NCBI RefSeq assembly: GCF_000717345.1
Contig: NZ_JNZA01000015.1
Location: 124,001-188,000, forward strand
Direction: 5' to 3'
Source of the DNA: Streptomyces lydicus
GTDB taxonomy: Bacteria; Actinomycetota; Actinomycetes; Streptomycetales; Streptomycetaceae
DNA length: 64,000 nt
Positions within the stretch are counted from its first letter, which is position 1. Each line of letters starts with the position of its first letter. The notes beneath the pieces were generated by a model. That model searched no databases, was not told where the DNA came from, and was given only the letters and a program-made list of their open reading frames with translations. Below, piece after piece: positions 1-64,000 of this stretch. The position numbers were made by a program, and so were the translations under genes.

Positions 1-143
1 TGGTGGTGGTAGAGGTCGTCGATCTTCCCGAGTTCGAGGTTGACCGGGTTTTCCTCGGCGTTCCAGTAGTCCGCGACGCGGGACTGGTACGTGGACTGGG
101 TCGGCACCGGTGTGCGGGCGGTGCCGGCGGGAGCGATGGTCAA
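1..143 (-). CDS. Geranyl diphosphate 2-C-methyltransferase, N-terminal part (cut by window edge)
   Basis: Only the first 47 codons lie in the window; the gene runs off the left edge. It would methylate geranyl diphosphate at C2 with S-adenosylmethionine, the first step to the odorant 2-methylisoborneol (the enzyme often called GPPMT). The visible residues include VADYWNAEENPVNLELG and end in IDDLYHH, the N-terminal stretch I associate with this family. The start is a TTG at 143, chosen because AAGGAG (150-155, minus strand) sits 6 nt upstream and the reading frame has no better start. It follows the terpene synthase by 32 bp on the same strand, so it is the third gene of the operon. The methyltransferase core itself is outside the window. 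Confidence 0.85.
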   Translation of the reverse strand, partial: MTIAPAGTARTPVPTQSTYQSRVADYWNAEENPVNLELGKIDDLYHH

Positions 144-175
144 CGGTGACTCCTTGCTGTGGTGCGCGGTGCGGT

Positions 176-1234
176 CTACCAGTAGTTCGGAAGCTGGTAG
201 CGGTCGGTGTTGGTGGCGTGCCACTCGTGGTTGCCGGACACCCAGTCGGCCAGGCCCTGGAGGTACCGTTCGATGAGGGGAGAGGTGGCGGCCAGCAGGG
301 CCGACTCCGTCTCGAACGCCTCCATGATCTGGTTGTGGATCTCGACGCTCTTCAAGTACGCGGCCTTCAGACCGCGTTGGTCGTTGGCGGCGACGACTTG
401 GGGCAGGTTCAGGTGGTCCGGATCGCTCGCCAGCTCCCTGGTGAACGAGTACAGGTCATTGACGATGGTCGTGGCGTTGCAGGCCAGCGCGGTGACCCGC
501 TGGATCTCGGGACGGGCGTAGAGCGCCTCGGGCAGCTCGTAGCCGTCGATGGCGTCGACGATGGACAGGCACGGGCGGAAGTTGTTGAACTGCCGCATCA
601 CCAGGTACTCCCAGACCTTGGGTGCGTGCCGCGTCTCCGCCCAGGCAGCCTCGGCGAGGTAGCCGAGGTGCAGCCGGGCGATGTCGTGGACGAACCGGTC
701 GGTCTGGCTGGGGGTGGCGAGGGCCGCGTAGTCCTTCAGGGCCACGTGGTACGAGCGCAGCGGTCCGTCGGCCTGCACGCCGCGGCGCCACTCCTCCTCG
801 TGTTCGGGGGTGCCGTGGTACGGGTCGAGGGCCGACTGGGCCATGATCAGCCGGCCGCCGAGGCCGCGGTGCGCGCCGCCCCTGCCCTCGTCCTCCTCGC
901 AGTAGCAGTTGTCGACGATGTTCTCCGCCAGCAGCAACTTGCCCGCGGCGGTGAGGCGTTCGAGGTCGGCCGCGCCGGGGTGCTGGAGGACGACGGCCCG
1001 GCCGAACTGGAACTCTGCGAAGTCCCCGCTCCACTCCGAGGGGAACAGATCCAGCTCGCGGGCCCAGGTCTCCAGCCTGCGGTCGATCTCCTCGACCTTT
1101 TCCGGGTCGGCGGGGGCGGCGGGCCGGTACCTCAGCCCGGGGACGGCGCCGCCGGGACGGGTCCGCGGGGTGCGGGTGAGTGTGGGCGGGCCGGGCAGCG
1201 TGAATCCGGCCGTGGTCTTCGGGGGCGTGCTCAT
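176..1234 (-). CDS. 2-methylisoborneol synthase (class I terpene cyclase)
   Basis: Cyclises 2-methyl-geranyl diphosphate to 2-methylisoborneol, a volatile earthy odorant of actinomycetes. The 352-residue product has the two class I metal motifs: DNCYCEED at residues 108-115 (the acidic motif, here with Asn in the second place) and NDLYSFTRE at 259-267 (the NSE triad). The ATG at 1234 follows a GGAG about 9 nt upstream and gives a short Pro/Thr-rich tail of roughly 40 residues before the helical domain; many Streptomyces homologues that I recall have a much longer disordered tail. In the family this tail is reported to load the enzyme into the encapsulin shell encoded just upstream (20 bp gap). 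The assignment is firm; the cargo role is from family knowledge. Confidence 0.95.
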   Translation of the reverse strand: MSTPPKTTAGFTLPGPPTLTRTPRTRPGGAVPGLRYRPAAPADPEKVEEIDRRLETWARELDLFPSEWSGDFAEFQFGRAVVLQHPGAADLERLTAAGKLLLAENIVDNCYCEEDEGRGGAHRGLGGRLIMAQSALDPYHGTPEHEEEWRRGVQADGPLRSYHVALKDYAALATPSQTDRFVHDIARLHLGYLAEAAWAETRHAPKVWEYLVMRQFNNFRPCLSIVDAIDGYELPEALYARPEIQRVTALACNATTIVNDLYSFTRELASDPDHLNLPQVVAANDQRGLKAAYLKSVEIHNQIMEAFETESALLAATSPLIERYLQGLADWVSGNHEWHATNTDRYQLPNYW

Positions 1235-1253
1235 GGTTCGGGACTCCACCCGG

Positions 1254-2696
1254 TCAGTCGGCGTTCCGGCCGATCTGGACGTTCTCCAGGACCCCGGCCG
1301 CGTCGGGCACGAGGATGGCCAGCGAGTAGTAGGCGGTGACGAGGTACTTGATGACGGCGGCCTGGTCGATGCCCATGAACCGGACGTTGAGGCCGGGCTG
1401 GAACTCCTCGGGGAGGCCGGTCTGGTACAGGCCGACGACGCCCTGGTCCGCCTCACCGGTGCGCAGCGCGATGATGCTGCTGGTGTGCGACTCGCTGATC
1501 GGGATCTTGCCGCACGGGAAGATCGGGACGCCGCGCCAGGCGGGGACCTCGTGCCCGTCGACGTTCGCGGTGCCCGGCACCAGACCGCGTTTGTTGCACT
1601 GCCGGAAGAAGGCGGCGATCGCCTTCGGGTGGGCCAGGAACAGCCGGGTCTTGCGGCGCATGGACAACAGCTCGTCCATGTCGTCGGGGGTGGGCGGGCC
1701 GGTGTGGGTGCTGATCCGCTGCCCGTAGTCGGCGTTGTGCAGCAGCCCGAACTCCCGGTTGTTGACCAGTTCCCATTCCTGGCGCTCGCGGATCTCCTCC
1801 ACGGTGAGCCGGAGTTGCTGCTGGGTCTGGTCCATCGGTTCGTTGTAGAGGTCGGCGACCCGGCTGTGCACCCGCAGCACGGTCTGGGTCAGGGAGAGTT
1901 CGTACTCGCGCGGGGCGAGGTCGTAGTCGACGAAGCCGCCGGACAGCGTGGGCTCGCCGACGTGGCCCGCCTGTACCGGCACCTCCGCCTCGCCCTTCCG
2001 GTTCATGGGGAGCTGCTGCCGTTCCGCGTACGCCGTCAGATGGGCGGCCAGGGACGGCACCCGGTCGGTGAACTCCCGGAGCACGTCCCAGGGCAGCACC
2101 ATCAGGACGCCGGCCGTCTCGGCCCGTACCGAGCTCCGCCACAGCGGGTCGGGCCGGCCGAGCGCCTCGTCCCCCATCTGGTCGCCGTCCGTGACGACGC
2201 CGATGATCTCCTCCTCGCCGTACTTGCCGGCCGTGTAGCGGGCGAAACGGCCGTGCACGACGAGGTACGCCTCGGTGGCGGGCTGGCCGGCCTCGAAGAG
2301 GACCTGGCCGGCCCGGACCTCCCGGGCCCGGAAGCGGCCGGCGATCTCCTTGAGGACCTCGCCGTCGTCGTAACCGCGCAGCGCGGGCAGCTCGGTGAGT
2401 GTCCGCGGGATCACCCTGATGTCGTCCGCACCGTTCTGCTCGAACTCGACACGGCCCCGGCCGACGCGGAGTTGCAGACGCCGGTTGACCCGGTAGGTAC
2501 CGCCCTTGACGTCCACCCACGGAAGCGACTTCAGCAGCCACCGCGAGGTGATGGCCTGCATCTGCGGCTCGGACTTGGTGGTGGTCGCCAGCTGGCGCGC
2601 GGCCTGTGTGCCGAGGCTGGTGGGCGCACCGTCTGCGGATGGTTCGAGAGCGGGCTCGTCGGTGGCGGAACCGGTGACACTGTCCGGTACGGACAC
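1254..2696 (-). CDS. Family 2B encapsulin shell protein with cyclic-nucleotide-binding domain (EshA-like)
   Basis: The 480-residue product belongs to the EshA-like group, now understood as family 2B encapsulins: an HK97-fold shell subunit with an inserted cyclic-nucleotide-binding (CNB) domain. An Ala/Thr-rich N-terminal arm (about 1-45) is followed by shell sequence, a CNB-like segment at roughly 110-235 ([18 protein letters not shown], then [12 protein letters not shown] and [10 protein letters not shown]), then the main shell domain to the end. GTG at 2696 was chosen because GGGAGGG lies 3 nt upstream; translation of a longer upstream extension gives Cys/Pro-rich residues unlike the family. 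It is the first gene of the 2-methylisoborneol operon. The shell is expected to enclose the terpene synthase; whether cAMP acts on it is not visible here. Confidence 0.92.
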
Positions 2697-2942
2697 ATTC
2701 CCTCCCGGGAGGTGAACAGAAGTGAGCAGAACGGCCGGTGGGGAACAAGGTGGCCGTGCGCAGGAGCAAGCCAAACAGGAGGGAGTGCACGCCGGTAACG
2801 GCGTGAAAGGGGGCGGACTCGCGCCCGGGAGTCATAAACGTCAGAAGGAGGCAAACCGGCGCGCGGTGCTTTCGCTGCACGCCGTACGATCATGGCCTTC
2901 GGGGGCTGCTGCTCCTGCGCCCCCTGCCGGTGTCCACCGCGG

Positions 2943-3551
2943 CTACGGCGTCCTCGCCGTGAGCGGGCGCCAGTAGCGAACTTCGGGGACGCTGCGGCCG
3001 CCCACCTCGTACGCCTCCTCCGCCCCGTCCGGAACGAAGCCGGCCCGCTCGTAGAACCGCCGGGCACGGGTGTTGCCGCGTACCACCCACAGGTAGAGGG
3101 CGCGGAACCCCTTCGCCCGGGCGCGGTCCGTGCCGGCAGCCATCAGGGCGCGTCCCACGCCGGTGCCGATCAGCTGGGGCGTCACGTACAGGGCGAACAG
3201 CTCACCGGCGGTCGGCCGGGGCGCGGGCAACTCCTCGGCGCCGGGGGCGATGTCGGGGTCCCGGGCCGGGCCGACCGACGCCCAGCCGACCACTTCGCCG
3301 GCCGCCTCCGCCACCAGGTCGGCCACCTCCGGTGGCCGGCGCGCGAACCACGACCGCCGCCGCGCGGCGTCCGCCGTCACGCTCATGGCGTCCAGATACG
3401 CCTGCGGCATCAGCCCGCGGTAGGCCGCCTGCCAGCCGCGCACCCGGACCGCCGAGACCCCGGCGACATCGGCCTCGGTCATCTCCCGTATCCGTACGGG
3501 GTGCGGCGGCTGCTGGTGCCCGGAACGCGTGCTGCCCGTGGAACTGTCCAT
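2943..3551 (-). CDS. GNAT family N-acetyltransferase
   Basis: A 202-residue GNAT protein that would transfer an acetyl group from acetyl-CoA to an unknown amine. The acetyl-CoA-binding motif A reads LYVTPQLIGTGVGRALM near residue 125, and the motif B region FYERAGFVPDG follows. The ATG at 3551 skips an N-terminal extension that would otherwise start 42 nt upstream; the first 18 residues are Ser/Thr/Gln-rich before the domain begins at VRIREMTEADV. It is transcribed toward the encapsulin operon with about 250 bp between them, so co-transcription is unlikely, and it is divergent from the SDR gene. Substrate unknown. Confidence 0.85.
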   Translation of the reverse strand: MDSSTGSTRSGHQQPPHPVRIREMTEADVAGVSAVRVRGWQAAYRGLMPQAYLDAMSVTADAARRRSWFARRPPEVADLVAEAAGEVVGWASVGPARDPDIAPGAEELPAPRPTAGELFALYVTPQLIGTGVGRALMAAGTDRARAKGFRALYLWVVRGNTRARRFYERAGFVPDGAEEAYEVGGRSVPEVRYWRPLTARTP

Positions 3552-3680
3552 GCCGGAGAGGGTAGGGGCCCGGTCAAGCGGACGACCGGGCAACGGCCGT
3601 CGTCCGCGGAGGGGCGCGGCCGCCGCCGGGAGAGGTGCCGCTTGACCTTGTCACAGGCGTCAGGGTTCGAGACTTCCGGC

Positions 3681-4502
3681 ATGGAACGCACCACGCAGAC
3701 CGGGCCGGACGCGCCCGGAACGGGATCGGATCGCAGGGTCGTGCTCGTCACCGGGGCCGGTACGGGCATCGGACGGGCCACGGCGCACGCCTTCGCGGCG
3801 GAGGGCGCCCGGGTGGTGGCGGTGGGCCGCCGGGCCGAGCCGCTGGCGGAGACCGCGGCCGGGGCAGCCGAGGGGGCAGCGGCGCAGGACGGCTCCGGGG
3901 GCGGCGGGATCACGCCCTACGTCGCCGACATCACCGCGGACGGGGCACCCGAGGCCGCCGTACGCCACGCGGTGGAGCGGTACGGCCGGCTCGACGTACT
4001 GGTCAACAACGCCGCGGTGGTGGGCAACGGCGCGCTCGGCAGCTACACCCGGGAGGGCATGGCGCCCCAACTGGCGACGAACCTCGTCGCCCCTGTGCTG
4101 CTCACCCAGGAGGCCCTGCCCCACCTGGAGCGGACCGGCGGGGTGGTGGTCAACGTCAGCACCTCCGTCGGCCAGCGGGGCTGGCCCGGCAACGCGGTCT
4201 ACGCGGCGACCAAGACCGCCCTCGAACTCCTCACCCGCAGCTGGGCGGTGGAACTCGCACCGCGCGGCGTCCGGGTCGTCGCGGTCGCTCCCGGCGCGAT
4301 CGAGACGCCGATCGCGCTGCACCAGGGCTGGTCCCCGGAGCGGCGGGAGGCCGTTCGGAAGTGGCAGATCGCGCACACGCCCATGGGCCGGGTGGGCCGC
4401 CCCGAAGAGGTGGCCTGGGCCGTCACCCGGCTCGCCGCGCCCGCGGCCTCGTTCGTGACCGGCGTGGTGCTGCCGGTCGACGGGGGAGCGGTGGTGGGCT
4501 GA
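3681..4502 (+). CDS. SDR family NAD(P)-dependent oxidoreductase
   Basis: A 273-residue classical short-chain dehydrogenase/reductase. The cofactor motif TGAGTGIG lies near residue 24, the structural NNAA motif near 103, and the catalytic Ser is in the NVSTS stretch followed by YAATK (Tyr and Lys of the triad). The C-terminal FVTGVVLPVDGG is the usual family ending. A Gly/Ala-rich insert (AAEGAAAQDGSGGGG) separates beta-strands after the cofactor site. Start ATG at 3681; the region upstream is shared with the divergent GNAT gene. A MerR regulator follows 67 bp downstream and may control or be co-transcribed with it. Substrate cannot be told from sequence. Confidence 0.9.
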   Translation: MERTTQTGPDAPGTGSDRRVVLVTGAGTGIGRATAHAFAAEGARVVAVGRRAEPLAETAAGAAEGAAAQDGSGGGGITPYVADITADGAPEAAVRHAVERYGRLDVLVNNAAVVGNGALGSYTREGMAPQLATNLVAPVLLTQEALPHLERTGGVVVNVSTSVGQRGWPGNAVYAATKTALELLTRSWAVELAPRGVRVVAVAPGAIETPIALHQGWSPERREAVRKWQIAHTPMGRVGRPEEVAWAVTRLAAPAASFVTGVVLPVDGGAVVG

Positions 4503-4569
4503 ACGGGCCCCGTCCGCCGGCCGTCCTGTAGAACGGTGCGGAAACCGGCGGCCCACGGAAGGAGCCCTG

Positions 4570-4926
4570 ATGCGGATCGGCGAGCTGGCGCGGATCACCG
4601 GTGCGTCGCCGCGCGCGCTGCGCCATTACGAGCGCGAGGGGCTGATCGCCTGCGAGCGGGCCGCCAACGGCTATCGCGTCTACGACGCGCGCACGGCCGT
4701 ACGGGTGCGCAACATCCGGCATCTGCTGACGGCCGGGCTCACCCTCGCCGACGTCCGGTGCTTCCTCGCGTGCCTGGACGGCGACATGACCACCGCGCCG
4801 CCGTCCGCCGAGGGGCTGCGGATCGCCCGTGAGCGGCTCGCCGCCCTCGACGAGCGGATCGCCGCCCAGACGGAGGCGCGCGACCGTCTGGCGCGGGCCC
4901 TGGACGGGGTGGTCCCCGCGGGGTGA
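4570..4926 (+). CDS. MerR family transcriptional regulator
   Basis: A 118-residue MerR-type DNA-binding regulator. The winged HTH is at the N terminus (RIGELARITGASPRALRHYE, residues 2-21), followed by the typical two-helix wing and a long C-terminal helix (ARERLAALDERIAAQTEARD) for dimerisation. The length is that of the short MerR subgroup without an effector-binding domain; no Cys pattern for metal sensing is visible. AAGGAG lies 6 nt upstream of the ATG. It follows the SDR gene on the same strand, so it probably regulates that gene or itself. Confidence 0.9.
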   Translation: MRIGELARITGASPRALRHYEREGLIACERAANGYRVYDARTAVRVRNIRHLLTAGLTLADVRCFLACLDGDMTTAPPSAEGLRIARERLAALDERIAAQTEARDRLARALDGVVPAG

Positions 4927-4952
4927 GCGGGCGACGGCCCCACCGGGCCGCC

Positions 4953-4978
4953 GTCAGGCGTCAGGCGTCAGGCGTCAG
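4953..4978. repeat. Tandem heptamer repeat (GTCAGGC, 3.7 copies)
   Basis: Three exact copies of GTCAGGC followed by GTCAG lie directly between the convergent MerR and radical-SAM genes. The last unit contains the stop codon of the radical-SAM gene (4975-4977). It is a short, possibly length-variable, simple repeat; I see no larger structure. Confidence 0.8.
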
Positions 4979-6006
4979 AGCAGGGTCAACTGGGTGGGTT
5001 CCGCCGCGGTTTCGGCCGCTCGGCCGGCCGCGGGGGCCGGGGTCGGCGGGATGCGGCGGGCCGCGCCCGGCCGGGTCGGCCCGATGCCGTACTCCGTGGC
5101 GAGTTCGTGGACCTGGCGGGTGATCCGGCGCTGGTACCACTTGGGGGCGTAGGCGCCGTCCGCGTACATCGCCTCGTAGCGCCGCACCAGCCGGGGGTGG
5201 TGGTGGCCCAGCCACGCCATGAACCACTCCCGGGCACCGGGCCGCAGGTGCAGGACGAGCGGGGTGACGGAGCCCGCGCCCGCCTCCGCGACGGCCCGGA
5301 CCGTGGCCCGCAGCTGCTCCGGGGAGTCGCCGAGGAACGGGATCACCGGGGCCATCAGGACACCGCACGGGATGCCGTGCGCGGTGAGCGTACGCACCAC
5401 GTCCAGCCGGCGTTCCGGTGCCGGGGTGCCCGGCTCGACCGTGCGCCACAGCTCCCGGTCCAGGAAGCCGACGGAGACCGAGATGCCGATGTCGGTGACC
5501 GCGGCGGCCTGCCGGAGCAGCTCCAGGTCGCGCAGGATCAGCGTGCCCTTGGTGAGGATCGAGAACGGGTTGGCGTGGTCGCGCAGCGCCGCGAGGATGC
5601 CGGGCATCAGGCGGTAGCGGCCCTCGGCGCGCTGGTAGCAGTCGACGTTCGTGCCCATCGCTATGTGGTCGCCGCGCCAGCGGCGCCCGGTCAGCTCGCG
5701 GCGGAGCAGTTCGGGGGCGTTGACCTTCACCACGATCTGGGAGTCGAAGCCCAGCCCGGTGTCCAGGTCCAGATAGCTGTGCGTCTTGCGGGCGAAGCAG
5801 TAGACGCAGGCATGACTGCACCCGCGGTAGGGGTTCACCGTCCATTCGAACGGCATCCGGGAGGCGCCCGGTACGCGGTTGACGATCGAGCGGGCGCGTA
5901 CCTCGTGGAAGGTGATCCCGTGGAACTCGGGGGTGTCGATCGTCCGGCTGACGACATCCGTGCCGAACAGCGCGGAGGGACTTTCGCCCAGATTTTCCCA
6001 GCGCAT
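4975..6006 (-). CDS. Rv2578c-type radical SAM protein
   Basis: A 343-residue radical S-adenosylmethionine enzyme with the 4Fe-4S motif CSHACVYC (Cys63, Cys67, Cys70) preceded by VNPYRGC. The layout (an N-terminal segment of about 55 residues, then the motif, then the SPL-like SILTKGTL stretch) matches the actinobacterial Rv2578c family, distantly related to spore photoproduct lyase. The reaction is unknown. Start ATG at 6006 is preceded by GGAGG at close spacing; the 40 extra upstream in-frame residues are rejected. The C-terminal 40 residues are Ala/Pro-rich and likely disordered. It is divergent from the SRPBCC gene. Confidence 0.88.
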   Translation of the reverse strand: MRWENLGESPSALFGTDVVSRTIDTPEFHGITFHEVRARSIVNRVPGASRMPFEWTVNPYRGCSHACVYCFARKTHSYLDLDTGLGFDSQIVVKVNAPELLRRELTGRRWRGDHIAMGTNVDCYQRAEGRYRLMPGILAALRDHANPFSILTKGTLILRDLELLRQAAAVTDIGISVSVGFLDRELWRTVEPGTPAPERRLDVVRTLTAHGIPCGVLMAPVIPFLGDSPEQLRATVRAVAEAGAGSVTPLVLHLRPGAREWFMAWLGHHHPRLVRRYEAMYADGAYAPKWYQRRITRQVHELATEYGIGPTRPGAARRIPPTPAPAAGRAAETAAEPTQLTLL

Positions 6007-6163
6007 CGGGCCTCCTTCTGGATCCTGACGACCCCCCGTCCGCCATAATAGAACATGTGTTCCCTTGTGGTTCGTCAACCCGGATTTTGGGCGTGCCCCC
6101 CAGTGGTGGTTGGCTTGGCGGCGCATCGCAGGAGCGGCAGCCGACTACTGGAGGAAGACGCAC

Positions 6164-6607
6164 ATGGGGCAGGTCGAGGCCACCACGCAGCGCGAGATCG
6201 CGGCGGACCCGGAGGACGTGTTCGACGCGCTCGCCGACTACGCCGGTACGCGCCGGCAGCTGCTGCCGGAGCACTTCAGCGAGTACGAGGTCCGCGAGGG
6301 CGGCGACGGCAAGGGCACCCTCGTCCACTGGAAGCTCCAGGCCACCAGCAAGCGGGTGCGCGACTGCCTGCTGGAGGTCGACGAGCCGACCGACGGCCAG
6401 CTCGTCGAGAAGGACCGCAACTCCTCCATGGTGACCACCTGGGTCGTCACCCCGGCCGGTGAGAAGCGCGCCAAGGTCGTCGTCACCACGACCTGGCAGG
6501 GTGCCGGCGGTGTCGGCGGCTTCTTCGAGAAGACCTTCGCGCCGAAGGGCCTCGGACGGATCTACGACGCGCTCCTCGACAAGCTCGCCGCTCACATGGA
6601 GAAGTGA
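6164..6607 (+). CDS. SRPBCC family protein (START-like lipid/ligand-binding fold)
   Basis: A 147-residue single-domain protein starting MGQVEATTQREIAADPEDVF, the typical opening of polyketide-cyclase/START-like (SRPBCC) proteins; the end FAPKGLGRIYDALLDKLAAH forms the long C-terminal helix. Such proteins bind hydrophobic ligands; the ligand here is unknown. The ATG at 6164 has GGAGGAAG 6-7 nt upstream. It is cytoplasmic (no signal peptide or membrane segment) and monocistronic, with a hairpin at its stop codon. Confidence 0.9.
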   Translation: MGQVEATTQREIAADPEDVFDALADYAGTRRQLLPEHFSEYEVREGGDGKGTLVHWKLQATSKRVRDCLLEVDEPTDGQLVEKDRNSSMVTTWVVTPAGEKRAKVVVTTTWQGAGGVGGFFEKTFAPKGLGRIYDALLDKLAAHMEK

Positions 6608-6621
6608 CGCCGCGTCACTTC
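6601..6621 (+). terminator. Hairpin overlapping the SRPBCC stop codon
   Basis: Perfect 9-bp inverted repeat (arm GAAGTGACG, 3-nt loop) that includes the TGA stop at 6605-6607. There is no T-run after it. It may act as a Streptomyces-type transcription terminator or 3' stabiliser; function is inferred. Confidence 0.45.
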
Positions 6622-6801
6622 CGTCACCTTGGGCGCGTGTCGTCACACTCACCGGTTCGGGTGGTTTCCGGTGAGCCGAAGCGTGCGGCCCGTCGGAACG
6701 CATCCGTACCGAAAGCCCTGATGGGAGCCCAATGGGCGCCCGGGGCAAGGTACTTGACGTCCGGTCCCGCCCGGCAGATCCCCCTTCGTCCCGCTTGATC
6801 G

Positions 6802-6838
6802 CTGTTGTCGCCCGATGCGAGTAATTGGGCGGCAACAG
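6802..6838. promoter_or_regulatory. Long inverted repeat upstream of the MFS pump gene
   Basis: Arms CTGTTGTCGCCC and GGGCGGCAACAG pair over 12 bp with one mismatch around a 13-nt centre that is unusually AT-rich for this DNA. It ends 21 nt before the GTG start of the pump gene, so it could be a repressor operator over the promoter or a hairpin in the mRNA leader. No regulator gene lies next to it. Confidence 0.5.
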
Positions 6839-6859
6839 GCGTGACGAGGGGAGCAGCAC

Positions 6860-9376
6860 GTGGGCGGGACCACCCTGAGCGCGCGGGCCGGCCGGACCGG
6901 CCCGCCCGCACCCGGCGCGACGACGGCTCCGGCCGCCGCGACGCGAGCGGCCGGGCCGGGCGGGGGCGCGCCGGTGGCGCTCAGCCCGCGCCGCTTCCGC
7001 GCGGTCTTCCTCGGGCTGATGCTCACGCTGCTGCTCGCGGCCCTCGACCAGACCGTGGTCGCCACCGCGCTCCCGAAGATCGTCGGCGAGCTGCACGGCC
7101 TGGGCACGATGTCGTGGGCGGTGACCTCCTATCTCCTCGCCTCGACCATCGGCCTGCCGCTGTACGGCAAGCTCGGCGACCTCTTCGGCCGCAAGCCCGT
7201 CTTCCTCTTCGCCATCCTCGTCTTCACCGCCGGCTCGGCGCTGACCGGCTGGTCCCGCACGATGCACGAGCTGGTGCTCTTCCGGGCCGTCCAGGGCGCC
7301 GGCGGCGGCGGGCTCATGATCGGCGTGCAGGCGATCATCGCCGACCTCGTACCGCCCCGGGCCCGCGGCCGCTACCTGGGACTGATCGGCGCGGCCTTCG
7401 GCATCGCCTCCGTGGCCGGGCCGCTGGTCGGCGGATTCTGCACCGACCACGTCTCCTGGCGCTGGTGCTTCTACCTGAACGTCCCGTTCGGCGCGCTGAC
7501 GCTGCTGCTCATCGCCTTCGTCCTCAAGCTGCCCCGGCCCGCCGGCCGCCCTAAACTGGACATCGCCGGCGCGCTGCTGCTCGCCGCCTTCTCCACCTGC
7601 CTGGTGCTGCTGACCAGTTGGGGCGGCACCGAGTACGCCTGGAACTCGCGCGTCATCCTCGGCCTCGGCGCCGGAGCGCTCGGCACCGCCCTGCTGTTCC
7701 TGGCCGTCGAGTACTTCGCCAGCGAACCGCTCGTCCCGCTGCGGCTGTTCCGCGACTCGGTCTTCAACATCACCGGCCTGATCGGTGCCGCCGTCGGACT
7801 CGCGCTCTTCGGCGCGGCGAGCTACCTGCCGACCTTCCTGCAGATGGTCGACGGCGCCTCCGCCACCGCGTCCGGTCTGCTGATGCTGCCCATGATGGGC
7901 GGCATCGTGCTGGCCTCCGTCGTCTCCGGCCGGCTGATCAGCCGCACCGGCCACTACAAGGTCTTCCCCCTCCTGGGCTGCGCGGCGGCCGCGGTGGGGA
8001 TGTGGCTGCTGACGCGACTCCGGCAGGACACCCCGCGCGAGGAGTACAGCCTCTGGATGGGGATCCTCGGCCTCGGCATCGGCTGCGTGCTGCCGGTGCT
8101 GGTGCTCGCCGTGCAGAACTCCGTACGCCGCTCCGACCTGGGGACCGCGACCAGCGCCACCAACTACTTCCGGCAGATCGGCGGCAGCGTCGGCGCGGCC
8201 CTCTTCGGCACCCTCCTCGCCGACCGGCTGGCCCGCCGGCTCGACGACCGGCTGCCGGCGTCGACGCGGCTGCCCGATCCGGAGTCGATCACCCCGCAAC
8301 TGGTGCGCGCGCTGCCCGCCTCGCTGCGCGACAGCTATGTCGCCGCCTACGCACACGCCATGCCGGGGATCTTCTTCTACCTCGTGCCGGTGCTCGTCCT
8401 GGGCTTCGTGCTCGCCGTCTTCCTGAAAGAGAAACCGCTGGTGTCCCACACCTCCCATGCCCCGCAGGCCGCCCCGACCCCGCACCCGCCGTACGGCGAC
8501 GGGGCCGACACCGCCGCCGTGCCGCAGGCCCGCCCGCCCGCCGACCAGCCGCCGGTCAACTCCCGTGGATCCGCGAGCAGTTACCGAAAGGCCCACGCCT
8601 ACGCGGCGGCCGGCCACTCCGGCGTCCCCGTCTGCGGCACCGTCCAGCACCACGACGGCTCCATCGTGCCGCGCGCCGCACTCACCCTGATCGATGTCGC
8701 CGGGCGGCAGATCGGCCGCGGCGCCACCGGCGAGGACGGGCGGTACGCGCTGAGCACGCCGGGCACCGGCTCGTACGTGCTCATCGCGGCGGCCGGCGGG
8801 CACCAGCCGCAGGCGGTCAGCGTCACCGTCGGCGAGCGGCCGGTCGAGCTGGACGTGGTGCTCGGCGGCGCCGGGCGCCTCGCGGGCACCGTCACCACCG
8901 CCGACGGCACGCCCGTCCGCGACGCCATGGTCACCCTCACCGACGTCCGCGGCGAGGTCGTCGCGACCACCCGCAGCGGCCGTGAAGGCGCCTATGTGAT
9001 CGGGGAGTTGGTGGCCGGCGAGTACACCCTCGCCTCCAGCGCCCCGGCGTTCCGGCCGGCCGCCCTGCCGGTCACCGTCCAGGCGTCCCGGGAGACCCGG
9101 CAGGACATCGAACTCGCCGGCGGGGCGGTGCTGCGCGGGACGGTACGGGCCGGCGGCGGACGTCCGGTCGAGGACGCCCGGGTCACCCTCCTGGACGCCG
9201 CCGGCAACGTCGTCGACACCGCCACCACCGCCGCCGACGGGCTGTTCCGCTTCGTGGACCTGTCGGCCGGTGAGTACACCGTGATCGCCGCCGGGTACCC
9301 ACCGGTGGCCACCGTCCTCCAGGTGGCCGGCGGCGGCCGCACCGAACGGGACCTGCAACTCGGTCACGAGGACTGA
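6860..9376 (+). CDS. DHA2-type MFS drug:proton antiporter fused to three carboxypeptidase-regulatory-like domains
   Basis: An 838-residue protein. Residues 1-45 are a flexible Ala/Gly/Pro tail; about 50-530 form the membrane part, with many hydrophobic helices (14 expected for this family) and the DHA2 signatures [11 protein letters not shown] and [12 protein letters not shown] Pro/Ala linker (about 540-588) leads to three tandem beta-sandwich units of the CarboxypepD_reg type at about 589-670, 671-753 and 754-838, each with a G-x-V start and an EYTV/SYVL-type end. The membrane part would export toxic compounds in exchange for protons; the role of the appended domains is unknown. With 14 helices both termini would be cytoplasmic. 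GTG start at 6860 with GAGGGGAG upstream. Confidence 0.88.
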
Positions 9377-9400
9377 GCGTCCGCCTCCCGGCGCGGCGGC

Positions 9401-9418
9401 CGGCGGCGCTCGCCGCCG
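9401..9418 (+). terminator. GC-rich hairpin after the MFS gene
   Basis: Perfect inverted repeat with arm CGGCGGCG and centre CT, 25 nt after the pump stop codon and 57 nt before the next start. No T-run. A likely transcription terminator by position; not proven by sequence. Confidence 0.4.
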
Positions 9419-9474
9419 TCCGTCGCGCCGCACGCCCCTTGCCAAGATCATCGCGCGGTGTCGATCATGACGCC

Positions 9475-10332
9475 ATGCCCACCTTCACCGCACCCGACGG
9501 CACCGCCCTCGCCTATCACCTCGTGGGGGAGGGCGAACCCCTGCTCTGCCTCCCCGGCGGCCCCATGCGCGCCTCCGCCTACCTCGGCGATCTCGGCGGC
9601 CTGTCGCGGCACCGCCGGCTGGTCCGGCTCGACCTGCGCGGCACCGGCGACTCCGGCGTCCCCACCGACCCGGCGACCTACCGCTGTGACCGGCAGGTCG
9701 ACGACGTCGAGGCGCTGCGCGAGCACCTCGGGCTGTCCCGCGTCGACATCCTCGCGCACTCCGCGGCCGGCGACCTCGCCCTGCTCCACGCGGCCCGCCA
9801 CCCGCACCGCGTCCGCTCCCTCACCCTGGTCGCCTCGCGGGCCCGCGCCCTGGGCGTCGACTTCACCGTCGAGCACCGCCAAGAGGCGGCCGACCTGCGC
9901 GCGGCCGAACCGTGGTTCCCCGGCGCCCGTGCCGCCTTCGACGCCCTCTGGACCGGTTCCGCGACCGATGCCGACTGGGACGCCGCGATGCCGTTCTTCT
10001 ACGGCCGTTGGGACGCCGCCGCCCGGGCACACGCCGCCGACGAGGTGGCCCAGACCAACGAGCCGGCCGCGGAGCGCTACGCCACCGCCGGCGCCTTCGA
10101 TCCCGCCACCGCCCGCGCCGCCCTCGCACGGCTGGACGCGCCGGTCCTGGTCCTGGCCGGCGCATGGGACGGCGGGCCGCTGCCCCGCGTAGCCGCCACC
10201 GTCGCCGAGGCGTTCCCCCGCGCCGAACTGACCGTCCAGCCGGGCGCCGGCCACTTCCCGTGGCTCGACGACCCCGCCGGCTTCTCCGCGACCGTGGCGG
10301 CCTTCCTCGACGCGGCGGGCACGGAAGGCTGA
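9475..10332 (+). CDS. Alpha/beta hydrolase (proline-iminopeptidase-like)
   Basis: A 285-residue alpha/beta hydrolase. The oxyanion region reads LLCLPGGPMRASAYLGDL near residues 18-35, the nucleophile elbow is LAHSAAGD (Ser near residue 101; the usual GxSxG is relaxed to AHSAA), a candidate acid lies in VLVLAGAWDGGPLP and the catalytic His is in GAGHFPW near the end. The LPGGP opening followed by LDLRGTGDS is typical of proline iminopeptidase-type members, but substrate specificity cannot be read. Start ATG at 9475; longer in-frame extension lacks a good ribosome binding site. Confidence 0.87.
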   Translation: MPTFTAPDGTALAYHLVGEGEPLLCLPGGPMRASAYLGDLGGLSRHRRLVRLDLRGTGDSGVPTDPATYRCDRQVDDVEALREHLGLSRVDILAHSAAGDLALLHAARHPHRVRSLTLVASRARALGVDFTVEHRQEAADLRAAEPWFPGARAAFDALWTGSATDADWDAAMPFFYGRWDAAARAHAADEVAQTNEPAAERYATAGAFDPATARAALARLDAPVLVLAGAWDGGPLPRVAATVAEAFPRAELTVQPGAGHFPWLDDPAGFSATVAAFLDAAGTEG

Positions 10333-10419
10333 GGGGGTGAGCGGCTGAGCCGGCTGAAGGGCTGAACTTCCCTCCCTCGTAACGAATTTCGGGGGCAGGA
10401 AGCGGGTGGAGCGGGCGCC

Positions 10420-10542
10420 GTGGTGGAGGTCGACTTTCCGGTGCCCCGGATCGGGCCGGAAGGGGCACGGCGGCGGATCGGGGCGTTCCGCGACGCGGCG
10501 GCGTTCGAGCGGATCGTCGCGGAGCACATCGAGGGCGGCTGA
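10420..10542 (+). pseudogene. Short coding-like remnant (40 codons)
   Basis: A 40-codon open segment reads VVEVDFPVPRIGPEGARRRI and ends FERIVAEHIEGG before TGA. The composition is protein-like and resembles the C-terminal end of a larger protein, but there is no ribosome binding site or upstream part. I do not recognise the family. Together with the next entry it suggests a decayed region between the hydrolase and methyltransferase genes. Confidence 0.3.
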
Positions 10543-10600
10543 GCGCCTCCGGCACGCGGGACTTCAAGGTCTGCTTCCCGGCCCCGGCGCGGCCCGGGCG

Positions 10601-10738
10601 CGTACGCTGCGCCACGCCACGGCCGAGGTGTGGCCGGAGGCGTCACGCGCGGTCAGTGATGCGGGTCCGGAGCGGATCGCCGAGCGGGTGGCGGAGTTTC
10701 TCCGGGGCGTGGACCGGGCCCGAAGCGAAGCCGGGTGA
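10601..10738 (+). pseudogene. C-terminal remnant resembling an alpha/beta hydrolase
   Basis: An open plus-strand segment ending at TGA 10738 reads EVWPEASRAVSDAGPERIAE then VAEFLRGVD, which looks like the last His-containing helix region of an alpha/beta hydrolase (the usual S-H-A-V-S with His replaced by Arg). No start or N-terminal domain precedes it. It overlaps the 3' end of the methyltransferase on the other strand by 86 bp, so the methyltransferase tail probably reads through old hydrolase sequence. Confidence 0.35.
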
Positions 10739-11528
10739 TGAGCGGGCGGTCGCCGCGGAGCAGCGGCAGGGTCCCGGCGCGCGGCGCGAGATAGCCGACC
10801 AGGCCACGGCCGGCCGGCAGGGGCACGTCGGCCACCTCCGTGATGGCCGGATGGGCGGTGCGCAGCAGGTCCCGCTCGTGCGCGTCCATGCCCCAGGACA
10901 TCGCGGGCAGACGGTGGCCGCCCGGCCCCTTCGCCCCGGCACGGGTGCGGGCGCTGAAGCGCCGGGAGACGGTGTCGAACACCATCGTGCCGCCGGGGAA
11001 CGCCCCGGCGCAGGCGGCGAGCAGCCGGATGGCCTGGGCCCGTTGCAGGTACATCAGCAGGCCCTGCGCGGTCACCAGGACACCGCGGGAGGCATCGATG
11101 TCCGCCATCCACGCGGTGGCGCGGACGTCGCAGGCGATGAGTCGCTGCCGCGGCCCGTGCGGCAGGACGCGCTCGCGCAGCACCAGCGGGCCGGCCAGAT
11201 CGACGCCGACCCACCGGACGCGACCGTTGTCCACCCGCCAGAACTGGGTCTCCAGTCCTTCGCCGAGCGCGATCACCGTGCCGTCCGGGTGGGTGGCGAG
11301 GAAGTCACGCACCACCCGGTCGAAGCCGAGGGCGCGCAGGGCGATGGCCTGCGCCACCCAGGGGCGGACGGCGCCCAGCCGCTCCCGGAAGGGGAAGTCC
11401 AGCTCGGCGACGAGCCGTACGGCGCGAGGGTCGGGCAGCACCGTGTCGGGGCGAGCGGCTTCGGCGGCCCGGTGATGGAGCGTCCACAACGCCGTCTCGG
11501 GAACCCCCGTGAGGTCTGCCTGCGTCAT
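10653..11528 (-). CDS. Class I SAM-dependent methyltransferase, PPM/LCMT-like
   Basis: A 291-residue protein of the leucine-carboxyl-methyltransferase/PPM1 type. Features are the N-terminal TALWTLHHRAAEAARPD, the conserved RALGFDRVVRDFLATHPDG leading to the SAM motif VIALGEGLETQFWRVD, and WVGVDLAG as the acidic loop; VLVTAQGLLMYL is motif III-like. Such enzymes methylate carboxyl or hydroxyl groups of small molecules or proteins; the substrate is unknown. ATG at 11528. The last 25 residues (Pro/Arg-rich) overlap plus-strand remnant DNA and probably are not part of the fold. Confidence 0.85.
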   Translation of the reverse strand: MTQADLTGVPETALWTLHHRAAEAARPDTVLPDPRAVRLVAELDFPFRERLGAVRPWVAQAIALRALGFDRVVRDFLATHPDGTVIALGEGLETQFWRVDNGRVRWVGVDLAGPLVLRERVLPHGPRQRLIACDVRATAWMADIDASRGVLVTAQGLLMYLQRAQAIRLLAACAGAFPGGTMVFDTVSRRFSARTRAGAKGPGGHRLPAMSWGMDAHERDLLRTAHPAITEVADVPLPAGRGLVGYLAPRAGTLPLLRGDRPLITRLRFGPGPRPGETPPPARRSAPDPHH

Positions 11529-11849
11529 TGGGCGTTGATATCGCCGTTCGGTGGCCCGCGGGGGCGATCGGGCGGCGGGTCACCCGGGCGAGTGCATAGT
11601 TGTACCGCGCGGGGGAGTTCAGGCAGCGGCGGCTGCCTGCGCGGGTGATCGGCCCCCGGGACGAGAAGCACGGCGCGCCCGCCACCCGGCGGATCGCGGT
11701 CTTCGTCGCCAACGACGCCTCGGAGCAGCCCGGTTGCGGGCCGGCGGCTGTCCGGGCGTGAACTGCTGCCGCTGCTACGGGAGTTCGCCCGTGTTCAGGT
11801 GCAGGGGCGGAGCTGCCCCGCGCGGAGGTGGGCCGGTGCCGGGCGGCGG
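11529..11849. other. Region without a supported gene
   Basis: This 321-bp stretch lies between the methyltransferase start and the end of the serine hydrolase gene. A plus-strand frame (about 11,640-11,760) reads RVIGPRDEKHGAPATRRIAV and stops at TGA; it looks coding-like but has no start signal and no family I recognise. It may be decayed coding DNA plus the methyltransferase promoter. Confidence 0.4.
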
Positions 11850-12731
11850 TCAGCCCTGAAGGTCGCGGTGGACGACGCGGGCGGCACTCTCGACGGTGGC
11901 CACGCCGTCGCCCATGGTGCGGCTTCCGGTGGAGAGCACGGCCATCCCGTAGTCGTGACCGTTGTCGGTGAAGGTGCCGACGCTGTGCACCCGCCAGCCG
12001 CCGGCCGTGCGCGGCAGCCAGCCGTTCTTGACGTGCACGCTCGCCGAGGCCGGCGCACCGGCGGGTACGCCCCAGCGCTGGTCGGGGGCGACCCGGTGCA
12101 TCAGGTCGAGCGCGTAGCCGCGGGAGGCCGGGGTGAGCACGGTGTTGTCCGTGGTGAGCAGCTGCATCAGCGTGAGCTGGTCGGCGGCGGTGATCTGGGT
12201 GAGACCCCAGGACCCGCCCTGGCCGGGAACGGTGTCCCGCATCCCGGCCAGGGCCAGGAAGTGCCGGACCGCCGCGGGCCCGAGCCGGTGCCACAGCGCG
12301 TCGGTCGAGGCGTTGTCCGACTTGGTGATCATGGCGGTGGTCAGCCGGACCTCCTGCGGGGTCAGCGCGCGGTGCGCCTCCTGGGCCTGCCGCAGCAGCG
12401 CCCCGAGCACGGTGACCTTGACCACGCTCGCCGAGTCGAAGCGGGAGCCGGCCCGGAACTCGCAGTGCGTCCCGGTGTGCCGGTCGTAGACGGCCAGCGC
12501 CGAGGCGCCCTTGCGGCCGTCGAGGGCGTCGGCGATGTCGTGGGACAGCGTCGGGGCCAGCCCGGGCTTCTTCGAGGTGCACACGACCTTGCTGCCGTCG
12601 AGCCGGGCGTCGGCGGTGACGGCCGCGGCAGAGGCGGAGGAGGCCGAGGTGAGCACCGTGAGCAGCGATCCGGCGGCCGCCGCCGCGGCCAGCCCGCGGC
12701 GCGTCCAGGTCGAGGTGCGGGTTCCGTGCAT
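11850..12731 (-). CDS. Secreted class A beta-lactamase-fold serine hydrolase
   Basis: A 293-residue exported protein. A signal peptide with RR at 11-12 and a hydrophobic Ala/Leu core ends at SASA (about residues 32-35). The active-site motif is S102-V-V-K105, the second motif S138-D-N140 and the third K235-N-G (instead of KTG/KSG). The overall size and motif spacing match class A beta-lactamase-like proteins, but the KNG motif and the short, low-charge omega region make true beta-lactamase activity uncertain; a DD-peptidase-like or esterase activity is possible. Start ATG at 12731. It is transcribed away from the upstream PucR gene, which is also on the minus strand and ends 131 bp earlier. 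Confidence 0.85.
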   Translation of the reverse strand: MHGTRTSTWTRRGLAAAAAAGSLLTVLTSASSASAAAVTADARLDGSKVVCTSKKPGLAPTLSHDIADALDGRKGASALAVYDRHTGTHCEFRAGSRFDSASVVKVTVLGALLRQAQEAHRALTPQEVRLTTAMITKSDNASTDALWHRLGPAAVRHFLALAGMRDTVPGQGGSWGLTQITAADQLTLMQLLTTDNTVLTPASRGYALDLMHRVAPDQRWGVPAGAPASASVHVKNGWLPRTAGGWRVHSVGTFTDNGHDYGMAVLSTGSRTMGDGVATVESAARVVHRDLQG

Positions 12732-12862
12732 GAGGCTGGACGATACGTGGCGCACGAGCGGGCACCCCGGGCGAGCGGGGTGAATTGTCCATATTTGCGA
12801 CGTGGGGTGGCGTGTGACATTCGCCAAACCGGACAGATCGGGGCGGGCTTCCCGGGGGCCTC

Positions 12863-13741
12863 CTAGGGGCGGGGCACGGGGCGGCGCTGGCGGGGGACCC
12901 GGCGGCGGGCCGCGGCTGCCCGGCGGTGGTGCGCGCCCGCGATCAGCCGCCGGCAGCGCAGCGCCATCTCGATCTCGAAGCGGGTCCGCGGATCGCGGAG
13001 CCGGGCGCCGAACAGCTTCTCCAGCTGGCGCATCCGGTAGCGCACCGTCTGCGGATGGATGCTGAGCGCCTTGGCCACCTCGGGCGCCCCCATGCCGCCC
13101 AGCCACGCCAGCAGCGTGGCCTCCAGTCGCTCGCACCGCTCCGCCGACAGTCCCGCGAGCGGGCTCAGCCGGCGGGCGATCAGGGTGCGGGTCAGCGATT
13201 CGTCCTCCAGGAGGATCAGTGAGGAGAGGTGGTCGTCGACGAACATCACGCCGGCGTCGGGGCCGTCGTGCGCGGAGGCCAGGTCCAGCAGCCGGGACGC
13301 CGAGCGTACGGAGGCCGCGGCGTCCTGCGCCGGCACGGCGTGACCGACCGCGGCCGCGCGGTGGCGCAGCACGCCCTTGAGCCGGGCCCGGCCGTCCGGG
13401 CCGTCGGCGAGTGCGCCGGGGATCAGCAGGCCGGGAGCCTCGCCGGGGCCGCTGACGAGGCAGTCGCCCAGCGCGGACGCGACGAGGTGGAGGTCGGTGC
13501 CGCTGCGCAGCATGACCGCCCGCACGGTCTCGGGCAGCGGCCGGCCGCCGCGCAGTACCTCCGCGATCAGCCGGGTGACCTGGGGGTGGGCGCCGTGCTC
13601 CAGTAGTTCCCGGAAGCGCGGATTGCGTTCGCAAAGAGTCTGTGTGATCAGTTCGGTGAGCCTGGACAGCTGCTCTTCATCGGTGTCGGCCCGCATGTCG
13701 TCGGGCTGTGCTAACCGAACGCCGTTGAGTGCGTTGCTCAT
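12863..13741 (-). CDS. PucR-type transcriptional regulator with a TTA codon
   Basis: A 292-residue regulator whose C-terminal region (about 200-270: RCERLEATLLAWLGGMGAPE, then ALSIHPQTVRYRMRQLEKLF) is the PucR helix-turn-helix domain. The N-terminal part is a shortened sensor without a full PucR or GGDEF-like domain. Codon 10 is TTA (13712-13714), very rare in this DNA, so translation likely depends on the bldA leucyl-tRNA if the ATG at 13741 is used; an alternative ATG at codon 16 would avoid it but lacks a clear ribosome binding site. It is divergent from the D-aminopeptidase operon with 355 bp between, and is the obvious candidate regulator of that operon. The last 20 residues are Arg-rich. 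Confidence 0.87.
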   Translation of the reverse strand: MSNALNGVRLAQPDDMRADTDEEQLSRLTELITQTLCERNPRFRELLEHGAHPQVTRLIAEVLRGGRPLPETVRAVMLRSGTDLHLVASALGDCLVSGPGEAPGLLIPGALADGPDGRARLKGVLRHRAAAVGHAVPAQDAAASVRSASRLLDLASAHDGPDAGVMFVDDHLSSLILLEDESLTRTLIARRLSPLAGLSAERCERLEATLLAWLGGMGAPEVAKALSIHPQTVRYRMRQLEKLFGARLRDPRTRFEIEMALRCRRLIAGAHHRRAAAARRRVPRQRRPVPRP

Positions 13742-14096
13742 ATTTCTGCCTCTGTCTCATCATGTGGGAGGCCGGTCCGGCATGTTCTACCTCACCGGGC
13801 AAGTGCCGTCGGCAGCTGACAGAAGTCCGTCGGTACTCGATCGGAATTCTGGCGGAAGTCCTTCCGCTTTGCGACAGAAACTGTGTGGGATCGTGCGCCA
13901 CACGAGCATTCGGGGACTCCGGAGCCCTGCTGTGAGTGGTGTTGCGGCCAACAGTGCGGCCCTGAAAGGGGCTGGACGGGGTGTCACTCGCGGGCGCCTG
14001 GTTAGGGTGGACAAGTCCCACCCGGCGCCCTCGAAACCGTTGTGAACGAGTGATGTCAGGACTCGTGCGTACCGCCTCCTAGCTGCGATAGGACTG
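13742..14096. promoter_or_regulatory. Divergent control region between the PucR gene and the peptidase operon
   Basis: This 355-bp non-coding region must hold both promoters. It has a perfect palindrome with arm GCGGAAG around TC at 13852-13867, a candidate operator, and is richer in A/T than neighbouring coding DNA. I see no convincing -35/-10 pair and no small gene. Confidence 0.5.
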
Positions 14097-14936
14097 GTGA
14101 ATGTGAAGATCCTCATCTCCGCCGATATGGAAGGCGCGACCGGCGTGACCTGGCCCGCCGACGTGCTTCCCGGTACGCCGCAGTGGGAGCGCTGCCGCCA
14201 TATGTTCACGTCCGACGTGAATGCGGCGATTGTCGGATTCTTCGACGGTGGCGCCGATGAGGTCCTGGTCAACGAGGCGCACTGGTCCATGCGCAATCTG
14301 CTGCTGGAACAGCTCGACGAGCGGGCGCAGATGCTCACCGGCAAGCACAAGTCGCTGAGCATGGTCGAGGGCGTCCAGCACGGCGACGTCGACGGCATCG
14401 CCTTCGTCGGCTACCACACCGGGGCCGGTACCGAGGGCGTCCTCGCGCACACCTACCTCGCCAACTCGCTCACCGGCGTCTGGGTCGACGGCACCCGGGC
14501 GAGCGAGGGCTACCTCAACTCCCTTGTGGTCGCCGAGTACGGCGTGCCCGTCGTGCTGGTCACCGGCGACGACCGCACCTGCCAGGACGCCCTGGGCTAC
14601 GCCCCGCAGGCCCCCGGGGTGGCGGTCAAGGACTATGTGTCGCGCTACGCCGCGGTCTGCCGGCCACCGGCCCGCACGGCCGCCGACATCCGGGCCGCCG
14701 CCCGCAAGGGCGCGGCGCTCGCGGTACGTCATGAACCCGCCCGGCGCGGCCCGTTCCGCTTCGAGTTGGAGTTCGACGCCGAGCATCTGGTGGGCGCGGC
14801 GACCTGCGTGCCCGGCGTGGAGCGCAGCGGGGAACGCCGCGTGGCGTATACCAGTCAGAACATGTACGAAGCCATCCGGTGCTTCAAGACGGTGACCACC
14901 GTCGTCTCGTCGGCCGTGGAGGAACAATATGGCTGA
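14097..14936 (+). CDS. M55 family D-aminopeptidase (DppA-like)
   Basis: A 279-residue zinc-dependent D-aminopeptidase of family M55, which removes N-terminal D-residues from short peptides such as D-Ala-D-Ala. The expected metal ligands are visible: Asp10 and Glu12 in ISADMEG, His62 in NEAHWSM, His107 in GYHTGAG and Glu137 in RASEGYLN. The length equals that of Bacillus DppA. GTG at 14097 was chosen because the family starts immediately with the K-I-x-I-S-x-D strand; a weak AGGA precedes it. Its stop overlaps the next start by 8 bp, so the two genes are translationally coupled. First gene of a four-peptidase operon. Confidence 0.92.
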   Translation: MNVKILISADMEGATGVTWPADVLPGTPQWERCRHMFTSDVNAAIVGFFDGGADEVLVNEAHWSMRNLLLEQLDERAQMLTGKHKSLSMVEGVQHGDVDGIAFVGYHTGAGTEGVLAHTYLANSLTGVWVDGTRASEGYLNSLVVAEYGVPVVLVTGDDRTCQDALGYAPQAPGVAVKDYVSRYAAVCRPPARTAADIRAAARKGAALAVRHEPARRGPFRFELEFDAEHLVGAATCVPGVERSGERRVAYTSQNMYEAIRCFKTVTTVVSSAVEEQYG

Positions 14937-16293
14937 GGTCGCAAGGACCGCGGACCCCGTCGCCGGGCAGGCGGCCGGGGTGGACCGGCAGGCGCTGGAC
15001 GAGGTGGTGCGCTTCACCTCCGACCTGATCCGGATCGACACCAGCAACGCCGGCGACGGCGCCTGCCGTGAGCGCCCGGCCGCCGAGTACGTCGCCGAGC
15101 GGCTGGCCGACGCGGGCATCGAACCGACGCTGCTGGAGCGCAGCAAGGGACGCACCAACGTCGTCGCCCGGATCGCCGGCACCGACCCCGCGGCGGATGC
15201 GCTGCTGGTCCACGGCCATCTGGACGTGGTGCCCGCCGAGCCCGCCGACTGGAGCGTGCACCCCTTCTCGGGGGAGGTCCGCGACGGCGTGGTCTGGGGC
15301 CGGGGCGCCATCGACATGAAGAACATGGACGCGATGGTGCTCGCCGCAGTACGGCAGTGGGCGCGCACCGGCGTACGGCCGCGGCGGGACATCGTGCTGG
15401 CCTTCACCGCCGACGAGGAGGCCAGCGCCGAGGACGGCTCGGGCTTCCTGGCCGACCACCACGCCAACCTCTTCGAGGGCTGCACCGAAGGCATCAGCGA
15501 GTCCGGCGCCTTCACCTTCCACGCCGGTGGCGGCATGCAGCTCTACCCGATCGCGGCCGGCGAGCGCGGCACGGCCTGGCTGAAGCTGACCGCCCGCGGC
15601 CGGGCCGGGCACGGATCGAAGGTCAACCGCGACAACGCCGTCAGCCGGATCGCGGCCGCCGTCGCCCGGATCGGCGAGCACGAGTGGCCGGTCCGGCTCA
15701 CCCCGACCGTGCGAGCCGCCCTGCGCGAACTCGCCGCGCTGCACGCCATCGAGGTGGACGTCGAGGCACCGGACTGCGACGTCGACGCGCTGCTGGGCAA
15801 GCTCGGCCCGTCCGCCAAGCTGGTCGAGCCGACCGTCCGCAACAGCGCCAACCCGACGATGCTGACGGCCGGTTACAAGGTCAATGTGATCCCGGGGTCG
15901 GCCGTCGCCTATGTGGACGGCCGGGTGGTCCCCGGCGGCGAGGCGGAGTTCCGTACGACCATGGACGAACTCACCGGGCCCGAGGTCAGCTGGGACTACC
16001 ACCACGGCGAGGTCGCCCTGGAGGCCCCGGTCGACTCCCCGACCTACGCCGCGATGCGGGCGTCGATCGAACGCTTCGACCCGGACGGCCACGTCGTGCC
16101 GTACTGCATGTCCGGCGGCACGGACGCCAAGCAGTTCTCCCGGCTGGGCATCACCGGCTACGGCTTCTCGCCGCTGAAGCTGCCCGAGGGCTTCGACTAC
16201 CAGGCGCTCTTCCACGGCGTGGACGAGTGCGTACCGGTCGAGGGGCTGCACTTCGGGGTCCGGGTGCTCGATCACTTCCTGCGCGCGGCCTGA
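14929..16293 (+). CDS. M20 family metallopeptidase
   Basis: A 454-residue M20/M25/M40-type di-zinc peptidase. Metal ligands: His97 and Asp99 in HGHLDVVP, Asp129 in GRGAIDMKNM, and the ADEEAS pair (Glu163 catalytic, Glu164 ligand). The dimerisation lid domain lies at about 205-330 and the last ligand His is near the C terminus (ALFHGVDE). Members cleave dipeptides, acyl-amino acids or carboxypeptides; here the neighbours suggest small peptides. No signal peptide, so cytoplasmic. The start overlaps dppA-like stop by 8 bp; GAGGAAC lies just upstream. Confidence 0.93.
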   Translation: MAEVARTADPVAGQAAGVDRQALDEVVRFTSDLIRIDTSNAGDGACRERPAAEYVAERLADAGIEPTLLERSKGRTNVVARIAGTDPAADALLVHGHLDVVPAEPADWSVHPFSGEVRDGVVWGRGAIDMKNMDAMVLAAVRQWARTGVRPRRDIVLAFTADEEASAEDGSGFLADHHANLFEGCTEGISESGAFTFHAGGGMQLYPIAAGERGTAWLKLTARGRAGHGSKVNRDNAVSRIAAAVARIGEHEWPVRLTPTVRAALRELAALHAIEVDVEAPDCDVDALLGKLGPSAKLVEPTVRNSANPTMLTAGYKVNVIPGSAVAYVDGRVVPGGEAEFRTTMDELTGPEVSWDYHHGEVALEAPVDSPTYAAMRASIERFDPDGHVVPYCMSGGTDAKQFSRLGITGYGFSPLKLPEGFDYQALFHGVDECVPVEGLHFGVRVLDHFLRAA

Positions 16294-16339
16294 CCCCGCG
16301 CCGCGCACTGCCCGACCGGTGGACGAGAGGAATCGCACC

Positions 16340-18370
16340 ATGGTCACCACCGCTCCCTACGGCACCTGGCCGTCACCGGTAGACGCCGGCACGGTCGCGG
16401 CGCACGACGGCCGGCCGGCCTTCGTCGGCATGGTCGGCGACGAGGTGTGGTGGACCGAGCCGCGGCCCGCCGAGGGCGGCCGGCGGGCCCTGGTCCGCCG
16501 CCGGCCCGACGGCCGGTGCGCGTCGGTGCTGCCCGCGCCCTGGAACGTCCGCAGCCGGGTGCTGGAGTACGGCGGCCAGCCCTGGGCCGGCACGGTCACC
16601 GCACGCGGCCCGCTCGTCGTCTTCAGCGACTTCACCGACCAGCGGCTCTACGCCTACGAACCCGACAGCGGCGCCGCGCCGCGCCCGCTCACCCCGCTCT
16701 CCGGCACCGGCGGCGGACTGCGCTGGGCCGACCCGGTGCTGTGCCCGGAGCGCGGCGAGGTGTGGTGCGTCCTGGAGGAGTTCACCGGCGACCGGCCGAC
16801 CGAGGTGCGCCGGGTGATCGCGGCCGTGCCGCTCGACGGCTCGGCAGCCGAACGACGTTCCTCCGTACGGGAGTTGAGCGACGACCGGCACCGCTTCGTC
16901 ACCGGCCCGCGCCGCTCACCCGACGGGCGGCGGGTCGCCTGGCTCGCCTGGGACCACCCGCACATGCCCTGGGACGGCACCCTGGTGATGCTGGCCCAGG
17001 TCACCGCCGAGGGCGCGTTCAAGGACGTCCGGCCGGTCGCCGGGGCCCTCGGCGGCTCCGGTACGCCGGGCACCGGCGGGAGCGGCGAATCCGTCCCGCA
17101 GGTCGAGTGGGCCCCGGACGGCTCGCTGCTGTGCGCCTCGGACCTCGGCGGCTGGTGGGAGCTGCAGCGCCTGGACCTCGACGCGGCCGGCGACGGCGGC
17201 CCGGTGCGCCACGCCCTGTGCCCCGGCCGTGAGGAGGAGTTCGCCGGCCCGCTGTGGAACCTCGGACAGCGCTGGTTCCTGCCGCTGGAGAACGGCACCC
17301 TCGCCGTCATCCACGGCCGCGGCGCCACCGCCCTCGGCATCCTCGACCCGGTCGCCGGGGACCTCGTCGACGCGGCGGGCCCGTGGACGGAGTGGGCGCC
17401 CACCCTCGCCGCGCACGGCAGCCGGGTCATCGGCATCGCCGCCGGCCCGCACAGCGCGTACGAGATCGTCGAGCTGGACACCTGCACCGGCCGCGCCCGG
17501 GTGATCGCCCGCCGGCACGTCGACGTCGTCGACCCCGCCTACTACTCCCGGCCCCGGAGCCGTACCTTCAGCGGCCCCGACGGGAGGGAGGTCCACGCCC
17601 ACATCCATCCGCCGCACCACCCCGACCACACCGCCCCCGAGGGCGAGTTGCCGCCCTTCGTGGTGTGGGCGCACGGCGGCCCCACCAGCCACGCCCCCAT
17701 GGTGCTCGACCTGGAGATCGCCTACTTCACCTCCCGCGGCATCGGCGTCGCCGAGGTCAACTACGGCGGCTCGACGGGCTACGGCCGCGCCTACCGCGAG
17801 CGGCTGCGCGGGCAGTGGGGCGTGGTGGACGTCGAGGACTGCGCCGCCGTCGCCCGGGCACTCGCCGACGAGGGCACCGCCGACCCCGCCCGCCTGGCCC
17901 TCCGCGGCGGCAGCGCCGGCGGCTGGACCACGGCCGCCTCACTGACCGCCACCGACCTCTACGCCTGCGGCACCATCAGCTACCCGGTCCTGGACCTGGC
18001 CGGCTGGGCCACCGGTGAGACCCATGACTTCGAATCGCAGTACCTGGAGTCGCTGATCGGCCCGCTCGCCGACGTCCCCGACCGCTACCGCGAGCGCTCG
18101 CCGCTGCACCGCGCCGACCGGATCACCGCCCCGTTCCTGCTGCTCCAGGGCCTGGACGACGTGATCTGCCCGCCCGCCCAGTGCGAACGCTTCCTCGCCG
18201 CGGTGGCCGGGCGCGGCATCCCGCACGCCTATCTGACGTTCCCGGGCGAGGGGCACGGCTTCCGCCGTGCGGACACCATCGTCCGGGCGATCGAGGCCGA
18301 ACTCTCCCTCTACGCCCAGACCTTCGGCTTCCGCCGCGACGACGTGCCCGCACTGGAGCTGGACCGATGA
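16340..18370 (+). CDS. S9 family prolyl-oligopeptidase-type peptidase
   Basis: A 676-residue serine peptidase: an N-terminal beta-propeller (about 1-410) that filters short peptides and a C-terminal alpha/beta-hydrolase domain. The triad is Ser525 in GGSAGGW, Asp606 or Asp607 in GLDDVICPP and His639 in GEGHGF. It lacks a signal peptide, so it acts in the cytoplasm. ATG at 16340 is preceded by GAGAGGAA; a GTG seven codons earlier would include that ribosome binding site and is rejected. It lies 46 bp after the M20 gene and overlaps the next gene by ATGA, so it is third in the operon. Confidence 0.93.
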   Translation: MVTTAPYGTWPSPVDAGTVAAHDGRPAFVGMVGDEVWWTEPRPAEGGRRALVRRRPDGRCASVLPAPWNVRSRVLEYGGQPWAGTVTARGPLVVFSDFTDQRLYAYEPDSGAAPRPLTPLSGTGGGLRWADPVLCPERGEVWCVLEEFTGDRPTEVRRVIAAVPLDGSAAERRSSVRELSDDRHRFVTGPRRSPDGRRVAWLAWDHPHMPWDGTLVMLAQVTAEGAFKDVRPVAGALGGSGTPGTGGSGESVPQVEWAPDGSLLCASDLGGWWELQRLDLDAAGDGGPVRHALCPGREEEFAGPLWNLGQRWFLPLENGTLAVIHGRGATALGILDPVAGDLVDAAGPWTEWAPTLAAHGSRVIGIAAGPHSAYEIVELDTCTGRARVIARRHVDVVDPAYYSRPRSRTFSGPDGREVHAHIHPPHHPDHTAPEGELPPFVVWAHGGPTSHAPMVLDLEIAYFTSRGIGVAEVNYGGSTGYGRAYRERLRGQWGVVDVEDCAAVARALADEGTADPARLALRGGSAGGWTTAASLTATDLYACGTISYPVLDLAGWATGETHDFESQYLESLIGPLADVPDRYRERSPLHRADRITAPFLLLQGLDDVICPPAQCERFLAAVAGRGIPHAYLTFPGEGHGFRRADTIVRAIEAELSLYAQTFGFRRDDVPALELDR

Positions 18371-19308
18371 CGGGCGCGACGACCGACGGGCTGCGCCGGC
18401 CGCCGCGGCTGCGGGCCGGCGACCGGGTCGTGGTGCTCGCGCCCAGCGGCCCGATCCTGCCGGAGCGGCTGGACCGCGGCCTGGACGTGCTGCGCGGCTG
18501 GGACCTCGACCCGGTCCCCGCACCGCACGTCGGGGACGTCCACCCCGTCCTGGGACATCTCGCGGGCAGCGACGCGGACCGGGCCCGCGACTTCCAGGAC
18601 GCCTGGTGCGACCCGTCCGTCAAGGCGGTCTTCGCGGCGCGCGGCGGCTACGGCGCCCAGCGGATGGTCGACCTGCTGGACTGGGACGCCATCAGGGCCG
18701 CGGACCCCAAACCGCTGATCGGCTTCAGCGACGTGACCGTGCTGCACGAGGCGTTCGCGGTCCGCGCCGGGGTGTCCACCCTGCACGGGCCGGCCGTCGC
18801 GGGCGAGGTCTTCCTCAAGGACGACGCCACCCGCGAGCAGCTGCGCCGCATGCTCTTCGTGCCGGAGACCGTCCGTACGCTCGTCTCCCCGTCGTCCCGG
18901 CCGCTGGTGCCCGGCCGCGCCCGCGGGATCACCGCCGGCGGCTGTCTGGCCATGCTCGCCAGCGAGCTGGGCACGCCGCGGGCCCGGCCCGGCGCGGCGG
19001 GCGCCCTGCTGCTCCTGGAGGACGTCGGGGAGCCGCCGTACCGCATCGACCGGGCGCTGACCCAGCTGCTGCGCGCCGGCTGGCTGGACGGCGTCGCCGG
19101 GATCCTGCTCGGCTCCTGGGCGCAGTGCGGTCCCTACGAGCGGGTGCGGGAGGTGCTGGTGGACCGGCTGGGCGGTCTCGGCGTGCCGGTGGCCGAGGAG
19201 TTCGGCTTCGGGCACGGCGCCTCCGCGCTGACCGTTCCGCTGGGCGTCGCCGCCGAGCTGGACGCCACGGCGGGCACCCTCCGCTGCGCCGTCCCGGCGC
19301 TCACCTGA
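18367..19308 (+). CDS. S66 family LD-carboxypeptidase (LdcA/MccF-like)
   Basis: A 313-residue serine peptidase of family S66, which cleaves the L-D bond in muropeptides (LdcA) or peptide-nucleotide antibiotics (MccF). The nucleophile Ser121 is in GFSDVT, the Glu is in LLLEDVGE and the His in FGHGA. Upstream the ARGGYGAQRM loop is typical. The start ATG overlaps the S9 stop codon (ATGA, 18367-18370), showing translational coupling. With a D-aminopeptidase as first gene, this supports recycling of peptides that contain D-amino acids, for instance from peptidoglycan; immunity to a peptide antibiotic is the main alternative. Confidence 0.92.
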   Translation: MTGATTDGLRRPPRLRAGDRVVVLAPSGPILPERLDRGLDVLRGWDLDPVPAPHVGDVHPVLGHLAGSDADRARDFQDAWCDPSVKAVFAARGGYGAQRMVDLLDWDAIRAADPKPLIGFSDVTVLHEAFAVRAGVSTLHGPAVAGEVFLKDDATREQLRRMLFVPETVRTLVSPSSRPLVPGRARGITAGGCLAMLASELGTPRARPGAAGALLLLEDVGEPPYRIDRALTQLLRAGWLDGVAGILLGSWAQCGPYERVREVLVDRLGGLGVPVAEEFGFGHGASALTVPLGVAAELDATAGTLRCAVPALT

Positions 19309-19404
19309 CCCCGGCGGACCGCGGCCGCACGGTACGTCCCAACTCCGCCCCGCCCAGGGGACGGTGGTGAACGGACGTCCTAACAGAGACGCGTGCCGGG
19401 AGCG

Positions 19405-19427
19405 TTGACACGTCCGTTACTCGTGTC
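19405..19427 (+). promoter_or_regulatory. Candidate promoter and palindrome before the CocE-like gene
   Basis: TTGACA at 19405-19410 is a consensus-like -35 box; a clear -10 box is not seen. An overlapping inverted repeat (arm GACACG at 19407-19412, partner CGTGTC at 19422-19427) could be an operator. The start codon is 58 nt further on. Confidence 0.35.
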
Positions 19428-19485
19428 ACAACATGAGCGCGCCGTTACCGACTGGCTGGTACGACGTGTCCTTGTGGAGGTCCTG

Positions 19486-21306
19486 GTGCCCAGCGAGTCC
19501 CGAGCCGTGTCCCGCCCCGTACTCCGCACGTCCCTCGCCCTGCTGGCCGCCGGCGCCCTCGCCGCGCCCCTCCTTCAGAGTGCCCCCGCGGCCGCGGCCG
19601 CCGACCCGTACAAGGTCAGCGCCCTGAAGGTCACCGTCCGCGCGGGGGAGCGCACCTGCTCCCTGGACGCGGACGTCTACCGCCCGGCCGGCGTCGATGC
19701 CGCGCACCCGGCGCCCGCCGTGCTCACCACCAACGGCTTCGGCGGCAGCAAGGCCGACGGTTCCACCGATGCCATCGCCAAGTCCTTCGCCGCCCGCGGC
19801 TATGTGGCGCTGGCCTGGTCCGGCCTCGGCTTCGGCAAGACCGGGTGCCCGATCTCGCTCGACGACCCGCGGATCGACGGCCGGGCGGCGAGCGGACTGC
19901 TCGACCTGCTGGCCGGCACCCGTACGGCCGACAACGGCACCCGCATCGACTACGTCGTCACGGACGGCGCGGGCGATCCGCGGGCCGGGATGATCGGCGG
20001 CTCCTACGGCGGCGCGATCCAGCTGGCCACCGCGGCGGTCGACCACCGCGTCGACGCCCTGGTCCCGCTCATCACCTGGAACGACCTCTCCTACTCCCTC
20101 GACCCGGACAACGCCGGCCGGACGCACGGGGTGAGCGGGCCGCTGCCCGGTGCGTACAAGTGGCAGTGGACCGACGGGTTCTTCCTGCTCGGCGAGGCGC
20201 AGGGGCTGCTGCACCCGAATCTGGACCGGTCGCGGACCGGCGGCGCGGGCTGTCTGCACTTCGTCGCGCGGGCCTGCGAGACCAAGCGGCTGCTGGATTC
20301 GGGCCGCTATCCGGCCGAGAAGACCAAGGCGATGCTCGACTACGCGCGCAGCGTCTCCCCGGTCTCCTACCTGAAGTCGGTCAAGGCGCCGACGCTGCTG
20401 GTCCAGGGCCAGGCCGACACCCTCTTCAACCTCAACGAGGCGACCGCCACCTACCGCGCCCTCACCGCTCAGGGCACCCCGGCCCGGATGATCTGGCAGT
20501 CGTGGGGCCACAGCGGGGGCATGAAGCACCCCGCGAAGGGCGAACTCGACCTGGCGAAGGGCAACTTGACGGACAGCTACGTCGGGCGGCGGATCCTCTC
20601 CTGGTTCGACCGGTATCTGCGCCACCGCACGGCGGCCGGCACCGGCCCGGCGTTCGCGTACTACCGGGACTGGGTGACCGGCGGGTCCGCCTACGGGACC
20701 GCGTCCGCCGTCCCGGCGGCGAACCTGCGGCTCTACCTCTCCGGCGACGGCAAGCTCGTCGGCGCGCGCGGCAAAGTGGCGCGCGGCAGCCGTACGTACC
20801 GCAATCTGCGGGTCGCCACCAGCCACTCGGAGAGCTCGCTGTCGGGCCTGCTCGGCCTCAAGGACCCCGAGCCGTTCGACGCCAGGGGCACCTTCCTGGA
20901 CTGGACGTCCGCACCGGTGACCGGCCGGCCGGTGGACGTGGTGGGCGCGCCCAGGGTGACGCTGAAGGTGGTCTCGCCGCGGACGGAGCAGGTGCAGAAC
21001 TCCTCGGACGCGGCCGACAAGCTGGTGCTCTTCGCCAAGCTCTACGATGTCGCGCCGGACGGCAGGAAGACGCTGGTGCACCGGTTGGTGGCCCCGGCCC
21101 GGGTGCCCGATGTGACCCGGCGGTTCACCGTGGAACTGCCGGGCATCGTGCACCGCTACGGGCCGGGGCACCGACTGCGCCTGGTCCTCGCCGCGAGCGA
21201 CGACGCCTATGCGGGCAATCGCGGCGTGAAGCCGGTGACGGTCACCAGCGCGCCCGGGGACACCGGGGTCCTCGAACTGCCCGTCACGCAAGGGGTGTTG
21301 CGGTAG
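19486..21306 (+). CDS. Secreted CocE/NonD family hydrolase (X-Pro dipeptidyl-peptidase-like)
   Basis: A 606-residue exported serine hydrolase. A signal peptide (hydrophobic LALLAAGALAAPLL, cleavage near AAAAA at about residue 40) is followed by an alpha/beta-hydrolase core with nucleophile GGSYGG and, near residue 340, the VQGQADTLFN acid region and WGHSGG for the His. The C-terminal beta-sandwich (about 400-606) is the X-Pro dipeptidyl-peptidase C-terminal domain. Members cleave X-Pro peptides or ester bonds. GTG at 19486 follows GGAGG at 5-nt spacing. It comes 177 bp after the peptidase operon with its own promoter candidate, so it may extend the peptide-degrading theme outside the cell. 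Confidence 0.9.
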   Translation: MPSESRAVSRPVLRTSLALLAAGALAAPLLQSAPAAAAADPYKVSALKVTVRAGERTCSLDADVYRPAGVDAAHPAPAVLTTNGFGGSKADGSTDAIAKSFAARGYVALAWSGLGFGKTGCPISLDDPRIDGRAASGLLDLLAGTRTADNGTRIDYVVTDGAGDPRAGMIGGSYGGAIQLATAAVDHRVDALVPLITWNDLSYSLDPDNAGRTHGVSGPLPGAYKWQWTDGFFLLGEAQGLLHPNLDRSRTGGAGCLHFVARACETKRLLDSGRYPAEKTKAMLDYARSVSPVSYLKSVKAPTLLVQGQADTLFNLNEATATYRALTAQGTPARMIWQSWGHSGGMKHPAKGELDLAKGNLTDSYVGRRILSWFDRYLRHRTAAGTGPAFAYYRDWVTGGSAYGTASAVPAANLRLYLSGDGKLVGARGKVARGSRTYRNLRVATSHSESSLSGLLGLKDPEPFDARGTFLDWTSAPVTGRPVDVVGAPRVTLKVVSPRTEQVQNSSDAADKLVLFAKLYDVAPDGRKTLVHRLVAPARVPDVTRRFTVELPGIVHRYGPGHRLRLVLAASDDAYAGNRGVKPVTVTSAPGDTGVLELPVTQGVLR

Positions 21307-21421
21307 CGGATGGGGTGGATGCCGTAGGGATGACGTCAGGGGCGGTGGGTGTCGGGTGCGCCGCGGGGGCCGGGGCCGGCTCTCCGCGCGCAGCGGCCGC
21401 ACCGGCCGCGAAGGGGGTGGC

Positions 21422-21616
21422 TCAGTCGTCCGTGACCGTGATGGCCTGCACGGGGCAGGCGCGGGCGGCCTCCCGCACCAGCGGGTCGCCCGCGCCGTCC
21501 TCGCGGCCGGGCTGCAGGGCGCCGAAACCGTCGTCGTCCTGGGTGAACACCCCCGGAGCGGTCAGGGCGCACTGGCCGGCGCCGATACAGACGTTGCTGT
21601 CGATGGTGATCCGCAT
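21422..21616 (-). CDS. Small ferredoxin, 3Fe-4S type
   Basis: A 64-residue ferredoxin with Cys10, Cys16 and Cys54 (C-x5-C ... CP), and no fourth cluster Cys, as in 3Fe-4S ferredoxins that pass electrons to actinobacterial P450s. ATG at 21616 opens MRITIDSNVCIGAGQC; AAGGGG lies upstream. It follows the P450 gene by 35 bp on the same strand, so the pair forms one electron-transfer unit. A ferredoxin reductase is not encoded nearby. Confidence 0.95.
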   Translation of the reverse strand: MRITIDSNVCIGAGQCALTAPGVFTQDDDGFGALQPGREDGAGDPLVREAARACPVQAITVTDD

Positions 21617-21651
21617 TCCGGACCCCTTTCGGTCGTCCGCCGACCTGGCCG

Positions 21652-22839
21652 CTACCAGGCCAGCGGCAGTTCGATCATTCCTTGCAGAGTGTCTCCCGGC
21701 TTGAACGGAATCTCGGCAGCCGGCACGGCGAGTCGCAGATCCGGGATCCGGGCGAACAGGGAGCGCAGGGCGATCTCCATCTCGGCCCGGGCGAGGTTCT
21801 GGCCCAGACACTGGTGGATGCCGAAACCGAACGCGACGTGGTGGCGGGCGGAGCGGCTGAGGTCGAGCCGGTCCGGCGACGGATAGGCCGTGTCGTCCCG
21901 GTTGATCAGGGAGGTGGGGAACAGCACCCCGTCGTCGGCGCGGATCACCGTCCCGCCGATCTCGATGTCCTCCTTCGCCACCCGCAGCATGCCGTCGGCG
22001 ATCGACAGGAACCGCAGCAGCTCCTCGACGGCGGCCGGCATCAGGCTCTCCTCGGCCGTCAACCGGGCCAGCTCATCGGGGTGTTCGAGGAGGGTGAAGG
22101 TGCCGAGCGAGATCATGTTGGCGGTGGTCTCGTGGCCGGCCACCAGCAGGATCATGGCGAGCCGGACCAGTTCCTCGTGCTCCAGGGAGCCGGCCCGCAG
22201 CCGGTCCGCGATCAGCTCGTCGAGCAGTCCGTCGCCCGGGTTCTTCTCCTTGTGCGCGATCAGCCCGGTGAAGTACTCCTCCAGCGCGATCCGGGCGTCC
22301 TCCGCCTCCTCGGCCGTCTGCCCGCGCAGCAGGTGCCGGGACTCCTCCTCGAAGAACTCGTGGTCCGCGTACGGGACGCCGAGCAGCGAGCAGATCACCA
22401 TGGACGGGACCGGCAGCGCGAAGGCGGAGACCAGCTCGGCGGGCGGGCCCTGCGCCAGCATCCGGTCGAGCAGTTCGTCCACGATCCGCTGGATCTCCGG
22501 CCGCAGGGCGGCCACCCGCTTGGTGCTGAAGCTGGGGATCAGCATCCGGCGCTGGGTGTTGTGCTCCGGGTCGTCCACCCCGATCAGCGGGGTGCGCACC
22601 CGGCGGAGCGCCGCGAAGCGCTCGACCGGTATCGGGAAGGCCGGGTTCTGCCGGTCGGCGGACAGCCGCTGGTCGCTCAGCAGCGTCCGGGCCTCGGCGT
22701 GGCCGGTCACCGCCCATACCTTGCGGCCGTCGTAGAACGTGACATGGGTCAGCGGCCCGGCCTCGCGCAGCGGCCGGTAGCCGGCCGGCGGGTGATACGG
22801 ACAGCTGCGGTCCTGGAAGTAGGGGATTGCTTCGGCCAC
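21652..22839 (-). CDS. Cytochrome P450 (CYP105-like)
   Basis: A 395-residue soluble P450 mono-oxygenase. The oxygen-binding I-helix motif AGHETT is at 234-239, the K-helix ELLR at 273-276 and the haem loop FGFGIHQCLGQ has Cys344 as ligand. Overall features resemble the Streptomyces CYP105 group, which hydroxylates varied hydrophobic compounds and xenobiotics; the subfamily call is tentative. GTG at 22839 has GGAGG 7 nt upstream; the 33-residue upstream extension is rejected. Its partner ferredoxin is directly downstream and a TetR gene lies 148 bp upstream on the same strand, possibly its regulator. Confidence 0.92.
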   Translation of the reverse strand: MAEAIPYFQDRSCPYHPPAGYRPLREAGPLTHVTFYDGRKVWAVTGHAEARTLLSDQRLSADRQNPAFPIPVERFAALRRVRTPLIGVDDPEHNTQRRMLIPSFSTKRVAALRPEIQRIVDELLDRMLAQGPPAELVSAFALPVPSMVICSLLGVPYADHEFFEEESRHLLRGQTAEEAEDARIALEEYFTGLIAHKEKNPGDGLLDELIADRLRAGSLEHEELVRLAMILLVAGHETTANMISLGTFTLLEHPDELARLTAEESLMPAAVEELLRFLSIADGMLRVAKEDIEIGGTVIRADDGVLFPTSLINRDDTAYPSPDRLDLSRSARHHVAFGFGIHQCLGQNLARAEMEIALRSLFARIPDLRLAVPAAEIPFKPGDTLQGMIELPLAW

Positions 22840-22987
22840 GAAATCCTCCCGTGCCCGAGGGGTTGGAGTGGACTCGAACCCGCTCGTGGGTGAGATGTCA
22901 ACGCTGAAGCGCGCCGTATGGGCCGCGCTGATCTCCACTTCATGCCGGGGGCACCGAGATCGTCTACGCGCAGTTCGGCCAACTTGG

Positions 22988-23635
22988 TTAATTTCCGGAC
23001 GAGTTCGGCTCTTTCTCCTTCTTCGGGGATCGGGCCGGGCGCACCAGCGTGTCGATCACCCCGTCGAGATAGCGCTCATGCGCGGCGCCGGCCGGCAGGC
23101 TCTGCGGGACCGCGTGCCCCAGCTGGGTGTGGCCCAGGTAGGCGGTGTACGCGAGCAGGGCGCGGCGCCGTGCCTCGTCCTCGGTGAACCCCACCTCGGC
23201 GAACAGTGAGGCGAGATAGGCGAGCCGCCGCTCGGTGACCCGGGTGAGCGCCGCGGCGACCCGCGGCTGCCCCGCGGTGGCGAGCAGGGAGACCTCCAGG
23301 GGGTCTTCCGCGGCCCCGTCCATGGCCCGCCGCAGCAGCCGGCGCAGCCGCCCGGCGGGGTCGGGTTCGGCCTCGAGCTCGGTGATGACGGCCTCCGTGC
23401 CGACCTCCTCCCAGCGCTCCAGCGCCGCCTCGATCAGCGCGTCCCGATTGGCGAAGTGCCAGTAGAAACTGCCCTTCGTTGCGCCCAGCCGGGCGGCCAG
23501 CGGCTCCACCGCCACCGCCGCGAGGCCGCCCTCCCCGATGGCTGTGAGGGCCGCGTCGGCCCAGTCCCGGGCGGTCAGCCGCTGCCGTGCCGCGCCGCCG
23601 CCCGCTTCCCTCGCCCGCTGTCGTGCCATGTCCAT
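22988..23635 (-). CDS. TetR family transcriptional regulator
   Basis: A 215-residue TetR repressor. The HTH is at about residues 21-66 (AALTAIGEGGLAAVAVEPLA, then LGATKGSFYWHFANRDALIE); the remaining helices form the ligand pocket with no assignable ligand. The ATG at 23635 is used; a second ATG two codons later is equally possible. It is divergent from the SRPBCC-DUF2867 gene with palindromes in the 45-bp gap, so it very likely represses itself and that gene. The P450 gene lies downstream on the same strand. Confidence 0.9.
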   Translation of the reverse strand: MDMARQRAREAGGGAARQRLTARDWADAALTAIGEGGLAAVAVEPLAARLGATKGSFYWHFANRDALIEAALERWEEVGTEAVITELEAEPDPAGRLRRLLRRAMDGAAEDPLEVSLLATAGQPRVAAALTRVTERRLAYLASLFAEVGFTEDEARRRALLAYTAYLGHTQLGHAVPQSLPAGAAHERYLDGVIDTLVRPARSPKKEKEPNSSGN

Positions 23636-23640
23636 ACGCT

Positions 23641-23670
23641 ACCGTACGGTCAAACATACGCAACCGTATG
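23641..23670. promoter_or_regulatory. TetR operator candidates between divergent genes
   Basis: Two palindromes: ACCGTACGGT (23641-23650, perfect) and CATACG-N4-CGTATG (23655-23670). They fill the gap between the TetR start at 23635 and the GTG at 23681, the usual place for a TetR autoregulatory site. The second runs directly into the ribosome binding site of the plus-strand gene. Confidence 0.65.
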
Positions 23671-23680
23671 GAGGCGCTCC

Positions 23681-24577
23681 GTGCGTACCGTCAGAGACGT
23701 CCATGCCCGCACCGTCGCCGCCCCGGCCGAGGCCGTCGGCGCCCTGCTCGACCGGCTCGGCGGCGACCGGGACCCGCTCTTCCCGACGCCCGTCTGGCCG
23801 GCCATGCGCTTCGACCGCCCGCTGGGCGTCGGCGCCGACGGCGGACACGGCCCCGTCCGCTACCGCGTCGACGCCTACGAGCCGGGCCGCCGTATCCGCT
23901 TCGCCTTCACCGGCGGCCAGGACGGCTGGCATGAGATCACCGTGCACCCGCTGACGCCCGCCAGCTGCCGGGTGGAACACGTACTGCGCAGCCAACTCCC
24001 CTTCGCCCGCCGCCTGTTGTGGTCGCTGGTGATCCGTGCCGTGCACGGCACGGTCGTCGAGGAACTCTTCGACAACCTCGAACGGGCCGCGACCGGCCGT
24101 GCCCCGGCCACCCCGGCCCGCCGTCCGGCCCGCGTCCGGCTGCTCCACCGGCTGCGCTGGGAACGCCCCCGCGCCGTCGAACTCCCCGCCGCCGCCCGGC
24201 TGGCTCACCGGGCCTTCCCGCGCACCGACTTCCGGGACGCCTGGCAGATGAGGCTGCTGCCGGGGATGCCACGCGAACCGGAAGCCTGGGAGGGGGTGCT
24301 GCTGGGCGCGTCCTTCCCGGTCGTCGGTCGGGCCGGCGGTGAGATCCTGCTCGGCGAGGACGCCCGCCACCTGGACTTCCGCGCCTCGATCCTCGTCGCG
24401 GACGGCACGGTCACGCTCGGCACCGTCGTCCGCCTCCACAACACCGCCGGCCGGCTCTACTTCGCCCTGGTACGCCACGTCCACCCCGTCATGGCCCGGC
24501 TGATGCTGCGCCGCTTCCACCGACGGCTGGCGCTCGCCGCACCGAGCGCGGCGGAACGGGAAGCGGCGCGGGCCTGA
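23681..24577 (+). CDS. SRPBCC-DUF2867 two-domain protein
   Basis: A 298-residue protein with an N-terminal SRPBCC/START-like domain (about 1-140, VHARTVAAPAEAVGALLDRL at the start) and a C-terminal DUF2867 domain (about 165-290, starting HRAFPRTDFRDAWQMRL and including GTVVRLHNTAGRLYFALV). DUF2867 is itself a lipid-binding-like fold of unknown function; the GRLYF...VHPV ending is common in the family. GTG at 23681 with GGAGG upstream. No signal peptide. Divergent TetR suggests induction by a small molecule. Confidence 0.85.
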   Translation: MRTVRDVHARTVAAPAEAVGALLDRLGGDRDPLFPTPVWPAMRFDRPLGVGADGGHGPVRYRVDAYEPGRRIRFAFTGGQDGWHEITVHPLTPASCRVEHVLRSQLPFARRLLWSLVIRAVHGTVVEELFDNLERAATGRAPATPARRPARVRLLHRLRWERPRAVELPAAARLAHRAFPRTDFRDAWQMRLLPGMPREPEAWEGVLLGASFPVVGRAGGEILLGEDARHLDFRASILVADGTVTLGTVVRLHNTAGRLYFALVRHVHPVMARLMLRRFHRRLALAAPSAAEREAARA

Positions 24578-24603
24578 ACCCGGCGCCGTGCCACACTGCG
24601 GGC

Positions 24604-26076
24604 ATGGGGCAACGGGGCAGCGGTGGGCGGGACGGTACGGAGCAGGCGTGGCGGGCGCTCGGCGGCGACCCGGCGCTGACCGGACGGATCTCCTACGGCG
24701 GGCCGCCCGGCCTGCTGCCGGCCCGGCTCCCCGTCATGCCGCTGGCCCGGGCGACGGTCGCGGTCTGCGCGCTGGCCGCGGCCGAACTGGCCGCCCGCCG
24801 GGACGGCGGCCCGGTCCCCGCCGTACGGGTCGAGGACGGCGCGGTCGCCACCGCCTTCCTCAGTGAGCGCCGGCTGCGGATCGACGGCCGCACCCCCGAC
24901 ACGTTCGCGCCGCTCTCCCGGTTCTGGCGCACCGCCGACGGCTGGGTGCGCACCCACGCCAACTACCCGCACCACCGCGCCCGGTTGCTGCGCGCCCTGG
25001 ACCTGCCCGCGACCGCAGGTGTGCCGGAGGTCGGGACCGTGCTGGCCGGCCGCCGGGCCGAGGAGATCGAGGAGACCGTCCACGCGGCGGGCGGCCTCGC
25101 CGTGGCGGCCCGCAGCCCCGAGGAGTGGGCGGCGCACCCCCAGGGCGTGGCGGTCGCGGCCCACCCGCTGCTCACCCTCGAAGCCCTCGACGGCCCGGGC
25201 ACCCCGGGCGCCGGCACACCGCCGCGCCCGCTGCCGCCGACGGCCGGCGGTGCGACGCTGCCGGCCGCCGGGCTCCGGGTCCTCGACCTCACCCGCGTCA
25301 TCGCCGGCCCGGTCGCCACCCGCACGCTCGCGCTGCTCGGCGCGGACGTGCTGCGGATCGACGCGCCCCAGCTGCCGGAGAGTCAGGACGCCCACAGCGA
25401 CACCGGTTTCGGCAAGCGTTCCACCGCGCTGGACCTCGGCTCGCGGGCCGGCCGGGCCGCCTTCGAGGAACTGCTGGCCGGCGCCGACGTCGTGGTGAGC
25501 GGCTACCGCCCGGGCGCGCTGGACCGCTTCGGCCTCACCCCCGAGGCGCTGGCCGCGCGCCGCCCCGGACTGGTCGTGGCCCGGCTGTCCGCCTGGGGCG
25601 ACGACGGACCGTGGGCCGGGCGCCGCGGCTTCGACAGTCTGGTGCAGGTGGCCACCGGCATCGCCGCCGTCGAGGCGGGCCCCGGCGCCGACGCCGAGGA
25701 CGCGCACCGGAGCAGCGGCGGAGCGACGCGCGGCGGCACCCCCGGCGCCCTGCCCGCCCAGGCGCTGGACCACGGCACCGGCTACCTCCTGGCCGCCGCG
25801 GTACTGCGCGCACTGACCGAACGGACCCGCACCGGCGGCTCCTTCCTCGCCACGCTCGCGCTCGCCCGCACCGCCCGGTGGCTGACCCACGGCCTCGCCC
25901 CGGCGGACCCGGCCGACGGCGACGCCGGCTACGACCCCGCGCCCCACCTGGGGGAGACCGACAGCCCGCTCGGCCGGCTGCGCCACGCCCTGCCGCCCGT
26001 CACCTTCGACGGTTCCCCGGCCACCTGGGCGTCCCCGCCGGGCCACCTGTCGGCCGACGCGCCGGTGTGGCGGTAG
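24604..26076 (+). CDS. CaiB/BaiF (family III) CoA-transferase
   Basis: A 490-residue family III CoA-transferase, moving CoA between carboxylic acids. The second half begins RVLDLTRVIAGPVATRTLAL (about residue 222) with LGADVLRID, the typical CaiB opening, so the protein seems to be arranged with a C-terminal-type domain first and the CoA-binding domain second, as in some actinobacterial members of about this length. The catalytic Asp of the family cannot be placed with certainty. ATG at 24604. It starts 26 bp after the DUF2867 gene, so it could be in the same transcript. Confidence 0.82.
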   Translation: MGQRGSGGRDGTEQAWRALGGDPALTGRISYGGPPGLLPARLPVMPLARATVAVCALAAAELAARRDGGPVPAVRVEDGAVATAFLSERRLRIDGRTPDTFAPLSRFWRTADGWVRTHANYPHHRARLLRALDLPATAGVPEVGTVLAGRRAEEIEETVHAAGGLAVAARSPEEWAAHPQGVAVAAHPLLTLEALDGPGTPGAGTPPRPLPPTAGGATLPAAGLRVLDLTRVIAGPVATRTLALLGADVLRIDAPQLPESQDAHSDTGFGKRSTALDLGSRAGRAAFEELLAGADVVVSGYRPGALDRFGLTPEALAARRPGLVVARLSAWGDDGPWAGRRGFDSLVQVATGIAAVEAGPGADAEDAHRSSGGATRGGTPGALPAQALDHGTGYLLAAAVLRALTERTRTGGSFLATLALARTARWLTHGLAPADPADGDAGYDPAPHLGETDSPLGRLRHALPPVTFDGSPATWASPPGHLSADAPVWR

Positions 26077-26125
26077 CCGCCCACCGGCTGGCGGGCCCCC
26101 ACCGTCGCTCCGTACGCTCTTGCGA

Positions 26126-26677
26126 ATGACGACCAGCGACCGCTACCTGGCACGGGGCCCACGGGTCGGTATCCGGCCCTTCACCGCCGCCGACCGGGAA
26201 GAGTTCACCACCGCCGCGCGGGAGAGCACCGCACTGCACCACCCCTGGCTCTTCCCGCCGGCCACCGGCGACGCCTACGACAGCTACCTGGACCGGCTCC
26301 GGGAACCCACCCGCGAAGGGTTCCTGATCTGCGAACTCCCCGGCGGCCGGATCGCCGGCTACCTCACCGTCAACAACATCGTGCACGGCGCCTTCCGCTG
26401 CGGCGCGATCGGCTACGGCGCCTTCGCGCACGCGGCGGGCCGCGGCCTGATGAGCGAGGGCCTGCGCCTCGTGCTGCGGTACGCGTTCACGGAGCTGGGT
26501 CTGCACCGTCTGGAGGTCAACATCCAGCCGACCAACGAACAGTCGATCGCCCTGGTCAAGCGGGCCGGCTTCCGCCTGGAGGGCTTCTCCCCGGACTTCC
26601 TCTTCATCGACGGCGCCTGGCGCGACCACGAGCGCTGGGCGATCACCAGCGAAATGACCGAGGAGGGGACGGCCTGA
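26126..26677 (+). CDS. RimJ/RimL-type GNAT acetyltransferase
   Basis: A 183-residue GNAT of the ribosomal-protein-acetyltransferase type. The acetyl-CoA site is GAFAHAAGRGLMSEGLRLVL and the end has LVKRAGFRLEGFSPDFLFID then WRDHERW, typical of RimJ/RimL. Target unknown. ATG at 26126 was preferred over a TTG two codons upstream. It follows the CoA-transferase by 49 bp on the same strand. Confidence 0.9.
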   Translation: MTTSDRYLARGPRVGIRPFTAADREEFTTAARESTALHHPWLFPPATGDAYDSYLDRLREPTREGFLICELPGGRIAGYLTVNNIVHGAFRCGAIGYGAFAHAAGRGLMSEGLRLVLRYAFTELGLHRLEVNIQPTNEQSIALVKRAGFRLEGFSPDFLFIDGAWRDHERWAITSEMTEEGTA

Positions 26678-26850
26678 TCCCGTGCCGCGTGCGGGCGTCG
26701 TCCTCCGCCGTGCCGTCCCGGCTCGCCAACCAGCAGGATCCGGCGGGTCGCTGACGGCCCTTCCGGCCGGTCCCGACGCCGTGGCGAGCCGGCCCGGCGG
26801 ATCTTCCCGAGTCCCCGTTCCTCCCGGGTGACCTGTGTGAGGATCTCCGT

Positions 26851-27759
26851 ATGCGTCGCACGGTCCTCATTGATGCTCCCTCCAACCTGGGGCTCCGGCC
26901 GCCCGCGCCCGGATGCGTCCCCGGCTGCTACAAGCTCGCCGGGGCACTGCGCGAGCAGGGCCTGCTGCGCCGGCTCGGCGCGCTGGAGGGCGGGGTGGTG
27001 GTGCCGCCGCGCTACGACCTGGGGGAGTGGCGGGAGGGGGAGGACGGGGACTTCAACGCCGCCGCCCTCGCCGGCTACACCCGCAAGCTGGCCGGCCGCG
27101 TCGAGCGGCACGTACGCGACGGCGACTTCCCCGTGGTGCTCGGCGGGGACTGCAGCATCCTGCTCGGTGCCGTACTCGGACTGCGGAGGCTGGGCCGCTA
27201 CGGCGTGGCCTATGTGGACGGGCACGGCGACTTCCGGCACCCGGGGAACGTCGCCGTGTCGGGTCCGCTGGGGGCCGCCGCCGGCGAGGGCGTCGCGCAG
27301 ATCACCGGGCGCGGACAGGCGGACCTCACCGACCTCGACGGACTGCGGCCGTACGTCCGCGACGCGGACGTGTGCGTGCTGGGGATCCGCGACGCGGACG
27401 AGGACCAGGAGGAGATGGCCGGGCTCGGCATCCGCCACACCCCGGTCGGCGCGATCCGGCGGCGCGGCCCGGACGCGGTGGCCCGCGACACGCTGAAGCA
27501 CCTCCAGAGCCCCCCGCTCGACGGTTTCTGGATCCACCTCGACGCGGACGTCCTCGACCCCTCCGTCATGCCGGCCGTCGACAGTCCCGACCCCGGCGGG
27601 CTGCTGACCGGTGAACTGCGCGCACTGCTCGCCCCGTTGGCGGCCTCGCCGCGCTGTGCAGGCGTCAACGTCACGATCTACGATCCGGACCGCGACCCGT
27701 CGGGGGACGGTGCCGCCCTGCTCGCCGGCCTCCTTGAGGACGTCTTTGCGCAACCCTGA
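26851..27759 (+). CDS. Arginase/agmatinase-family protein
   Basis: A 302-residue ureohydrolase-fold protein, normally a di-manganese enzyme that hydrolyses guanidino groups. The metal motifs are VDGHGDF (D-x-H-x-D kept) and HLDADVLDP (D-x-D kept), but the first motif reads GGDCS, with Cys where arginase and agmatinase have the metal-ligand His. This variant also occurs in uncharacterised family members as far as I recall, so substrate and even activity are uncertain. ATG at 26851. Single gene with 174 bp of non-coding DNA upstream. Confidence 0.85.
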   Translation: MRRTVLIDAPSNLGLRPPAPGCVPGCYKLAGALREQGLLRRLGALEGGVVVPPRYDLGEWREGEDGDFNAAALAGYTRKLAGRVERHVRDGDFPVVLGGDCSILLGAVLGLRRLGRYGVAYVDGHGDFRHPGNVAVSGPLGAAAGEGVAQITGRGQADLTDLDGLRPYVRDADVCVLGIRDADEDQEEMAGLGIRHTPVGAIRRRGPDAVARDTLKHLQSPPLDGFWIHLDADVLDPSVMPAVDSPDPGGLLTGELRALLAPLAASPRCAGVNVTIYDPDRDPSGDGAALLAGLLEDVFAQP

Positions 27760-27867
27760 CCGCACCTGGCCGCGAACGGCCCTGTTCAGACCGGCGGGCA
27801 CGGGGTTCCATGGTCAACAGGAGGCCGCCGCAGCCGGGGTGGCCCGGTCCAGCATTGCGAGGCAGCC

Positions 27868-29895
27868 GTGGCCACGAGTGTGCGACGCACCACCCTGACC
27901 CTTCCCGCCGCCCCCCTCGGCCCGGACAACCCGCTCCCCGCCCTCCTCGGCGGCCACGACCTGCACCGCGTCGACGTACCCGAGGACGCCGGGCTGCCCG
28001 CCGACATGGCCCGGCAGCTCGGCTACCAGCCGCTGCGCTCGATCCTGCCGACCCGGATGCGCGACGGCTACGGCCGGGACCGCCGCAGCACCGACCTCGA
28101 CGCGCTGGTCGTCGAGAACGACCGGTTGCGCGCCACCGTCCTGCCCGGCCTCGGCGGCCGCGTGCACTCCCTGCACCACAAGCCGACCGGCCGCGAACTG
28201 CTCTACCGCAACCCGGTCCTCCAGCCCGCCGCCTTCGCGCTCAACGGCGCCTGGTTCTCCGGCGGCATCGAGTGGAACATCGGCGCCACCGGCCACACCA
28301 CCCTCTCCTGCGCCCCGCTGCACGCCGCCCGGGTGCCCGCCCCGGACGGCGGGGAGATGCTGCGGCTGTGGGAGTGGGAGCGGCTGCGCGACCTGCCCTT
28401 CCAGGTCGACCTGTGGCTGCCCGACGGCTCCGACTTCCTCTACGTGGGCGTACGGATCCGCAACCCGCACCACCACACCGCCCCGGTCTACTGGTGGTCC
28501 AACATCGCGGTCCCCGAGGCGGAGGGCAGCCGCGTCCTGGCGCCCGCCGAGGAAGCCTGGCACTTCGGCTACGAACGGACCCTGCGGCGCGTCCCGGTCC
28601 CGGAGTGCGACGGCGCGGACCGGACCTACCCGCTGCGCAGCGAGTTCCCCGCCGACTACTTCTACGACCTGCCCGACGGCGCCCGCCGCTGGATCACCTC
28701 GCTCGACGCCGAAGGCCACGGCCTGGTGCAGACCTCCACCGACACGCTGCGCGGCCGCAAGCTCTTCCTGTGGGGCGCCGGCCGGGCCGGGCGGCGCTGG
28801 CAGCGCTGGCTCACCGAGCCGGGCACCGGCGGCTACGCCGAGATCCAGGCCGGGCTGGCCCGCACCCAGCTGGAGCATCTGCCGCTCGACGGCGGCGCCG
28901 AGTTCAGCTGGCTGGAGGCGTACGGCCCGCTGGCGGCGGACCCGGCGACCGTGCACGGCACGGAATGGGCGGCGGCCCGCGGCGAGGTCGCGGACCGGCT
29001 GGAGGCGGCCCTGCCGCGGGCGGACGTCGACGCCGCCTACGCCGCCTGGCTGCCGTACGCCGACCGGGAACCCAAGGAGTCGCTGGCCACCGGCTCCGGC
29101 TGGGGCGCGCTGGAGGTCGCCCGGGCGGGCCTGGACCTGCCCGGCACGCCCTTCGCCGCGGCCACCCTCGGGCCCGAGCAGGAACCCTGGCTGACGCTGC
29201 TGCGGACCGGGACCCTGCCCGCCGAGGACCCGCTGCCCGGCGCGGCGTTGACGGCGCCGGCCTGGCGCGAACTGCTGGAGTCCGCGCCGTCCGGCCCGGC
29301 CACCGACTACCACCTGGGCCTCGCCCAGTGGCAGGCCGGGGACCGGGCCCAGGCCGTCCGCAGCTGGGAGCGCGCGCTCGCCCACGGCGCCGGCGCGCTG
29401 CCGCTGTACTGCCTGGCCGTCGCCGAGTCCGCGGCGGGCGAGCCGGCCCGGGCCGCCGACCGGTACGCGGAGGCCGCTGCCGCCGCGGCCCGCGCGGCCG
29501 CGGCGGGCGGCCCGCACGCCCGCGTCCGGCACGCGGTGCGCACCGCGCTCGCCCGGGAGGCCGTCCCCGCACTGCTCGCGGCCGGCCGGACCGAGGCCGC
29601 CGACGCGCTGCTGGCCGGCCTGCCGCGGACCGAACTGGACCGCGGGTGCTTCCGGTTGCTGACCGCCCGGGTCCGGCTCGCCCAGGGCCGGCCGGCCGCC
29701 GCCCGGGAGATCTTCGACGCCGGCTTCGAGATCGCCGACCTGCGGGAGGGCGACGAGACCCTCGGCGACACCTGGTACGCCATCGCCGAGCGGCTGCTCG
29801 CGGACGGCGGCCCGGTCACCGACACCGTCCGCACCCGCGCCCGCACCGAACACCCGCTCCCCGAGCGGTACGAGTACCGGATGCGGCCGGCGTAG
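27868..29895 (+). CDS. DUF5107 domain protein with C-terminal helical repeats
   Basis: A 675-residue protein. The N-terminal two thirds (about 1-370) form a beta-rich DUF5107 domain with aldose-epimerase-like features (VLPGLGGRVHSLHHKPTGRE, FSGGIEWNIGATGHT); the C-terminal part (about 420-650) is Ala-rich helix pairs like TPR units (DYHLGLAQWQAGDRAQAVRS). DUF5107 proteins are often near carbohydrate genes and may bind or act on sugars; no such genes lie here, so the role is open. GTG at 27868. No signal peptide. Confidence 0.85.
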   Translation: MATSVRRTTLTLPAAPLGPDNPLPALLGGHDLHRVDVPEDAGLPADMARQLGYQPLRSILPTRMRDGYGRDRRSTDLDALVVENDRLRATVLPGLGGRVHSLHHKPTGRELLYRNPVLQPAAFALNGAWFSGGIEWNIGATGHTTLSCAPLHAARVPAPDGGEMLRLWEWERLRDLPFQVDLWLPDGSDFLYVGVRIRNPHHHTAPVYWWSNIAVPEAEGSRVLAPAEEAWHFGYERTLRRVPVPECDGADRTYPLRSEFPADYFYDLPDGARRWITSLDAEGHGLVQTSTDTLRGRKLFLWGAGRAGRRWQRWLTEPGTGGYAEIQAGLARTQLEHLPLDGGAEFSWLEAYGPLAADPATVHGTEWAAARGEVADRLEAALPRADVDAAYAAWLPYADREPKESLATGSGWGALEVARAGLDLPGTPFAAATLGPEQEPWLTLLRTGTLPAEDPLPGAALTAPAWRELLESAPSGPATDYHLGLAQWQAGDRAQAVRSWERALAHGAGALPLYCLAVAESAAGEPARAADRYAEAAAAAARAAAAGGPHARVRHAVRTALAREAVPALLAAGRTEAADALLAGLPRTELDRGCFRLLTARVRLAQGRPAAAREIFDAGFEIADLREGDETLGDTWYAIAERLLADGGPVTDTVRTRARTEHPLPERYEYRMRPA

Positions 29896-29963
29896 CCCGC
29901 CGCGGGCCGCCGCGACTGTCGGCGGGTGGTTGCGCTTGCGTACCGCCCGCGCGCCCGGTGACC

Positions 29964-29985
29964 GGGGTGCCCCCTGGGGCGCCCC
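29964..29985. terminator. Bidirectional hairpin between convergent genes
   Basis: Arms GGGGTGCCCC and GGGGCGCCCC pair over 10 bp (one G-U type pair) with a 2-nt centre, between the converging DUF5107 and aldehyde dehydrogenase genes. Likely a terminator for both. Confidence 0.55.
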
Positions 29986-30032
29986 TACGCCCGCGTTCGC
30001 CCTCGCGTACGGGCGGCGGTGCCGGGTGGGTG

Positions 30033-31373
30033 TCATCCCAGTGGCTTGTCCAGTACCGCCTTGGTGTGGCTGAAGGTGTCGAGCGAGTACTCGCCGTGGT
30101 AGCGGCCCATGCCGCTCTCGCCGACCCCGCCGAACGGCAGGTCGGGGGCGGTGAGATGGGCGACCGGCAGCCCGAAGGTGAGCGCGCCGGAGGACGTCTC
30201 GGTCAGGAGGCGGTGCTTGGTGTGGTCGGACTCGGTGAAGGCGTACAGCGCCAGCGGCTTGTCGCGGTCGTTGATGAAGGCGATCGCCGCGTCCAGGTCC
30301 GGCACCGGCACGATCGGCAGCACCGGGCCGAAGATCTCCTCCCGCATCACCGGGGAGTCGGGGGAGACGTCGGCGAGCACGGTGGGTGCGAGGTAGCGGT
30401 CGGCGCGGTGGTGGGTGCCGCCGAGGACGGTGCGGCCGCTGTCGAGGAGGGCGGTCAGCCGGTCGAAGTGCCGTTCGTTGACGATCCGTCCGTACTCCGG
30501 GGCGGTCGCCGGATCGTCGCCGTACGCCTCGCGGACGGCCTCGGCGAGGTGCGGTTCGACGGCCCGGGCGGTCTCGCCGATCGCGAGGACGTAGTCGGGC
30601 GCGACGCAGGTCTGGCCGGCGTTGAGGAACTTGCCGGCGACCAGCCGCCGGGCGGCGGCCGCCAGGTCCGTGCCCCGGTCGAGGACCACGGGGCTCTTGC
30701 CGCCGAGCTCCAGGGTGACCGGCGTCAGATGCCGCGCGGCGGCCGCCATCACGATCCGGCCGACGGTGCCGTTGCCGGTGTAGAAGATGTGGTCGAAGCG
30801 CTCGGCGAGCAGTGCGGTGGTCTCCGGGACCGCGCCCTCGACGACGGCCACCGCCTCGGGGTCCAGATGGCGGGGCAGCAGCCGGGCGAGCGCGGCCGAG
30901 GTCGCGGGGGCGAGTTCGCTGGGCTTGACGACGGCGCAGTTGCCCGCGGCGAGGGCGCCGACGAGCGGGGCGAGGGCCAGCTGGAGCGGGTAGTTCCAGG
31001 GGGCGATCACCAAAACGGTGCCGAGCGGTTCGCGGACCACCCGGGCCGTCGCCGGGAGCAGCCGTTCGGGAAGTTCGGCGGGGCGCGGCGCCAGCCAGTC
31101 GTCGAGCCGGTCGAGGGTGTGCTCGATCTCGTTGAGGGTGAAGCCGATTTCGGTGCGGTAGCCCTCCTCGGGGCCCTTGCCGAGGTCGGCGGCGAGCGCG
31201 TCGAGGAACTCGTCGCGGTGCTCGGTGAGCAGGGTGCGCAGGGCTTCGAGCTGGCCGCGACGCCAGTCCGGGGAGGCGGTGCGGCGGGTGGCGAAGGTGC
31301 GGCGGAGGCGGCCGACCAGGGCGGCGGCGTCCAGCTCGGTGGTGGGGGCGGTGACGGGGGTGTGCGATGCCAT
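30033..31373 (-). CDS. Aldehyde dehydrogenase family protein
   Basis: A 446-residue NAD(P)-dependent aldehyde dehydrogenase of the short, class 3-like type without a long N-terminal oligomerisation strand. Key residues: Asn127 in PWNYP, Glu222 in LELGGKSP and catalytic Cys256 in GQTCVAPDYVL. The C-terminal region (SGMGRYHGEYSLDTFSH) resembles coniferyl/fatty-aldehyde dehydrogenases. ATG at 31373; upstream in-frame extension crosses the operator and is rejected. It is divergent from a TetR gene with a perfect palindrome between, so aldehyde- or ligand-induced expression is probable. Confidence 0.93.
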   Translation of the reverse strand: MASHTPVTAPTTELDAAALVGRLRRTFATRRTASPDWRRGQLEALRTLLTEHRDEFLDALAADLGKGPEEGYRTEIGFTLNEIEHTLDRLDDWLAPRPAELPERLLPATARVVREPLGTVLVIAPWNYPLQLALAPLVGALAAGNCAVVKPSELAPATSAALARLLPRHLDPEAVAVVEGAVPETTALLAERFDHIFYTGNGTVGRIVMAAAARHLTPVTLELGGKSPVVLDRGTDLAAAARRLVAGKFLNAGQTCVAPDYVLAIGETARAVEPHLAEAVREAYGDDPATAPEYGRIVNERHFDRLTALLDSGRTVLGGTHHRADRYLAPTVLADVSPDSPVMREEIFGPVLPIVPVPDLDAAIAFINDRDKPLALYAFTESDHTKHRLLTETSSGALTFGLPVAHLTAPDLPFGGVGESGMGRYHGEYSLDTFSHTKAVLDKPLG

Positions 31374-31389
31374 GCCGCCGAGGCTACAT

Positions 31390-31410
31390 GAAACGAAAAC
31401 TTTTCGTTTC
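31390..31410. promoter_or_regulatory. Perfect 21-bp palindrome, TetR operator
   Basis: Arm GAAACGAAAA with its exact reverse complement around a single C. It is AT-rich in very GC-rich DNA and sits between the ALDH start (31373) and the TetR start (31438), the expected place for an autoregulated TetR site controlling both genes. Confidence 0.85.
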
Positions 31411-31437
31411 GTAATGGGTGACCGGTAGACTCCGGGG

Positions 31438-32094
31438 GTGGCCGAACGTACCGACAGCAATCAGACCGCCCCCGCCGGGCGGCAGCCGGCCCGGGGCCGC
31501 CCGCGCGACGCCGGACGCGACCGGGCCCTGCTGGAGGCCACCGTCCAGGTCCTCCAGGAGAGCGGCTACGGCGGGCTGACCACCGCGGCGGTCGCCAAAC
31601 GGGCGGGGGTCTCCACCGCGACCCTCTACCGCCGCTGGCGCTCCAAGGAAGACCTGGTCGTGGGCACCGCCGTCCGCTGGGCGAGCGACCTCGGCCCGCA
31701 GCCGGACACCGGCAGCCTCGAAGGCGACCTGGCCGTGCTGCTGCGCGACAAGGCCGGCACGCTCCAGGGCCCCGGCGGCCGGCTGCTGCACGTCCTCATC
31801 GGCGAAGCCGCGCACAACGAGGCGCTGGCCCGGGTGCTGGACACCGCGATCATCCAGCCGGTCCGCGACCGGGCCGCCACGGTGGTGCGCCGCGCGGTCG
31901 ACCGCGGCGACATCCCGCCGCTCAAGGACTCCCACGTGCTCGCCGACCTGGTCGTCGGCTCGATGGTCAGCAGGCTCTTCCTGACCCCCGACGCGGCGCA
32001 CGCGGGCACGACCGACGACTCCTCCTCCGGCGACGCGGCGGTCCGCGAACTGCTGCCGTTCCTGTTGCGCGCGCTGGGAGCGCAGCCCTGCTGA
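31438..32094 (+). CDS. TetR family transcriptional regulator
   Basis: A 218-residue TetR repressor. The HTH spans about 29-75 (LLEATVQVLQESGYGGLTTA, then AKRAGVSTATLYRRWRSKED). The YRRWRSKEDL version and the helical C-terminal domain match the TetR_C_16-like group. GTG at 31438 with GGGGG-rich upstream and no strong Shine-Dalgarno. The divergent aldehyde dehydrogenase and the perfect palindrome between them make it the likely repressor of both. Confidence 0.92.
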   Translation: MAERTDSNQTAPAGRQPARGRPRDAGRDRALLEATVQVLQESGYGGLTTAAVAKRAGVSTATLYRRWRSKEDLVVGTAVRWASDLGPQPDTGSLEGDLAVLLRDKAGTLQGPGGRLLHVLIGEAAHNEALARVLDTAIIQPVRDRAATVVRRAVDRGDIPPLKDSHVLADLVVGSMVSRLFLTPDAAHAGTTDDSSSGDAAVRELLPFLLRALGAQPC

Positions 32095-32182
32095 CCGGGC
32101 CGGGCCCGGGCGGCGTGCGCCGATCCGGTGACCTTCTCCCCGGGCCAGGAATGATCCCGGGCCGTCACACGTTGTGGCGATC

Positions 32183-33106
32183 ATGAAGGCAATCAGTGCG
32201 AAGCGTTACGGCGACCCCGACGTCCTCGAGTACGGCGACCAGCCCGACCCCAAGGTGGCCCCGGACTCGGTCCTGATCCGGGTCAAGGCGGCCGGGGTCA
32301 ACCCCGTCGACTGGAAGGTCCTCGCGGGCTATCTGGACCCGATGGTGGACGCGCACTTCCCGCTCATCCCGGGGTGGGACGTGGCGGGTGTGGTCGAGGC
32401 GCTCGGCGCGGACGTTCCCGAGTACGAGGTCGGCGACGAGGTCATGGGCTACGTCCGCAAGGACGAGATCCAGCACGGGACCTACGCCGAGTTGGTCGCC
32501 GCCCCGGTGCGGACCCTGGCCCGCAAGCCCGCCGCGCTCGACTGGCAGCAGGCCGCCGGGCTGCCGCTCGCCGGGCTGACCGCCTATCAGGCGAGCCGCC
32601 GGGTGGGCACCGCGGCGGGCGAGACGGCCCTGGTGCACGCCGCGGCCGGCGGCGTCGGCTCGCTCGCCGTCCAGATCCTGGTGGCCCAGGGCGTCCGCGT
32701 CATCGGCACCGCCAGCGAGCGCAACCACGACTTCCTGCGGTCCCTGGGCGCCGAGCCGGTCACCTACGGCGAGGGCCTCGCCGACCGGGTGCGCGCGCTG
32801 GCCCCCGAAGGCGTCGACGTGGCGCTGGACTTCGTCGGCGGCGGCGTCGTCGACCTGTCGCAGGAACTGCTCAAGGACCGCGGCCGGGTGGCCTCCATCG
32901 CTGACGGCGAGGTCACGCAGAAGGGCGGCCACCTGGTGTGGGTGCGCCCGGACAGCGCCGGTCTGACCGCGCTCGGTGCGCTCGCGGACGCCGGAAAGCT
33001 GACGGTGCACGTCGACGCGGTCTTCCCGCTGTCGGAGGCCGCCGAGGCGCTCCGTCGCAGCCAGGAGGGCCGCACCCGCGGCAAGATCGTCCTGGAGATG
33101 TCCTGA
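32183..33106 (+). CDS. NADP-dependent quinone oxidoreductase-like MDR protein
   Basis: A 307-residue zinc-free medium-chain dehydrogenase/reductase of the quinone-oxidoreductase type. The N-terminal KAISAKRYGDPDVLEYGDQP, the VNPVDWKV loop and the nucleotide-binding AAAGGVGSLAVQI are typical; no zinc-binding Cys cluster is seen. ATG at 32183 opens at the usual family start; a GTG three codons earlier is an alternative, and neither has a good ribosome binding site. It follows the TetR gene by 88 bp on the same strand. It would reduce quinones or alkenals with NADPH, which would fit with aldehyde detoxification by the neighbouring dehydrogenase. Confidence 0.88.
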   Translation: MKAISAKRYGDPDVLEYGDQPDPKVAPDSVLIRVKAAGVNPVDWKVLAGYLDPMVDAHFPLIPGWDVAGVVEALGADVPEYEVGDEVMGYVRKDEIQHGTYAELVAAPVRTLARKPAALDWQQAAGLPLAGLTAYQASRRVGTAAGETALVHAAAGGVGSLAVQILVAQGVRVIGTASERNHDFLRSLGAEPVTYGEGLADRVRALAPEGVDVALDFVGGGVVDLSQELLKDRGRVASIADGEVTQKGGHLVWVRPDSAGLTALGALADAGKLTVHVDAVFPLSEAAEALRRSQEGRTRGKIVLEMS

Positions 33107-33142
33107 GCACCGGGTCGTGACGGCGGGGGCGCGGGGGGCTGC

Positions 33143-33502
33143 TCAGCCCTCCGCGCCCTGCCGGCGGTCGACATACTCGAAGATCGAACCGTCCGGGTGA
33201 CGGGCCACCAGGTTGCGGCCGATGGGCGTCGGCAGCGGACCGGCGATGATGTCCGCGCCGACGGCCTTCAGGTCGGCCACCGCCTCGTCGACGTCCTGCA
33301 CGGCGAGCGTGGCGGTGATCTTCCGCAGCACCGAGAGCTCCGCCTCGGGACCGCTCATCAGGAAGAAGCACCCGACGGCCGCGACCGCCACTCCGCCGCG
33401 CTGGAACCGGATCGCCTCGGCGCCGGTCAGCCGTTCATAGACGTCGATCGCGGCATTGAGATCACCGACGCACACCCGCAATGAGGTCCCGAGAATGTCC
33501 AT
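33143..33502 (-). CDS. VOC (glyoxalase/bleomycin-resistance-fold) protein
   Basis: A 119-residue single VOC-fold protein (LRVCVGDLNAAIDVYERLTG at the start; GRNLVARHPDGSIFEYVD at the end). Members bind metal or small ligands as lyases, dioxygenases or drug binders; the function here is unknown. ATG at 33502. It converges with the quinone-reductase gene and lies 37 bp after a CapA gene, which is transcribed in the same direction, so the two may share a transcript. Confidence 0.87.
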   Translation of the reverse strand: MDILGTSLRVCVGDLNAAIDVYERLTGAEAIRFQRGGVAVAAVGCFFLMSGPEAELSVLRKITATLAVQDVDEAVADLKAVGADIIAGPLPTPIGRNLVARHPDGSIFEYVDRRQGAEG

Positions 33503-33539
33503 GCGGGCAACCCTAGTTGGGCTGCCCGCCGGTGCGCGA

Positions 33540-34718
33540 TCACTTGGCCATGATCAGCCCGGACCGATCCGCGCCGCGGGCCAGGACGGCGTCCCGGATG
33601 GCGTCGCGGGCCCTGGCGTAGTCGCCGCGGCCGGGCTGCGCCGCGAGCGCCGCGTTGAGGTTGACGATTCGGAACCGGTCGTTGACATCGGTGAGTTGGG
33701 GGATGAACTCCGCCTTGCGGACCGTCCAGCGCTGCCCCGGCCGGGCCGGCGCGGCGAAGGTGAAGCGGGCCATCGAGCTCAGGTTGCCACGGCCGTCCGG
33801 CTGGTCGCTGTGGTTGAACATGTGACCGGCGAGCTGGTCGCCCATGCCGTAGACGACCCAGGTGCCGTTGACCTTCTCGTACGCCTGCGGGATGTGCGCG
33901 TGGGTGCCCAGGATGAGGTCGACGTCCGGCCGGTCACCGGTTCGCGAGGCGGTCAACGCCCGTGCCAGGGTGCGCTGTTGCTCGTCGATCGGCTGCTGCC
34001 ATTCGGTGCCCCAGTGGATGCTGACGACGACCACGTCCGCGCCCGCCCTGCGGGCCGCCCGGGCATCCTCGATGATTTTCTTCTGGTTGATCAGGTTGAC
34101 CGTCCAGGGCGCCTTGTCGGGCAGCGGGATCCCGTTGGTCCCGTACGTGTACGAGAGCTGGGCGACCTTCGCGCCGCCGGCCGTGAGGAGATCGGGCCGG
34201 GCGGCCTCGGCGGCGGAGCGGGCCGAGCCGGTGTGCCGCAGACCGACCGCGTCCATCGCGCCGAGGGTGCGGCGCACACCGTCCGCGCCGTCGTCCAGGG
34301 TGTGGTTGGAGGCGGTGGAGCAGGAGTCGTAGCCGGCGTCCTTGAGGGCGGCGGCAACCTGGGGCGGGGACTTGAAGGCGGGGTACCCGGTGAACGGCCC
34401 GCTGTCCTTGGCGTAGATCGTCTCCATGTGGCAGATCGCCAGGTCGGCGGCGGAGACCACCGGCTTCACCCCGGCGAACATCGCGTGGAAGTCATGGCCG
34501 TCGCCGTGCGCGTCGCTGCCGGACTGCTTGATTATCTCGCCGTGCGGCAGCACGTCGCCGGTGGCCAGGAGGGTGAAGCCGGGCGCGGTGGACGCCTGGG
34601 CGGCGCCCGGCCGGGCGGGTGGGGAGGGGTGGTCGGGGGCGGCGGTCGGCTGGGTACCGCAGCCCGCCGCCAGGGCTGCGGTCAGCGCGGCTATGGAGGC
34701 CAGTCGTTGTCGGGTCAC
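33540..34718 (-). CDS. CapA family lipoprotein (metallophosphatase fold)
   Basis: A 392-residue exported protein with a lipoprotein signal: hydrophobic AALTAALAAGC with lipobox Cys at residue 20, followed by a Pro/Ala linker. The CapA/PGA_cap domain follows: FTLLATGDVLPHG, ICHMETI, TASNHTLDDG, VVSIHWGTEW and LGTHAHIPQ, the calcineurin-like metal-site motifs. CapA proteins belong to poly-gamma-glutamate capsule systems, but no capB/capC is present here, so the substrate is unknown. GTG at 34718. Confidence 0.92.
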   Translation of the reverse strand: MTRQRLASIAALTAALAAGCGTQPTAAPDHPSPPARPGAAQASTAPGFTLLATGDVLPHGEIIKQSGSDAHGDGHDFHAMFAGVKPVVSAADLAICHMETIYAKDSGPFTGYPAFKSPPQVAAALKDAGYDSCSTASNHTLDDGADGVRRTLGAMDAVGLRHTGSARSAAEAARPDLLTAGGAKVAQLSYTYGTNGIPLPDKAPWTVNLINQKKIIEDARAARRAGADVVVVSIHWGTEWQQPIDEQQRTLARALTASRTGDRPDVDLILGTHAHIPQAYEKVNGTWVVYGMGDQLAGHMFNHSDQPDGRGNLSSMARFTFAAPARPGQRWTVRKAEFIPQLTDVNDRFRIVNLNAALAAQPGRGDYARARDAIRDAVLARGADRSGLIMAK

Positions 34719-34831
34719 GACTCATCCATACCGGCATTAATAGGATTTATCTGCCCGAAAGGGGGTGGCGCTGGGCCGTCAGGGGGAAGGTGCGGAGCCG
34801 TCCGCGTCAGGACGGAGGGCCCCGCGCCCGG

Positions 34832-35647
34832 TCACACCCGGCAGAGGATCTCGCCGTGCAGCACCGCGAACCAGCCGTCCTCCTCGGCTCCCCAGGTCCG
34901 CCAGGCCCGGGAGATCCGGTCCAGCTCCTCCCGTGTGGCGTGCCCGCTGCCGACCGCGATCCGCGCGTACGAGGAGCTGACCGTGCGGTCCGCCCACAGC
35001 TCGCTCCACCAGGACCGCTCGGCCGGGGTCCGGTAGCACCAGGTGCCGGCGGTGGCGGTGACCGCCTCCGGCGCGAAGCCGGCCTGCCGGGCCCAGGCGT
35101 GCAGCCGGCGCCCGGCGTCCGGCTCGCCCCCGTTGGCGCGGGCCACCCGCAGATACAGCCGCTGCCAGTCGGTCATCCCCGCCACCTCCGGGTACCAGGT
35201 CATCGCCGAGTAGTCCGCATCGCGGACGGCGACGAGCCCGCCCGGTTTGGTGACCCGGCGCATCTCGCGCAGCGCCTGGACGGGGTCGCCCACGTGCTGG
35301 AGCACCTGATGGGCGTGGACGACGCAGAAGGTGTCGTCGGGGTAGTCCAGCGCGTGGACATCGCCGACCGCGAAGCTGACGTTGTCCAGCCCGCGCCCGG
35401 CGGCGGTGGCGCGCGCCTGCGCCAGCACCTCGGGCGCGTACTCCAGGCCGGTGACCTGCCCGTCCGGGACCAGCGCGGCCAGGTCGGCGGTGATGGTGCC
35501 CGGCCCGCAGCCGATGTCCAGGATCCGCATGTGCGGCTTCAGCGAATCGAGCAGGTATCCGGCCGAGTTGGCGGCGGTGCGCCAGGTGTGGGAGCGCAGT
35601 ACGGACTCGTGGTGGCCGTGGGTGTAGACGGCGGTCTCCTGCGGCAT
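34832..35647 (-). CDS. Class I SAM-dependent methyltransferase (UbiE/Methyltransf_11-like)
   Basis: A 271-residue methyltransferase. SAM motif I is ILDIGCGPGTITADLA at about 42-57, followed by VTGLEYAPEVLAQAR (motif II acidic residue), FAVGDVHALDYPDDTFCVVH and LREMRRVTKPGGLVAVRD. The substrate is unknown. ATG at 35647 has AAGGAG 9 nt upstream; a longer start at 35710 would run through an inverted repeat and is rejected. It sits downstream of the PAP2/kinase gene by 103 bp. Confidence 0.9.
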   Translation of the reverse strand: MPQETAVYTHGHHESVLRSHTWRTAANSAGYLLDSLKPHMRILDIGCGPGTITADLAALVPDGQVTGLEYAPEVLAQARATAAGRGLDNVSFAVGDVHALDYPDDTFCVVHAHQVLQHVGDPVQALREMRRVTKPGGLVAVRDADYSAMTWYPEVAGMTDWQRLYLRVARANGGEPDAGRRLHAWARQAGFAPEAVTATAGTWCYRTPAERSWWSELWADRTVSSSYARIAVGSGHATREELDRISRAWRTWGAEEDGWFAVLHGEILCRV

Positions 35648-35703
35648 GGTCCAGCTCCTTCGCAAGGCTGCGGCGTGGAGCTCACACCGTACGCCGCGGT
35701 CTC

Positions 35704-35731
35704 GCATCATGAGAGTGGCGTCTCATAATGC
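35704..35731. promoter_or_regulatory. Inverted repeat upstream of the methyltransferase
   Basis: Arms GCATCATGAGA and TCTCATAATGC pair over 11 bp with one mismatch around a 6-nt centre. It is AT-rich for this genome and lies 57 nt before the methyltransferase start, so an operator is more likely than a terminator for the gene ending at 35750. Confidence 0.5.
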
Positions 35732-35749
35732 GATCACTACCCTTCCCCG

Positions 35750-37231
35750 CTAATCGGGCAGCAGGCGGTACACCGTCAGCGCCTCCAGATCCTTCTCCAG
35801 TGTCAACTCGCCTCGGACGTTGGCGACTTCACCGTCGAACGCGACCGTCGCGCCGTTCGGGAGCCCACCGATCCGCAGTCGCCGCAGCCGGGCCTCGCCG
35901 AGCACCGGCGAGCTGCGCGGGGTCCCCATCAGAGCCGCGGCGAGCAGCCGGGTCCGGGCCAGCCGGCCACCGTGCACCACCCGCACGTCGAGCACCCCGT
36001 CCGCCAGGTCGTGCCGGCGCACCGGCGCGAACCCCAGCCCCCGGTACTGGCAGTTGCCGACGAACAGCAGCCACACCTCCCGCTGCCGGCCGTTGATCAG
36101 CACGCTCAGCGGCTCGGCGCTGCGCAGCACCTCCCACGCCGCGAGCACCCCGGCCGGCCAGGCGCCGATCCGGCCGGCCCACCGCTCCCGGATCCGCACC
36201 AGCTCCGGATACACCCCGACCGAGAAGGTGTTGAGGAAGTTCTGCCCCTGCTTGTGCGGCTCGGTCCGGAAGCGCGCCAGGTCCACCGCGACCGCCTCAC
36301 CGGTCTCCACGGCCCGCGCCGCCGCCGCGACGGTCTCCACCCCCAGGTCGTAGGCGAAGTGGTTCAGCGTCCCGCCGGGCAGCACCGCCAGCGGCAGCCC
36401 GTACCGCGCCGCGACCCCCGCCGCGGCGTTGACCGTGCCGTCCCCGCCGAGCACGCCCAGCGCACCGCCCAACTCCCGCGCCCGTTCCGCGGCTGCCTCC
36501 AGTACCTTCTCCAGCGGCTGCCCGTCCGGCCCGTCGGACATCACCACCTCGGCCTCCGGCAGCACCCCGTGCACCTCGTCGCTCCGGTCCGGGCGGGTGC
36601 CGGTGCGCGCCCCCGAACCCTGGTTCGCCACCACCACCAGACCGCGCCCGCCGGGCAGCGCGGGCGCCTCGGCGCGCGGCCGGGCCGGCGGCGCCAGCTG
36701 GGCCCGGGTGGGCGCGAAGCCCCGTACGGCGAACGCGGCACCCGCCCCCAGCATCGCCCCCGCCAGCACATCGCCCGGATAGTGCACGCCCGTGTAGACA
36801 CGGGAGAACGCCACCGACGCGGCGACCGGCGCCAGCGCCAGCCCCCACCACTTGTTCTCGAAGGCGACCCCGGTGGCGAACGCCACCGCCGAGGCCGCGT
36901 GCCCCGACGGGAAGGAGGAGGTGAACGGCTGGTGGGACAGCCGCCGTATCACCGGCACGCTGTCCAGCAGTGGTCGCGCCCGTCTCACCGAACGCTTGCC
37001 GAGGGTGTTCACCGTGGCCGAGGCGACGGCCAGCGAGGCCACCCCGCGCAGCGCCGCCCGCCGCGCCGGCCGCCCGCCCAGCGCCGCCCCGCCCGCCGCG
37101 ATGCCCATCCACAGCAGCCCGTGATTGGCGCTCCGGGTCAGCCGGGGCAGCACCCGCTGCGCTCCCGGCCACTCCCGCGCGGCGATCAGGTTGAAGGTGC
37201 GCCGGTCGAGGTTGCTCAGTAGTGATCGCAT
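35750..37231 (-). CDS. PAP2 phosphatase-diacylglycerol kinase fusion
   Basis: A 493-residue two-domain membrane protein. The N-terminal PAP2 domain (about 1-200) has KRSVRRARP, PSGHA and SRVYTGVHYPGDVLAGA, the three phosphatase motifs. The C-terminal lipid-kinase domain (about 215-493) has GVLGGDGTVNAAAG and LPGGTLNHFAYDLG. Such fusions are predicted to act on phosphatidate and diacylglycerol or related lipids, possibly in phospholipid turnover. ATG at 37231; an in-frame extension upstream overlaps the promoter of the divergent GNAT and is not used. Confidence 0.93.
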   Translation of the reverse strand: MRSLLSNLDRRTFNLIAAREWPGAQRVLPRLTRSANHGLLWMGIAAGGAALGGRPARRAALRGVASLAVASATVNTLGKRSVRRARPLLDSVPVIRRLSHQPFTSSFPSGHAASAVAFATGVAFENKWWGLALAPVAASVAFSRVYTGVHYPGDVLAGAMLGAGAAFAVRGFAPTRAQLAPPARPRAEAPALPGGRGLVVVANQGSGARTGTRPDRSDEVHGVLPEAEVVMSDGPDGQPLEKVLEAAAERARELGGALGVLGGDGTVNAAAGVAARYGLPLAVLPGGTLNHFAYDLGVETVAAAARAVETGEAVAVDLARFRTEPHKQGQNFLNTFSVGVYPELVRIRERWAGRIGAWPAGVLAAWEVLRSAEPLSVLINGRQREVWLLFVGNCQYRGLGFAPVRRHDLADGVLDVRVVHGGRLARTRLLAAALMGTPRSSPVLGEARLRRLRIGGLPNGATVAFDGEVANVRGELTLEKDLEALTVYRLLPD

Positions 37232-37277
37232 GCGGCTCCTGTACCCCGGAGAGGGCAAAACGTGCTTGCATGCCCCG

Positions 37278-37724
37278 ATGATCAGGAGACGACGGGACAC
37301 CGACCTCGATGCCTGCGTGGCCGTACTCGCCCAGGTTCACACCCACAGCGGCTATCCGCACCACTGGCCGGACGACCCGCCGGGCTGGCTCACCCCCGCG
37401 GGGCTGAGCGCCGCCTGGGTGGCCGAGGCGGACGGCCGGGTCGTCGGCCACGCCGCGCTGTGCGGAAGCGAGGTCAGCCGGCTGTACGTCGCTCCCGCCG
37501 CCCGCGGCCTCGGTCTCGGCCTGCGCCTGCTGCGGACCGTCGAGGAGGAGGCGGCGGCCCGCGGCCTGAACCCCGTCCTGGAGGTCCAGTCGACCAACAC
37601 CGACGCCATCGCCCTCTACGAGCGGCGCGGCTGGGTCCGTCGCCGCACCGAGCAGCAGGACTGGGGGAGAGGCGCGGTGGTGACGGTGCATCACTACGAA
37701 GCGGTGGCGCGCTCGGCCCATTAG
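37278..37724 (+). CDS. GNAT family N-acetyltransferase
   Basis: A 148-residue GNAT. The acetyl-CoA loop is RLYVAPAARGLGLGLRLLRT and the C-terminal part has IALYERRGWVRRR. Target unknown. ATG at 37278 is the only good start; the next in-frame upstream codons run into the 46-bp divergent promoter region of the PAP2/kinase gene. Confidence 0.9.
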   Translation: MIRRRRDTDLDACVAVLAQVHTHSGYPHHWPDDPPGWLTPAGLSAAWVAEADGRVVGHAALCGSEVSRLYVAPAARGLGLGLRLLRTVEEEAAARGLNPVLEVQSTNTDAIALYERRGWVRRRTEQQDWGRGAVVTVHHYEAVARSAH

Positions 37725-37839
37725 GCCCCCGCTGACGTGTCGCCCCCGGGCGGCACCCCCGCGATCTGCCAAGGTGGTCGGGGCCGCCCCTCGTCTGAGG
37801 GGCCCACGATCGACCCGCCGTCGTGGAGTGGAGGTACGG

Positions 37840-39042
37840 ATGCAGCGGACCGTCCCGGAGCCGCCGCCCGAGCCGCCGCCGGGCCTGCCGGTCCTCCCGG
37901 ACCTCGCCGCGCACCTGTCCGCGGCCGCCGGCCGCACCGACGCCGAGCCGCCGGGCGGTGGGGACCCGCTGCGCATCGCCGCCTGCGGCTACTGGGAACG
38001 CCGCGGCCTGGACACCGGGCCCGGCCAGGTCCTGGCCGGGCCCGGGGCGGGTGCTCTGCTGCTCGCGCTGTACGCCGCCGCCGACGGCGGGGTGGTGCTG
38101 CCACGGCCCTGCGCCGAGTGGTACGCGCCACCCGCCCGGCTGCTCGGGCGGCCGGTGCACCTCGCGCCCGTACCGGTGGAGTCGGGCGGCATGCCCGATC
38201 CGTTCGCGCTGCTGGAGACCGTCCACCGGGCCCGGATGCACGGCGACACCCCGCGGGTGCTGGTGCTCTCCGTCGCCGACGACCCGACCGGCACCTGCCC
38301 GGCGCCCGAACAGCTGCACGAGGTGTGTGAGGCGGCGGCCGGGGAGGGGCTCTGGGTCCTCAGCGACGAGTCCCGCCGCGACCTGCTGCACGATCCGCAC
38401 GACACCGTCGTGCTCAGCCCCGCCGAGATGCTGCCCGACGGGGTCGTGGTCCTCACCGACCTGCGGGCCACACTCGTGCCCGACGCCTGGCCGGTGGCGC
38501 TGGCCCGGTTCCCCGCCACCGGCCGGGGCGCCGAGCTGCGGGCCGCCGCGCTGGACGCGCTCACCGGCCTCGACGCCCCGCTGCCCGGCCCGCTGGGCTG
38601 CGCCGTCACCCACGCACTCGGCGAACCCGAGGCGGTACGCGCCCGCATCGCCGCCGTCGCCAGACTGCACGGCACGCTCGCCGCCGCGCTGCACCGCACC
38701 GTCACCGACGCCGGCGCCGTCTGCCGCCCGCCCCGCTCGGGCAGCCACCTGTACGCCGACCTCGAACCGCTGCGCCGCCCCCTCGCCACCCGGGGCATCG
38801 TCGAATCCACCGCGCTGGAAAGGAAGTTGGCGCCCTGGGCGGCGCGCGGCGGCCACCGCTTCGGCGACGCGCCCGGCGCCCTGCGGGTCCGGCTCGGTGC
38901 CGAGGGCCTGCTCGGCACCGACCGGGAGCTGCGGCAACGCGCCCTGGACGCCCCCGACCCGCTGGAACTCCCGCACATCAGCGAGGCGTTGACCGCCCTC
39001 TCGCGCGCACTGGCCGCCCTCACGGCCGCCGCGGACGGCTGA
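37840..39042 (+). CDS. Aminotransferase-fold protein lacking the catalytic lysine
   Basis: A 400-residue protein with the fold-type I aminotransferase layout: Pro-rich N-terminal 20 residues, a large domain with VLVLSVADDPTGTCPA (NPTG with Asn changed to Asp148) and LWVLSDES (Asp176 for the pyridine nitrogen). The segment where the Schiff-base lysine should lie reads GVVVLTDLRATLVPD, with no Lys. A C-terminal substrate-Arg-like LRVRLG is kept. It therefore probably cannot form the usual PLP aldimine and may bind a ligand instead or be a decaying gene. ATG at 37840 with GGAGTGGAGG upstream. Reading without alignment, so the lysine loss is probable rather than certain. Confidence 0.75.
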   Translation: MQRTVPEPPPEPPPGLPVLPDLAAHLSAAAGRTDAEPPGGGDPLRIAACGYWERRGLDTGPGQVLAGPGAGALLLALYAAADGGVVLPRPCAEWYAPPARLLGRPVHLAPVPVESGGMPDPFALLETVHRARMHGDTPRVLVLSVADDPTGTCPAPEQLHEVCEAAAGEGLWVLSDESRRDLLHDPHDTVVLSPAEMLPDGVVVLTDLRATLVPDAWPVALARFPATGRGAELRAAALDALTGLDAPLPGPLGCAVTHALGEPEAVRARIAAVARLHGTLAAALHRTVTDAGAVCRPPRSGSHLYADLEPLRRPLATRGIVESTALERKLAPWAARGGHRFGDAPGALRVRLGAEGLLGTDRELRQRALDAPDPLELPHISEALTALSRALAALTAAADG

Positions 39043-39115
39043 GCCGCCGGCCCCGGGCGCCGCCCGCGACCCACCCCCACCTGCCCCGGTACCGTCCACC
39101 GAATGGAGCCCCTCG

Positions 39116-40225
39116 ATGACCGAACAGACCGAGCGCTCCCTCACCGAGCAGCCCGCCGACACCGAGCGGCTCCCGTACGCCGAGCAGGCCCGCGCGCCGG
39201 CCCTGTCCACCACCGCCCCGCCGCTCGCCGAGCCCCGCCCCCTGGGCGAAACCCGCACCTGGCCGCGGGACTTCACCGACCGGCTGACCGCGCCGCTGCC
39301 CGGCGTCCGGGCGCTCGCCCGGATCGCCCGCGAGGGCAAGCTCCGCCCGGCTCCCGGCACCCTCCTGGAGATCCAGCAACTGCCCTTCGAACCCGGCCCG
39401 ATGCCCGCCGCCACCGCCACCACCCTCGCGCTCACCTGGGCCGGGCACGCGAGCTGGATCATCCGGATCGGCGGCCTGACCGTGCTCACCGACCCGGTGT
39501 GGTCCCGCAAGATCCTCGGTACGCCCGCCCGGGTCACCCCGGTGGGCGTGCGCTGGGAGGACCTGCCGCCGGTCGACGCCGTCCTGATCAGCCACAACCA
39601 CTACGACCACCTCGACGTCCCCACCCTCAAGCGGCTGCCCCGGGACACCCCGCTGCTGCTCCCCGCCGGACTGGGCCGCTGGGCCCGCCGGCGCGGCTTC
39701 ACCCATGTCACCGACCTGGACTGGTGGGAGGCGGTCGAACTGCCCGCCCCCGGCGGCCCGGTGCGGGTCGACTTCGTGCCCGCCCACCACTGGAGCAAGC
39801 GGACCCTGACCGACACCTGCCGTTCCCTGTGGGGCGGCTGGCTGCTCACCGCACCCGACGGGCGACGGGTCCACTTCGCGGGGGACACCGGCTACGGCCA
39901 CTGGTTCGAGGAGATCGGCCGCCGCTACCCCGGCATCGACCTGGCGCTGCTGCCCATCGGCGCGTACGACCCGCGCTGGATGCTGCGGCCGGTGCACACC
40001 GACCCGGAGGAGGCGGTGCGGGCCTGCCAGGACCTCGGTGCCCGGGTCATGGTGCCGATGCACTGGTCGACGTTCCTGCTCTCGGGCGAGCCGCCGCTGG
40101 AGCCGCTGCGCCGGGTCCGCGCCGCCTGGGCCACCACCGGCCGGCCCCGCGAGGACCTCTGGGACCTGCCGGTCGGCGCGTCCCGGGTGCTGACCGGGGC
40201 CGAGGAGGGCCTGGCCGCGAGCTGA
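39116..40225 (+). CDS. Metallo-beta-lactamase-fold hydrolase (NAPE-PLD/UlaG-like)
   Basis: A 369-residue MBL-fold hydrolase. Metal motif HNHYDHLD at about 162-169, and further ligands in VPAHHWSKRT, FAGDTGYG and PMHWSTF. The pattern around WAGHASWIIRIGGLTVLTDPVWS is that of N-acylphosphatidylethanolamine phospholipase D-like enzymes, so a phospholipid or N-acyl-ethanolamine substrate is possible. There is no signal peptide. ATG at 39116; it follows the aminotransferase-like gene by 73 bp. Confidence 0.9.
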   Translation: MTEQTERSLTEQPADTERLPYAEQARAPALSTTAPPLAEPRPLGETRTWPRDFTDRLTAPLPGVRALARIAREGKLRPAPGTLLEIQQLPFEPGPMPAATATTLALTWAGHASWIIRIGGLTVLTDPVWSRKILGTPARVTPVGVRWEDLPPVDAVLISHNHYDHLDVPTLKRLPRDTPLLLPAGLGRWARRRGFTHVTDLDWWEAVELPAPGGPVRVDFVPAHHWSKRTLTDTCRSLWGGWLLTAPDGRRVHFAGDTGYGHWFEEIGRRYPGIDLALLPIGAYDPRWMLRPVHTDPEEAVRACQDLGARVMVPMHWSTFLLSGEPPLEPLRRVRAAWATTGRPREDLWDLPVGASRVLTGAEEGLAAS

Positions 40226-40277
40226 GCCGGCCCGGCCGCCGCGCGGGCACGGTACGGGGACGAGCCGTCCGGGTGTC

Positions 40278-40961
40278 TCAGGCGCCGTCCCCGCCGCCGC
40301 GCCCGGCGGGACCGAAGCGCCGCCACCCGGCCGGTGCCGCGCTGATCACCACCGCCAGCCCGACCGCCATCGCCACCCCCTGCCACGGCTCGCTGAACAG
40401 CGAACCGCTCAGCAGCCCGATGAGCTGGTACGTCGCCGCCCACGCCAGACACGCCGGGAGGTCACCGCGGACGAACCGCCGCAGCGGCATCGCCGAGAGC
40501 AGACACGCCAGCATGACCGGGATCCGCCCGGCCGGCACCAGCCGCGACAGCACCAGCACCAGCACGCCGTGCCGGTGCAGCTTGCGCTGCGCCAGCTCCA
40601 GCCGCTCGGGCGCGGCGCGGTCGCGCAGCCGCGACAGCCAGCGCGAGCCGTTACGGGAGTGACTGCCGCGCCGCCCGAGCCAGTACAGCCCCACATCACC
40701 CAGGAACGCCGCACTGGCCGCCACCACGAAGACGAACAGCAGGGAGTACGGCGCGGTGTGATGGAGCGCGACCACCGCGGCCGAGCTGACCAGTGCCCCC
40801 GTCGGCACCACCGGCACCAGCGAACCCAGCACCACCAGCAGGAACAGCGACGGATACCCCACCGCCTGCTGCGTCGACTCCGGCGGCACGCTCGCCCACA
40901 CCTCGCCCGCCCGCGGCAGCGCGGCCGCGGACGCCAGGGCCGCCGCCGTCCACGCGCTCAC
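40278..40961 (-). CDS. DedA family membrane protein
   Basis: A 227-residue integral membrane protein of the DedA/VTT family, with several hydrophobic segments, the re-entrant-loop motif LVPVVPTGALVSSAA and SRLVPAGRIPVMLACLLSAM, in which the conserved Arg and Pro residues of the family are visible. DedA proteins act as lipid scramblases or flippases in other bacteria. GTG at 40961 overlaps the stop codon of the upstream MBL gene (40958-40961), so both are translationally coupled. Confidence 0.88.
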   Translation of the reverse strand: MSAWTAAALASAAALPRAGEVWASVPPESTQQAVGYPSLFLLVVLGSLVPVVPTGALVSSAAVVALHHTAPYSLLFVFVVAASAAFLGDVGLYWLGRRGSHSRNGSRWLSRLRDRAAPERLELAQRKLHRHGVLVLVLSRLVPAGRIPVMLACLLSAMPLRRFVRGDLPACLAWAATYQLIGLLSGSLFSEPWQGVAMAVGLAVVISAAPAGWRRFGPAGRGGGDGA

Positions 40962-41734
40962 CGCACGACCTCCGGCCGTACCGACGCCCCGTGCTCCAGC
41001 CGGTGCACCGTCACCTCCGGCGCCATCAGCCCGACCTGGCGCTCGAACTCGACGCCCGGCGCATGGAATTCGTGCGGCCGTACGGCATCCAGCCCGATCG
41101 GCCAGTACGTGCCGTAGTGCACCGGCACCACGCTGGACGGCGCCAGCCGCGCCGCCGCCTGCGCGGCCCGCCGCGCGTCCAGATGGCCGGGCCCGAGGAA
41201 CGGCCCCCAGCCGCCCACCGGCAGCAGCGCCACATCGCACGGCCCGACCTCGTCCGTCAGCTCCTCGAACAGCCCGGTGTCACCCGCGAAGTACGTCCGC
41301 GCCGTGCCGTGCACGACATAACCGAGCGCGGGCACCCGGCGCGGCCCGTACGGCAGCCGCCGCCCGTCGTGCGCCGCCCGCACCGCCCGCACCGTCACCG
41401 CACCGGCCCGGCACTCCTCGCCCGCCCGCAGCTCGGTGACCCGCAGCTCCCGCGCCACGGCCACCCTGCGCAGCGCCGGCACCGCGGCGCCCGCCCCGCG
41501 CGGCACCACCAGCCGGGTCCCCGGCGCGAGCCGGGCCAGCGACGCGGGGTGCAGGTGGTCGGCGTGCAGATGCGAGACCAGCACGAGATCGGCGCGCGCG
41601 GCCTCCGGGGGCGGCAGCGGCCCCCGCCGGCGCCGCAGATGCGCCAGCCGGCGGACGAACAGCGGGTCGGTCAGCACCCGCACTCCGGAGTCCTCGACCG
41701 TCACAGTGGCATGTCCCCACCAGGTGACCTCCAT
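40958..41734 (-). CDS. Metallo-beta-lactamase-fold hydrolase (UlaG-like)
   Basis: A 258-residue MBL-fold hydrolase: VTWWGHATVTVEDSGVRVLT at the start, SHLHADHLHP (HxHxDH), AAHDGRR and FAGDTGLF then VPVHYGTYWP. It is related to UlaG/YqjP-type enzymes. ATG at 41734 uses the GGGGGAGG 8 nt upstream; an in-frame ATG six codons earlier would contain this site and is rejected. It is coupled to the DedA gene by a 4-bp overlap and is divergent from the holin/phosphodiesterase gene. Confidence 0.9.
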   Translation of the reverse strand: MEVTWWGHATVTVEDSGVRVLTDPLFVRRLAHLRRRRGPLPPPEAARADLVLVSHLHADHLHPASLARLAPGTRLVVPRGAGAAVPALRRVAVARELRVTELRAGEECRAGAVTVRAVRAAHDGRRLPYGPRRVPALGYVVHGTARTYFAGDTGLFEELTDEVGPCDVALLPVGGWGPFLGPGHLDARRAAQAAARLAPSSVVPVHYGTYWPIGLDAVRPHEFHAPGVEFERQVGLMAPEVTVHRLEHGASVRPEVVR

Positions 41735-41890
41735 CCTCCGATCCTCCCCCATCCGACCGGTGAACCGGTTGCCGGGGGAAGGGCCGCCGCGGGCACCGGG
41801 GACTGCGGCCCTCGTCCGCGTTGTGACACGCTGGCGGCACGGCCGCGCAGCCGGCGTGGACCGGAGTCTGCGGTGGGACGGAGCGTGCGG

Positions 41891-43970
41891 ATGGCGCGGT
41901 GGAAAGCGTTCGGCGGCGCCCTCTTCCGGGTGCTCGCGGTCTGGCTGATGTCCAGCCTCACCCTGCTGCTGCTCGCCGCACTGCTGCCCGACTTCCGGCT
42001 CCAGTCGGGCAGCGGCGACAGCCTCACCCGTACCGCGTTCACCGCGGCCCTGGGCGCCGGCGCCTTCGGCCTGCTCAGCGCGCTGGTGTGGCCGCTCCTG
42101 GTGCGGGCCCTGCTGCTGGTGCCGGCGCTCGTCCTCGGCCTGCTGGTCTTCTTCCTCAACGGCTCGCTGCTGCTGCTCGCCCTCGACCTGATCCCGGCGG
42201 GCCGCGGCCAGGCCGCACCGGAGACCGCGGTGATCGTCGCGGCCGCGATGTCCGCGGCCTCCTCGGCCACCTCCGCCTTCCTCGCGGTCCGCAACGACGA
42301 GGCGTACCACCGCAGGCTGGTGCGGCTCGCCGGGCGCCGCCGCACCCGCCGCGCCCCGCCCGGACACCCCGGGCACGGTCTTCCTCCAGCTCGACGGCCT
42401 GGGCCACGATCTGCTGCGCGAGGCGACCAGCGGCGAGCGGCCCCTGATGCCGACCGTCGCCCGCTGGACCGGCACCAGCCACCGCCTCACCCCCTGGCGC
42501 ACCGACTGGTCCAGCCAGACCGGCGCCAGCCAGCTCGCCCTGCTGCACGGCAGCAACGAGGACCTGCCCGCCTTCCGCTGGTACGAGAAGGACACCGGCC
42601 GGCTGGTCGTCAGCAACCGCCCCACCAGCGCCGCCGAACTCCAGCGCCGGGCCGTCGAGCGCACCGGCGACGGCGGGCTGCTCGCCTGTGACGGCGCCAG
42701 CCGCGGCAACCTCTTCAGCGGCGGTGCCGACCAGGTCGCGCTCGTGATGTCGGTGGCCGCCCGGCGCGGCAGGCACAACCGCTCCCGGGCCGGCTACTTC
42801 GCGTACTTCTCCGACCCGGCCAACGCCACCCGCACCGCCGTCTCGTTCGTCGCCGAGGTCGTCCGGGAAATCGTCCAGTCGCTGCGCACCCGCTGCCGCC
42901 GCGAGCTGCCGCGGGTCAAACGCGGCGGCCTGTACCCCGTCATCCGGGCCTTCGCCACCGTCGTCGAACGCGATGTGGTGGTCGCCGCCGTCATGGGCGA
43001 CCTGCTCGCCGGCCGCACCGCCGTCTACGCCGATCTGGTCGCCTACGACGAAGTGGCCCACCACTCGGGGCCCGCGCACCGCGACACCCACCGGGTCCTG
43101 CGCAGTCTCGACCGGGCCGTCGCACTGATCGCCAGGGCCGCCGCACACGCCCCGCGCCCCTACCGCATCGTGCTGCTCTCCGACCACGGCCAGAGCCACG
43201 GCCCGACCTTCCACCAGCACTACGGCCTGAGCCTGAGCGCCCTCGTACGCGCCGGCTGCGGGCTCCCGGTGCGGCGGCGCGCCGGCCGGACACCGAGCGG
43301 TGCCGAGGCCCGGGAAGCCGCGCGCGCCGCCCTGCACCGCCCCGAGGAACCCGTGGGCGACGCCCCGGGGGACGCCGGCCCGGTGGAGCGCGACGGCAAC
43401 ACCACCCACCCGCTCGTGCTGGCCTCCGGCAACCTGGGCCTGGTGTCGTTCCCCGACGTGCCGGGCCGGATCACCCGCGAGGAACTGGACCGCCGGTACC
43501 CGGCCCTGCTCGGCACCCTCACCGACCACCCCGGCATCGGCTTCGTGCTGGTCCGCTCGGCCGAGCACGGCCCCGTGGTGCTCGGTCCGGCCGGTGCCGA
43601 ACACCGTCTCGACACCGGCCGCGTGCTCGGCAGCGACCCGCTGGCGCCGTTCGGGGCGGATGCCGCCGCCGCGGTACGCCGCACCGCCCACTTCCCGCAC
43701 GCCGCCGACCTCATGATCAACTCCGCCTGCGACCCGGCGACCGGCGCGGTGCACGCCTTCGAGGAGCAGATCGGCTCGCACGGCGGCCTGGGCGGCGCAC
43801 AGAGCCACCCCTTCCTCCTCTGGCCGGCCGAACTGACCCCGCCCTCACCGGACGGTGAGCCGCTGACCGGTGCCGAGGCCGTCCACCGGGTGCTGCGCCG
43901 CTGGCTCCGCGAGGCCGACGGCCCCCAACTCCCCCTGGAAGAAGCCACGAACGAACCGTCCGGCCGGTAG
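41891..43970 (+). pseudogene. Holin-domain/alkaline-phosphatase-like membrane protein, split by a frameshift
   Basis: An ATG at 41891 opens a reading frame with four hydrophobic helices of the mycobacterial phage-holin type (about 140 residues, ending NDEAYHRRLVRLAGRRR). From 42,363 the homologous continuation is in another frame: TVFLQLDGLGHDLL, then LMPTVARW at 42447, to the stop at 43970; this part has the metal sites of an alkaline-phosphatase-like phosphodiesterase (DGLGHD and LLSDHGQS). In relatives I recall the two halves form one protein of about 690 residues. Frame analysis puts the break between about 42,300 and 42,362, in a C-rich tract. Either a real frameshift, a sequence error or, less likely, recoding. 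The second half alone could start at ATG 42447, but without a good ribosome binding site. Confidence 0.75.
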
Positions 43971-44132
43971 CGGGCGCCGACCCCCGGCCTGGCCCGCGCG
44001 GGCGGGAAGCGGGACGGGGAGCAGAGCGAGAGCGCCGCAGCGCGTGGAAGGCCCTGGTGACCGGCGGTCCTGAAGGGCGTCGGCACCGGCCGTCGACGGT
44101 CCGATCACTGAGCATCGCGGATCGGGGGATTA

Positions 44133-44154
44133 CGGCCGGAGGGCCGTCCGGCCG
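44133..44154 (+). terminator. Hairpin in the 313-bp gap before the permease gene
   Basis: Perfect 8-bp inverted repeat (arm CGGCCGGA) with a 6-nt loop, in the gap from 43,971 to 44,283. It may end transcription of the upstream gene or form an mRNA leader structure of the permease gene. The gap holds no gene I can support; a TTGACG near 44,207 is a weak -35 candidate. Confidence 0.4.
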
Positions 44155-44283
44155 CAGATCCTTCGCCCGGAGGCGCCCCGGGCCGCAGTATTCCCGGCGA
44201 TTTTGACGCGTGCCCCTCGGCGGTGACCATGTGCTGTGGCCCGGCGACCTCGGGCACCCGGCACGACGAGAGACGCCCCACGC

Positions 44284-45747
44284 ATGCACCGCAGCCCTGT
44301 CGCTCAGCACCCCGAGACCGGCACTGACCTGCAGAATGAAGCCAAGCAGCCGTTCCGGATGAGTTTGGTGACCGCCACCTGCCTGGTGATGGGAAACATC
44401 ATCGGTGGTGGCATCTTCCTGCTGCCGGCGTCCGTGGCACCGTTCGGCACCATCAGCCTGGTCGCCCTCGGCGTGCTGACCGTCGGCGCCATCGCCCTGG
44501 CCCTGGTCTTCGGCCGGCTGGCCGAGCGCCACCCGCACACCGGCGGCCCCTACGTCTACGCGCGGGAAGCCTTCGGCGACTTCGCCGGCTTCCTCTCCGC
44601 CTGGTCGTACTGGACCATGACCTGGGTCAGCAACGCCGCGCTGGCGGTCGCCGCCGTCGGCTACGTGCACGTCCTGGTGCCCGGCCACGCCTCCGCAGGC
44701 ACCGATCTCGTGGTCGCGCTCGGCGCCCTGTGGCTGCCGGCCCTCGCCAACCTCGCCGGCACCCGCTACGTGGGCGCCGTCCAGCTGGTCTCCACCGTCC
44801 TCAAGTTCGTTCCGCTGCTGTTCATCGCCGTCGTCGGGCTGTTCTTCTTCGACCCCCACAACCTCGGCTCGTTCCACGAGGGCAGCGGCAGCGCGCTCGG
44901 CGGGATGTCCGCGGCCGCCGCGATCCTCCTCTACTCCTACGTCGGCGTGGAGTCCGCCGCGATGAGCGCCGGCGAGGTCCGCGATCCGGAGCGGAACGTC
45001 GGCCGGGCCACCGTCCTGGGCACGCTCGGCGCCGCCGTGGTCTACCTGCTGGGTACCCTCGCCGTCTTCGGCACGGTCGCGCACGACAAGCTGGTCAGGT
45101 CCACGGCCCCGTTCTCGGACGCGGTGAACGCGATGTTCGGCGGCCACTGGGGCGGCACGCTGGTCGCGGGCGCGGCGGTCGTCTCGATCATCGGGGCCCT
45201 CAACGGCTGGACGCTGATGAGCGCCCAGTCCCCGTACGCCGCCGCGAAGGACGGTCTCTTCCCGGCGCCCTTCCTGATCAAGCGCCGCGGCGTCCCCACC
45301 TTCGGCGTGCTGGCCGCCGGCGTCCTCGCCAGCGCCCTCACCGTCATCAACTACTTCATCGGCGCCGGCGGCGTCTTCAACATCCTCGTCCTCATCACGA
45401 CCTTCTCCGCCACCGTGCCGTACCTCCTCGCGGCCGGCGCCCAGGTCTACTTCCTCCTCACCGGCCGCCGCGACAAGGTGCGCCCCGCGCGCTTCGCCCG
45501 GGACCTGGTCCTGGCCCTCGCCGCCTTCGGCTTCACCTTCTGGCTCGTCGCCGGCGCCGGCTACGCCGCGATCTACCAGGGCGTGCTGTTCCTGTTCGCC
45601 GGCATCCTCGTCTACGCCTGGATGGCCGCCCGGCGCACCGGCCGCCTGCCGGAGGCCCCGGAGGCGGAGCAGTCGCAGGTGGCGGGGCAGTCCCCGGAGC
45701 CGGAGCGGCTTCCGGCAGCCGCCCCGGCGGGCCGGGAAACCACCTGA
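44284..45747 (+). CDS. APC superfamily amino acid permease
   Basis: A 487-residue membrane transporter with about 12 hydrophobic helices. The substrate-site motif is GNIIGGGIFLLPA in the first helix, and SAWSYWTMTWVSNAA, YVGVESAAMSAGEVRDPERN and NGWTLMSAQSPYAAAKDG are typical of the APC (AdiC/CadB-like antiporter) group, which includes arginine/agmatine exchangers. The substrate cannot be told. The last 40 residues are a hydrophilic Glu/Ala/Pro tail. ATG at 44284; an upstream GTG extension is unlikely. Confidence 0.9.
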   Translation: MHRSPVAQHPETGTDLQNEAKQPFRMSLVTATCLVMGNIIGGGIFLLPASVAPFGTISLVALGVLTVGAIALALVFGRLAERHPHTGGPYVYAREAFGDFAGFLSAWSYWTMTWVSNAALAVAAVGYVHVLVPGHASAGTDLVVALGALWLPALANLAGTRYVGAVQLVSTVLKFVPLLFIAVVGLFFFDPHNLGSFHEGSGSALGGMSAAAAILLYSYVGVESAAMSAGEVRDPERNVGRATVLGTLGAAVVYLLGTLAVFGTVAHDKLVRSTAPFSDAVNAMFGGHWGGTLVAGAAVVSIIGALNGWTLMSAQSPYAAAKDGLFPAPFLIKRRGVPTFGVLAAGVLASALTVINYFIGAGGVFNILVLITTFSATVPYLLAAGAQVYFLLTGRRDKVRPARFARDLVLALAAFGFTFWLVAGAGYAAIYQGVLFLFAGILVYAWMAARRTGRLPEAPEAEQSQVAGQSPEPERLPAAAPAGRETT

Positions 45748-45814
45748 GCAGTCGCGTACCAGCCGAGCGGCCCGGCGGGCTCGATACTGCCGGCGCGGGC
45801 CGTCCGGCCGGGCG

Positions 45815-46582
45815 TCACCGGCCGGCCTGCGCCGGTCTCGTCGCGGCCCGGTGAGCGGGCGGGAACGCCCGGCCCAGAAACATCCCGAAGGCCCCCTGGT
45901 GCACCAGCAGGAACGCCAGCGCCTTGCCGGGCGACAGCACCAGGAACAGCGCACCGAGGTAGAGCGTGAGGTGCGCCAGCAGCAGCACGGCCTCCGTACC
46001 CCAGCACGTCAGTGTGGGGGAGCGCAGCGCCCGGATGCTCGCCACCCGCAGCAGGCACCCCTCCAGCGTGCGCAGCGGAAAGAACCGCTGCAGCCGGTGG
46101 CGCCCGACGCCCCGCGGCGGTCCCCCGGCGGCGCCGGCCTGCCGCCGCGCCCATGCCAGGAGGCCCGGTGACCCCTCCGCGGAGAATTCCTCCTGCGGGC
46201 GGTGGGCGTGCTGCCGGGACCGCCTCTCCATCCACCAGCCGTACGACATCCCCACGCCGAGGTTGCCGCACAGCCGCCCGCCGATCCCGCTCGCCCGCCG
46301 CCCGCGGAAGATCCGCCCGTGGGCCAGGTCATGGCTGACCAGCGCGATCTGCCCGAACACCGGCGCCCAGCCGCCGGCCACCGCCAGCTGCCACCAGCTG
46401 TCCCCGAGGGCGAAGAAGGCCACCCAGCCCCCGGCGTACGCCGCGCCCACCAGCGGCATCCGCACCGCGCAGGAGCCGCGCCGCCACCTCGGCAACCCGG
46501 CCGCCGCCGGCCGCGACAGCCCCGCGGCGTCACCGCCCGGCGGCGCGTCCGCAGCGGAAACCCCAAGACCACCCGTCGTCAT
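45815..46582 (-). CDS. Truncated/degenerate fatty-acid-desaturase-like membrane protein
   Basis: A 255-residue protein with the N-terminal part of the membrane fatty acid desaturase family: hydrophobic helices and the first histidine box HDLAHG are kept. The second box, normally HxxHH, reads RSRQHAHR, and the protein ends soon after the VHQGAFGMFLGRAFPPAHR helix, about 90-100 residues before the usual third histidine box. So catalytic iron binding seems impossible. Start ATG at 46582. Alternatively the start could be further upstream, but this does not restore the C-terminus. Likely a decaying gene. Confidence 0.7.
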   Translation of the reverse strand: MTTGGLGVSAADAPPGGDAAGLSRPAAAGLPRWRRGSCAVRMPLVGAAYAGGWVAFFALGDSWWQLAVAGGWAPVFGQIALVSHDLAHGRIFRGRRASGIGGRLCGNLGVGMSYGWWMERRSRQHAHRPQEEFSAEGSPGLLAWARRQAGAAGGPPRGVGRHRLQRFFPLRTLEGCLLRVASIRALRSPTLTCWGTEAVLLLAHLTLYLGALFLVLSPGKALAFLLVHQGAFGMFLGRAFPPAHRAATRPAQAGR

Positions 46583-46790
46583 ACCCCGAGTCTTCGGCTC
46601 CGCCCCGCCCACCGACAGCCGGACCACCCCCGGAGCCCCCGGGGGCTTCCCCGCACCCGGAGGTAGGGCTGACCACACCCACCCCGGGCCCGGCGTCCGG
46701 CCGGCCCGGGACGAGGTCGGTACGCACCCGAGCGGGCCACCGCGGCGCCGCACTCCGGCGGGGGGAACGGCAGCCGGCCCGGGCGGGCGC

Positions 46791-47237
46791 TCAGAGCAGG
46801 GGTGGGCCCCCGTCCCCGCCGACCTGGCCCGGAGCCCCGACCTGGCCTCCGCTCTGGCTCAGCACGGGCAGCGCCCGCACCAGGTCTGCGGGCAGCGCGA
46901 GGCCCTCCTCGGCGGACGGGTTCACCGCCAGCCACAGGTCGTCCGCCGGCCAGTTCGCGGCCAGCTCGAGGACCGGTATGCGCAGCGCGGTGGCAGGGTC
47001 CCCACCGGCCGCCACCAGCGCCTCCTCGGTCGTGAACACGGGAATGTACCGATTGCCGTCCTGCTCGATCACCGGCAGGGCGATGGAGCCCTCGGGGCGC
47101 TCCTCCTCGCCCTCCACCGGCGGGGTCTGCGGCAGCAGCGCCACACTGTTCGCGAGCTCGATCAGGGCGGCCTGGGTGTCCGCGGCCTCCGCGGACCCGT
47201 TCGGAGGGGCGTTCTCGTCGGGGCTCGGGTTGCTCAT
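46791..47237 (-). CDS. SseB family protein
   Basis: A 148-residue SseB-domain protein: a disordered N-terminal segment of about 20 residues, then AALIELANSVALLPQTPPVE, IALPVIEQDGNRYIPVFTTE and LAVNPSAEEGLALPADLVRAL, the usual SseB core. The function of these actinobacterial proteins is unknown. ATG at 47237 with GAGAGGAC upstream. Single gene, next to the truncated desaturase (209 bp). Confidence 0.9.
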   Translation of the reverse strand: MSNPSPDENAPPNGSAEAADTQAALIELANSVALLPQTPPVEGEEERPEGSIALPVIEQDGNRYIPVFTTEEALVAAGGDPATALRIPVLELAANWPADDLWLAVNPSAEEGLALPADLVRALPVLSQSGGQVGAPGQVGGDGGPPLL

Positions 47238-47691
47238 GGCTTGTCCTCTCGTCGGTGTTTGCTCACCGGCCACCCCCGCGACACGGGTGGCGCGGGTTGC
47301 CGCAGTCACCGCCGGATGCCGCCCAGCGGCACAAAACCGGGGCAAGCGAGGCAATACCCCCAAGGCTATGCCGCCGGACGAGCTGCGCAACGCCATCCCC
47401 CGGGCAACCGGCACCGCCCCCGAACCCACCCGGCCGAGCAGCCCTCGGACGCGCCCGGGACTTCGCTGCCCGGCGCCCGGTGGCCGCCCGTACCGCGGCC
47501 CAGGCCGAAGACGTCGTCGTTGCCGGTGATCAGGTCGGTTCCGCGGTGGTGGACGGGCGCACTCGGTGACGGTCTCCGGCTTCAGCAGCGGTGCCCGGCC
47601 GTCTCCACTCGCTGAACAGCGCGGCGTACATCCCTGCCACGCCCCGCGCGGTGGGTCGGCCGGCGGGGCCGCCATCCCCCGCCCCGCCGTC

Positions 47692-47708
47692 ATTACCTCC
47701 CGCGTAAT
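47692..47708. promoter_or_regulatory. ATTAC-N7-GTAAT palindrome upstream of the SnoaL gene
   Basis: A palindrome in the form ATTAC-CTCCCGC-GTAAT, AT-rich at the ends, 124 nt before the SnoaL start. I recall similar ATTAC...GTAAT sites near MmyB-like XRE regulators, and one lies just after this gene (48279-49094), so it is a candidate operator for it. That link is inference. Confidence 0.5.
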
Positions 47709-47749
47709 CGCCCTCCGCGCCGTCGCCCGGCAGGCTGAGGGCAGCGGTT

Positions 47750-47775
47750 CACGGGGCGGCGCACTCCGCCCCGTG
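47750..47775 (+). other. Strong hairpin in the leader of the SnoaL gene
   Basis: Perfect 10-bp inverted repeat (arm CACGGGGCGG, 6-nt loop), 56 nt before the SnoaL start. It could be an attenuator, an mRNA stabiliser or an old terminator; there is no T-run. Confidence 0.45.
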
Positions 47776-47831
47776 GGCCGGTCTGTGAAGTGCGTTTCGT
47801 TGACGGAGATGTGGAAGAGAAGGAGCGGGTC

Positions 47832-48212
47832 ATGGGACAGGACGAGCGGTACGCGACGGCGGTTGAGCGGTACTTCGCGGCGTGGAACGCGGGGACGGAC
47901 GAGGCGATCGCGAAGGCCGTGGCGGTGGCGTTCGACGAGGGGGCCACCTACACCGACCCGCTGGTGGACGTCGCGGGACACGAGGGGCTGGCGGCCGTCA
48001 TCGCCGGTGCCCAGGGGCAGTTCCCCGGCTTCGCGTTCCGGCAGGTGGGGGACGTGGACGGGCACCACGACCTGGTGCGGTTCGGGTGGGAGCTGGTCAG
48101 TGCGGCGGACGGGTCGGCGCCGGTCGCCGGGTTCGATGTGGCGCGGCTGGGCGAGGACGGGCGGATCCGGTCCGTGTCCGGGTTTCTCGACCGGGTGCCG
48201 GCCGCCGCGTAG
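47832..48212 (+). CDS. SnoaL-like/nuclear-transport-factor-2-fold protein
   Basis: A 126-residue SnoaL/NTF2-like protein: YATAVERYFAAWNAGTDEAI, TYTDPLVDVAGHEGLAAVIA and GFDVARLGEDGRIRSVSGFL are typical. Members are small cyclases, hydrolases or binding proteins; substrate unknown. ATG at 47832 with AAGGAG 7-8 nt upstream. It is convergent with the MmyB-like regulator and may be its target. Confidence 0.88.
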   Translation: MGQDERYATAVERYFAAWNAGTDEAIAKAVAVAFDEGATYTDPLVDVAGHEGLAAVIAGAQGQFPGFAFRQVGDVDGHHDLVRFGWELVSAADGSAPVAGFDVARLGEDGRIRSVSGFLDRVPAAA

Positions 48213-48220
48213 CGGGAGCA

Positions 48221-48250
48221 GCGGGCCTCTCCTGAGCCGGAGAGGCCCGC
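48221..48250. terminator. Perfect 12-bp hairpin between convergent genes
   Basis: Arm GCGGGCCTCTCC with its exact complement around a 6-nt loop, 8 nt after the SnoaL stop and 29 nt after the end of the XRE gene on the other strand. Strong, position-typical bidirectional terminator. Confidence 0.75.
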
Positions 48251-48278
48251 TTCGGGCCGTACGCGGCAACTCCGGCCG

Positions 48279-49094
48279 CTACCGGGCCCGTTGCTGGAGA
48301 TAGGCGGCCGTTTCCGGGTCGGCAGGGAGGAAGGTCTCCAGTGCCAGTTCGGAGACCGTCACGTCCATGGGGGTGTTGAAGGTGGCGATGGTGGAAAGGA
48401 AGGAGAGCACCGTGCCTCCGTGCTCGATCACCATGGGGAGGGCGAAGGGGGCATGGGCGGACCCGGTGCTCTGCTCGCCGCTGCCCGGCGGCAGGGGATA
48501 GCCGCTCACCTCGTCGTAGAGCGCGCGCAGCGGTGCCGAGCGCATGAGGGCCAGTTGACGGTCCATCTGGGCGAGGAGATGGGCGCGCCACTCCGGGTAG
48601 TTGCGGATGCGGGGGGCGAGCCCGCCCGGGTGCATGGTGATCCGCATGGCGTTGAGCGGGGGCCGCAGCAGGGCCGGGTCGATGCCCTCCAGCAGCATGG
48701 TGATGCCGCGGTTCGCCGCCTGTACGTGGTACATGCCGTCCACCACGAGCGCGGGGAACGGCTCGTAGCCGGTCAGCAGCCGTTCCATGCCGGTGCGCAG
48801 GGCGTCCATCGCGGGGTCGTCCAGGGGCGTCTCGGGGAAGGTGGGGGCGTAGCCCGCCGCGATCAGGAGGGCGTTGCGCTCCCGTACGGGGACGTCGAGG
48901 TGCTCGGCGAGGCGCAGCACCATCTCCTGGCTCGGACGGGAGCGCCCGGTCTCGATGAAGCTGATGTGGCGGGCCGAGGAGTCGGCGCGGAGCGCCAGTT
49001 CCAGCTGGCTGATGCGGCGCCGGTCGCGCCATTCACGCAACAGGGCCCCCACACCGGTGGTCGTCGCCGGCTCGGACACGGCAGCGGTCGTCAT
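48279..49094 (-). CDS. XRE regulator with MmyB-like ligand-binding domain
   Basis: A 271-residue regulator. The HTH is near the N terminus (LLREWRDRRRISQLELAL, then ADSSARHISFIETGRSRPSQ), followed by the MmyB-like (MLTR) ligand-binding domain from about residue 90 to the end (GYEPFPALVVDGMYHVQAAN, VTVSELALETFLPADPETAA). Family members bind fatty-acid-like ligands. ATG at 49094. The SnoaL gene converges on it and the ATTAC-N7-GTAAT site in front of that gene is a plausible target. Ligand and target unproven. Confidence 0.9.
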   Translation of the reverse strand: MTTAAVSEPATTTGVGALLREWRDRRRISQLELALRADSSARHISFIETGRSRPSQEMVLRLAEHLDVPVRERNALLIAAGYAPTFPETPLDDPAMDALRTGMERLLTGYEPFPALVVDGMYHVQAANRGITMLLEGIDPALLRPPLNAMRITMHPGGLAPRIRNYPEWRAHLLAQMDRQLALMRSAPLRALYDEVSGYPLPPGSGEQSTGSAHAPFALPMVIEHGGTVLSFLSTIATFNTPMDVTVSELALETFLPADPETAAYLQQRAR

Positions 49095-49245
49095 GGCAGT
49101 GACGTTAACCGATGGGTGCCGCGACGTACGATCGAGATGTGGGGTCGCGCTACGGCAGGCGGACACACGGGACCGGGCAGGGGCGCGGGACCGGGCAGAC
49201 GTCACCGGGCTCACCGGTGACGGCACACGGCGAGAGGTGGATGCC

Positions 49246-49557
49246 ATGAGCGCTCAGGTGGAACCGCTCGACGAGAAGGAGATCGAGGAGCGGCTCGCGG
49301 AGCTGCCCGGCTGGTCCGCCGAGGGAGGGATGCTGCGGCGCACCTACGCCTTCCACGGGCATCTGCCGGCGGCCGTGATGGTGGTGCACATCGCCCGGAT
49401 CCAGGAGGAGTTGAACCACCACGCCGATCTCAGCCTGGGGTACAACCGGCTCGGCGTCGCGGTGAACACCCACAGCATCGGCGGCCGGATCACGCATCTC
49501 GACTTCGCTCTGGCCCGTCGTATCGACGAGATCGCCCCGGCCCACGGCGCCCGCTGA
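49246..49557 (+). CDS. 4a-hydroxytetrahydrobiopterin dehydratase (pterin-4a-carbinolamine dehydratase)
   Basis: A 103-residue enzyme that dehydrates 4a-hydroxy-tetrahydrobiopterin, regenerating pterin cofactor. The conserved region ELNHHADLSLGYNRLGVAVN then THSIGG contains the active-site His pair. ATG at 49246 is used; GTG three codons upstream is possible. Single gene divergent from the XRE regulator. An aromatic amino acid hydroxylase is not seen in the window. Confidence 0.92.
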   Translation: MSAQVEPLDEKEIEERLAELPGWSAEGGMLRRTYAFHGHLPAAVMVVHIARIQEELNHHADLSLGYNRLGVAVNTHSIGGRITHLDFALARRIDEIAPAHGAR

Positions 49558-49584
49558 GGCGCCCGGCCCGCCGGGCAGCCGCCC

Positions 49585-50529
49585 TCAGTCGCCGGAGCGC
49601 GGCTTGACCACCCGGCCGGCGCGCGCCAGCTCGACGTTGAACATGGCGCCGGACAGCAGCGACAGATGTGAGAACCACAGCCAGATCAGGAACACCACGG
49701 ACCCCGCGAGCGAGCCGTAGAGCCGGTTGAAGGTCCCCACGTACGAGGCGTAGAGGGCAAAGCCGGCCGACGACACCAGCCACAGCAGGACGGCGACCAC
49801 CCCACCGGGGGCGGCCCGTCGCACGCCGCGTGAGCTGGGCGGCCCGGAGCGGAACAGCACCATCGCGAGGACCGTGGCCAGGACGAGCAGCAGCGGCCAC
49901 TTCAGCAGGTTCCAGGTCGCCTCGCCGGCCTCGCCGAGCCCGACCGCCCGCCCCGCCCAGGCCGCGATCGGACCGCTCACCAGCAGCGCCACCGCACTGC
50001 TGATCAGCAGCGCCATCAGCAGCAACGCGGTCACCAGGATCCGCGGCGCCTTCCGCCACGGCGGCCGGTCGTCCTTCGTACGGTGCATGGCGTGCAGCGC
50101 CCGGCGGAACACCGCCAGATAGCTGCACGACGACCACAGTGCGCTGACCAGGGCGCCGCCCACCACCACCCAGGCGGCGGTGCGCTGTTGCGCCATGCTC
50201 ACCAGCGCCCGGTGCACGGTCGGCCCCGACTCGGCGGGCGCGATCGAGCTGATCTGGTTGATCAGTTGCTCGGTGGCCGACGGGTCGGCGAGGCCGATGA
50301 GCGAGACCGTGACGATCAGCGACGGCAGCAGCGCCAGCACCGAGTAGTACGTCAGGCTCGCGGCCCAGTCCGTCACATCGTCGTGCCACACGGACAGCGG
50401 CGTACGGCGCAGTGCGGTGCGGCACTGGGCCCAGGTGGGCCGGCCGGGCGGTTTCCGCGGTCCCGCCGCGCCGAGCGCGCGGTCCAGCAGCGTCCGGTCC
50501 ATCCCACGGCGCATACCGCTGTCGCCCAT
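49585..50529 (-). CDS. YihY/BrkB family membrane protein
   Basis: A 314-residue membrane protein with about six hydrophobic helices: DWAASLTYYSVLALLPSLIV at the start and LASIVVFLIWLWF-like residues at the end (SLAGSVVFLIWLWFSHLSLL). Formerly annotated as ribonuclease BN; the function is unknown. ATG at 50529. Transcribed away from the photolyase gene, which lies upstream on the same strand (114 bp). Confidence 0.92.
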   Translation of the reverse strand: MGDSGMRRGMDRTLLDRALGAAGPRKPPGRPTWAQCRTALRRTPLSVWHDDVTDWAASLTYYSVLALLPSLIVTVSLIGLADPSATEQLINQISSIAPAESGPTVHRALVSMAQQRTAAWVVVGGALVSALWSSCSYLAVFRRALHAMHRTKDDRPPWRKAPRILVTALLLMALLISSAVALLVSGPIAAWAGRAVGLGEAGEATWNLLKWPLLLVLATVLAMVLFRSGPPSSRGVRRAAPGGVVAVLLWLVSSAGFALYASYVGTFNRLYGSLAGSVVFLIWLWFSHLSLLSGAMFNVELARAGRVVKPRSGD

Positions 50530-50643
50530 GTCGTATCCGTCCTCTCCCTGGTTACGTCCTGCATCATCCCCGACGCCGTGGCTCTCCGGCCCCGGCGAGG
50601 GCCGGGGACGACGGCCGGACGTACGTCCACCACCGCCGCGGGA

Positions 50644-52023
50644 CTACTCCTGCCCGCGCGCCCGCTTGAACCGCAGCAACCCGTCGGACAGATCCACCAC
50701 GGGTTCCGGATAGCCGCCGGCGGCCGGCCCGGGGTCGGTCAGCAGCCAGGGCCGGTGCACCGCCGCGCCCTCGACACCGGCCAACTCCGGCACCCAGCGG
50801 CGTACGTAGGCACCCTCCGGGTCGAACCGCCGGGCCTGCACCAGCGGGTTCAGCACCCGGTTGGGCCGGGTGTCGGTGCCGGTGCCCGCCATCCACTGCC
50901 AGTTGAGCTGGTTGTTCGCCAGATCGCCGTCCACCAGCAGGTCCAGGAAGTGCCGCGCGCCCACTCGCCAGTCCACGTACAGCGTCTTGGTCAGGAAGCT
51001 CGCCACCAGCATCCGGGTCCGGTTGTGCATCCAGCCCTCGTGCAGCAGCTGCCGCATCCCGGCGTCGACCACCGGGTAGCCGGTGCGGCCCTCCTTCCAG
51101 GCCGTCACCTCGGCCTCGTCGTACCGCCAGCGGTCGTGCCTGGTGCGGTAGTCCGCGCGTGCCGCGTCGTGGCGGGCGGCCAGCACCTGGTGGTGGAAGT
51201 CCCGCCAGGCCAGCTGCCGTACGAAAGCCTCGGCACCGGCGCCGCCGTGCGCGGCCGCCTTGTGCACCACCTCCACCGGGGAGAGGCAGCCGAAGTGCAG
51301 ATACGGCGACAGCCGCGAGGTGGCATCGCCGGCCAGATCGTCCTGGCCGTCCTGATAGCCGGCCAGCCCGGAGCGCTGCCAGTTCCCGAACAGGCGGCGT
51401 CCGGCGCCCTCGCCGCCCTCGGGGAGGGCCGGTGACGGTGTGCCGTCCGGGCACAGGTCCCGCGCCGAGGGGAGGGCGCCGGAACGCACCGCCTCCGGGA
51501 CGGGCACCGACCGCGGCGCGGCCACCACGGCGCGCACGCCCTCGGCCTGCCAGCGCCGGAAGTACGGGGTGAACACCGCGAAGTGGTCCCGGCCCGGCCC
51601 GGAGGGCAGTACCGCACCGGGCGGCACCGCCGTGATCACCGCGTCGTGCACGACCAGCGCCCGCCCGTCCCCGGCCAGTCCGTCGGCCAGCCGCCGCTCC
51701 CTGCGCAGCGCGTAGCCGCTCACCCCGGCCGCGACATGCACCTCCCCGGCGCCGGCCTCGGCGGCGAGCCGGCGGGTCTCGGCGACCACATCCCCCGTAC
51801 GGAGGACCAGCCGGCCGCCGTGTTCCCGCAGTCCCGCGTCGAGCGCGGCCAGCGCGCCGGCCAGGAAGGCGGCCCTGTTGGGGACCATGAAGCCCGCGTC
51901 GGCCACGCCCCGGTCGACGACGAACAGGGGCACCACACGCTTCGCGGAGCGCAGCGCGGCGCGCAGCACCGGCTGGTCGTGGACCCGGAGGTCGGAAGTG
52001 AACAGGCAAACCGCTACATCCAT
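50644..52023 (-). CDS. Deoxyribodipyrimidine photolyase (cryptochrome/photolyase family)
   Basis: A 459-residue flavoprotein that repairs cyclobutane pyrimidine dimers with light. The N-terminal alpha/beta domain opens VAVCLFTSDLRVHDQPVLR; the FAD-binding domain has the signature GRTGYPVVDAGMRQLLHEGW, then HNRTRMLVASFLTK and DLANNQLNWQWMAGTGTDTR. The C-terminal part includes the YVRRWVPEL. These fit a class I CPD photolyase. ATG at 52023. DUF1266 gene lies 81 bp upstream on the same strand. Confidence 0.95.
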   Translation of the reverse strand: MDVAVCLFTSDLRVHDQPVLRAALRSAKRVVPLFVVDRGVADAGFMVPNRAAFLAGALAALDAGLREHGGRLVLRTGDVVAETRRLAAEAGAGEVHVAAGVSGYALRRERRLADGLAGDGRALVVHDAVITAVPPGAVLPSGPGRDHFAVFTPYFRRWQAEGVRAVVAAPRSVPVPEAVRSGALPSARDLCPDGTPSPALPEGGEGAGRRLFGNWQRSGLAGYQDGQDDLAGDATSRLSPYLHFGCLSPVEVVHKAAAHGGAGAEAFVRQLAWRDFHHQVLAARHDAARADYRTRHDRWRYDEAEVTAWKEGRTGYPVVDAGMRQLLHEGWMHNRTRMLVASFLTKTLYVDWRVGARHFLDLLVDGDLANNQLNWQWMAGTGTDTRPNRVLNPLVQARRFDPEGAYVRRWVPELAGVEGAAVHRPWLLTDPGPAAGGYPEPVVDLSDGLLRFKRARGQE

Positions 52024-52104
52024 GGCATACGTCTACACCGAAGGCCCGCGTTCCGGTCGCCGCGTCTGCGGCCGGTGCGCGGCGCCGGCCCGCGCCGTCC
52101 GCCC

Positions 52105-53217
52105 TCAGGCGAAGGGCAGGCCCTGCCACGGCGAGGACGGGTCCTGGGTGAGGACCCGGTGGAGGTGCAGGGTCTCCGCGTACTGCGGCCCGAACCAGCC
52201 GTTGTCGAACGCCAGCACCCGGCCCAGCGCGTAACCCGCGGCGAACTCCTGCCACGAGCCGTACGTCTCCCGGGCCCGCGCGCCGACCCGCGTCACCGCC
52301 TGTTCGGCCTGCTGGGGCGCGCACAGGCGGGCACCCAGGCCCCAGCGGACGAGCGCCACGGCGTGCGCGAGGTCCAGTGCGCGCAGCGAGACCACCCGGC
52401 CGTCGGGCGGCAGCAGTCCGTCCGCGCGGAACCGCTCCTCGTAGGAGGTCACCAGCGCGGGGAGGTCAGCCGTGGCCCCGGTGGCGTCCCCGGCGTCCGC
52501 GGGCTGCGCCTGACCCCGGGCGTCGGCGTCCCGCCCGTCGTCCCCGGTGGCCGGCCGCTGCGCCCGGGCGCGCAGTGCCGTCTCGGTGCCGGCCGGCACG
52601 AACTGGCCGCCGAGCAGCTGGTCCAGCCGCTGCTGCCAGCCGGCGTGGTCGGTCACCGACCACTGCTCGTGCAGCGTCCGGGCGTCCGCGGCATGGTCGA
52701 GGAAGACGGTGCCGAGCTCGTTCCACGGCACGCTGTGCTGCACCGCGAGCGGGGCGCCGCACGCCAGCCCCAGGGCGAGCGGGCCGTGCAGCGGCCCGCC
52801 GAAGTGGGTGACCAGCAGTCCGCCGGGGCGGGCGCCCACCTGGGCGCGGGCCCGCAGCCAGCCGGCCCGCTGTGCGGGGACCGCGGCGAGGTACGCGGCG
52901 CACGGCGTGCCGGGGTTGACCGCGAGCCGCCACCGGTCGTTCGGCCAGTCCTCCGCCAGCTCCGCCAGCGAGACCCGGTCGAAGAACTGCTGCGGCTGCC
53001 AGGGCGGCAGCATGCCCCGGGTCAGGACGGGGATGCAGGTGCCGCCCGCCACCGGGTCGTCGTAGACGGGCAGCGGGTCCTGGCCCGGCTGCGGCGCCGC
53101 GAGATACAGGTCCTCACCGGCTATCGCCGCGACCTGTCCGTCCCGGTCACCACGCGCCGTCGCTTCGCACAGCCGCCGCTCGGTGTCCGTCGGCGGCATC
53201 CATCCCGGAGTTGCCAC
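52105..53217 (-). CDS. SseB-DUF1266 two-domain protein
   Basis: A 370-residue protein. The N-terminal part has an SseB-like domain (DLYLAAPQPG through WRLAVNPGTPCAAYL); the C-terminal 110 residues are DUF1266 (VVSLRALDLAHAVALVRWGL, QEFAAGYALGRVLAFDN). The combination is common in actinobacteria and of unknown function. GTG at 53217 (opening VATPGWMPPTDTERRL) is preferred to another GTG nine codons upstream; neither has a strong ribosome binding site. Confidence 0.8.
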   Translation of the reverse strand: MATPGWMPPTDTERRLCEATARGDRDGQVAAIAGEDLYLAAPQPGQDPLPVYDDPVAGGTCIPVLTRGMLPPWQPQQFFDRVSLAELAEDWPNDRWRLAVNPGTPCAAYLAAVPAQRAGWLRARAQVGARPGGLLVTHFGGPLHGPLALGLACGAPLAVQHSVPWNELGTVFLDHAADARTLHEQWSVTDHAGWQQRLDQLLGGQFVPAGTETALRARAQRPATGDDGRDADARGQAQPADAGDATGATADLPALVTSYEERFRADGLLPPDGRVVSLRALDLAHAVALVRWGLGARLCAPQQAEQAVTRVGARARETYGSWQEFAAGYALGRVLAFDNGWFGPQYAETLHLHRVLTQDPSSPWQGLPFA

Positions 53218-53320
53218 AGGCCAAGACCCTAGGGGCACCGCCACGGCGGCCGTCGGGTGGGGTCGCCGGCTGGGACGACGAGCCCCGCCGCGCCGTGGCG
53301 CAGCGGGGCGTGCCGGGAAA

Positions 53321-54112
53321 TCAGCCCTGGTTCATCGGCTTGGGGTTGATGACGGCGAAGGTGGCGCCCTGCGGGTCGGTCACCACGGCCATCCGGCCGG
53401 CCATCATGTCGAACGGCTGCTGGAGCGCCGCCCCGCCGGCCGCGGTCACCTTCTCGACGGTCTCGTCGGTGTCCGTCACCGCGAAGTACGCGAGCCAGTG
53501 CGACGGCGTGTCCGGCGGCATCTGCTCGGACATCGGCTGCATTCCGCCCACCGGGCGGTCGTTCACCTTGAGCGCGTAGTAGTTGTCGGCGCCTTCCATG
53601 GGGGCGCTCTCGATACCGAGGGCGGCTTTGTAGAAGGCGGAGACGGCCGAGGGGTCGGTGGTGTTGAGCTCGTTCCAGATCAGCGCACCGGGCTCGTTGA
53701 CGATGCCGGCGCCGGGGAAGTCCACGGCCTGCCAGATCCCGAAGACCGCTCCGGTGGGGTCGCCGGCGATGCACATCCGGCCGAGCGTCATCACGTCCAT
53801 CACGGGCATCAGGATCGTGCCGCCGGCGTCGCTCACCGCCTGGGCGTCGGCATCCGCGTCGCGCGAGGCCAGGTAGGTGGTCCAGACGGTCGGCGGCGGG
53901 GGCTGGCCGCCCATGGCCATCGCGGCCATGATGCCGGCCACCGGTTTGCCGTTCAGCAGGCACACGGCGTAGCCGCCGGTCTCGGGCGGCCCGATCTCTC
54001 CGGTCCATCCGAACACCTGCGAGTAGAAGTCGATGGCGGCTTGCTGGTCGGGGGCCGCGAGATCGACCCAACAGGGGGTCCCGGGCTGATAGGCGGGGGT
54101 GGGTTCAGGCAT
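53321..54112 (-). CDS. Two-domain VOC family protein
   Basis: A 263-residue protein made of two VOC (glyoxalase-like) units, about 10-130 (CWVDLAAPDQQAAIDFYSQV to GAVFGIWQA) and 140-263 (WNELNTTDPSAVSAFYKAAL to GATFAVINP). The family includes many uncharacterised actinobacterial proteins. ATG at 54112 (MPEPTPAYQPG); AGGAGG lies upstream. No signal peptide. Confidence 0.9.
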   Translation of the reverse strand: MPEPTPAYQPGTPCWVDLAAPDQQAAIDFYSQVFGWTGEIGPPETGGYAVCLLNGKPVAGIMAAMAMGGQPPPPTVWTTYLASRDADADAQAVSDAGGTILMPVMDVMTLGRMCIAGDPTGAVFGIWQAVDFPGAGIVNEPGALIWNELNTTDPSAVSAFYKAALGIESAPMEGADNYYALKVNDRPVGGMQPMSEQMPPDTPSHWLAYFAVTDTDETVEKVTAAGGAALQQPFDMMAGRMAVVTDPQGATFAVINPKPMNQG

Positions 54113-54289
54113 CGTGGCCTCCTCGACGGGGGCGCCTCCCGTGCCGTGGCGGCCCGGGAGGACAGGGCGGAACGAGGCGCCGGGCCCAGGGCGCACCACG
54201 GGACCGCACCGCGCTCACTCTCCACATTTGCCGCGCTCGGCCCGGCCCGCCACTCGGGCCGGGACCCGGCCGCGCGCCACGGCGCCGTC

Positions 54290-54340
54290 TGACGACGTTG
54301 CCGAGCTGGAGGTGCCAGCGCAGGACCACCTGGGCCGTGA
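54290..54340 (-). pseudogene. Scar of an aldo-keto reductase gene
   Basis: On the minus strand these bases read AQVVLRWHLQLGNVV, matching AQVVLRWHIQLGNVV of the intact aldo-keto reductase whose corresponding DNA is at 56111-56156. About 40 of 46 bases agree (counted by eye), with no similarity on either side. This looks like a leftover of a second reductase gene. Confidence 0.7.
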
Positions 54341-54538
54341 GGTGAGCAAATCATGAAGACCGTGTGAATGTGGCCAACTTGATGTCCGCATGCACGCGCG
54401 TAGACCTTGCGGACGCCGAGGCGCGGGATGCGCGCGCCTGCTGTGCCGAGTGGGTCGCAAGTGACTGAAAATTGAACTAGTGATCGACGGGCGCTCTACG
54501 GTTGCGGCGGTTGCTGTTCCACCGAGAGGAAACCCCTC

Positions 54539-55807
54539 ATGACCGCCGCCGACAGCGCACCGAGCACGGCTCGCATCCTCACCGGCTACCGCCCGGAGGA
54601 CGGCTTCGTAGCCGTGGAGCTGACGCCGCCCCCCGCCGAATACGTCTGGCACGACGAAGACGCCGAGCAGCAAGAGGAGCGGTACGGCCCGGGAGTGGGA
54701 TACCACCAATGGTTGGCCGTCGACGCCCGGAGTGGTGCGGTCTGGTTCGGTGACATCGACTGGCGGGCTTCGCGCGAGAACCTGGACAGCCAGCTCCCCG
54801 GCGTACCGCGCAGCGCACTCGGCGACGGGACGCTGCCGCCCCCCGGCGTTCTCGTGTACCTGCTGACCCACCTTGCGCACGACGAGCAGCGCGGCTACTC
54901 CTGGCGCTTCTTCACCGCCGAGGAGCTGCATGCGCTCGCATGGCGCATATTGCCCGCCGTACAGCGGCTCGTGGAGTCGATACACCGTACGGGGCCGGAC
55001 GGCGAACTGGAGTGGTCCGCCGAGGCCGCCACCGCCTGGGACGACATCGAGCAGGCCGCCACCTACACCTTCGCTTCCTCCGGAGAGGTCATCTGGCCCA
55101 GGCTCCGGATGAGCCCGGTCCCCACATGGCGGGTCGAGGTCAGCGAGTTCCTCGCGAGCAACCCCGACTTGTGTGACCCGTCCTGGGGAGTGGCCACCGA
55201 CGCGGAACTGGAGGCTTACGCCGACTACCGGCCCGACTCGGGCTACGGCGGTGTCCCGGGGCGGATGTGCCGCGCCGCCGACCGGCAGATCGAGGACGGT
55301 TTCACCTTCTACGGCCACCGTGCCGCCCTGTACGCCTATCGCGCCCGCGCGTGCGGCGACCGTACTCCTACGGAGGCCCGCCGCTGGCTGGAGACGGCAG
55401 AGGCCGGCAGGGACACCTGGGAGGCGGCCAAGCCTCCCGGAGCCACCCTCGCCGATGTGCCGGACTGCTTGCTGGCGGCCCTGGCAGAACGCTTCCAGAG
55501 CGCCGCACACGAGGAAGGGTTGGTCCTGACGGGCCTGTCCGCCTATCTGCAGCAGTTGCGCGCCGACGAACGGGCCGCCGTCGACCAGCAGCTTGTCCAC
55601 GAAGGCGAGGAGGTCGAACGCCTCGAAGGCATGCTCAAGGACTTCCGCGCCGCGCGGAACCGCACCGTGACCCGGATCCTGGCGTGGGCCGACGGTCGCG
55701 ACGACGCGGAGATAGCCCGCCTGGCCTCCATGTCCCATGACTACGTCCGTGACTGGCGGGCCCGCCTGACCACCGAACAGACCACTGGGGCGCCCGGGGC
55801 TGTGTGA
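54539..55807 (+). CDS. Hypothetical protein with a C-terminal HTH-like segment
   Basis: A 422-residue protein I do not recognise. The N-terminal 200 residues are a mixed fold with many Trp and acidic residues (PPPAEYVWHDEDAEQQEERY, VDARSGAVWFGDIDW); the middle is charged helical, and residues about 345-380 are a coiled-coil-like stretch (EEVERLEGMLKDFRAARNRT). It ends with a possible HTH (RILAWADGRDDAEIARLASM, then DYVRDWR). ATG at 54539 with GAGAGGA 8 nt upstream and TTGAAC near 54,473 as a promoter candidate. The 426-bp region upstream includes the reductase scar. DNA-binding is only an inference. Gene is flanked by the scar and by the intact reductase. Confidence 0.75.
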   Translation: MTAADSAPSTARILTGYRPEDGFVAVELTPPPAEYVWHDEDAEQQEERYGPGVGYHQWLAVDARSGAVWFGDIDWRASRENLDSQLPGVPRSALGDGTLPPPGVLVYLLTHLAHDEQRGYSWRFFTAEELHALAWRILPAVQRLVESIHRTGPDGELEWSAEAATAWDDIEQAATYTFASSGEVIWPRLRMSPVPTWRVEVSEFLASNPDLCDPSWGVATDAELEAYADYRPDSGYGGVPGRMCRAADRQIEDGFTFYGHRAALYAYRARACGDRTPTEARRWLETAEAGRDTWEAAKPPGATLADVPDCLLAALAERFQSAAHEEGLVLTGLSAYLQQLRADERAAVDQQLVHEGEEVERLEGMLKDFRAARNRTVTRILAWADGRDDAEIARLASMSHDYVRDWRARLTTEQTTGAPGAV

Positions 55808-55920
55808 GGTCGCGATCGTCCTTCGCACGACCATCCGCGCTCACCACGACGCCGCCGGGATGTGCATGGGTCGCGCCCACCCTGCAAAGGCGAGCCTGCC
55901 TCCCGCCCGGCTAACGAGGT

Positions 55921-55949
55921 CCGCCGCTGCCGAACAACGGCAGCGGCGG
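55921..55949. terminator. Perfect 11-bp hairpin between convergent genes
   Basis: Arm CCGCCGCTGCC with its exact complement around a 7-nt loop, between the hypothetical gene (ends 55,807) and the aldo-keto reductase (ends 55,966). Strong candidate bidirectional terminator. Confidence 0.7.
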
Positions 55950-55965
55950 AATCGGCAGCACCAGG

Positions 55966-56805
55966 TCACACGTCGAAGGTGGCGGGGTCGGGCCCCAGGC
56001 GCTTGCCCACGTCCAGGGAGGCGAGCGAACTCAGGTCTTCGGCGTCCAGCTCGAAGTCGAAGACGTCGATGTTCTCCCGGATCCGGGACGGGGTCACCGA
56101 CTTGGGGATCACGACGTTGCCGAGCTGAATGTGCCAGCGCAGCACGACCTGCGCGGGGCTCTTGCCGTACTTCTCGGCGAGCCCGGCAATGGTCGTGTCC
56201 GCCAGGAGGTCCTTGCCCTGGCCCAGCGGCGACCACGCTTCGGTTGCGATGCCGTGCCGGGCGTGCGCGGCGCGCGACTCGGACTGCTGGAGATGCGGGT
56301 GCAGCTCGATCTGATTGACGGCCGGGACAACGGACGTCTCGCCGATCAGTCGCTCCAGGTGCTCCGGCAGGAAGTTCGAGACGCCGATGGCCTTGGCACG
56401 GCCGCTCTGCGCGATCTCCTCGAAGGCCCGCCAGATCGTGAGGTAGTCGTCGCGCATGGCCCGCGGCCAGTGGATCAGGTACAGGTCGATGTAGTCGAGC
56501 CCGAGCTTGCTGAGGGACAGGTCGAACTCGCGGAGGACGCTGTCCCGCGTCCATGTTTCGGAGGCGCTGTTCCACAGCTTGGTCGTGACGAACAGTTCTT
56601 CACGGGGGATGCCGGAGGCGGCGAGCGCCTTGCCGGTGCCCTCCTCGTTGCCGTAGATCGCCGCGGTGTCGATGCTGCGGTAGCCGGTTTCCAGGGCCTG
56701 ACCGACGGCGGTGAACGCCTCGTCGTCGGGGATCTGCCAGACGCCGAAGCCGAGCTGCGGCATGGCGATGCCGTTGTTGAGCGTGATGGCGGGAACCTTG
56801 CTCAC
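55966..56805 (-). CDS. Aldo-keto reductase (AKR5-type)
   Basis: A 279-residue NADPH-dependent aldo-keto reductase. The catalytic tetrad is visible as Asp46 in SIDTAAIYGNE, Tyr51 in the same stretch, Lys76 in FVTTKLWNS and His112 in LIHWPRA. The C-terminal NVVIPKS loop binds NADPH. The closest named group seems to be the 2,5-diketo-D-gluconate reductase-like AKR5, but the substrate is unknown. GTG at 56805. Confidence 0.92.
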   Translation of the reverse strand: MSKVPAITLNNGIAMPQLGFGVWQIPDDEAFTAVGQALETGYRSIDTAAIYGNEEGTGKALAASGIPREELFVTTKLWNSASETWTRDSVLREFDLSLSKLGLDYIDLYLIHWPRAMRDDYLTIWRAFEEIAQSGRAKAIGVSNFLPEHLERLIGETSVVPAVNQIELHPHLQQSESRAAHARHGIATEAWSPLGQGKDLLADTTIAGLAEKYGKSPAQVVLRWHIQLGNVVIPKSVTPSRIRENIDVFDFELDAEDLSSLASLDVGKRLGPDPATFDV

Positions 56806-57016
56806 GGGGGAATCGGTCCTTACGTCGACGTTCGTCTTGCCACTCGTTCAACGATCATCCGCTGCCCGGCATTCCCGCGTACGGCCGATGCCCGTTCGCA
56901 CTGAGTGAACGCCCCGGCCGTGAGGACTGCGCAGACCGGCCGGACATCCGGCCCGGGGCGATCCGCCTCCGCCGTACGGGGGATGCGGTGCGGGCGGCGC
57001 GTGCCGCTGCCCCGAC

Positions 57017-58843
57017 TCACCCCTGGTACAGCGCGTCCACCTCCACCGAGTACGCCGTCTCGATCGCCTTGCGCTTCAGCTTCAGCGACGGGGTCAGCAG
57101 CCCGTGCTCCTCGCTGAACTGGTGGGCCAGTATCCGGAATGTTCGGATCGACTCGGCCTGGGAGACCAGGGTGTTGGCGGCCACGACGGCCCGCCGGATC
57201 TCGGTCTCCAGGTCCGGGTCGCGCACCAGGTCCGTCGGCGGCATCTCCGGCTTGCCGCGCATGGCCAGCCAGTGGGCGACCGCCTCGGGGTCCAGCGTCA
57301 CCAGGGCGGCGATGAACGGCCGGTCGTTGCCGACGACGATGCACTGGGCGACCAGTGGATGCGCCCGCACCCGCTCCTCCAGGCCCACCGGCGAGACCGT
57401 CTTGCCGCCGGAGGTGACCAGGATTTCCTTCTTGCGGCCGGTGATCGTCAGATAGCCGTCCTCGTCCAGGGCCCCCAGGTCACCGGTGGAGAACCAGCCG
57501 TCGTGCAGCACGGCGTCGGTCGCCTTGCGGTCGTTGTGGTAGCCCTGGAAGACCTGGCCGCCGTAGAGCCAGATCTCGCCGTCCTCCGCGATGTGCACGG
57601 TGGTGCCGGGGATGGGGGTGCCGACGGTGCCGAAGCGGGTCCGCTCGGGCGGGTTGGCGGTGGCGGCCGCGGTGCTCTCCGTCAGGCCGTAGCCCTCGAA
57701 GATCCGCACGCCGGCGCCGGCGAAGAACAGCCCGAGCCGGCGCTCCATCGCCGAGCCGCCGGACATCGCGTACCGCATCCGGCCGCCCATCGCCGCCCGG
57801 ACCTTGCTGTAGACCAGCTTGTCGAAGAGCTGGTGCTGCATCCGCAGCGAGGCGCCGGGGCCGGAGCCGAGGCCGAACGCCTTGTTCTCCTGCGCCTCGG
57901 CATAGCGGCCCGCGATGTCGACCGCCTTGTCGAACGGCGCGACCTTGCCCTCGGCCTCCGCCTTCCGCCGTGCCGCGGCGAAGACCTTCTCGAAGATGTA
58001 GGGCACCGCGAGGATGAACGTCGGCCGGAAGGTCTGCAGATCGGGCAGCAGCGCACGGGCCGCGAGCTCCGGCTGGTGCCCCAGCTTGACCTGACCGCGG
58101 ATCGCGGCGACCTGGACCATCCGCCCGAAGACGTGCGCCAGCGGCAGGAACAGCAGCGTCGCCGCCTCGTCGTTGTGCTTGGAGGTGAACACCGTCTCGT
58201 AGCGCATGACGATGTTGTCGGCCTCGGCCATGAAGTTGGCGTGAGTGATCACACAGCCCTTGGGGCGGCCGGTGGTGCCGGAGGTGTAGATGATCGTCGC
58301 GGTGGCGTCCGGGGTGACGGCCATGCGGTGGCGGTGCACCACGTCGTCCTCGATGTGCGCACCGGCCGCGGTCAGTTCGGCCACCGGGTCCGCGTCCAGC
58401 TGCCACAGCTTGCGCAGCTGCGGAAGCCGGTCGATGACCGAGCCGACGGTCATCGCGTGGTCCTCGTGCTCGACCAGGCACGCCGAGACGCCGGCGTTGT
58501 GCAGCATCCAGAAGACCTGCTCGGCCGAGGACGTCGGATAGAGCGGTACGGACTGGACGCCGATCGACCAGAGCGCGAAGTCGAACAGGGTCCACTCGTA
58601 GCGCGTACGGGACATGATGCCGACCCGGTCACCGAACCGGACGCCCTGCGCCAGCAGTCCCTTGGCCAGGGCGAGGACCTCGTCCCGGAACTGTCCGGCG
58701 GTGACGTCCTCCCAGTTGCCCTCGTCGTCCTTACGGGCGAGGGCGACGCGATCGGGATCGGCTTCGGCGTGGTCGTAGATGGCATCCGCCAGCCCGCCGA
58801 CCCGGGGCGCGGTCGCCAAAGGCGGGACGGTGAACTCGCGCAA
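57017..58843 (-). CDS. Long-chain acyl-CoA synthetase (AMP-forming)
   Basis: A 608-residue adenylate-forming enzyme that joins a fatty acid to CoA with ATP. Motifs: TIIYTSGTTGRPKGCVITH (P-loop-like ATP site, about 188-206), MSGGSAMERR and IFEGYGLTEST (A5), WFSTGDLG (A7) and the KLKRK region with the catalytic Lys near the end. The start is TTG at 58843, chosen for GAGGAG 8 nt upstream and the family opening REFTVPPLA. 211 bp separates it from the aldo-keto reductase downstream, and the LysR gene lies 265 bp upstream. Confidence 0.94.
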   Translation of the reverse strand: MREFTVPPLATAPRVGGLADAIYDHAEADPDRVALARKDDEGNWEDVTAGQFRDEVLALAKGLLAQGVRFGDRVGIMSRTRYEWTLFDFALWSIGVQSVPLYPTSSAEQVFWMLHNAGVSACLVEHEDHAMTVGSVIDRLPQLRKLWQLDADPVAELTAAGAHIEDDVVHRHRMAVTPDATATIIYTSGTTGRPKGCVITHANFMAEADNIVMRYETVFTSKHNDEAATLLFLPLAHVFGRMVQVAAIRGQVKLGHQPELAARALLPDLQTFRPTFILAVPYIFEKVFAAARRKAEAEGKVAPFDKAVDIAGRYAEAQENKAFGLGSGPGASLRMQHQLFDKLVYSKVRAAMGGRMRYAMSGGSAMERRLGLFFAGAGVRIFEGYGLTESTAAATANPPERTRFGTVGTPIPGTTVHIAEDGEIWLYGGQVFQGYHNDRKATDAVLHDGWFSTGDLGALDEDGYLTITGRKKEILVTSGGKTVSPVGLEERVRAHPLVAQCIVVGNDRPFIAALVTLDPEAVAHWLAMRGKPEMPPTDLVRDPDLETEIRRAVVAANTLVSQAESIRTFRILAHQFSEEHGLLTPSLKLKRKAIETAYSVEVDALYQG

Positions 58844-59108
58844 TGACCCAGCTCCTCGTGGTGTTGCTCACAAGGCCGCGACCGTACCCCACAGGGACGA
58901 CATCCGGCAGTGCGGTACCACGGCGCGAAGACGTCCCCGCGCGAACTGGCCAACCGGAGAAAACGGGCTACTCCGGAGAAGCGTGGACATGATCCAGCCG
59001 CTTCGACGCCGTACGATCACGACGCCGGGACCATATCTGCACCAAATCTCTGCACCTGCCACCGGTTCTCGCGCCGACCGGCCGATCCGCCCGGAAAAGC
59101 CCCCGCGG

Positions 59109-59972
59109 CTACGGGAACTGCAGCCTGTCGCCGCCCGCGAGGATCGCGTCGGCCAGCGCCTCCGCCGGGCCGCGCGCCGCGCGGTCCCGGTCCCCGTGGA
59201 GAAGAGCGAAATCCACCCCGCCCAGTTCCGGCAGTCCGGCCCGCGGCGGAACTTGGACCAGACCTGGCGGGATCATGCCCTTCGCATGTGCCATGACGCC
59301 CAGACCTGCCCGAGTTGCGGCGATCAGTCCGTTCAGGCTGCCGCTGGTGCACGCGATGCGCCACTGCCGGCCCTGGCTCTCCAGCGCCTCCAGCGCGCGG
59401 GCCCGGGTCACCGCCGGAGGCGGGTACACCACCAGCGGGACCGGCCGCTCGGGATCCAGCCGGAGTCGCTCGGTGCCCACCCACACCAGCCGGTCGCGCC
59501 ACACCAGCCGGCCGCGCGGGTCCTCCGGACGCCGTTTGGCAAGGACGAGATCGAGCCGTCCGGCCGCCAGCAGTTCGTGCAGGGTTCCGGACAGCTCGAC
59601 GGTCAGCTCCAGATCCACCTCGGGATGCTCCCGGCGGAACTCCTCCAGCACCTCCGGCATCCGGGTCAGCACGAAGTCCTCCGAGGCACCGAAGCGGAGC
59701 CGGCCGCGCAGCCGGGTGCCCGCGAAGAAGCTCGCGGCCCGCTCGTTCGCCTCCAGGATCGTCCGGGCGAAGCCGAGCATCGCCTCGCCGTCCTCGGTCA
59801 GCTGCACGCCGTGGGTGTCCCGGGCGAACAGCCGCCGCCCGGCGGCCTCCTCCAGCTTCCGTACGTGCTGGCTGACCGTCGACTGACGCAGCCCGAGCCG
59901 GTGCGCGGCCTGCGTGAAGCTCAGCGTCTGTGCCACCGCGAGAAAGGTGCGCAGCTGCGCGGGCTCGAACAT
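59109..59972 (-). CDS. LysR family transcriptional regulator
   Basis: A 287-residue LysR regulator: HTH at the N terminus (FEPAQLRTFLAVAQTLSFTQ, then LGLRQSTVSQHVRKLEEAAG) and a periplasmic-binding-like effector domain from about 90 on. ATG at 59972 has AGGAGG 3 nt upstream; an alternative ATG eight codons earlier (59996) is possible. It is divergent from the symporter gene with 142 bp between, so it probably regulates that gene. Effector unknown. Confidence 0.93.
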   Translation of the reverse strand: MFEPAQLRTFLAVAQTLSFTQAAHRLGLRQSTVSQHVRKLEEAAGRRLFARDTHGVQLTEDGEAMLGFARTILEANERAASFFAGTRLRGRLRFGASEDFVLTRMPEVLEEFRREHPEVDLELTVELSGTLHELLAAGRLDLVLAKRRPEDPRGRLVWRDRLVWVGTERLRLDPERPVPLVVYPPPAVTRARALEALESQGRQWRIACTSGSLNGLIAATRAGLGVMAHAKGMIPPGLVQVPPRAGLPELGGVDFALLHGDRDRAARGPAEALADAILAGGDRLQFP

Positions 59973-60114
59973 GGGCCTCCTGCTCAACATGTTCATCGCG
60001 TTTCATGATGACAGTGACCACGGTAAGCGGGGTTCCCGATCGCCGTCGCGCCCGGCACCCTGGATGGGGCACCGTCCGGGCCGCCGCCCGAGAGCCGCCG
60101 ACCGAAGAGAGACG

Positions 60115-61248
60115 ATGCACCGCCCGTTGCTCAAGCTGCCCTCCTGGCTCCCCGTGGACGGTTACCTCCTCGCGCTCGCGGGGACCGTCGCGCTGGCCGC
60201 CCTGCTGCCCGCCCGCGGACCGGCCGCCACGGTCGCCGGCGGCGCCTCCACCGGCGCCGTCGCGCTGCTCTTCTTCCTCTACGGCGCCCGGCTCTCCACC
60301 CGCGAGGCGCTCGACGGCCTGCGCCACTGGCGGCTGCACCTCACCGTGCTGGCCTGCACCTTCGCCGTCTTCCCGGTGCTCGGGCTGGCCGCCGGCGCGC
60401 TGGTCCCGTACGTCCTGCCGCCGACCCTCTACACCGGGCTGCTCTTCCTGTGCCTGGTGCCGTCCACGGTCCAGTCCTCGATCGCCTTCACCTCGATCGC
60501 CCGCGGCAACGTCGCGGCGGCGATCTGCGCCGGCTCGTTCTCCAGCCTCGTCGGCATCGTGGTCACCCCGCTGCTGGCCGGGCTCCTGCTGCACGGGGAC
60601 GGCGGCGGCTTCTCGGCCGGCTCGCTGGTCCCGATCGTCTGTCAGCTGCTGCTGCCGTTCCTGGCCGGGCAGGTGCTGCGGCGCTGGATCGGACCCTTCC
60701 TCACGCGCCACAAGAAGGTGCTGGGCCACGTCGACCGCGGATCGATCCTGCTCGTCGTCTACACCGCCTTCAGCGCCGGCATGGTCCAGGGCATCTGGCA
60801 CCAGGTGTCCCTGCTGCGGCTGCTGTGCCTGCTCGGGGTGGAGGCGGTCCTGCTCGCGGTGATGCTGACGACCACCTCCTACGGCGCGAAGAAGCTGGGG
60901 TTCCCCCGCGGGGACCGCGTCGCCATCACCTTCGCCGGCTCCAAGAAGAGTCTGGCCGCCGGGCTCCCCATGGCCAGCGTCCTCTTCGGCGCCCAGGCCG
61001 GACTCATGGTGCTGCCGCTGATGCTGTTCCACCAGATGCAGTTGATGGTGTGTGCGGTGCTGGCGAAGCGGTTCGCCGCCCGCGCCGAGCCGCGGCGGGA
61101 GGACGCCCCCGCCGCGGCCGGCGACGCGTCCTACCGGGCCGGTCCGCTCACCCGGTCCAGCGGCAGCGCCAGCACCACCGGCGCCCGCACCGAGGAGTCC
61201 CCGGACCGTACGGCGGACAGTTCGGCGTCGGTCAGCGCGCGCCGGTAG
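60115..61248 (+). CDS. Bile acid:sodium symporter family protein (SBF-like)
   Basis: A 377-residue membrane transporter of the BASS/PF13593 type with about ten helices: ASTGAVALLFFLYGARLSTR, LVPSTVQSSIAFTSIARGN and FAGSKKSLAAGLPMASVLFG carry the conserved crossover motifs. It would import an organic anion with sodium; bacterial substrates of this subgroup are unknown. ATG at 60115. The last 35-40 residues lie antisense to the end of the sialidase gene (overlap 61131-61248) and are Ser/Thr/Arg-rich, unlike the rest of the protein, so they probably result from loss of the original stop. Confidence 0.9.
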   Translation: MHRPLLKLPSWLPVDGYLLALAGTVALAALLPARGPAATVAGGASTGAVALLFFLYGARLSTREALDGLRHWRLHLTVLACTFAVFPVLGLAAGALVPYVLPPTLYTGLLFLCLVPSTVQSSIAFTSIARGNVAAAICAGSFSSLVGIVVTPLLAGLLLHGDGGGFSAGSLVPIVCQLLLPFLAGQVLRRWIGPFLTRHKKVLGHVDRGSILLVVYTAFSAGMVQGIWHQVSLLRLLCLLGVEAVLLAVMLTTTSYGAKKLGFPRGDRVAITFAGSKKSLAAGLPMASVLFGAQAGLMVLPLMLFHQMQLMVCAVLAKRFAARAEPRREDAPAAAGDASYRAGPLTRSSGSASTTGARTEESPDRTADSSASVSARR

Positions 61249-63113
61249 ACCCGTACGTCGTCGAGCGCGCCGGTGAACTGGGCGCGGCTGTCCGGCCGCT
61301 GGCCGAGGTGCACGCCGAAGACCGAGCCGCGGCTGACCGAGCCGGGGACGTCGGCGGCGACGGTGGTCCCGGTGCCGTCCACGGTCAGCTCCAGTCGCCC
61401 GGCGGTACGGCGCAGCGCGAGGTGGTGCCAGGCGCCGTCGTTGTACGCGCCGCCGGTCGCCGCCTGGGCGGTGGCGGCAGGCCGGGCGCCGTCGACCGCG
61501 GTGAGCCGGGCGATGATCCGGTTGTTCTTCGGGTCGCCCTCCAGCGCGACCTGCGGGGACCGGGTGCCCACCCCGCCCATCCACAGCAGCGGCGCCTCCC
61601 CGCTCGGGGCGGCGTAGCGGAACCACAGGCTGCAGGTGAAGTCGTGGGTGCCCAGGGGGAGTGAGCCGCGGAACGGCAGACGTACCGCGTCGTCCTTGCC
61701 GTCGAAGGAGAGCGCCCTGCCGAACCGGCCGTCGGTCGGGCTCGCGCCGCCGAGGACGAGGGCCGGCCGGGCGCCGGGCGCGAGGTCGCGGGTCGTGGGG
61801 TCCGGGGCGCGGCGCGGGCCGAGCCAGTCCTCGGTGAACCGGACGAACCGGATCTCGTCCCGGGCGTCGACCGCGCCGCCCTCGTACATCAGGCCGGTGA
61901 CCTCGGGGGAGACGGCGACCAGGTCGGAGTAGCCGGACCAGTCGGTGGTGACCCGGGCGCCCCGGTCGACGCCCTCCCAGGTGCGGCCCTCGTCCCAGGA
62001 GGAGCGGACGGTCATGGTGCGGCGCCGGTCGGGGTCGGCGGGCGCGGCGAACAGGGTGCGGCTGCGCCCGCCCGCGGCGGCCGAGTGCGGCAGGCGCAGC
62101 GCCGAGCCCTGCACCATCGGCGCGTAGAGGTCGGGGACGGCACGGAACGGCGCGGCGAAGGAGTTGCCGCCATCGCGGCTGACCGCGGCGGTGCGGTGGC
62201 CCAGGTCGGTGCCGTCCTGCTCGCGGCCGTTGACGTAGATCGAACCGTCGGAGCGCTCCAGGAGCGTCATCTCCGACGGCTTCTGGCGGAAGGTGCCGTC
62301 GGCGGCGATGGGCCAGGTGTCCAGCGCGCCGACCTTCCAGGTGGCGCCGCCGTCGTCGCTGTGGACCAGGGCGGCGTGGTTGGCGGTGACCCGGCTGTCC
62401 GCGTAGCTCTCGGAGTTTATGCCGAAGACCAGCCGGCCGGCGTGCCGTCCGCGGGTGAGCTGGATGCCGTGCACGGGGCCGGTGGCGTACCAGGAATTCC
62501 ACTGCGGGGGACGGATGGTGGGGGTCAGGTCCCGGGGCGGGGACCAGGTCGCGCCGTCGTCGTCGCTGTACTGGAGGTGCGGGGTCCGGTCACAGGGGAC
62601 GTCGCAGCTGAGGCCGTCGGTCCGGCCCTTGTTATACGTCTCGGCGAGGAGGATCCGCCCGGTACGGCGGTCGACGAGGGGCGCGGGGTTGCCGTGGGTG
62701 TCCCCGTCGCCGTGGTTGACGACCTGGAGCGGGCCCCAGGTGCGGCCGCCGTCGGTGGAGCGCTTGACGACCAGGTCGATGTCGCCGGAGTCGCCGCAGT
62801 CGTGCCGCCGGCCCTCGGCGAAGGCCAGCAGGGTGCCGTGCGACGACTTCACGACGGCCGGTATCCGGAAGCAGAAGTAGCCCTTTTCCTGGGCGGCTTT
62901 GAAGAGGACCTGCTGCTCGAAACCGCCGGCGGGGGGCGGGGCGGTGGCGGCGGGATCGCCCGACGCCCCGTCAGGCGTGGCGTGTGCGGGGCCGGTCGGT
63001 ACCAGTGTGAGGACGGCGGCGGTGAGCGCGGCGAGCAGGGCGGGCCCGCGGCGGCGCCGGGGCCCGTGAGGTCTTCCGTGGGGACTGGGGTGTACGCGGA
63101 GAACTGACGTCAT
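61131..63113 (-). CDS. Secreted sialidase (GH33) with C-terminal LamG domain
   Basis: A 660-residue exported exo-sialidase, cleaving terminal sialic acids. A signal peptide with RRRR before a hydrophobic core ends near AHA (about residue 46). The catalytic six-bladed propeller has the FRIPAVV arginine motif and five Asp boxes (STDGGRTW, SDDDGATW, SDDGGATW, SRDGGNSF, SWDEGRTW). The C-terminal 180 residues form a LamG/concanavalin-like domain (RALSFDGKDDAVRLPFRG, GALDDVRVYRRALTDAEL) that likely binds sugar. ATG at 63113. Whether sialic acid uptake genes exist is not visible here; the adjacent symporter is of another family. Confidence 0.93.
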   Translation of the reverse strand: MTSVLRVHPSPHGRPHGPRRRRGPALLAALTAAVLTLVPTGPAHATPDGASGDPAATAPPPAGGFEQQVLFKAAQEKGYFCFRIPAVVKSSHGTLLAFAEGRRHDCGDSGDIDLVVKRSTDGGRTWGPLQVVNHGDGDTHGNPAPLVDRRTGRILLAETYNKGRTDGLSCDVPCDRTPHLQYSDDDGATWSPPRDLTPTIRPPQWNSWYATGPVHGIQLTRGRHAGRLVFGINSESYADSRVTANHAALVHSDDGGATWKVGALDTWPIAADGTFRQKPSEMTLLERSDGSIYVNGREQDGTDLGHRTAAVSRDGGNSFAAPFRAVPDLYAPMVQGSALRLPHSAAAGGRSRTLFAAPADPDRRRTMTVRSSWDEGRTWEGVDRGARVTTDWSGYSDLVAVSPEVTGLMYEGGAVDARDEIRFVRFTEDWLGPRRAPDPTTRDLAPGARPALVLGGASPTDGRFGRALSFDGKDDAVRLPFRGSLPLGTHDFTCSLWFRYAAPSGEAPLLWMGGVGTRSPQVALEGDPKNNRIIARLTAVDGARPAATAQAATGGAYNDGAWHHLALRRTAGRLELTVDGTGTTVAADVPGSVSRGSVFGVHLGQRPDSRAQFTGALDDVRVYRRALTDAELSAVRSGDSSVRAPVVLALPLDRVSGPAR

Positions 63114-63380
63114 GGTCCGGCCTGCCCTTCGAGGGATCGGCGGTCGGGTCATCAGGACATCCAACGTCCTATGTGCATCCCTGACGGAAGCTACTGCCGC
63201 GTGCGGACCGCGACAAGGAGCCTGCGTCGGTTCTCCGTGCGGCAGCCGGAATTCACTCTCCCGGCCCGCAGACACTGCGCCGGGTGCGGCGGGTGTGCCG
63301 GGCGGGCCGGGTGTGAGGGATGCGCCCGGGGGCCGGGACGTACGGCGGGTGCGGCCGGTCCGGCAGGCGTCCCGCGGGCG

Positions 63381-64000
63381 TCACGGCCGCAGCACCACCT
63401 TGCCGAGATTGGCCCGCGCCTCGATGATCTCGTGCGCCTTCGCGGCCTCCTCCAGCGGGAGTTCGGCATGGATGGCGACGCGCAGCCGGCCGGCTCCGGC
63501 CAGCTCCCACAGCTGCGCGCGATGCTGCTCGTAGCGCTCCCGGTGGACGGTGGTGAACCGGCGCATCGTCAGGCCGGTGACGGTCTTGGAGCCCGCCAGC
63601 AGCTCGTACGCCGGCACCGTGCCGCCACCGGAGTTGAAGAAGATCAGCCGCCCGCCCTCCGTCACGGCGGCCAGCGCGCGCGGCAGCAGCTCGCCGCCGA
63701 CGCCGTCCAGCACGATGTCGGCCGGCTCGCCCCACGAGTCCTGGTCGTAGGTCACCACCTCGTCGGCGCCGAGCCCGTACAGGAACTCCGCCTTGGCGGC
63801 GGAGCTGACGGCGGCCACCACGCGCGGCACCCCCTGGAGCTTGGCCAGTTGGACGGCGAGATGCCCGGTGGCGCTGGCCGCGCCGGTGATCAGGACGGAC
63901 TCGCCGTCCCGCGGCGCGGCGGTGCTCAGCGCGGCGAGCGCGACCTGGCCGCTGCGCACCAGCGCCACCGCTTCCACCGCGCTCGCGTCGTCCGGTATGC
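63381..64000 (-). CDS. Quinone-oxidoreductase-like MDR protein, C-terminal part (cut by window edge)
   Basis: The last 205 or so codons of a zinc-type or quinone-oxidoreductase medium-chain dehydrogenase. Visible are the nucleotide-binding region VLITGAASATGHLAVQLAKL, LGADEVVTYDQDSW, VLDGVGG and the end LPLEEAAKAHEIIEARANLG. The N-terminal domain lies beyond 64,000; an ATG at 63,977 is inside the coding frame and is not the true start. It would reduce quinones or enones with NADPH. Confidence 0.88.
   Translation of the reverse strand, partial: IPDDASAVEAVALVRSGQVALAALSTAAPRDGESVLITGAASATGHLAVQLAKLQGVPRVVAAVSSAAKAEFLYGLGADEVVTYDQDSWGEPADIVLDGVGGELLPRALAAVTEGGRLIFFNSGGGTVPAYELLAGSKTVTGLTMRRFTTVHRERYEQHRAQLWELAGAGRLRVAIHAELPLEEAAKAHEIIEARANLGKVVLRP

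Follow-up and report, generated by a model that had tools for sequence, protein, structure and literature searches.

A lineage-specific, bldA-dependent local regulator adjoining a genus-wide peptide-digesting operon is the explanation of this Streptomyces locus that we prefer, and we would give it an even chance of being correct. The locus lies in the window, i.e., the whole analysed stretch of 64,000 nucleotides, where a short PucR-type regulator gene (pucR) is separated by a gap of 355 bp from four peptidase genes (M55, M20, S9, and S66) running in the opposite direction (Table 1). TTA is a rare codon in Streptomyces, which makes translation depend on the bldA tRNA and serves as a developmental brake; pucR has a single one among its 292 codons, at codon 10. 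What is observed comprises the gene order, the retention of the TTA, the confinement of the linked regulator to a single clade, and cis sites tied to pucR. Judging from the sequence arrangement, control of the peptidase genes by PucR is plausible. The locus is a small and well-defined case of bldA-gated regulation, a kind of gating that is itself already known in Streptomyces.

Pfam supports the assignment of all five genes (HTH_30, Peptidase_M55, M20, S9, and S66/S66C), the C-terminal helix-turn-helix of PucR-type regulators (PF13556) scoring 59.6 bits against a cut-off of 27. The M55 and M20 genes overlap by 8 bp, and the end of S9 at 18370 meets the S66 ATG at 18367 in an ATGA overlap. The likely start of S9 is the ATG at 16340, matching the point where the solved homologue 3azo begins. 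These matches and overlaps bear out the coupled four-peptidase layout, divergent from a PucR-type gene, which a sequence-only reading had described; the in-frame TTA that it reported at codon 10 was confirmed as well. A sigma-70 promoter scan found no promoter, and one terminator-like site was at chance level. By eye, the M55 genes at 20 Streptomyces loci often have no clear ribosome site, and -10-like bases stand directly before the start codon, as in leaderless mRNA.

Table 1. Features of the pucR–peptidase locus (positions in the window)
Feature	Position	Strand	Remarks
Beta-lactamase2-type serine hydrolase gene, next after pucR on the same strand	11850..12731	-	
Short PucR-type regulator gene pucR	12863..13741	-	292 codons; Pfam HTH_30 (PucR C-terminal HTH)
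TTTGCGAnCGCAA near-palindrome within pucR codons 36–40, candidate operator	13623..13635	-	9/9 linked loci
TTA (UUA) codon of pucR	13712..13714	-	Kept in 9/9 linked orthologues
AGAGGCA, ribosome-site-like, just 5' of pucR start	13747..13753	-	9/9 linked orthologues
GTGCCGTCGGCA near-palindrome 5' of pucR	13803..13814	.	8/9 linked loci, absent in L073
TTTGCGACAGAAACTG intergenic block, candidate operator	13868..13883	+	Identical across 9/9 linked loci
M55 D-aminopeptidase gene	14097..14936	+	Pfam Peptidase_M55; without clear ribosome site, possibly leaderless (upstream sequences by eye)
M20 metallopeptidase gene	14929..16293	+	Pfam M20; NCBIfam PRK07906 subfamily
S9 aminopeptidase gene	16340..18370	+	Pfam S9; close to 3azo (1031 bits)
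S66 LD-carboxypeptidase-like gene	18367..19308	+	Pfam S66/S66C

The TTA occurs once per gene, and at the same aligned place, in all nine orthologues that lie beside an M55 gene (the linked orthologues), and the codons around it vary. The N-terminus of these proteins has a mean pairwise identity of 51% (columns 2–24, Leu excluded) against 84% in columns 25–280, and residues 1–18 are disordered in the predicted model (pLDDT < 50). Since the neighbouring codons vary and the segment is both disordered and poorly conserved, selection at codon 10 seems to hold the codon rather than the residue. Among the 38 Leu columns invariant in the nine linked proteins, 26 vary in codon, whereas 12 have the same codon throughout, namely the TTA column and 11 others (ten with CTG or CTC, one with CTT). 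Taken alone, an unchanged Leu codon is thus no rarity, but an unchanged TTA is one in a genus that avoids this codon. In the matched peptidase-gene stretches of the same nine loci, TTA accounts for none of 1293 Leu codons; its presence in 9/9 linked orthologues against 0/1293 is more than chance, the nine sequences being one small clade and hence few independent samples.

The sequence-only reading had raised a start at the second ATG (codon 16), or loss of the TTA in homologues, as ways in which TTA control might fail. The second ATG was rejected as the start, as it is present in the window gene alone among the linked orthologues, and all nine hold the TTA. Additionally, AGAGGCA is conserved 5' of the start in 9/9 linked loci, and a tRNA-Leu gene with the anticodon TAA, tRNA-Leu(UAA), is found in the genome; the TTA lies in frame within what appears to be the true coding sequence. 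Owing to the kept TTA, the conserved AGAGGCA, the unconserved ATG 16, and the tRNA-Leu gene, the proposed TTA control of pucR is very likely. The idea that the TTA is part of a DNA-binding site was rejected, as its flanking bases vary.

It had also been claimed that this TTA is the only in-frame one of the window. A crude gene call based on GC3, covering 82% of the window, placed TTA in 3 of 46 open frames, and in both frames other than pucR it falls 5' of the likely start. The radical SAM gene (4975–6126, minus strand) has a TTA at codon 27 of its longest frame and a likely start at codon 41. In the S15/PepX_C peptidase gene (19393–21306, plus strand), which lies 84 bp past S66, TTA codon 9 is in frame only with the most upstream start; an S15 gene is found downstream in 7/9 linked loci. 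Three additional window genes outside the GC3 call contain no TTA. The claim is likely rather than proven, because 11 window stretches longer than 300 bp remain without a called gene.

The regulator is rare and confined. At E ≤ 1e-70, pucR orthologues occur in 8 of 392 Streptomyces genomes, seven of them linked to M55 and one, in genome G090, unlinked; a search of 199 relatives, overlapping the 392-genome sample, gave three matches (the window's own genome, G064, and G090). A scan of named genomes with only two short peptide patterns, which sets a lower bound, gave at least two further linked loci, in Streptomyces sp. NBRC 110611 and S. kronopolitis. The linked orthologues therefore total nine (seven from the 392 genomes and two named records), all beside M55, and the divergent pucR/M55 layout is kept in every one. 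Their proteins form one clade (support 100/98) with G090 as its sister (100/100). Counted from the likely start, the G090 gene encodes 378 amino acids; its codon for the homologous Leu is CTG, and the gene is free of TTA and lies far from its own M55 gene. Moreover, a middle segment shared by G090 and most aligned paralogues is missing from the linked proteins. As the sister gene is unlinked, longer, and TTA-free, a shortened PucR paralogue probably came to adjoin the core operon. Loci L007–L029 hold a family of PucR paralogues whose N-termini are MCELLNRIWSRPRGEWTRV-like and largely conserved, and whose C-termini are ARVNGL-like.

The peptidases, in contrast to the clade-specific regulator, belong to the genus as a whole. 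Among 150 Streptomyces genomes, matches were obtained to M55 in 148 (E ≤ 1e-3), to M20 in 150 (E ≤ 1e-100), to S9 in 146 (E ≤ 1e-100), and to S66 in 116 (E ≤ 1e-40); these counts may include paralogues, and collinearity was taken from 20 compared loci, comprising the window, eight other regulator-bearing loci, and 11 without the regulator. M55, M20, and S9 are collinear in 20/20, and S66 comes next in 13/20 (7/9 with the regulator and 6/11 without). By sequence comparison, the M55-M20-S9(-S66) peptidases are a core set in Streptomyces. The expectation that the module is conserved together hence holds for M55-M20-S9, but not for the regulator, which is clade-specific, or for S66, which is missing at 7/20 loci. 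Of the exact module, for which the sequence-only reading knew no description, only the regulator is specific to the clade. PucR of the linked type is absent within the stretch at 11/11 other M55 loci, so it would not be needed for the basic function of the operon. Upstream of M55, these 11 loci have varied genes (inspected by eye in at most three frames at each locus), of which the nearest is no obvious regulator; further up from M55, one frame is Lrp-like in L077 and another GntR-like in L084. No TTA was seen in the listed frames upstream of M55 at the 11 loci.

The enzymes point to the handling of short peptides. In the alignment of M55 with DppA (1hi9), all six active-site residues are matched, and we take the metal ligands and nucleophile of DppA to be Asp8, Glu10, His60, His104, His115, and Glu133. 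With 162.3 bits against the NCBIfam model NF058634 (DppA equivalog; cut-off 430), M55 is by its sequence a family relative and not a DppA equivalog. S66 is nearest to PA5198 of P. aeruginosa (1zrs/1zl0; about 125 bits), presumably an LD-carboxypeptidase, and keeps the Ser, Glu, and His that we assume to form the catalytic triad; its matches to MccF chains reach at most 82.1 bits, so that it is not closer to MccF. The S9 protein matches 3azo, whose entry is labelled 'Aminopeptidase', over its whole length (1031 bits, about 70% identity by eye); we take 3azo to be a Streptomyces puromycin hydrolase. None of the four peptidases has a signal peptide by eye. Together, the predicted activities suit intracellular trimming of short peptides, including those with D-residues, and recycling of D-residue peptides by the operon is plausible. 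Of the D-residue role proposed earlier, the part resting on catalytic residues stands, those of the DppA/LdcA type being kept in M55 and S66; the absence of S66 at 7/20 loci, two of them regulator-bearing, speaks against it.

The cis sites go with pucR. In 9/9 linked loci, TTTGCGACAGAAACTG and TTTGCGAnCGCAA, both centred on TTTGCGA, stand on either side of the pucR start, and the pair occurs in 0/11 regulator-less loci; the 700 bp upstream of M55 contain no TTTGCGA in any of these 11. The distance from TTTGCGACAGAAACTG to the pucR start is 124–128 bp in 9/9, whereas that to M55 ranges from 121 to 250 bp, and the two sites are 239–246 bp apart, centre to centre. This spacing, fixed to pucR and variable to M55, suggests that the TTTGCGA sites are candidate operators of pucR itself; as evidence, they speak for autoregulation and no more. 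Several 7-mers have two or more copies in every one of the nine regions, namely TTTGCGA and others that are GC-rich. A window test for synonymous conservation did not pick out the intragenic site TTTGCGAnCGCAA. A loose pattern derived from both sites, TTTGCGAVVGMAA, has two matches in the whole genome, just these sites, which equals its backward control; it is thus the conservation that counts, and a genome-wide regulon of such sites was rejected. Inheritance of the sites together with pucR was also rejected upon comparison of 27 paralogue loci (L006–L032), where TTTGCGA occurs only in L006 (G090) and L007, and ACAGAAACTG in none; a longer stretch of G090, L076, contains TTTGCGA four times, in no case arranged as in the linked loci. 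The GAAAC within the intergenic block was considered as part of a GlnR-like box, but by eye its spacing does not fit the GlnR consensus, and this reading was dismissed.

On the opposite side of pucR, the serine hydrolase gene follows in 8/9 linked loci (absent in L063), and no copy of it was found in the 14-kb stretches of the 11 regulator-less loci. It is a possible co-transcribed, wall-related partner of pucR. Its product has a signal-like N-terminus by eye.

In the preferred explanation, a PucR paralogue in the ancestor of one Streptomyces branch would have lost its middle segment, carried a TTA near its start, and been placed divergently beside the core M55-M20-S9(-S66) operon. The UUA codon would hold back PucR synthesis until late growth and differentiation, when the bldA tRNA becomes plentiful; PucR would then bind the TTTGCGA sites and control its own gene, and may also control the M55 promoter from the shared region of 246–373 bp. 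The cytosolic peptidases would trim short peptides, among them the D-residue stems that come from wall turnover, down to amino acids, which resembles the role thought for the Bacillus dpp and ykf genes. It counts against this explanation that 2/9 linked loci are without S66, which of the four enzymes has the closest tie to wall peptides. A bolder form, in which the clade timed the core operon developmentally by capturing the short PucR and selectively keeping a UUA brake and an operator pair, with D-peptides of dying or remodelled hyphae being recycled only once the bldA tRNA is available, is rather unlikely in our estimation; there, the operators, about 240 bp apart, would span the pucR promoter and start and might form a repression loop. 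A quite possible alternative is that bldA-dependent PucR regulates itself alone, perhaps with the serine hydrolase gene, and stands beside the operon by an accident of insertion. The sites that track pucR and not M55, the core operon without the regulator at 11/11 other compared loci, the restriction of the serine hydrolase gene to linked loci, and the related regulator of G090, far from its M55 gene, all agree with this; but 9/9 loci retain the divergent arrangement of pucR and M55 even though the S66, S15, and serine hydrolase genes come and go.

Immunity to a peptide antibiotic, the other function suggested from the sequence, makes a weak case, since the operon is core in the genus. Here, the operon would destroy peptide-like antibiotics (puromycin-like ones by S9, microcin-C-like ones by S66) and be switched on by the bldA programme during antibiotic production. 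This is improbable: the whole-length match of S9 to 3azo and the matches of S66 to MccF chains speak for it, but the best S66 match is PA5198 and not MccF, and a genus-wide operon better fits housekeeping. Improbable, too, is that the TTA is a mere relic that carries no regulatory weight, for instance owing to a poorly constrained N-terminus or a downstream start. Streptomyces TTA codons are mostly little conserved, according to PMC10327506; the disorder of residues 1–18 and the single-codon state of 12 of the 38 Leu columns, TTA included, would also agree with a relic. However, the other unchanged columns hold CTG, CTC, or in one case CTT, 26 columns vary, codon 16 is not a conserved ATG, and the AGAGGCA before the upstream start is conserved.

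Among known systems, the likeness to B. subtilis dppA-E/ykfABCD is that an M55 D-aminopeptidase and an S66 LD-carboxypeptidase (YkfA) are encoded in neighbouring genes, dppA being, as 1hi9 indicates, the M55 gene. In contrast, the four-gene Streptomyces operon is without the transporter, the YkfB epimerase, and the YkfC endopeptidase, the latter two not being found by Pfam among the four genes, and has M20 and S9 instead; the neighbouring regulator is a TTA-bearing PucR, not CodY. YkfABC is proposed for murein peptide use and ykfA-D adjoin dppB-E (PMC2954226), and dppABCDE is a CodY target in a stationary-phase study (PMC9931155). Like adpA and other TTA-gated regulators of Streptomyces, this pucR keeps its TTA within a clade; unlike them, it occurs in one small clade and has a core catabolic operon as its neighbour. 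It is not named in Table 2 (section 11) of PMC4255298, and neither PMC4255298 nor PMC10327506 uses 'PucR' in its main text. Literature searches on PucR with TTA codon, bldA, and Streptomyces, and on 'puromycin hydrolase', found no paper, and no title among the matches listed concerned this regulator or operon; the pucR-like gene named in a passage of PMC13118837 adjoins fatty-acid genes only.

The branch may thus tie part of its peptide recycling to the life cycle, as the data suggest. As a natural example of how a core operon gains a TTA-gated neighbour regulator, the locus is a clean one, and the TTA-free, unlinked sister gene of G090 is a possible before state for it. Furthermore, exchanging this one codon would be a direct test of the way in which lineages rewire the bldA programme, and of whether it includes wall and peptide recycling. 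As for the regulator itself, its predicted fold is nearest to the PucR-type proteins Rv2242 (9f80) and BAD_0249 (3onq), sharing their C-terminal helix-turn-helix; it differs from them in being short with an N-terminus of its own, and the global TM-scores are low (about 0.4).
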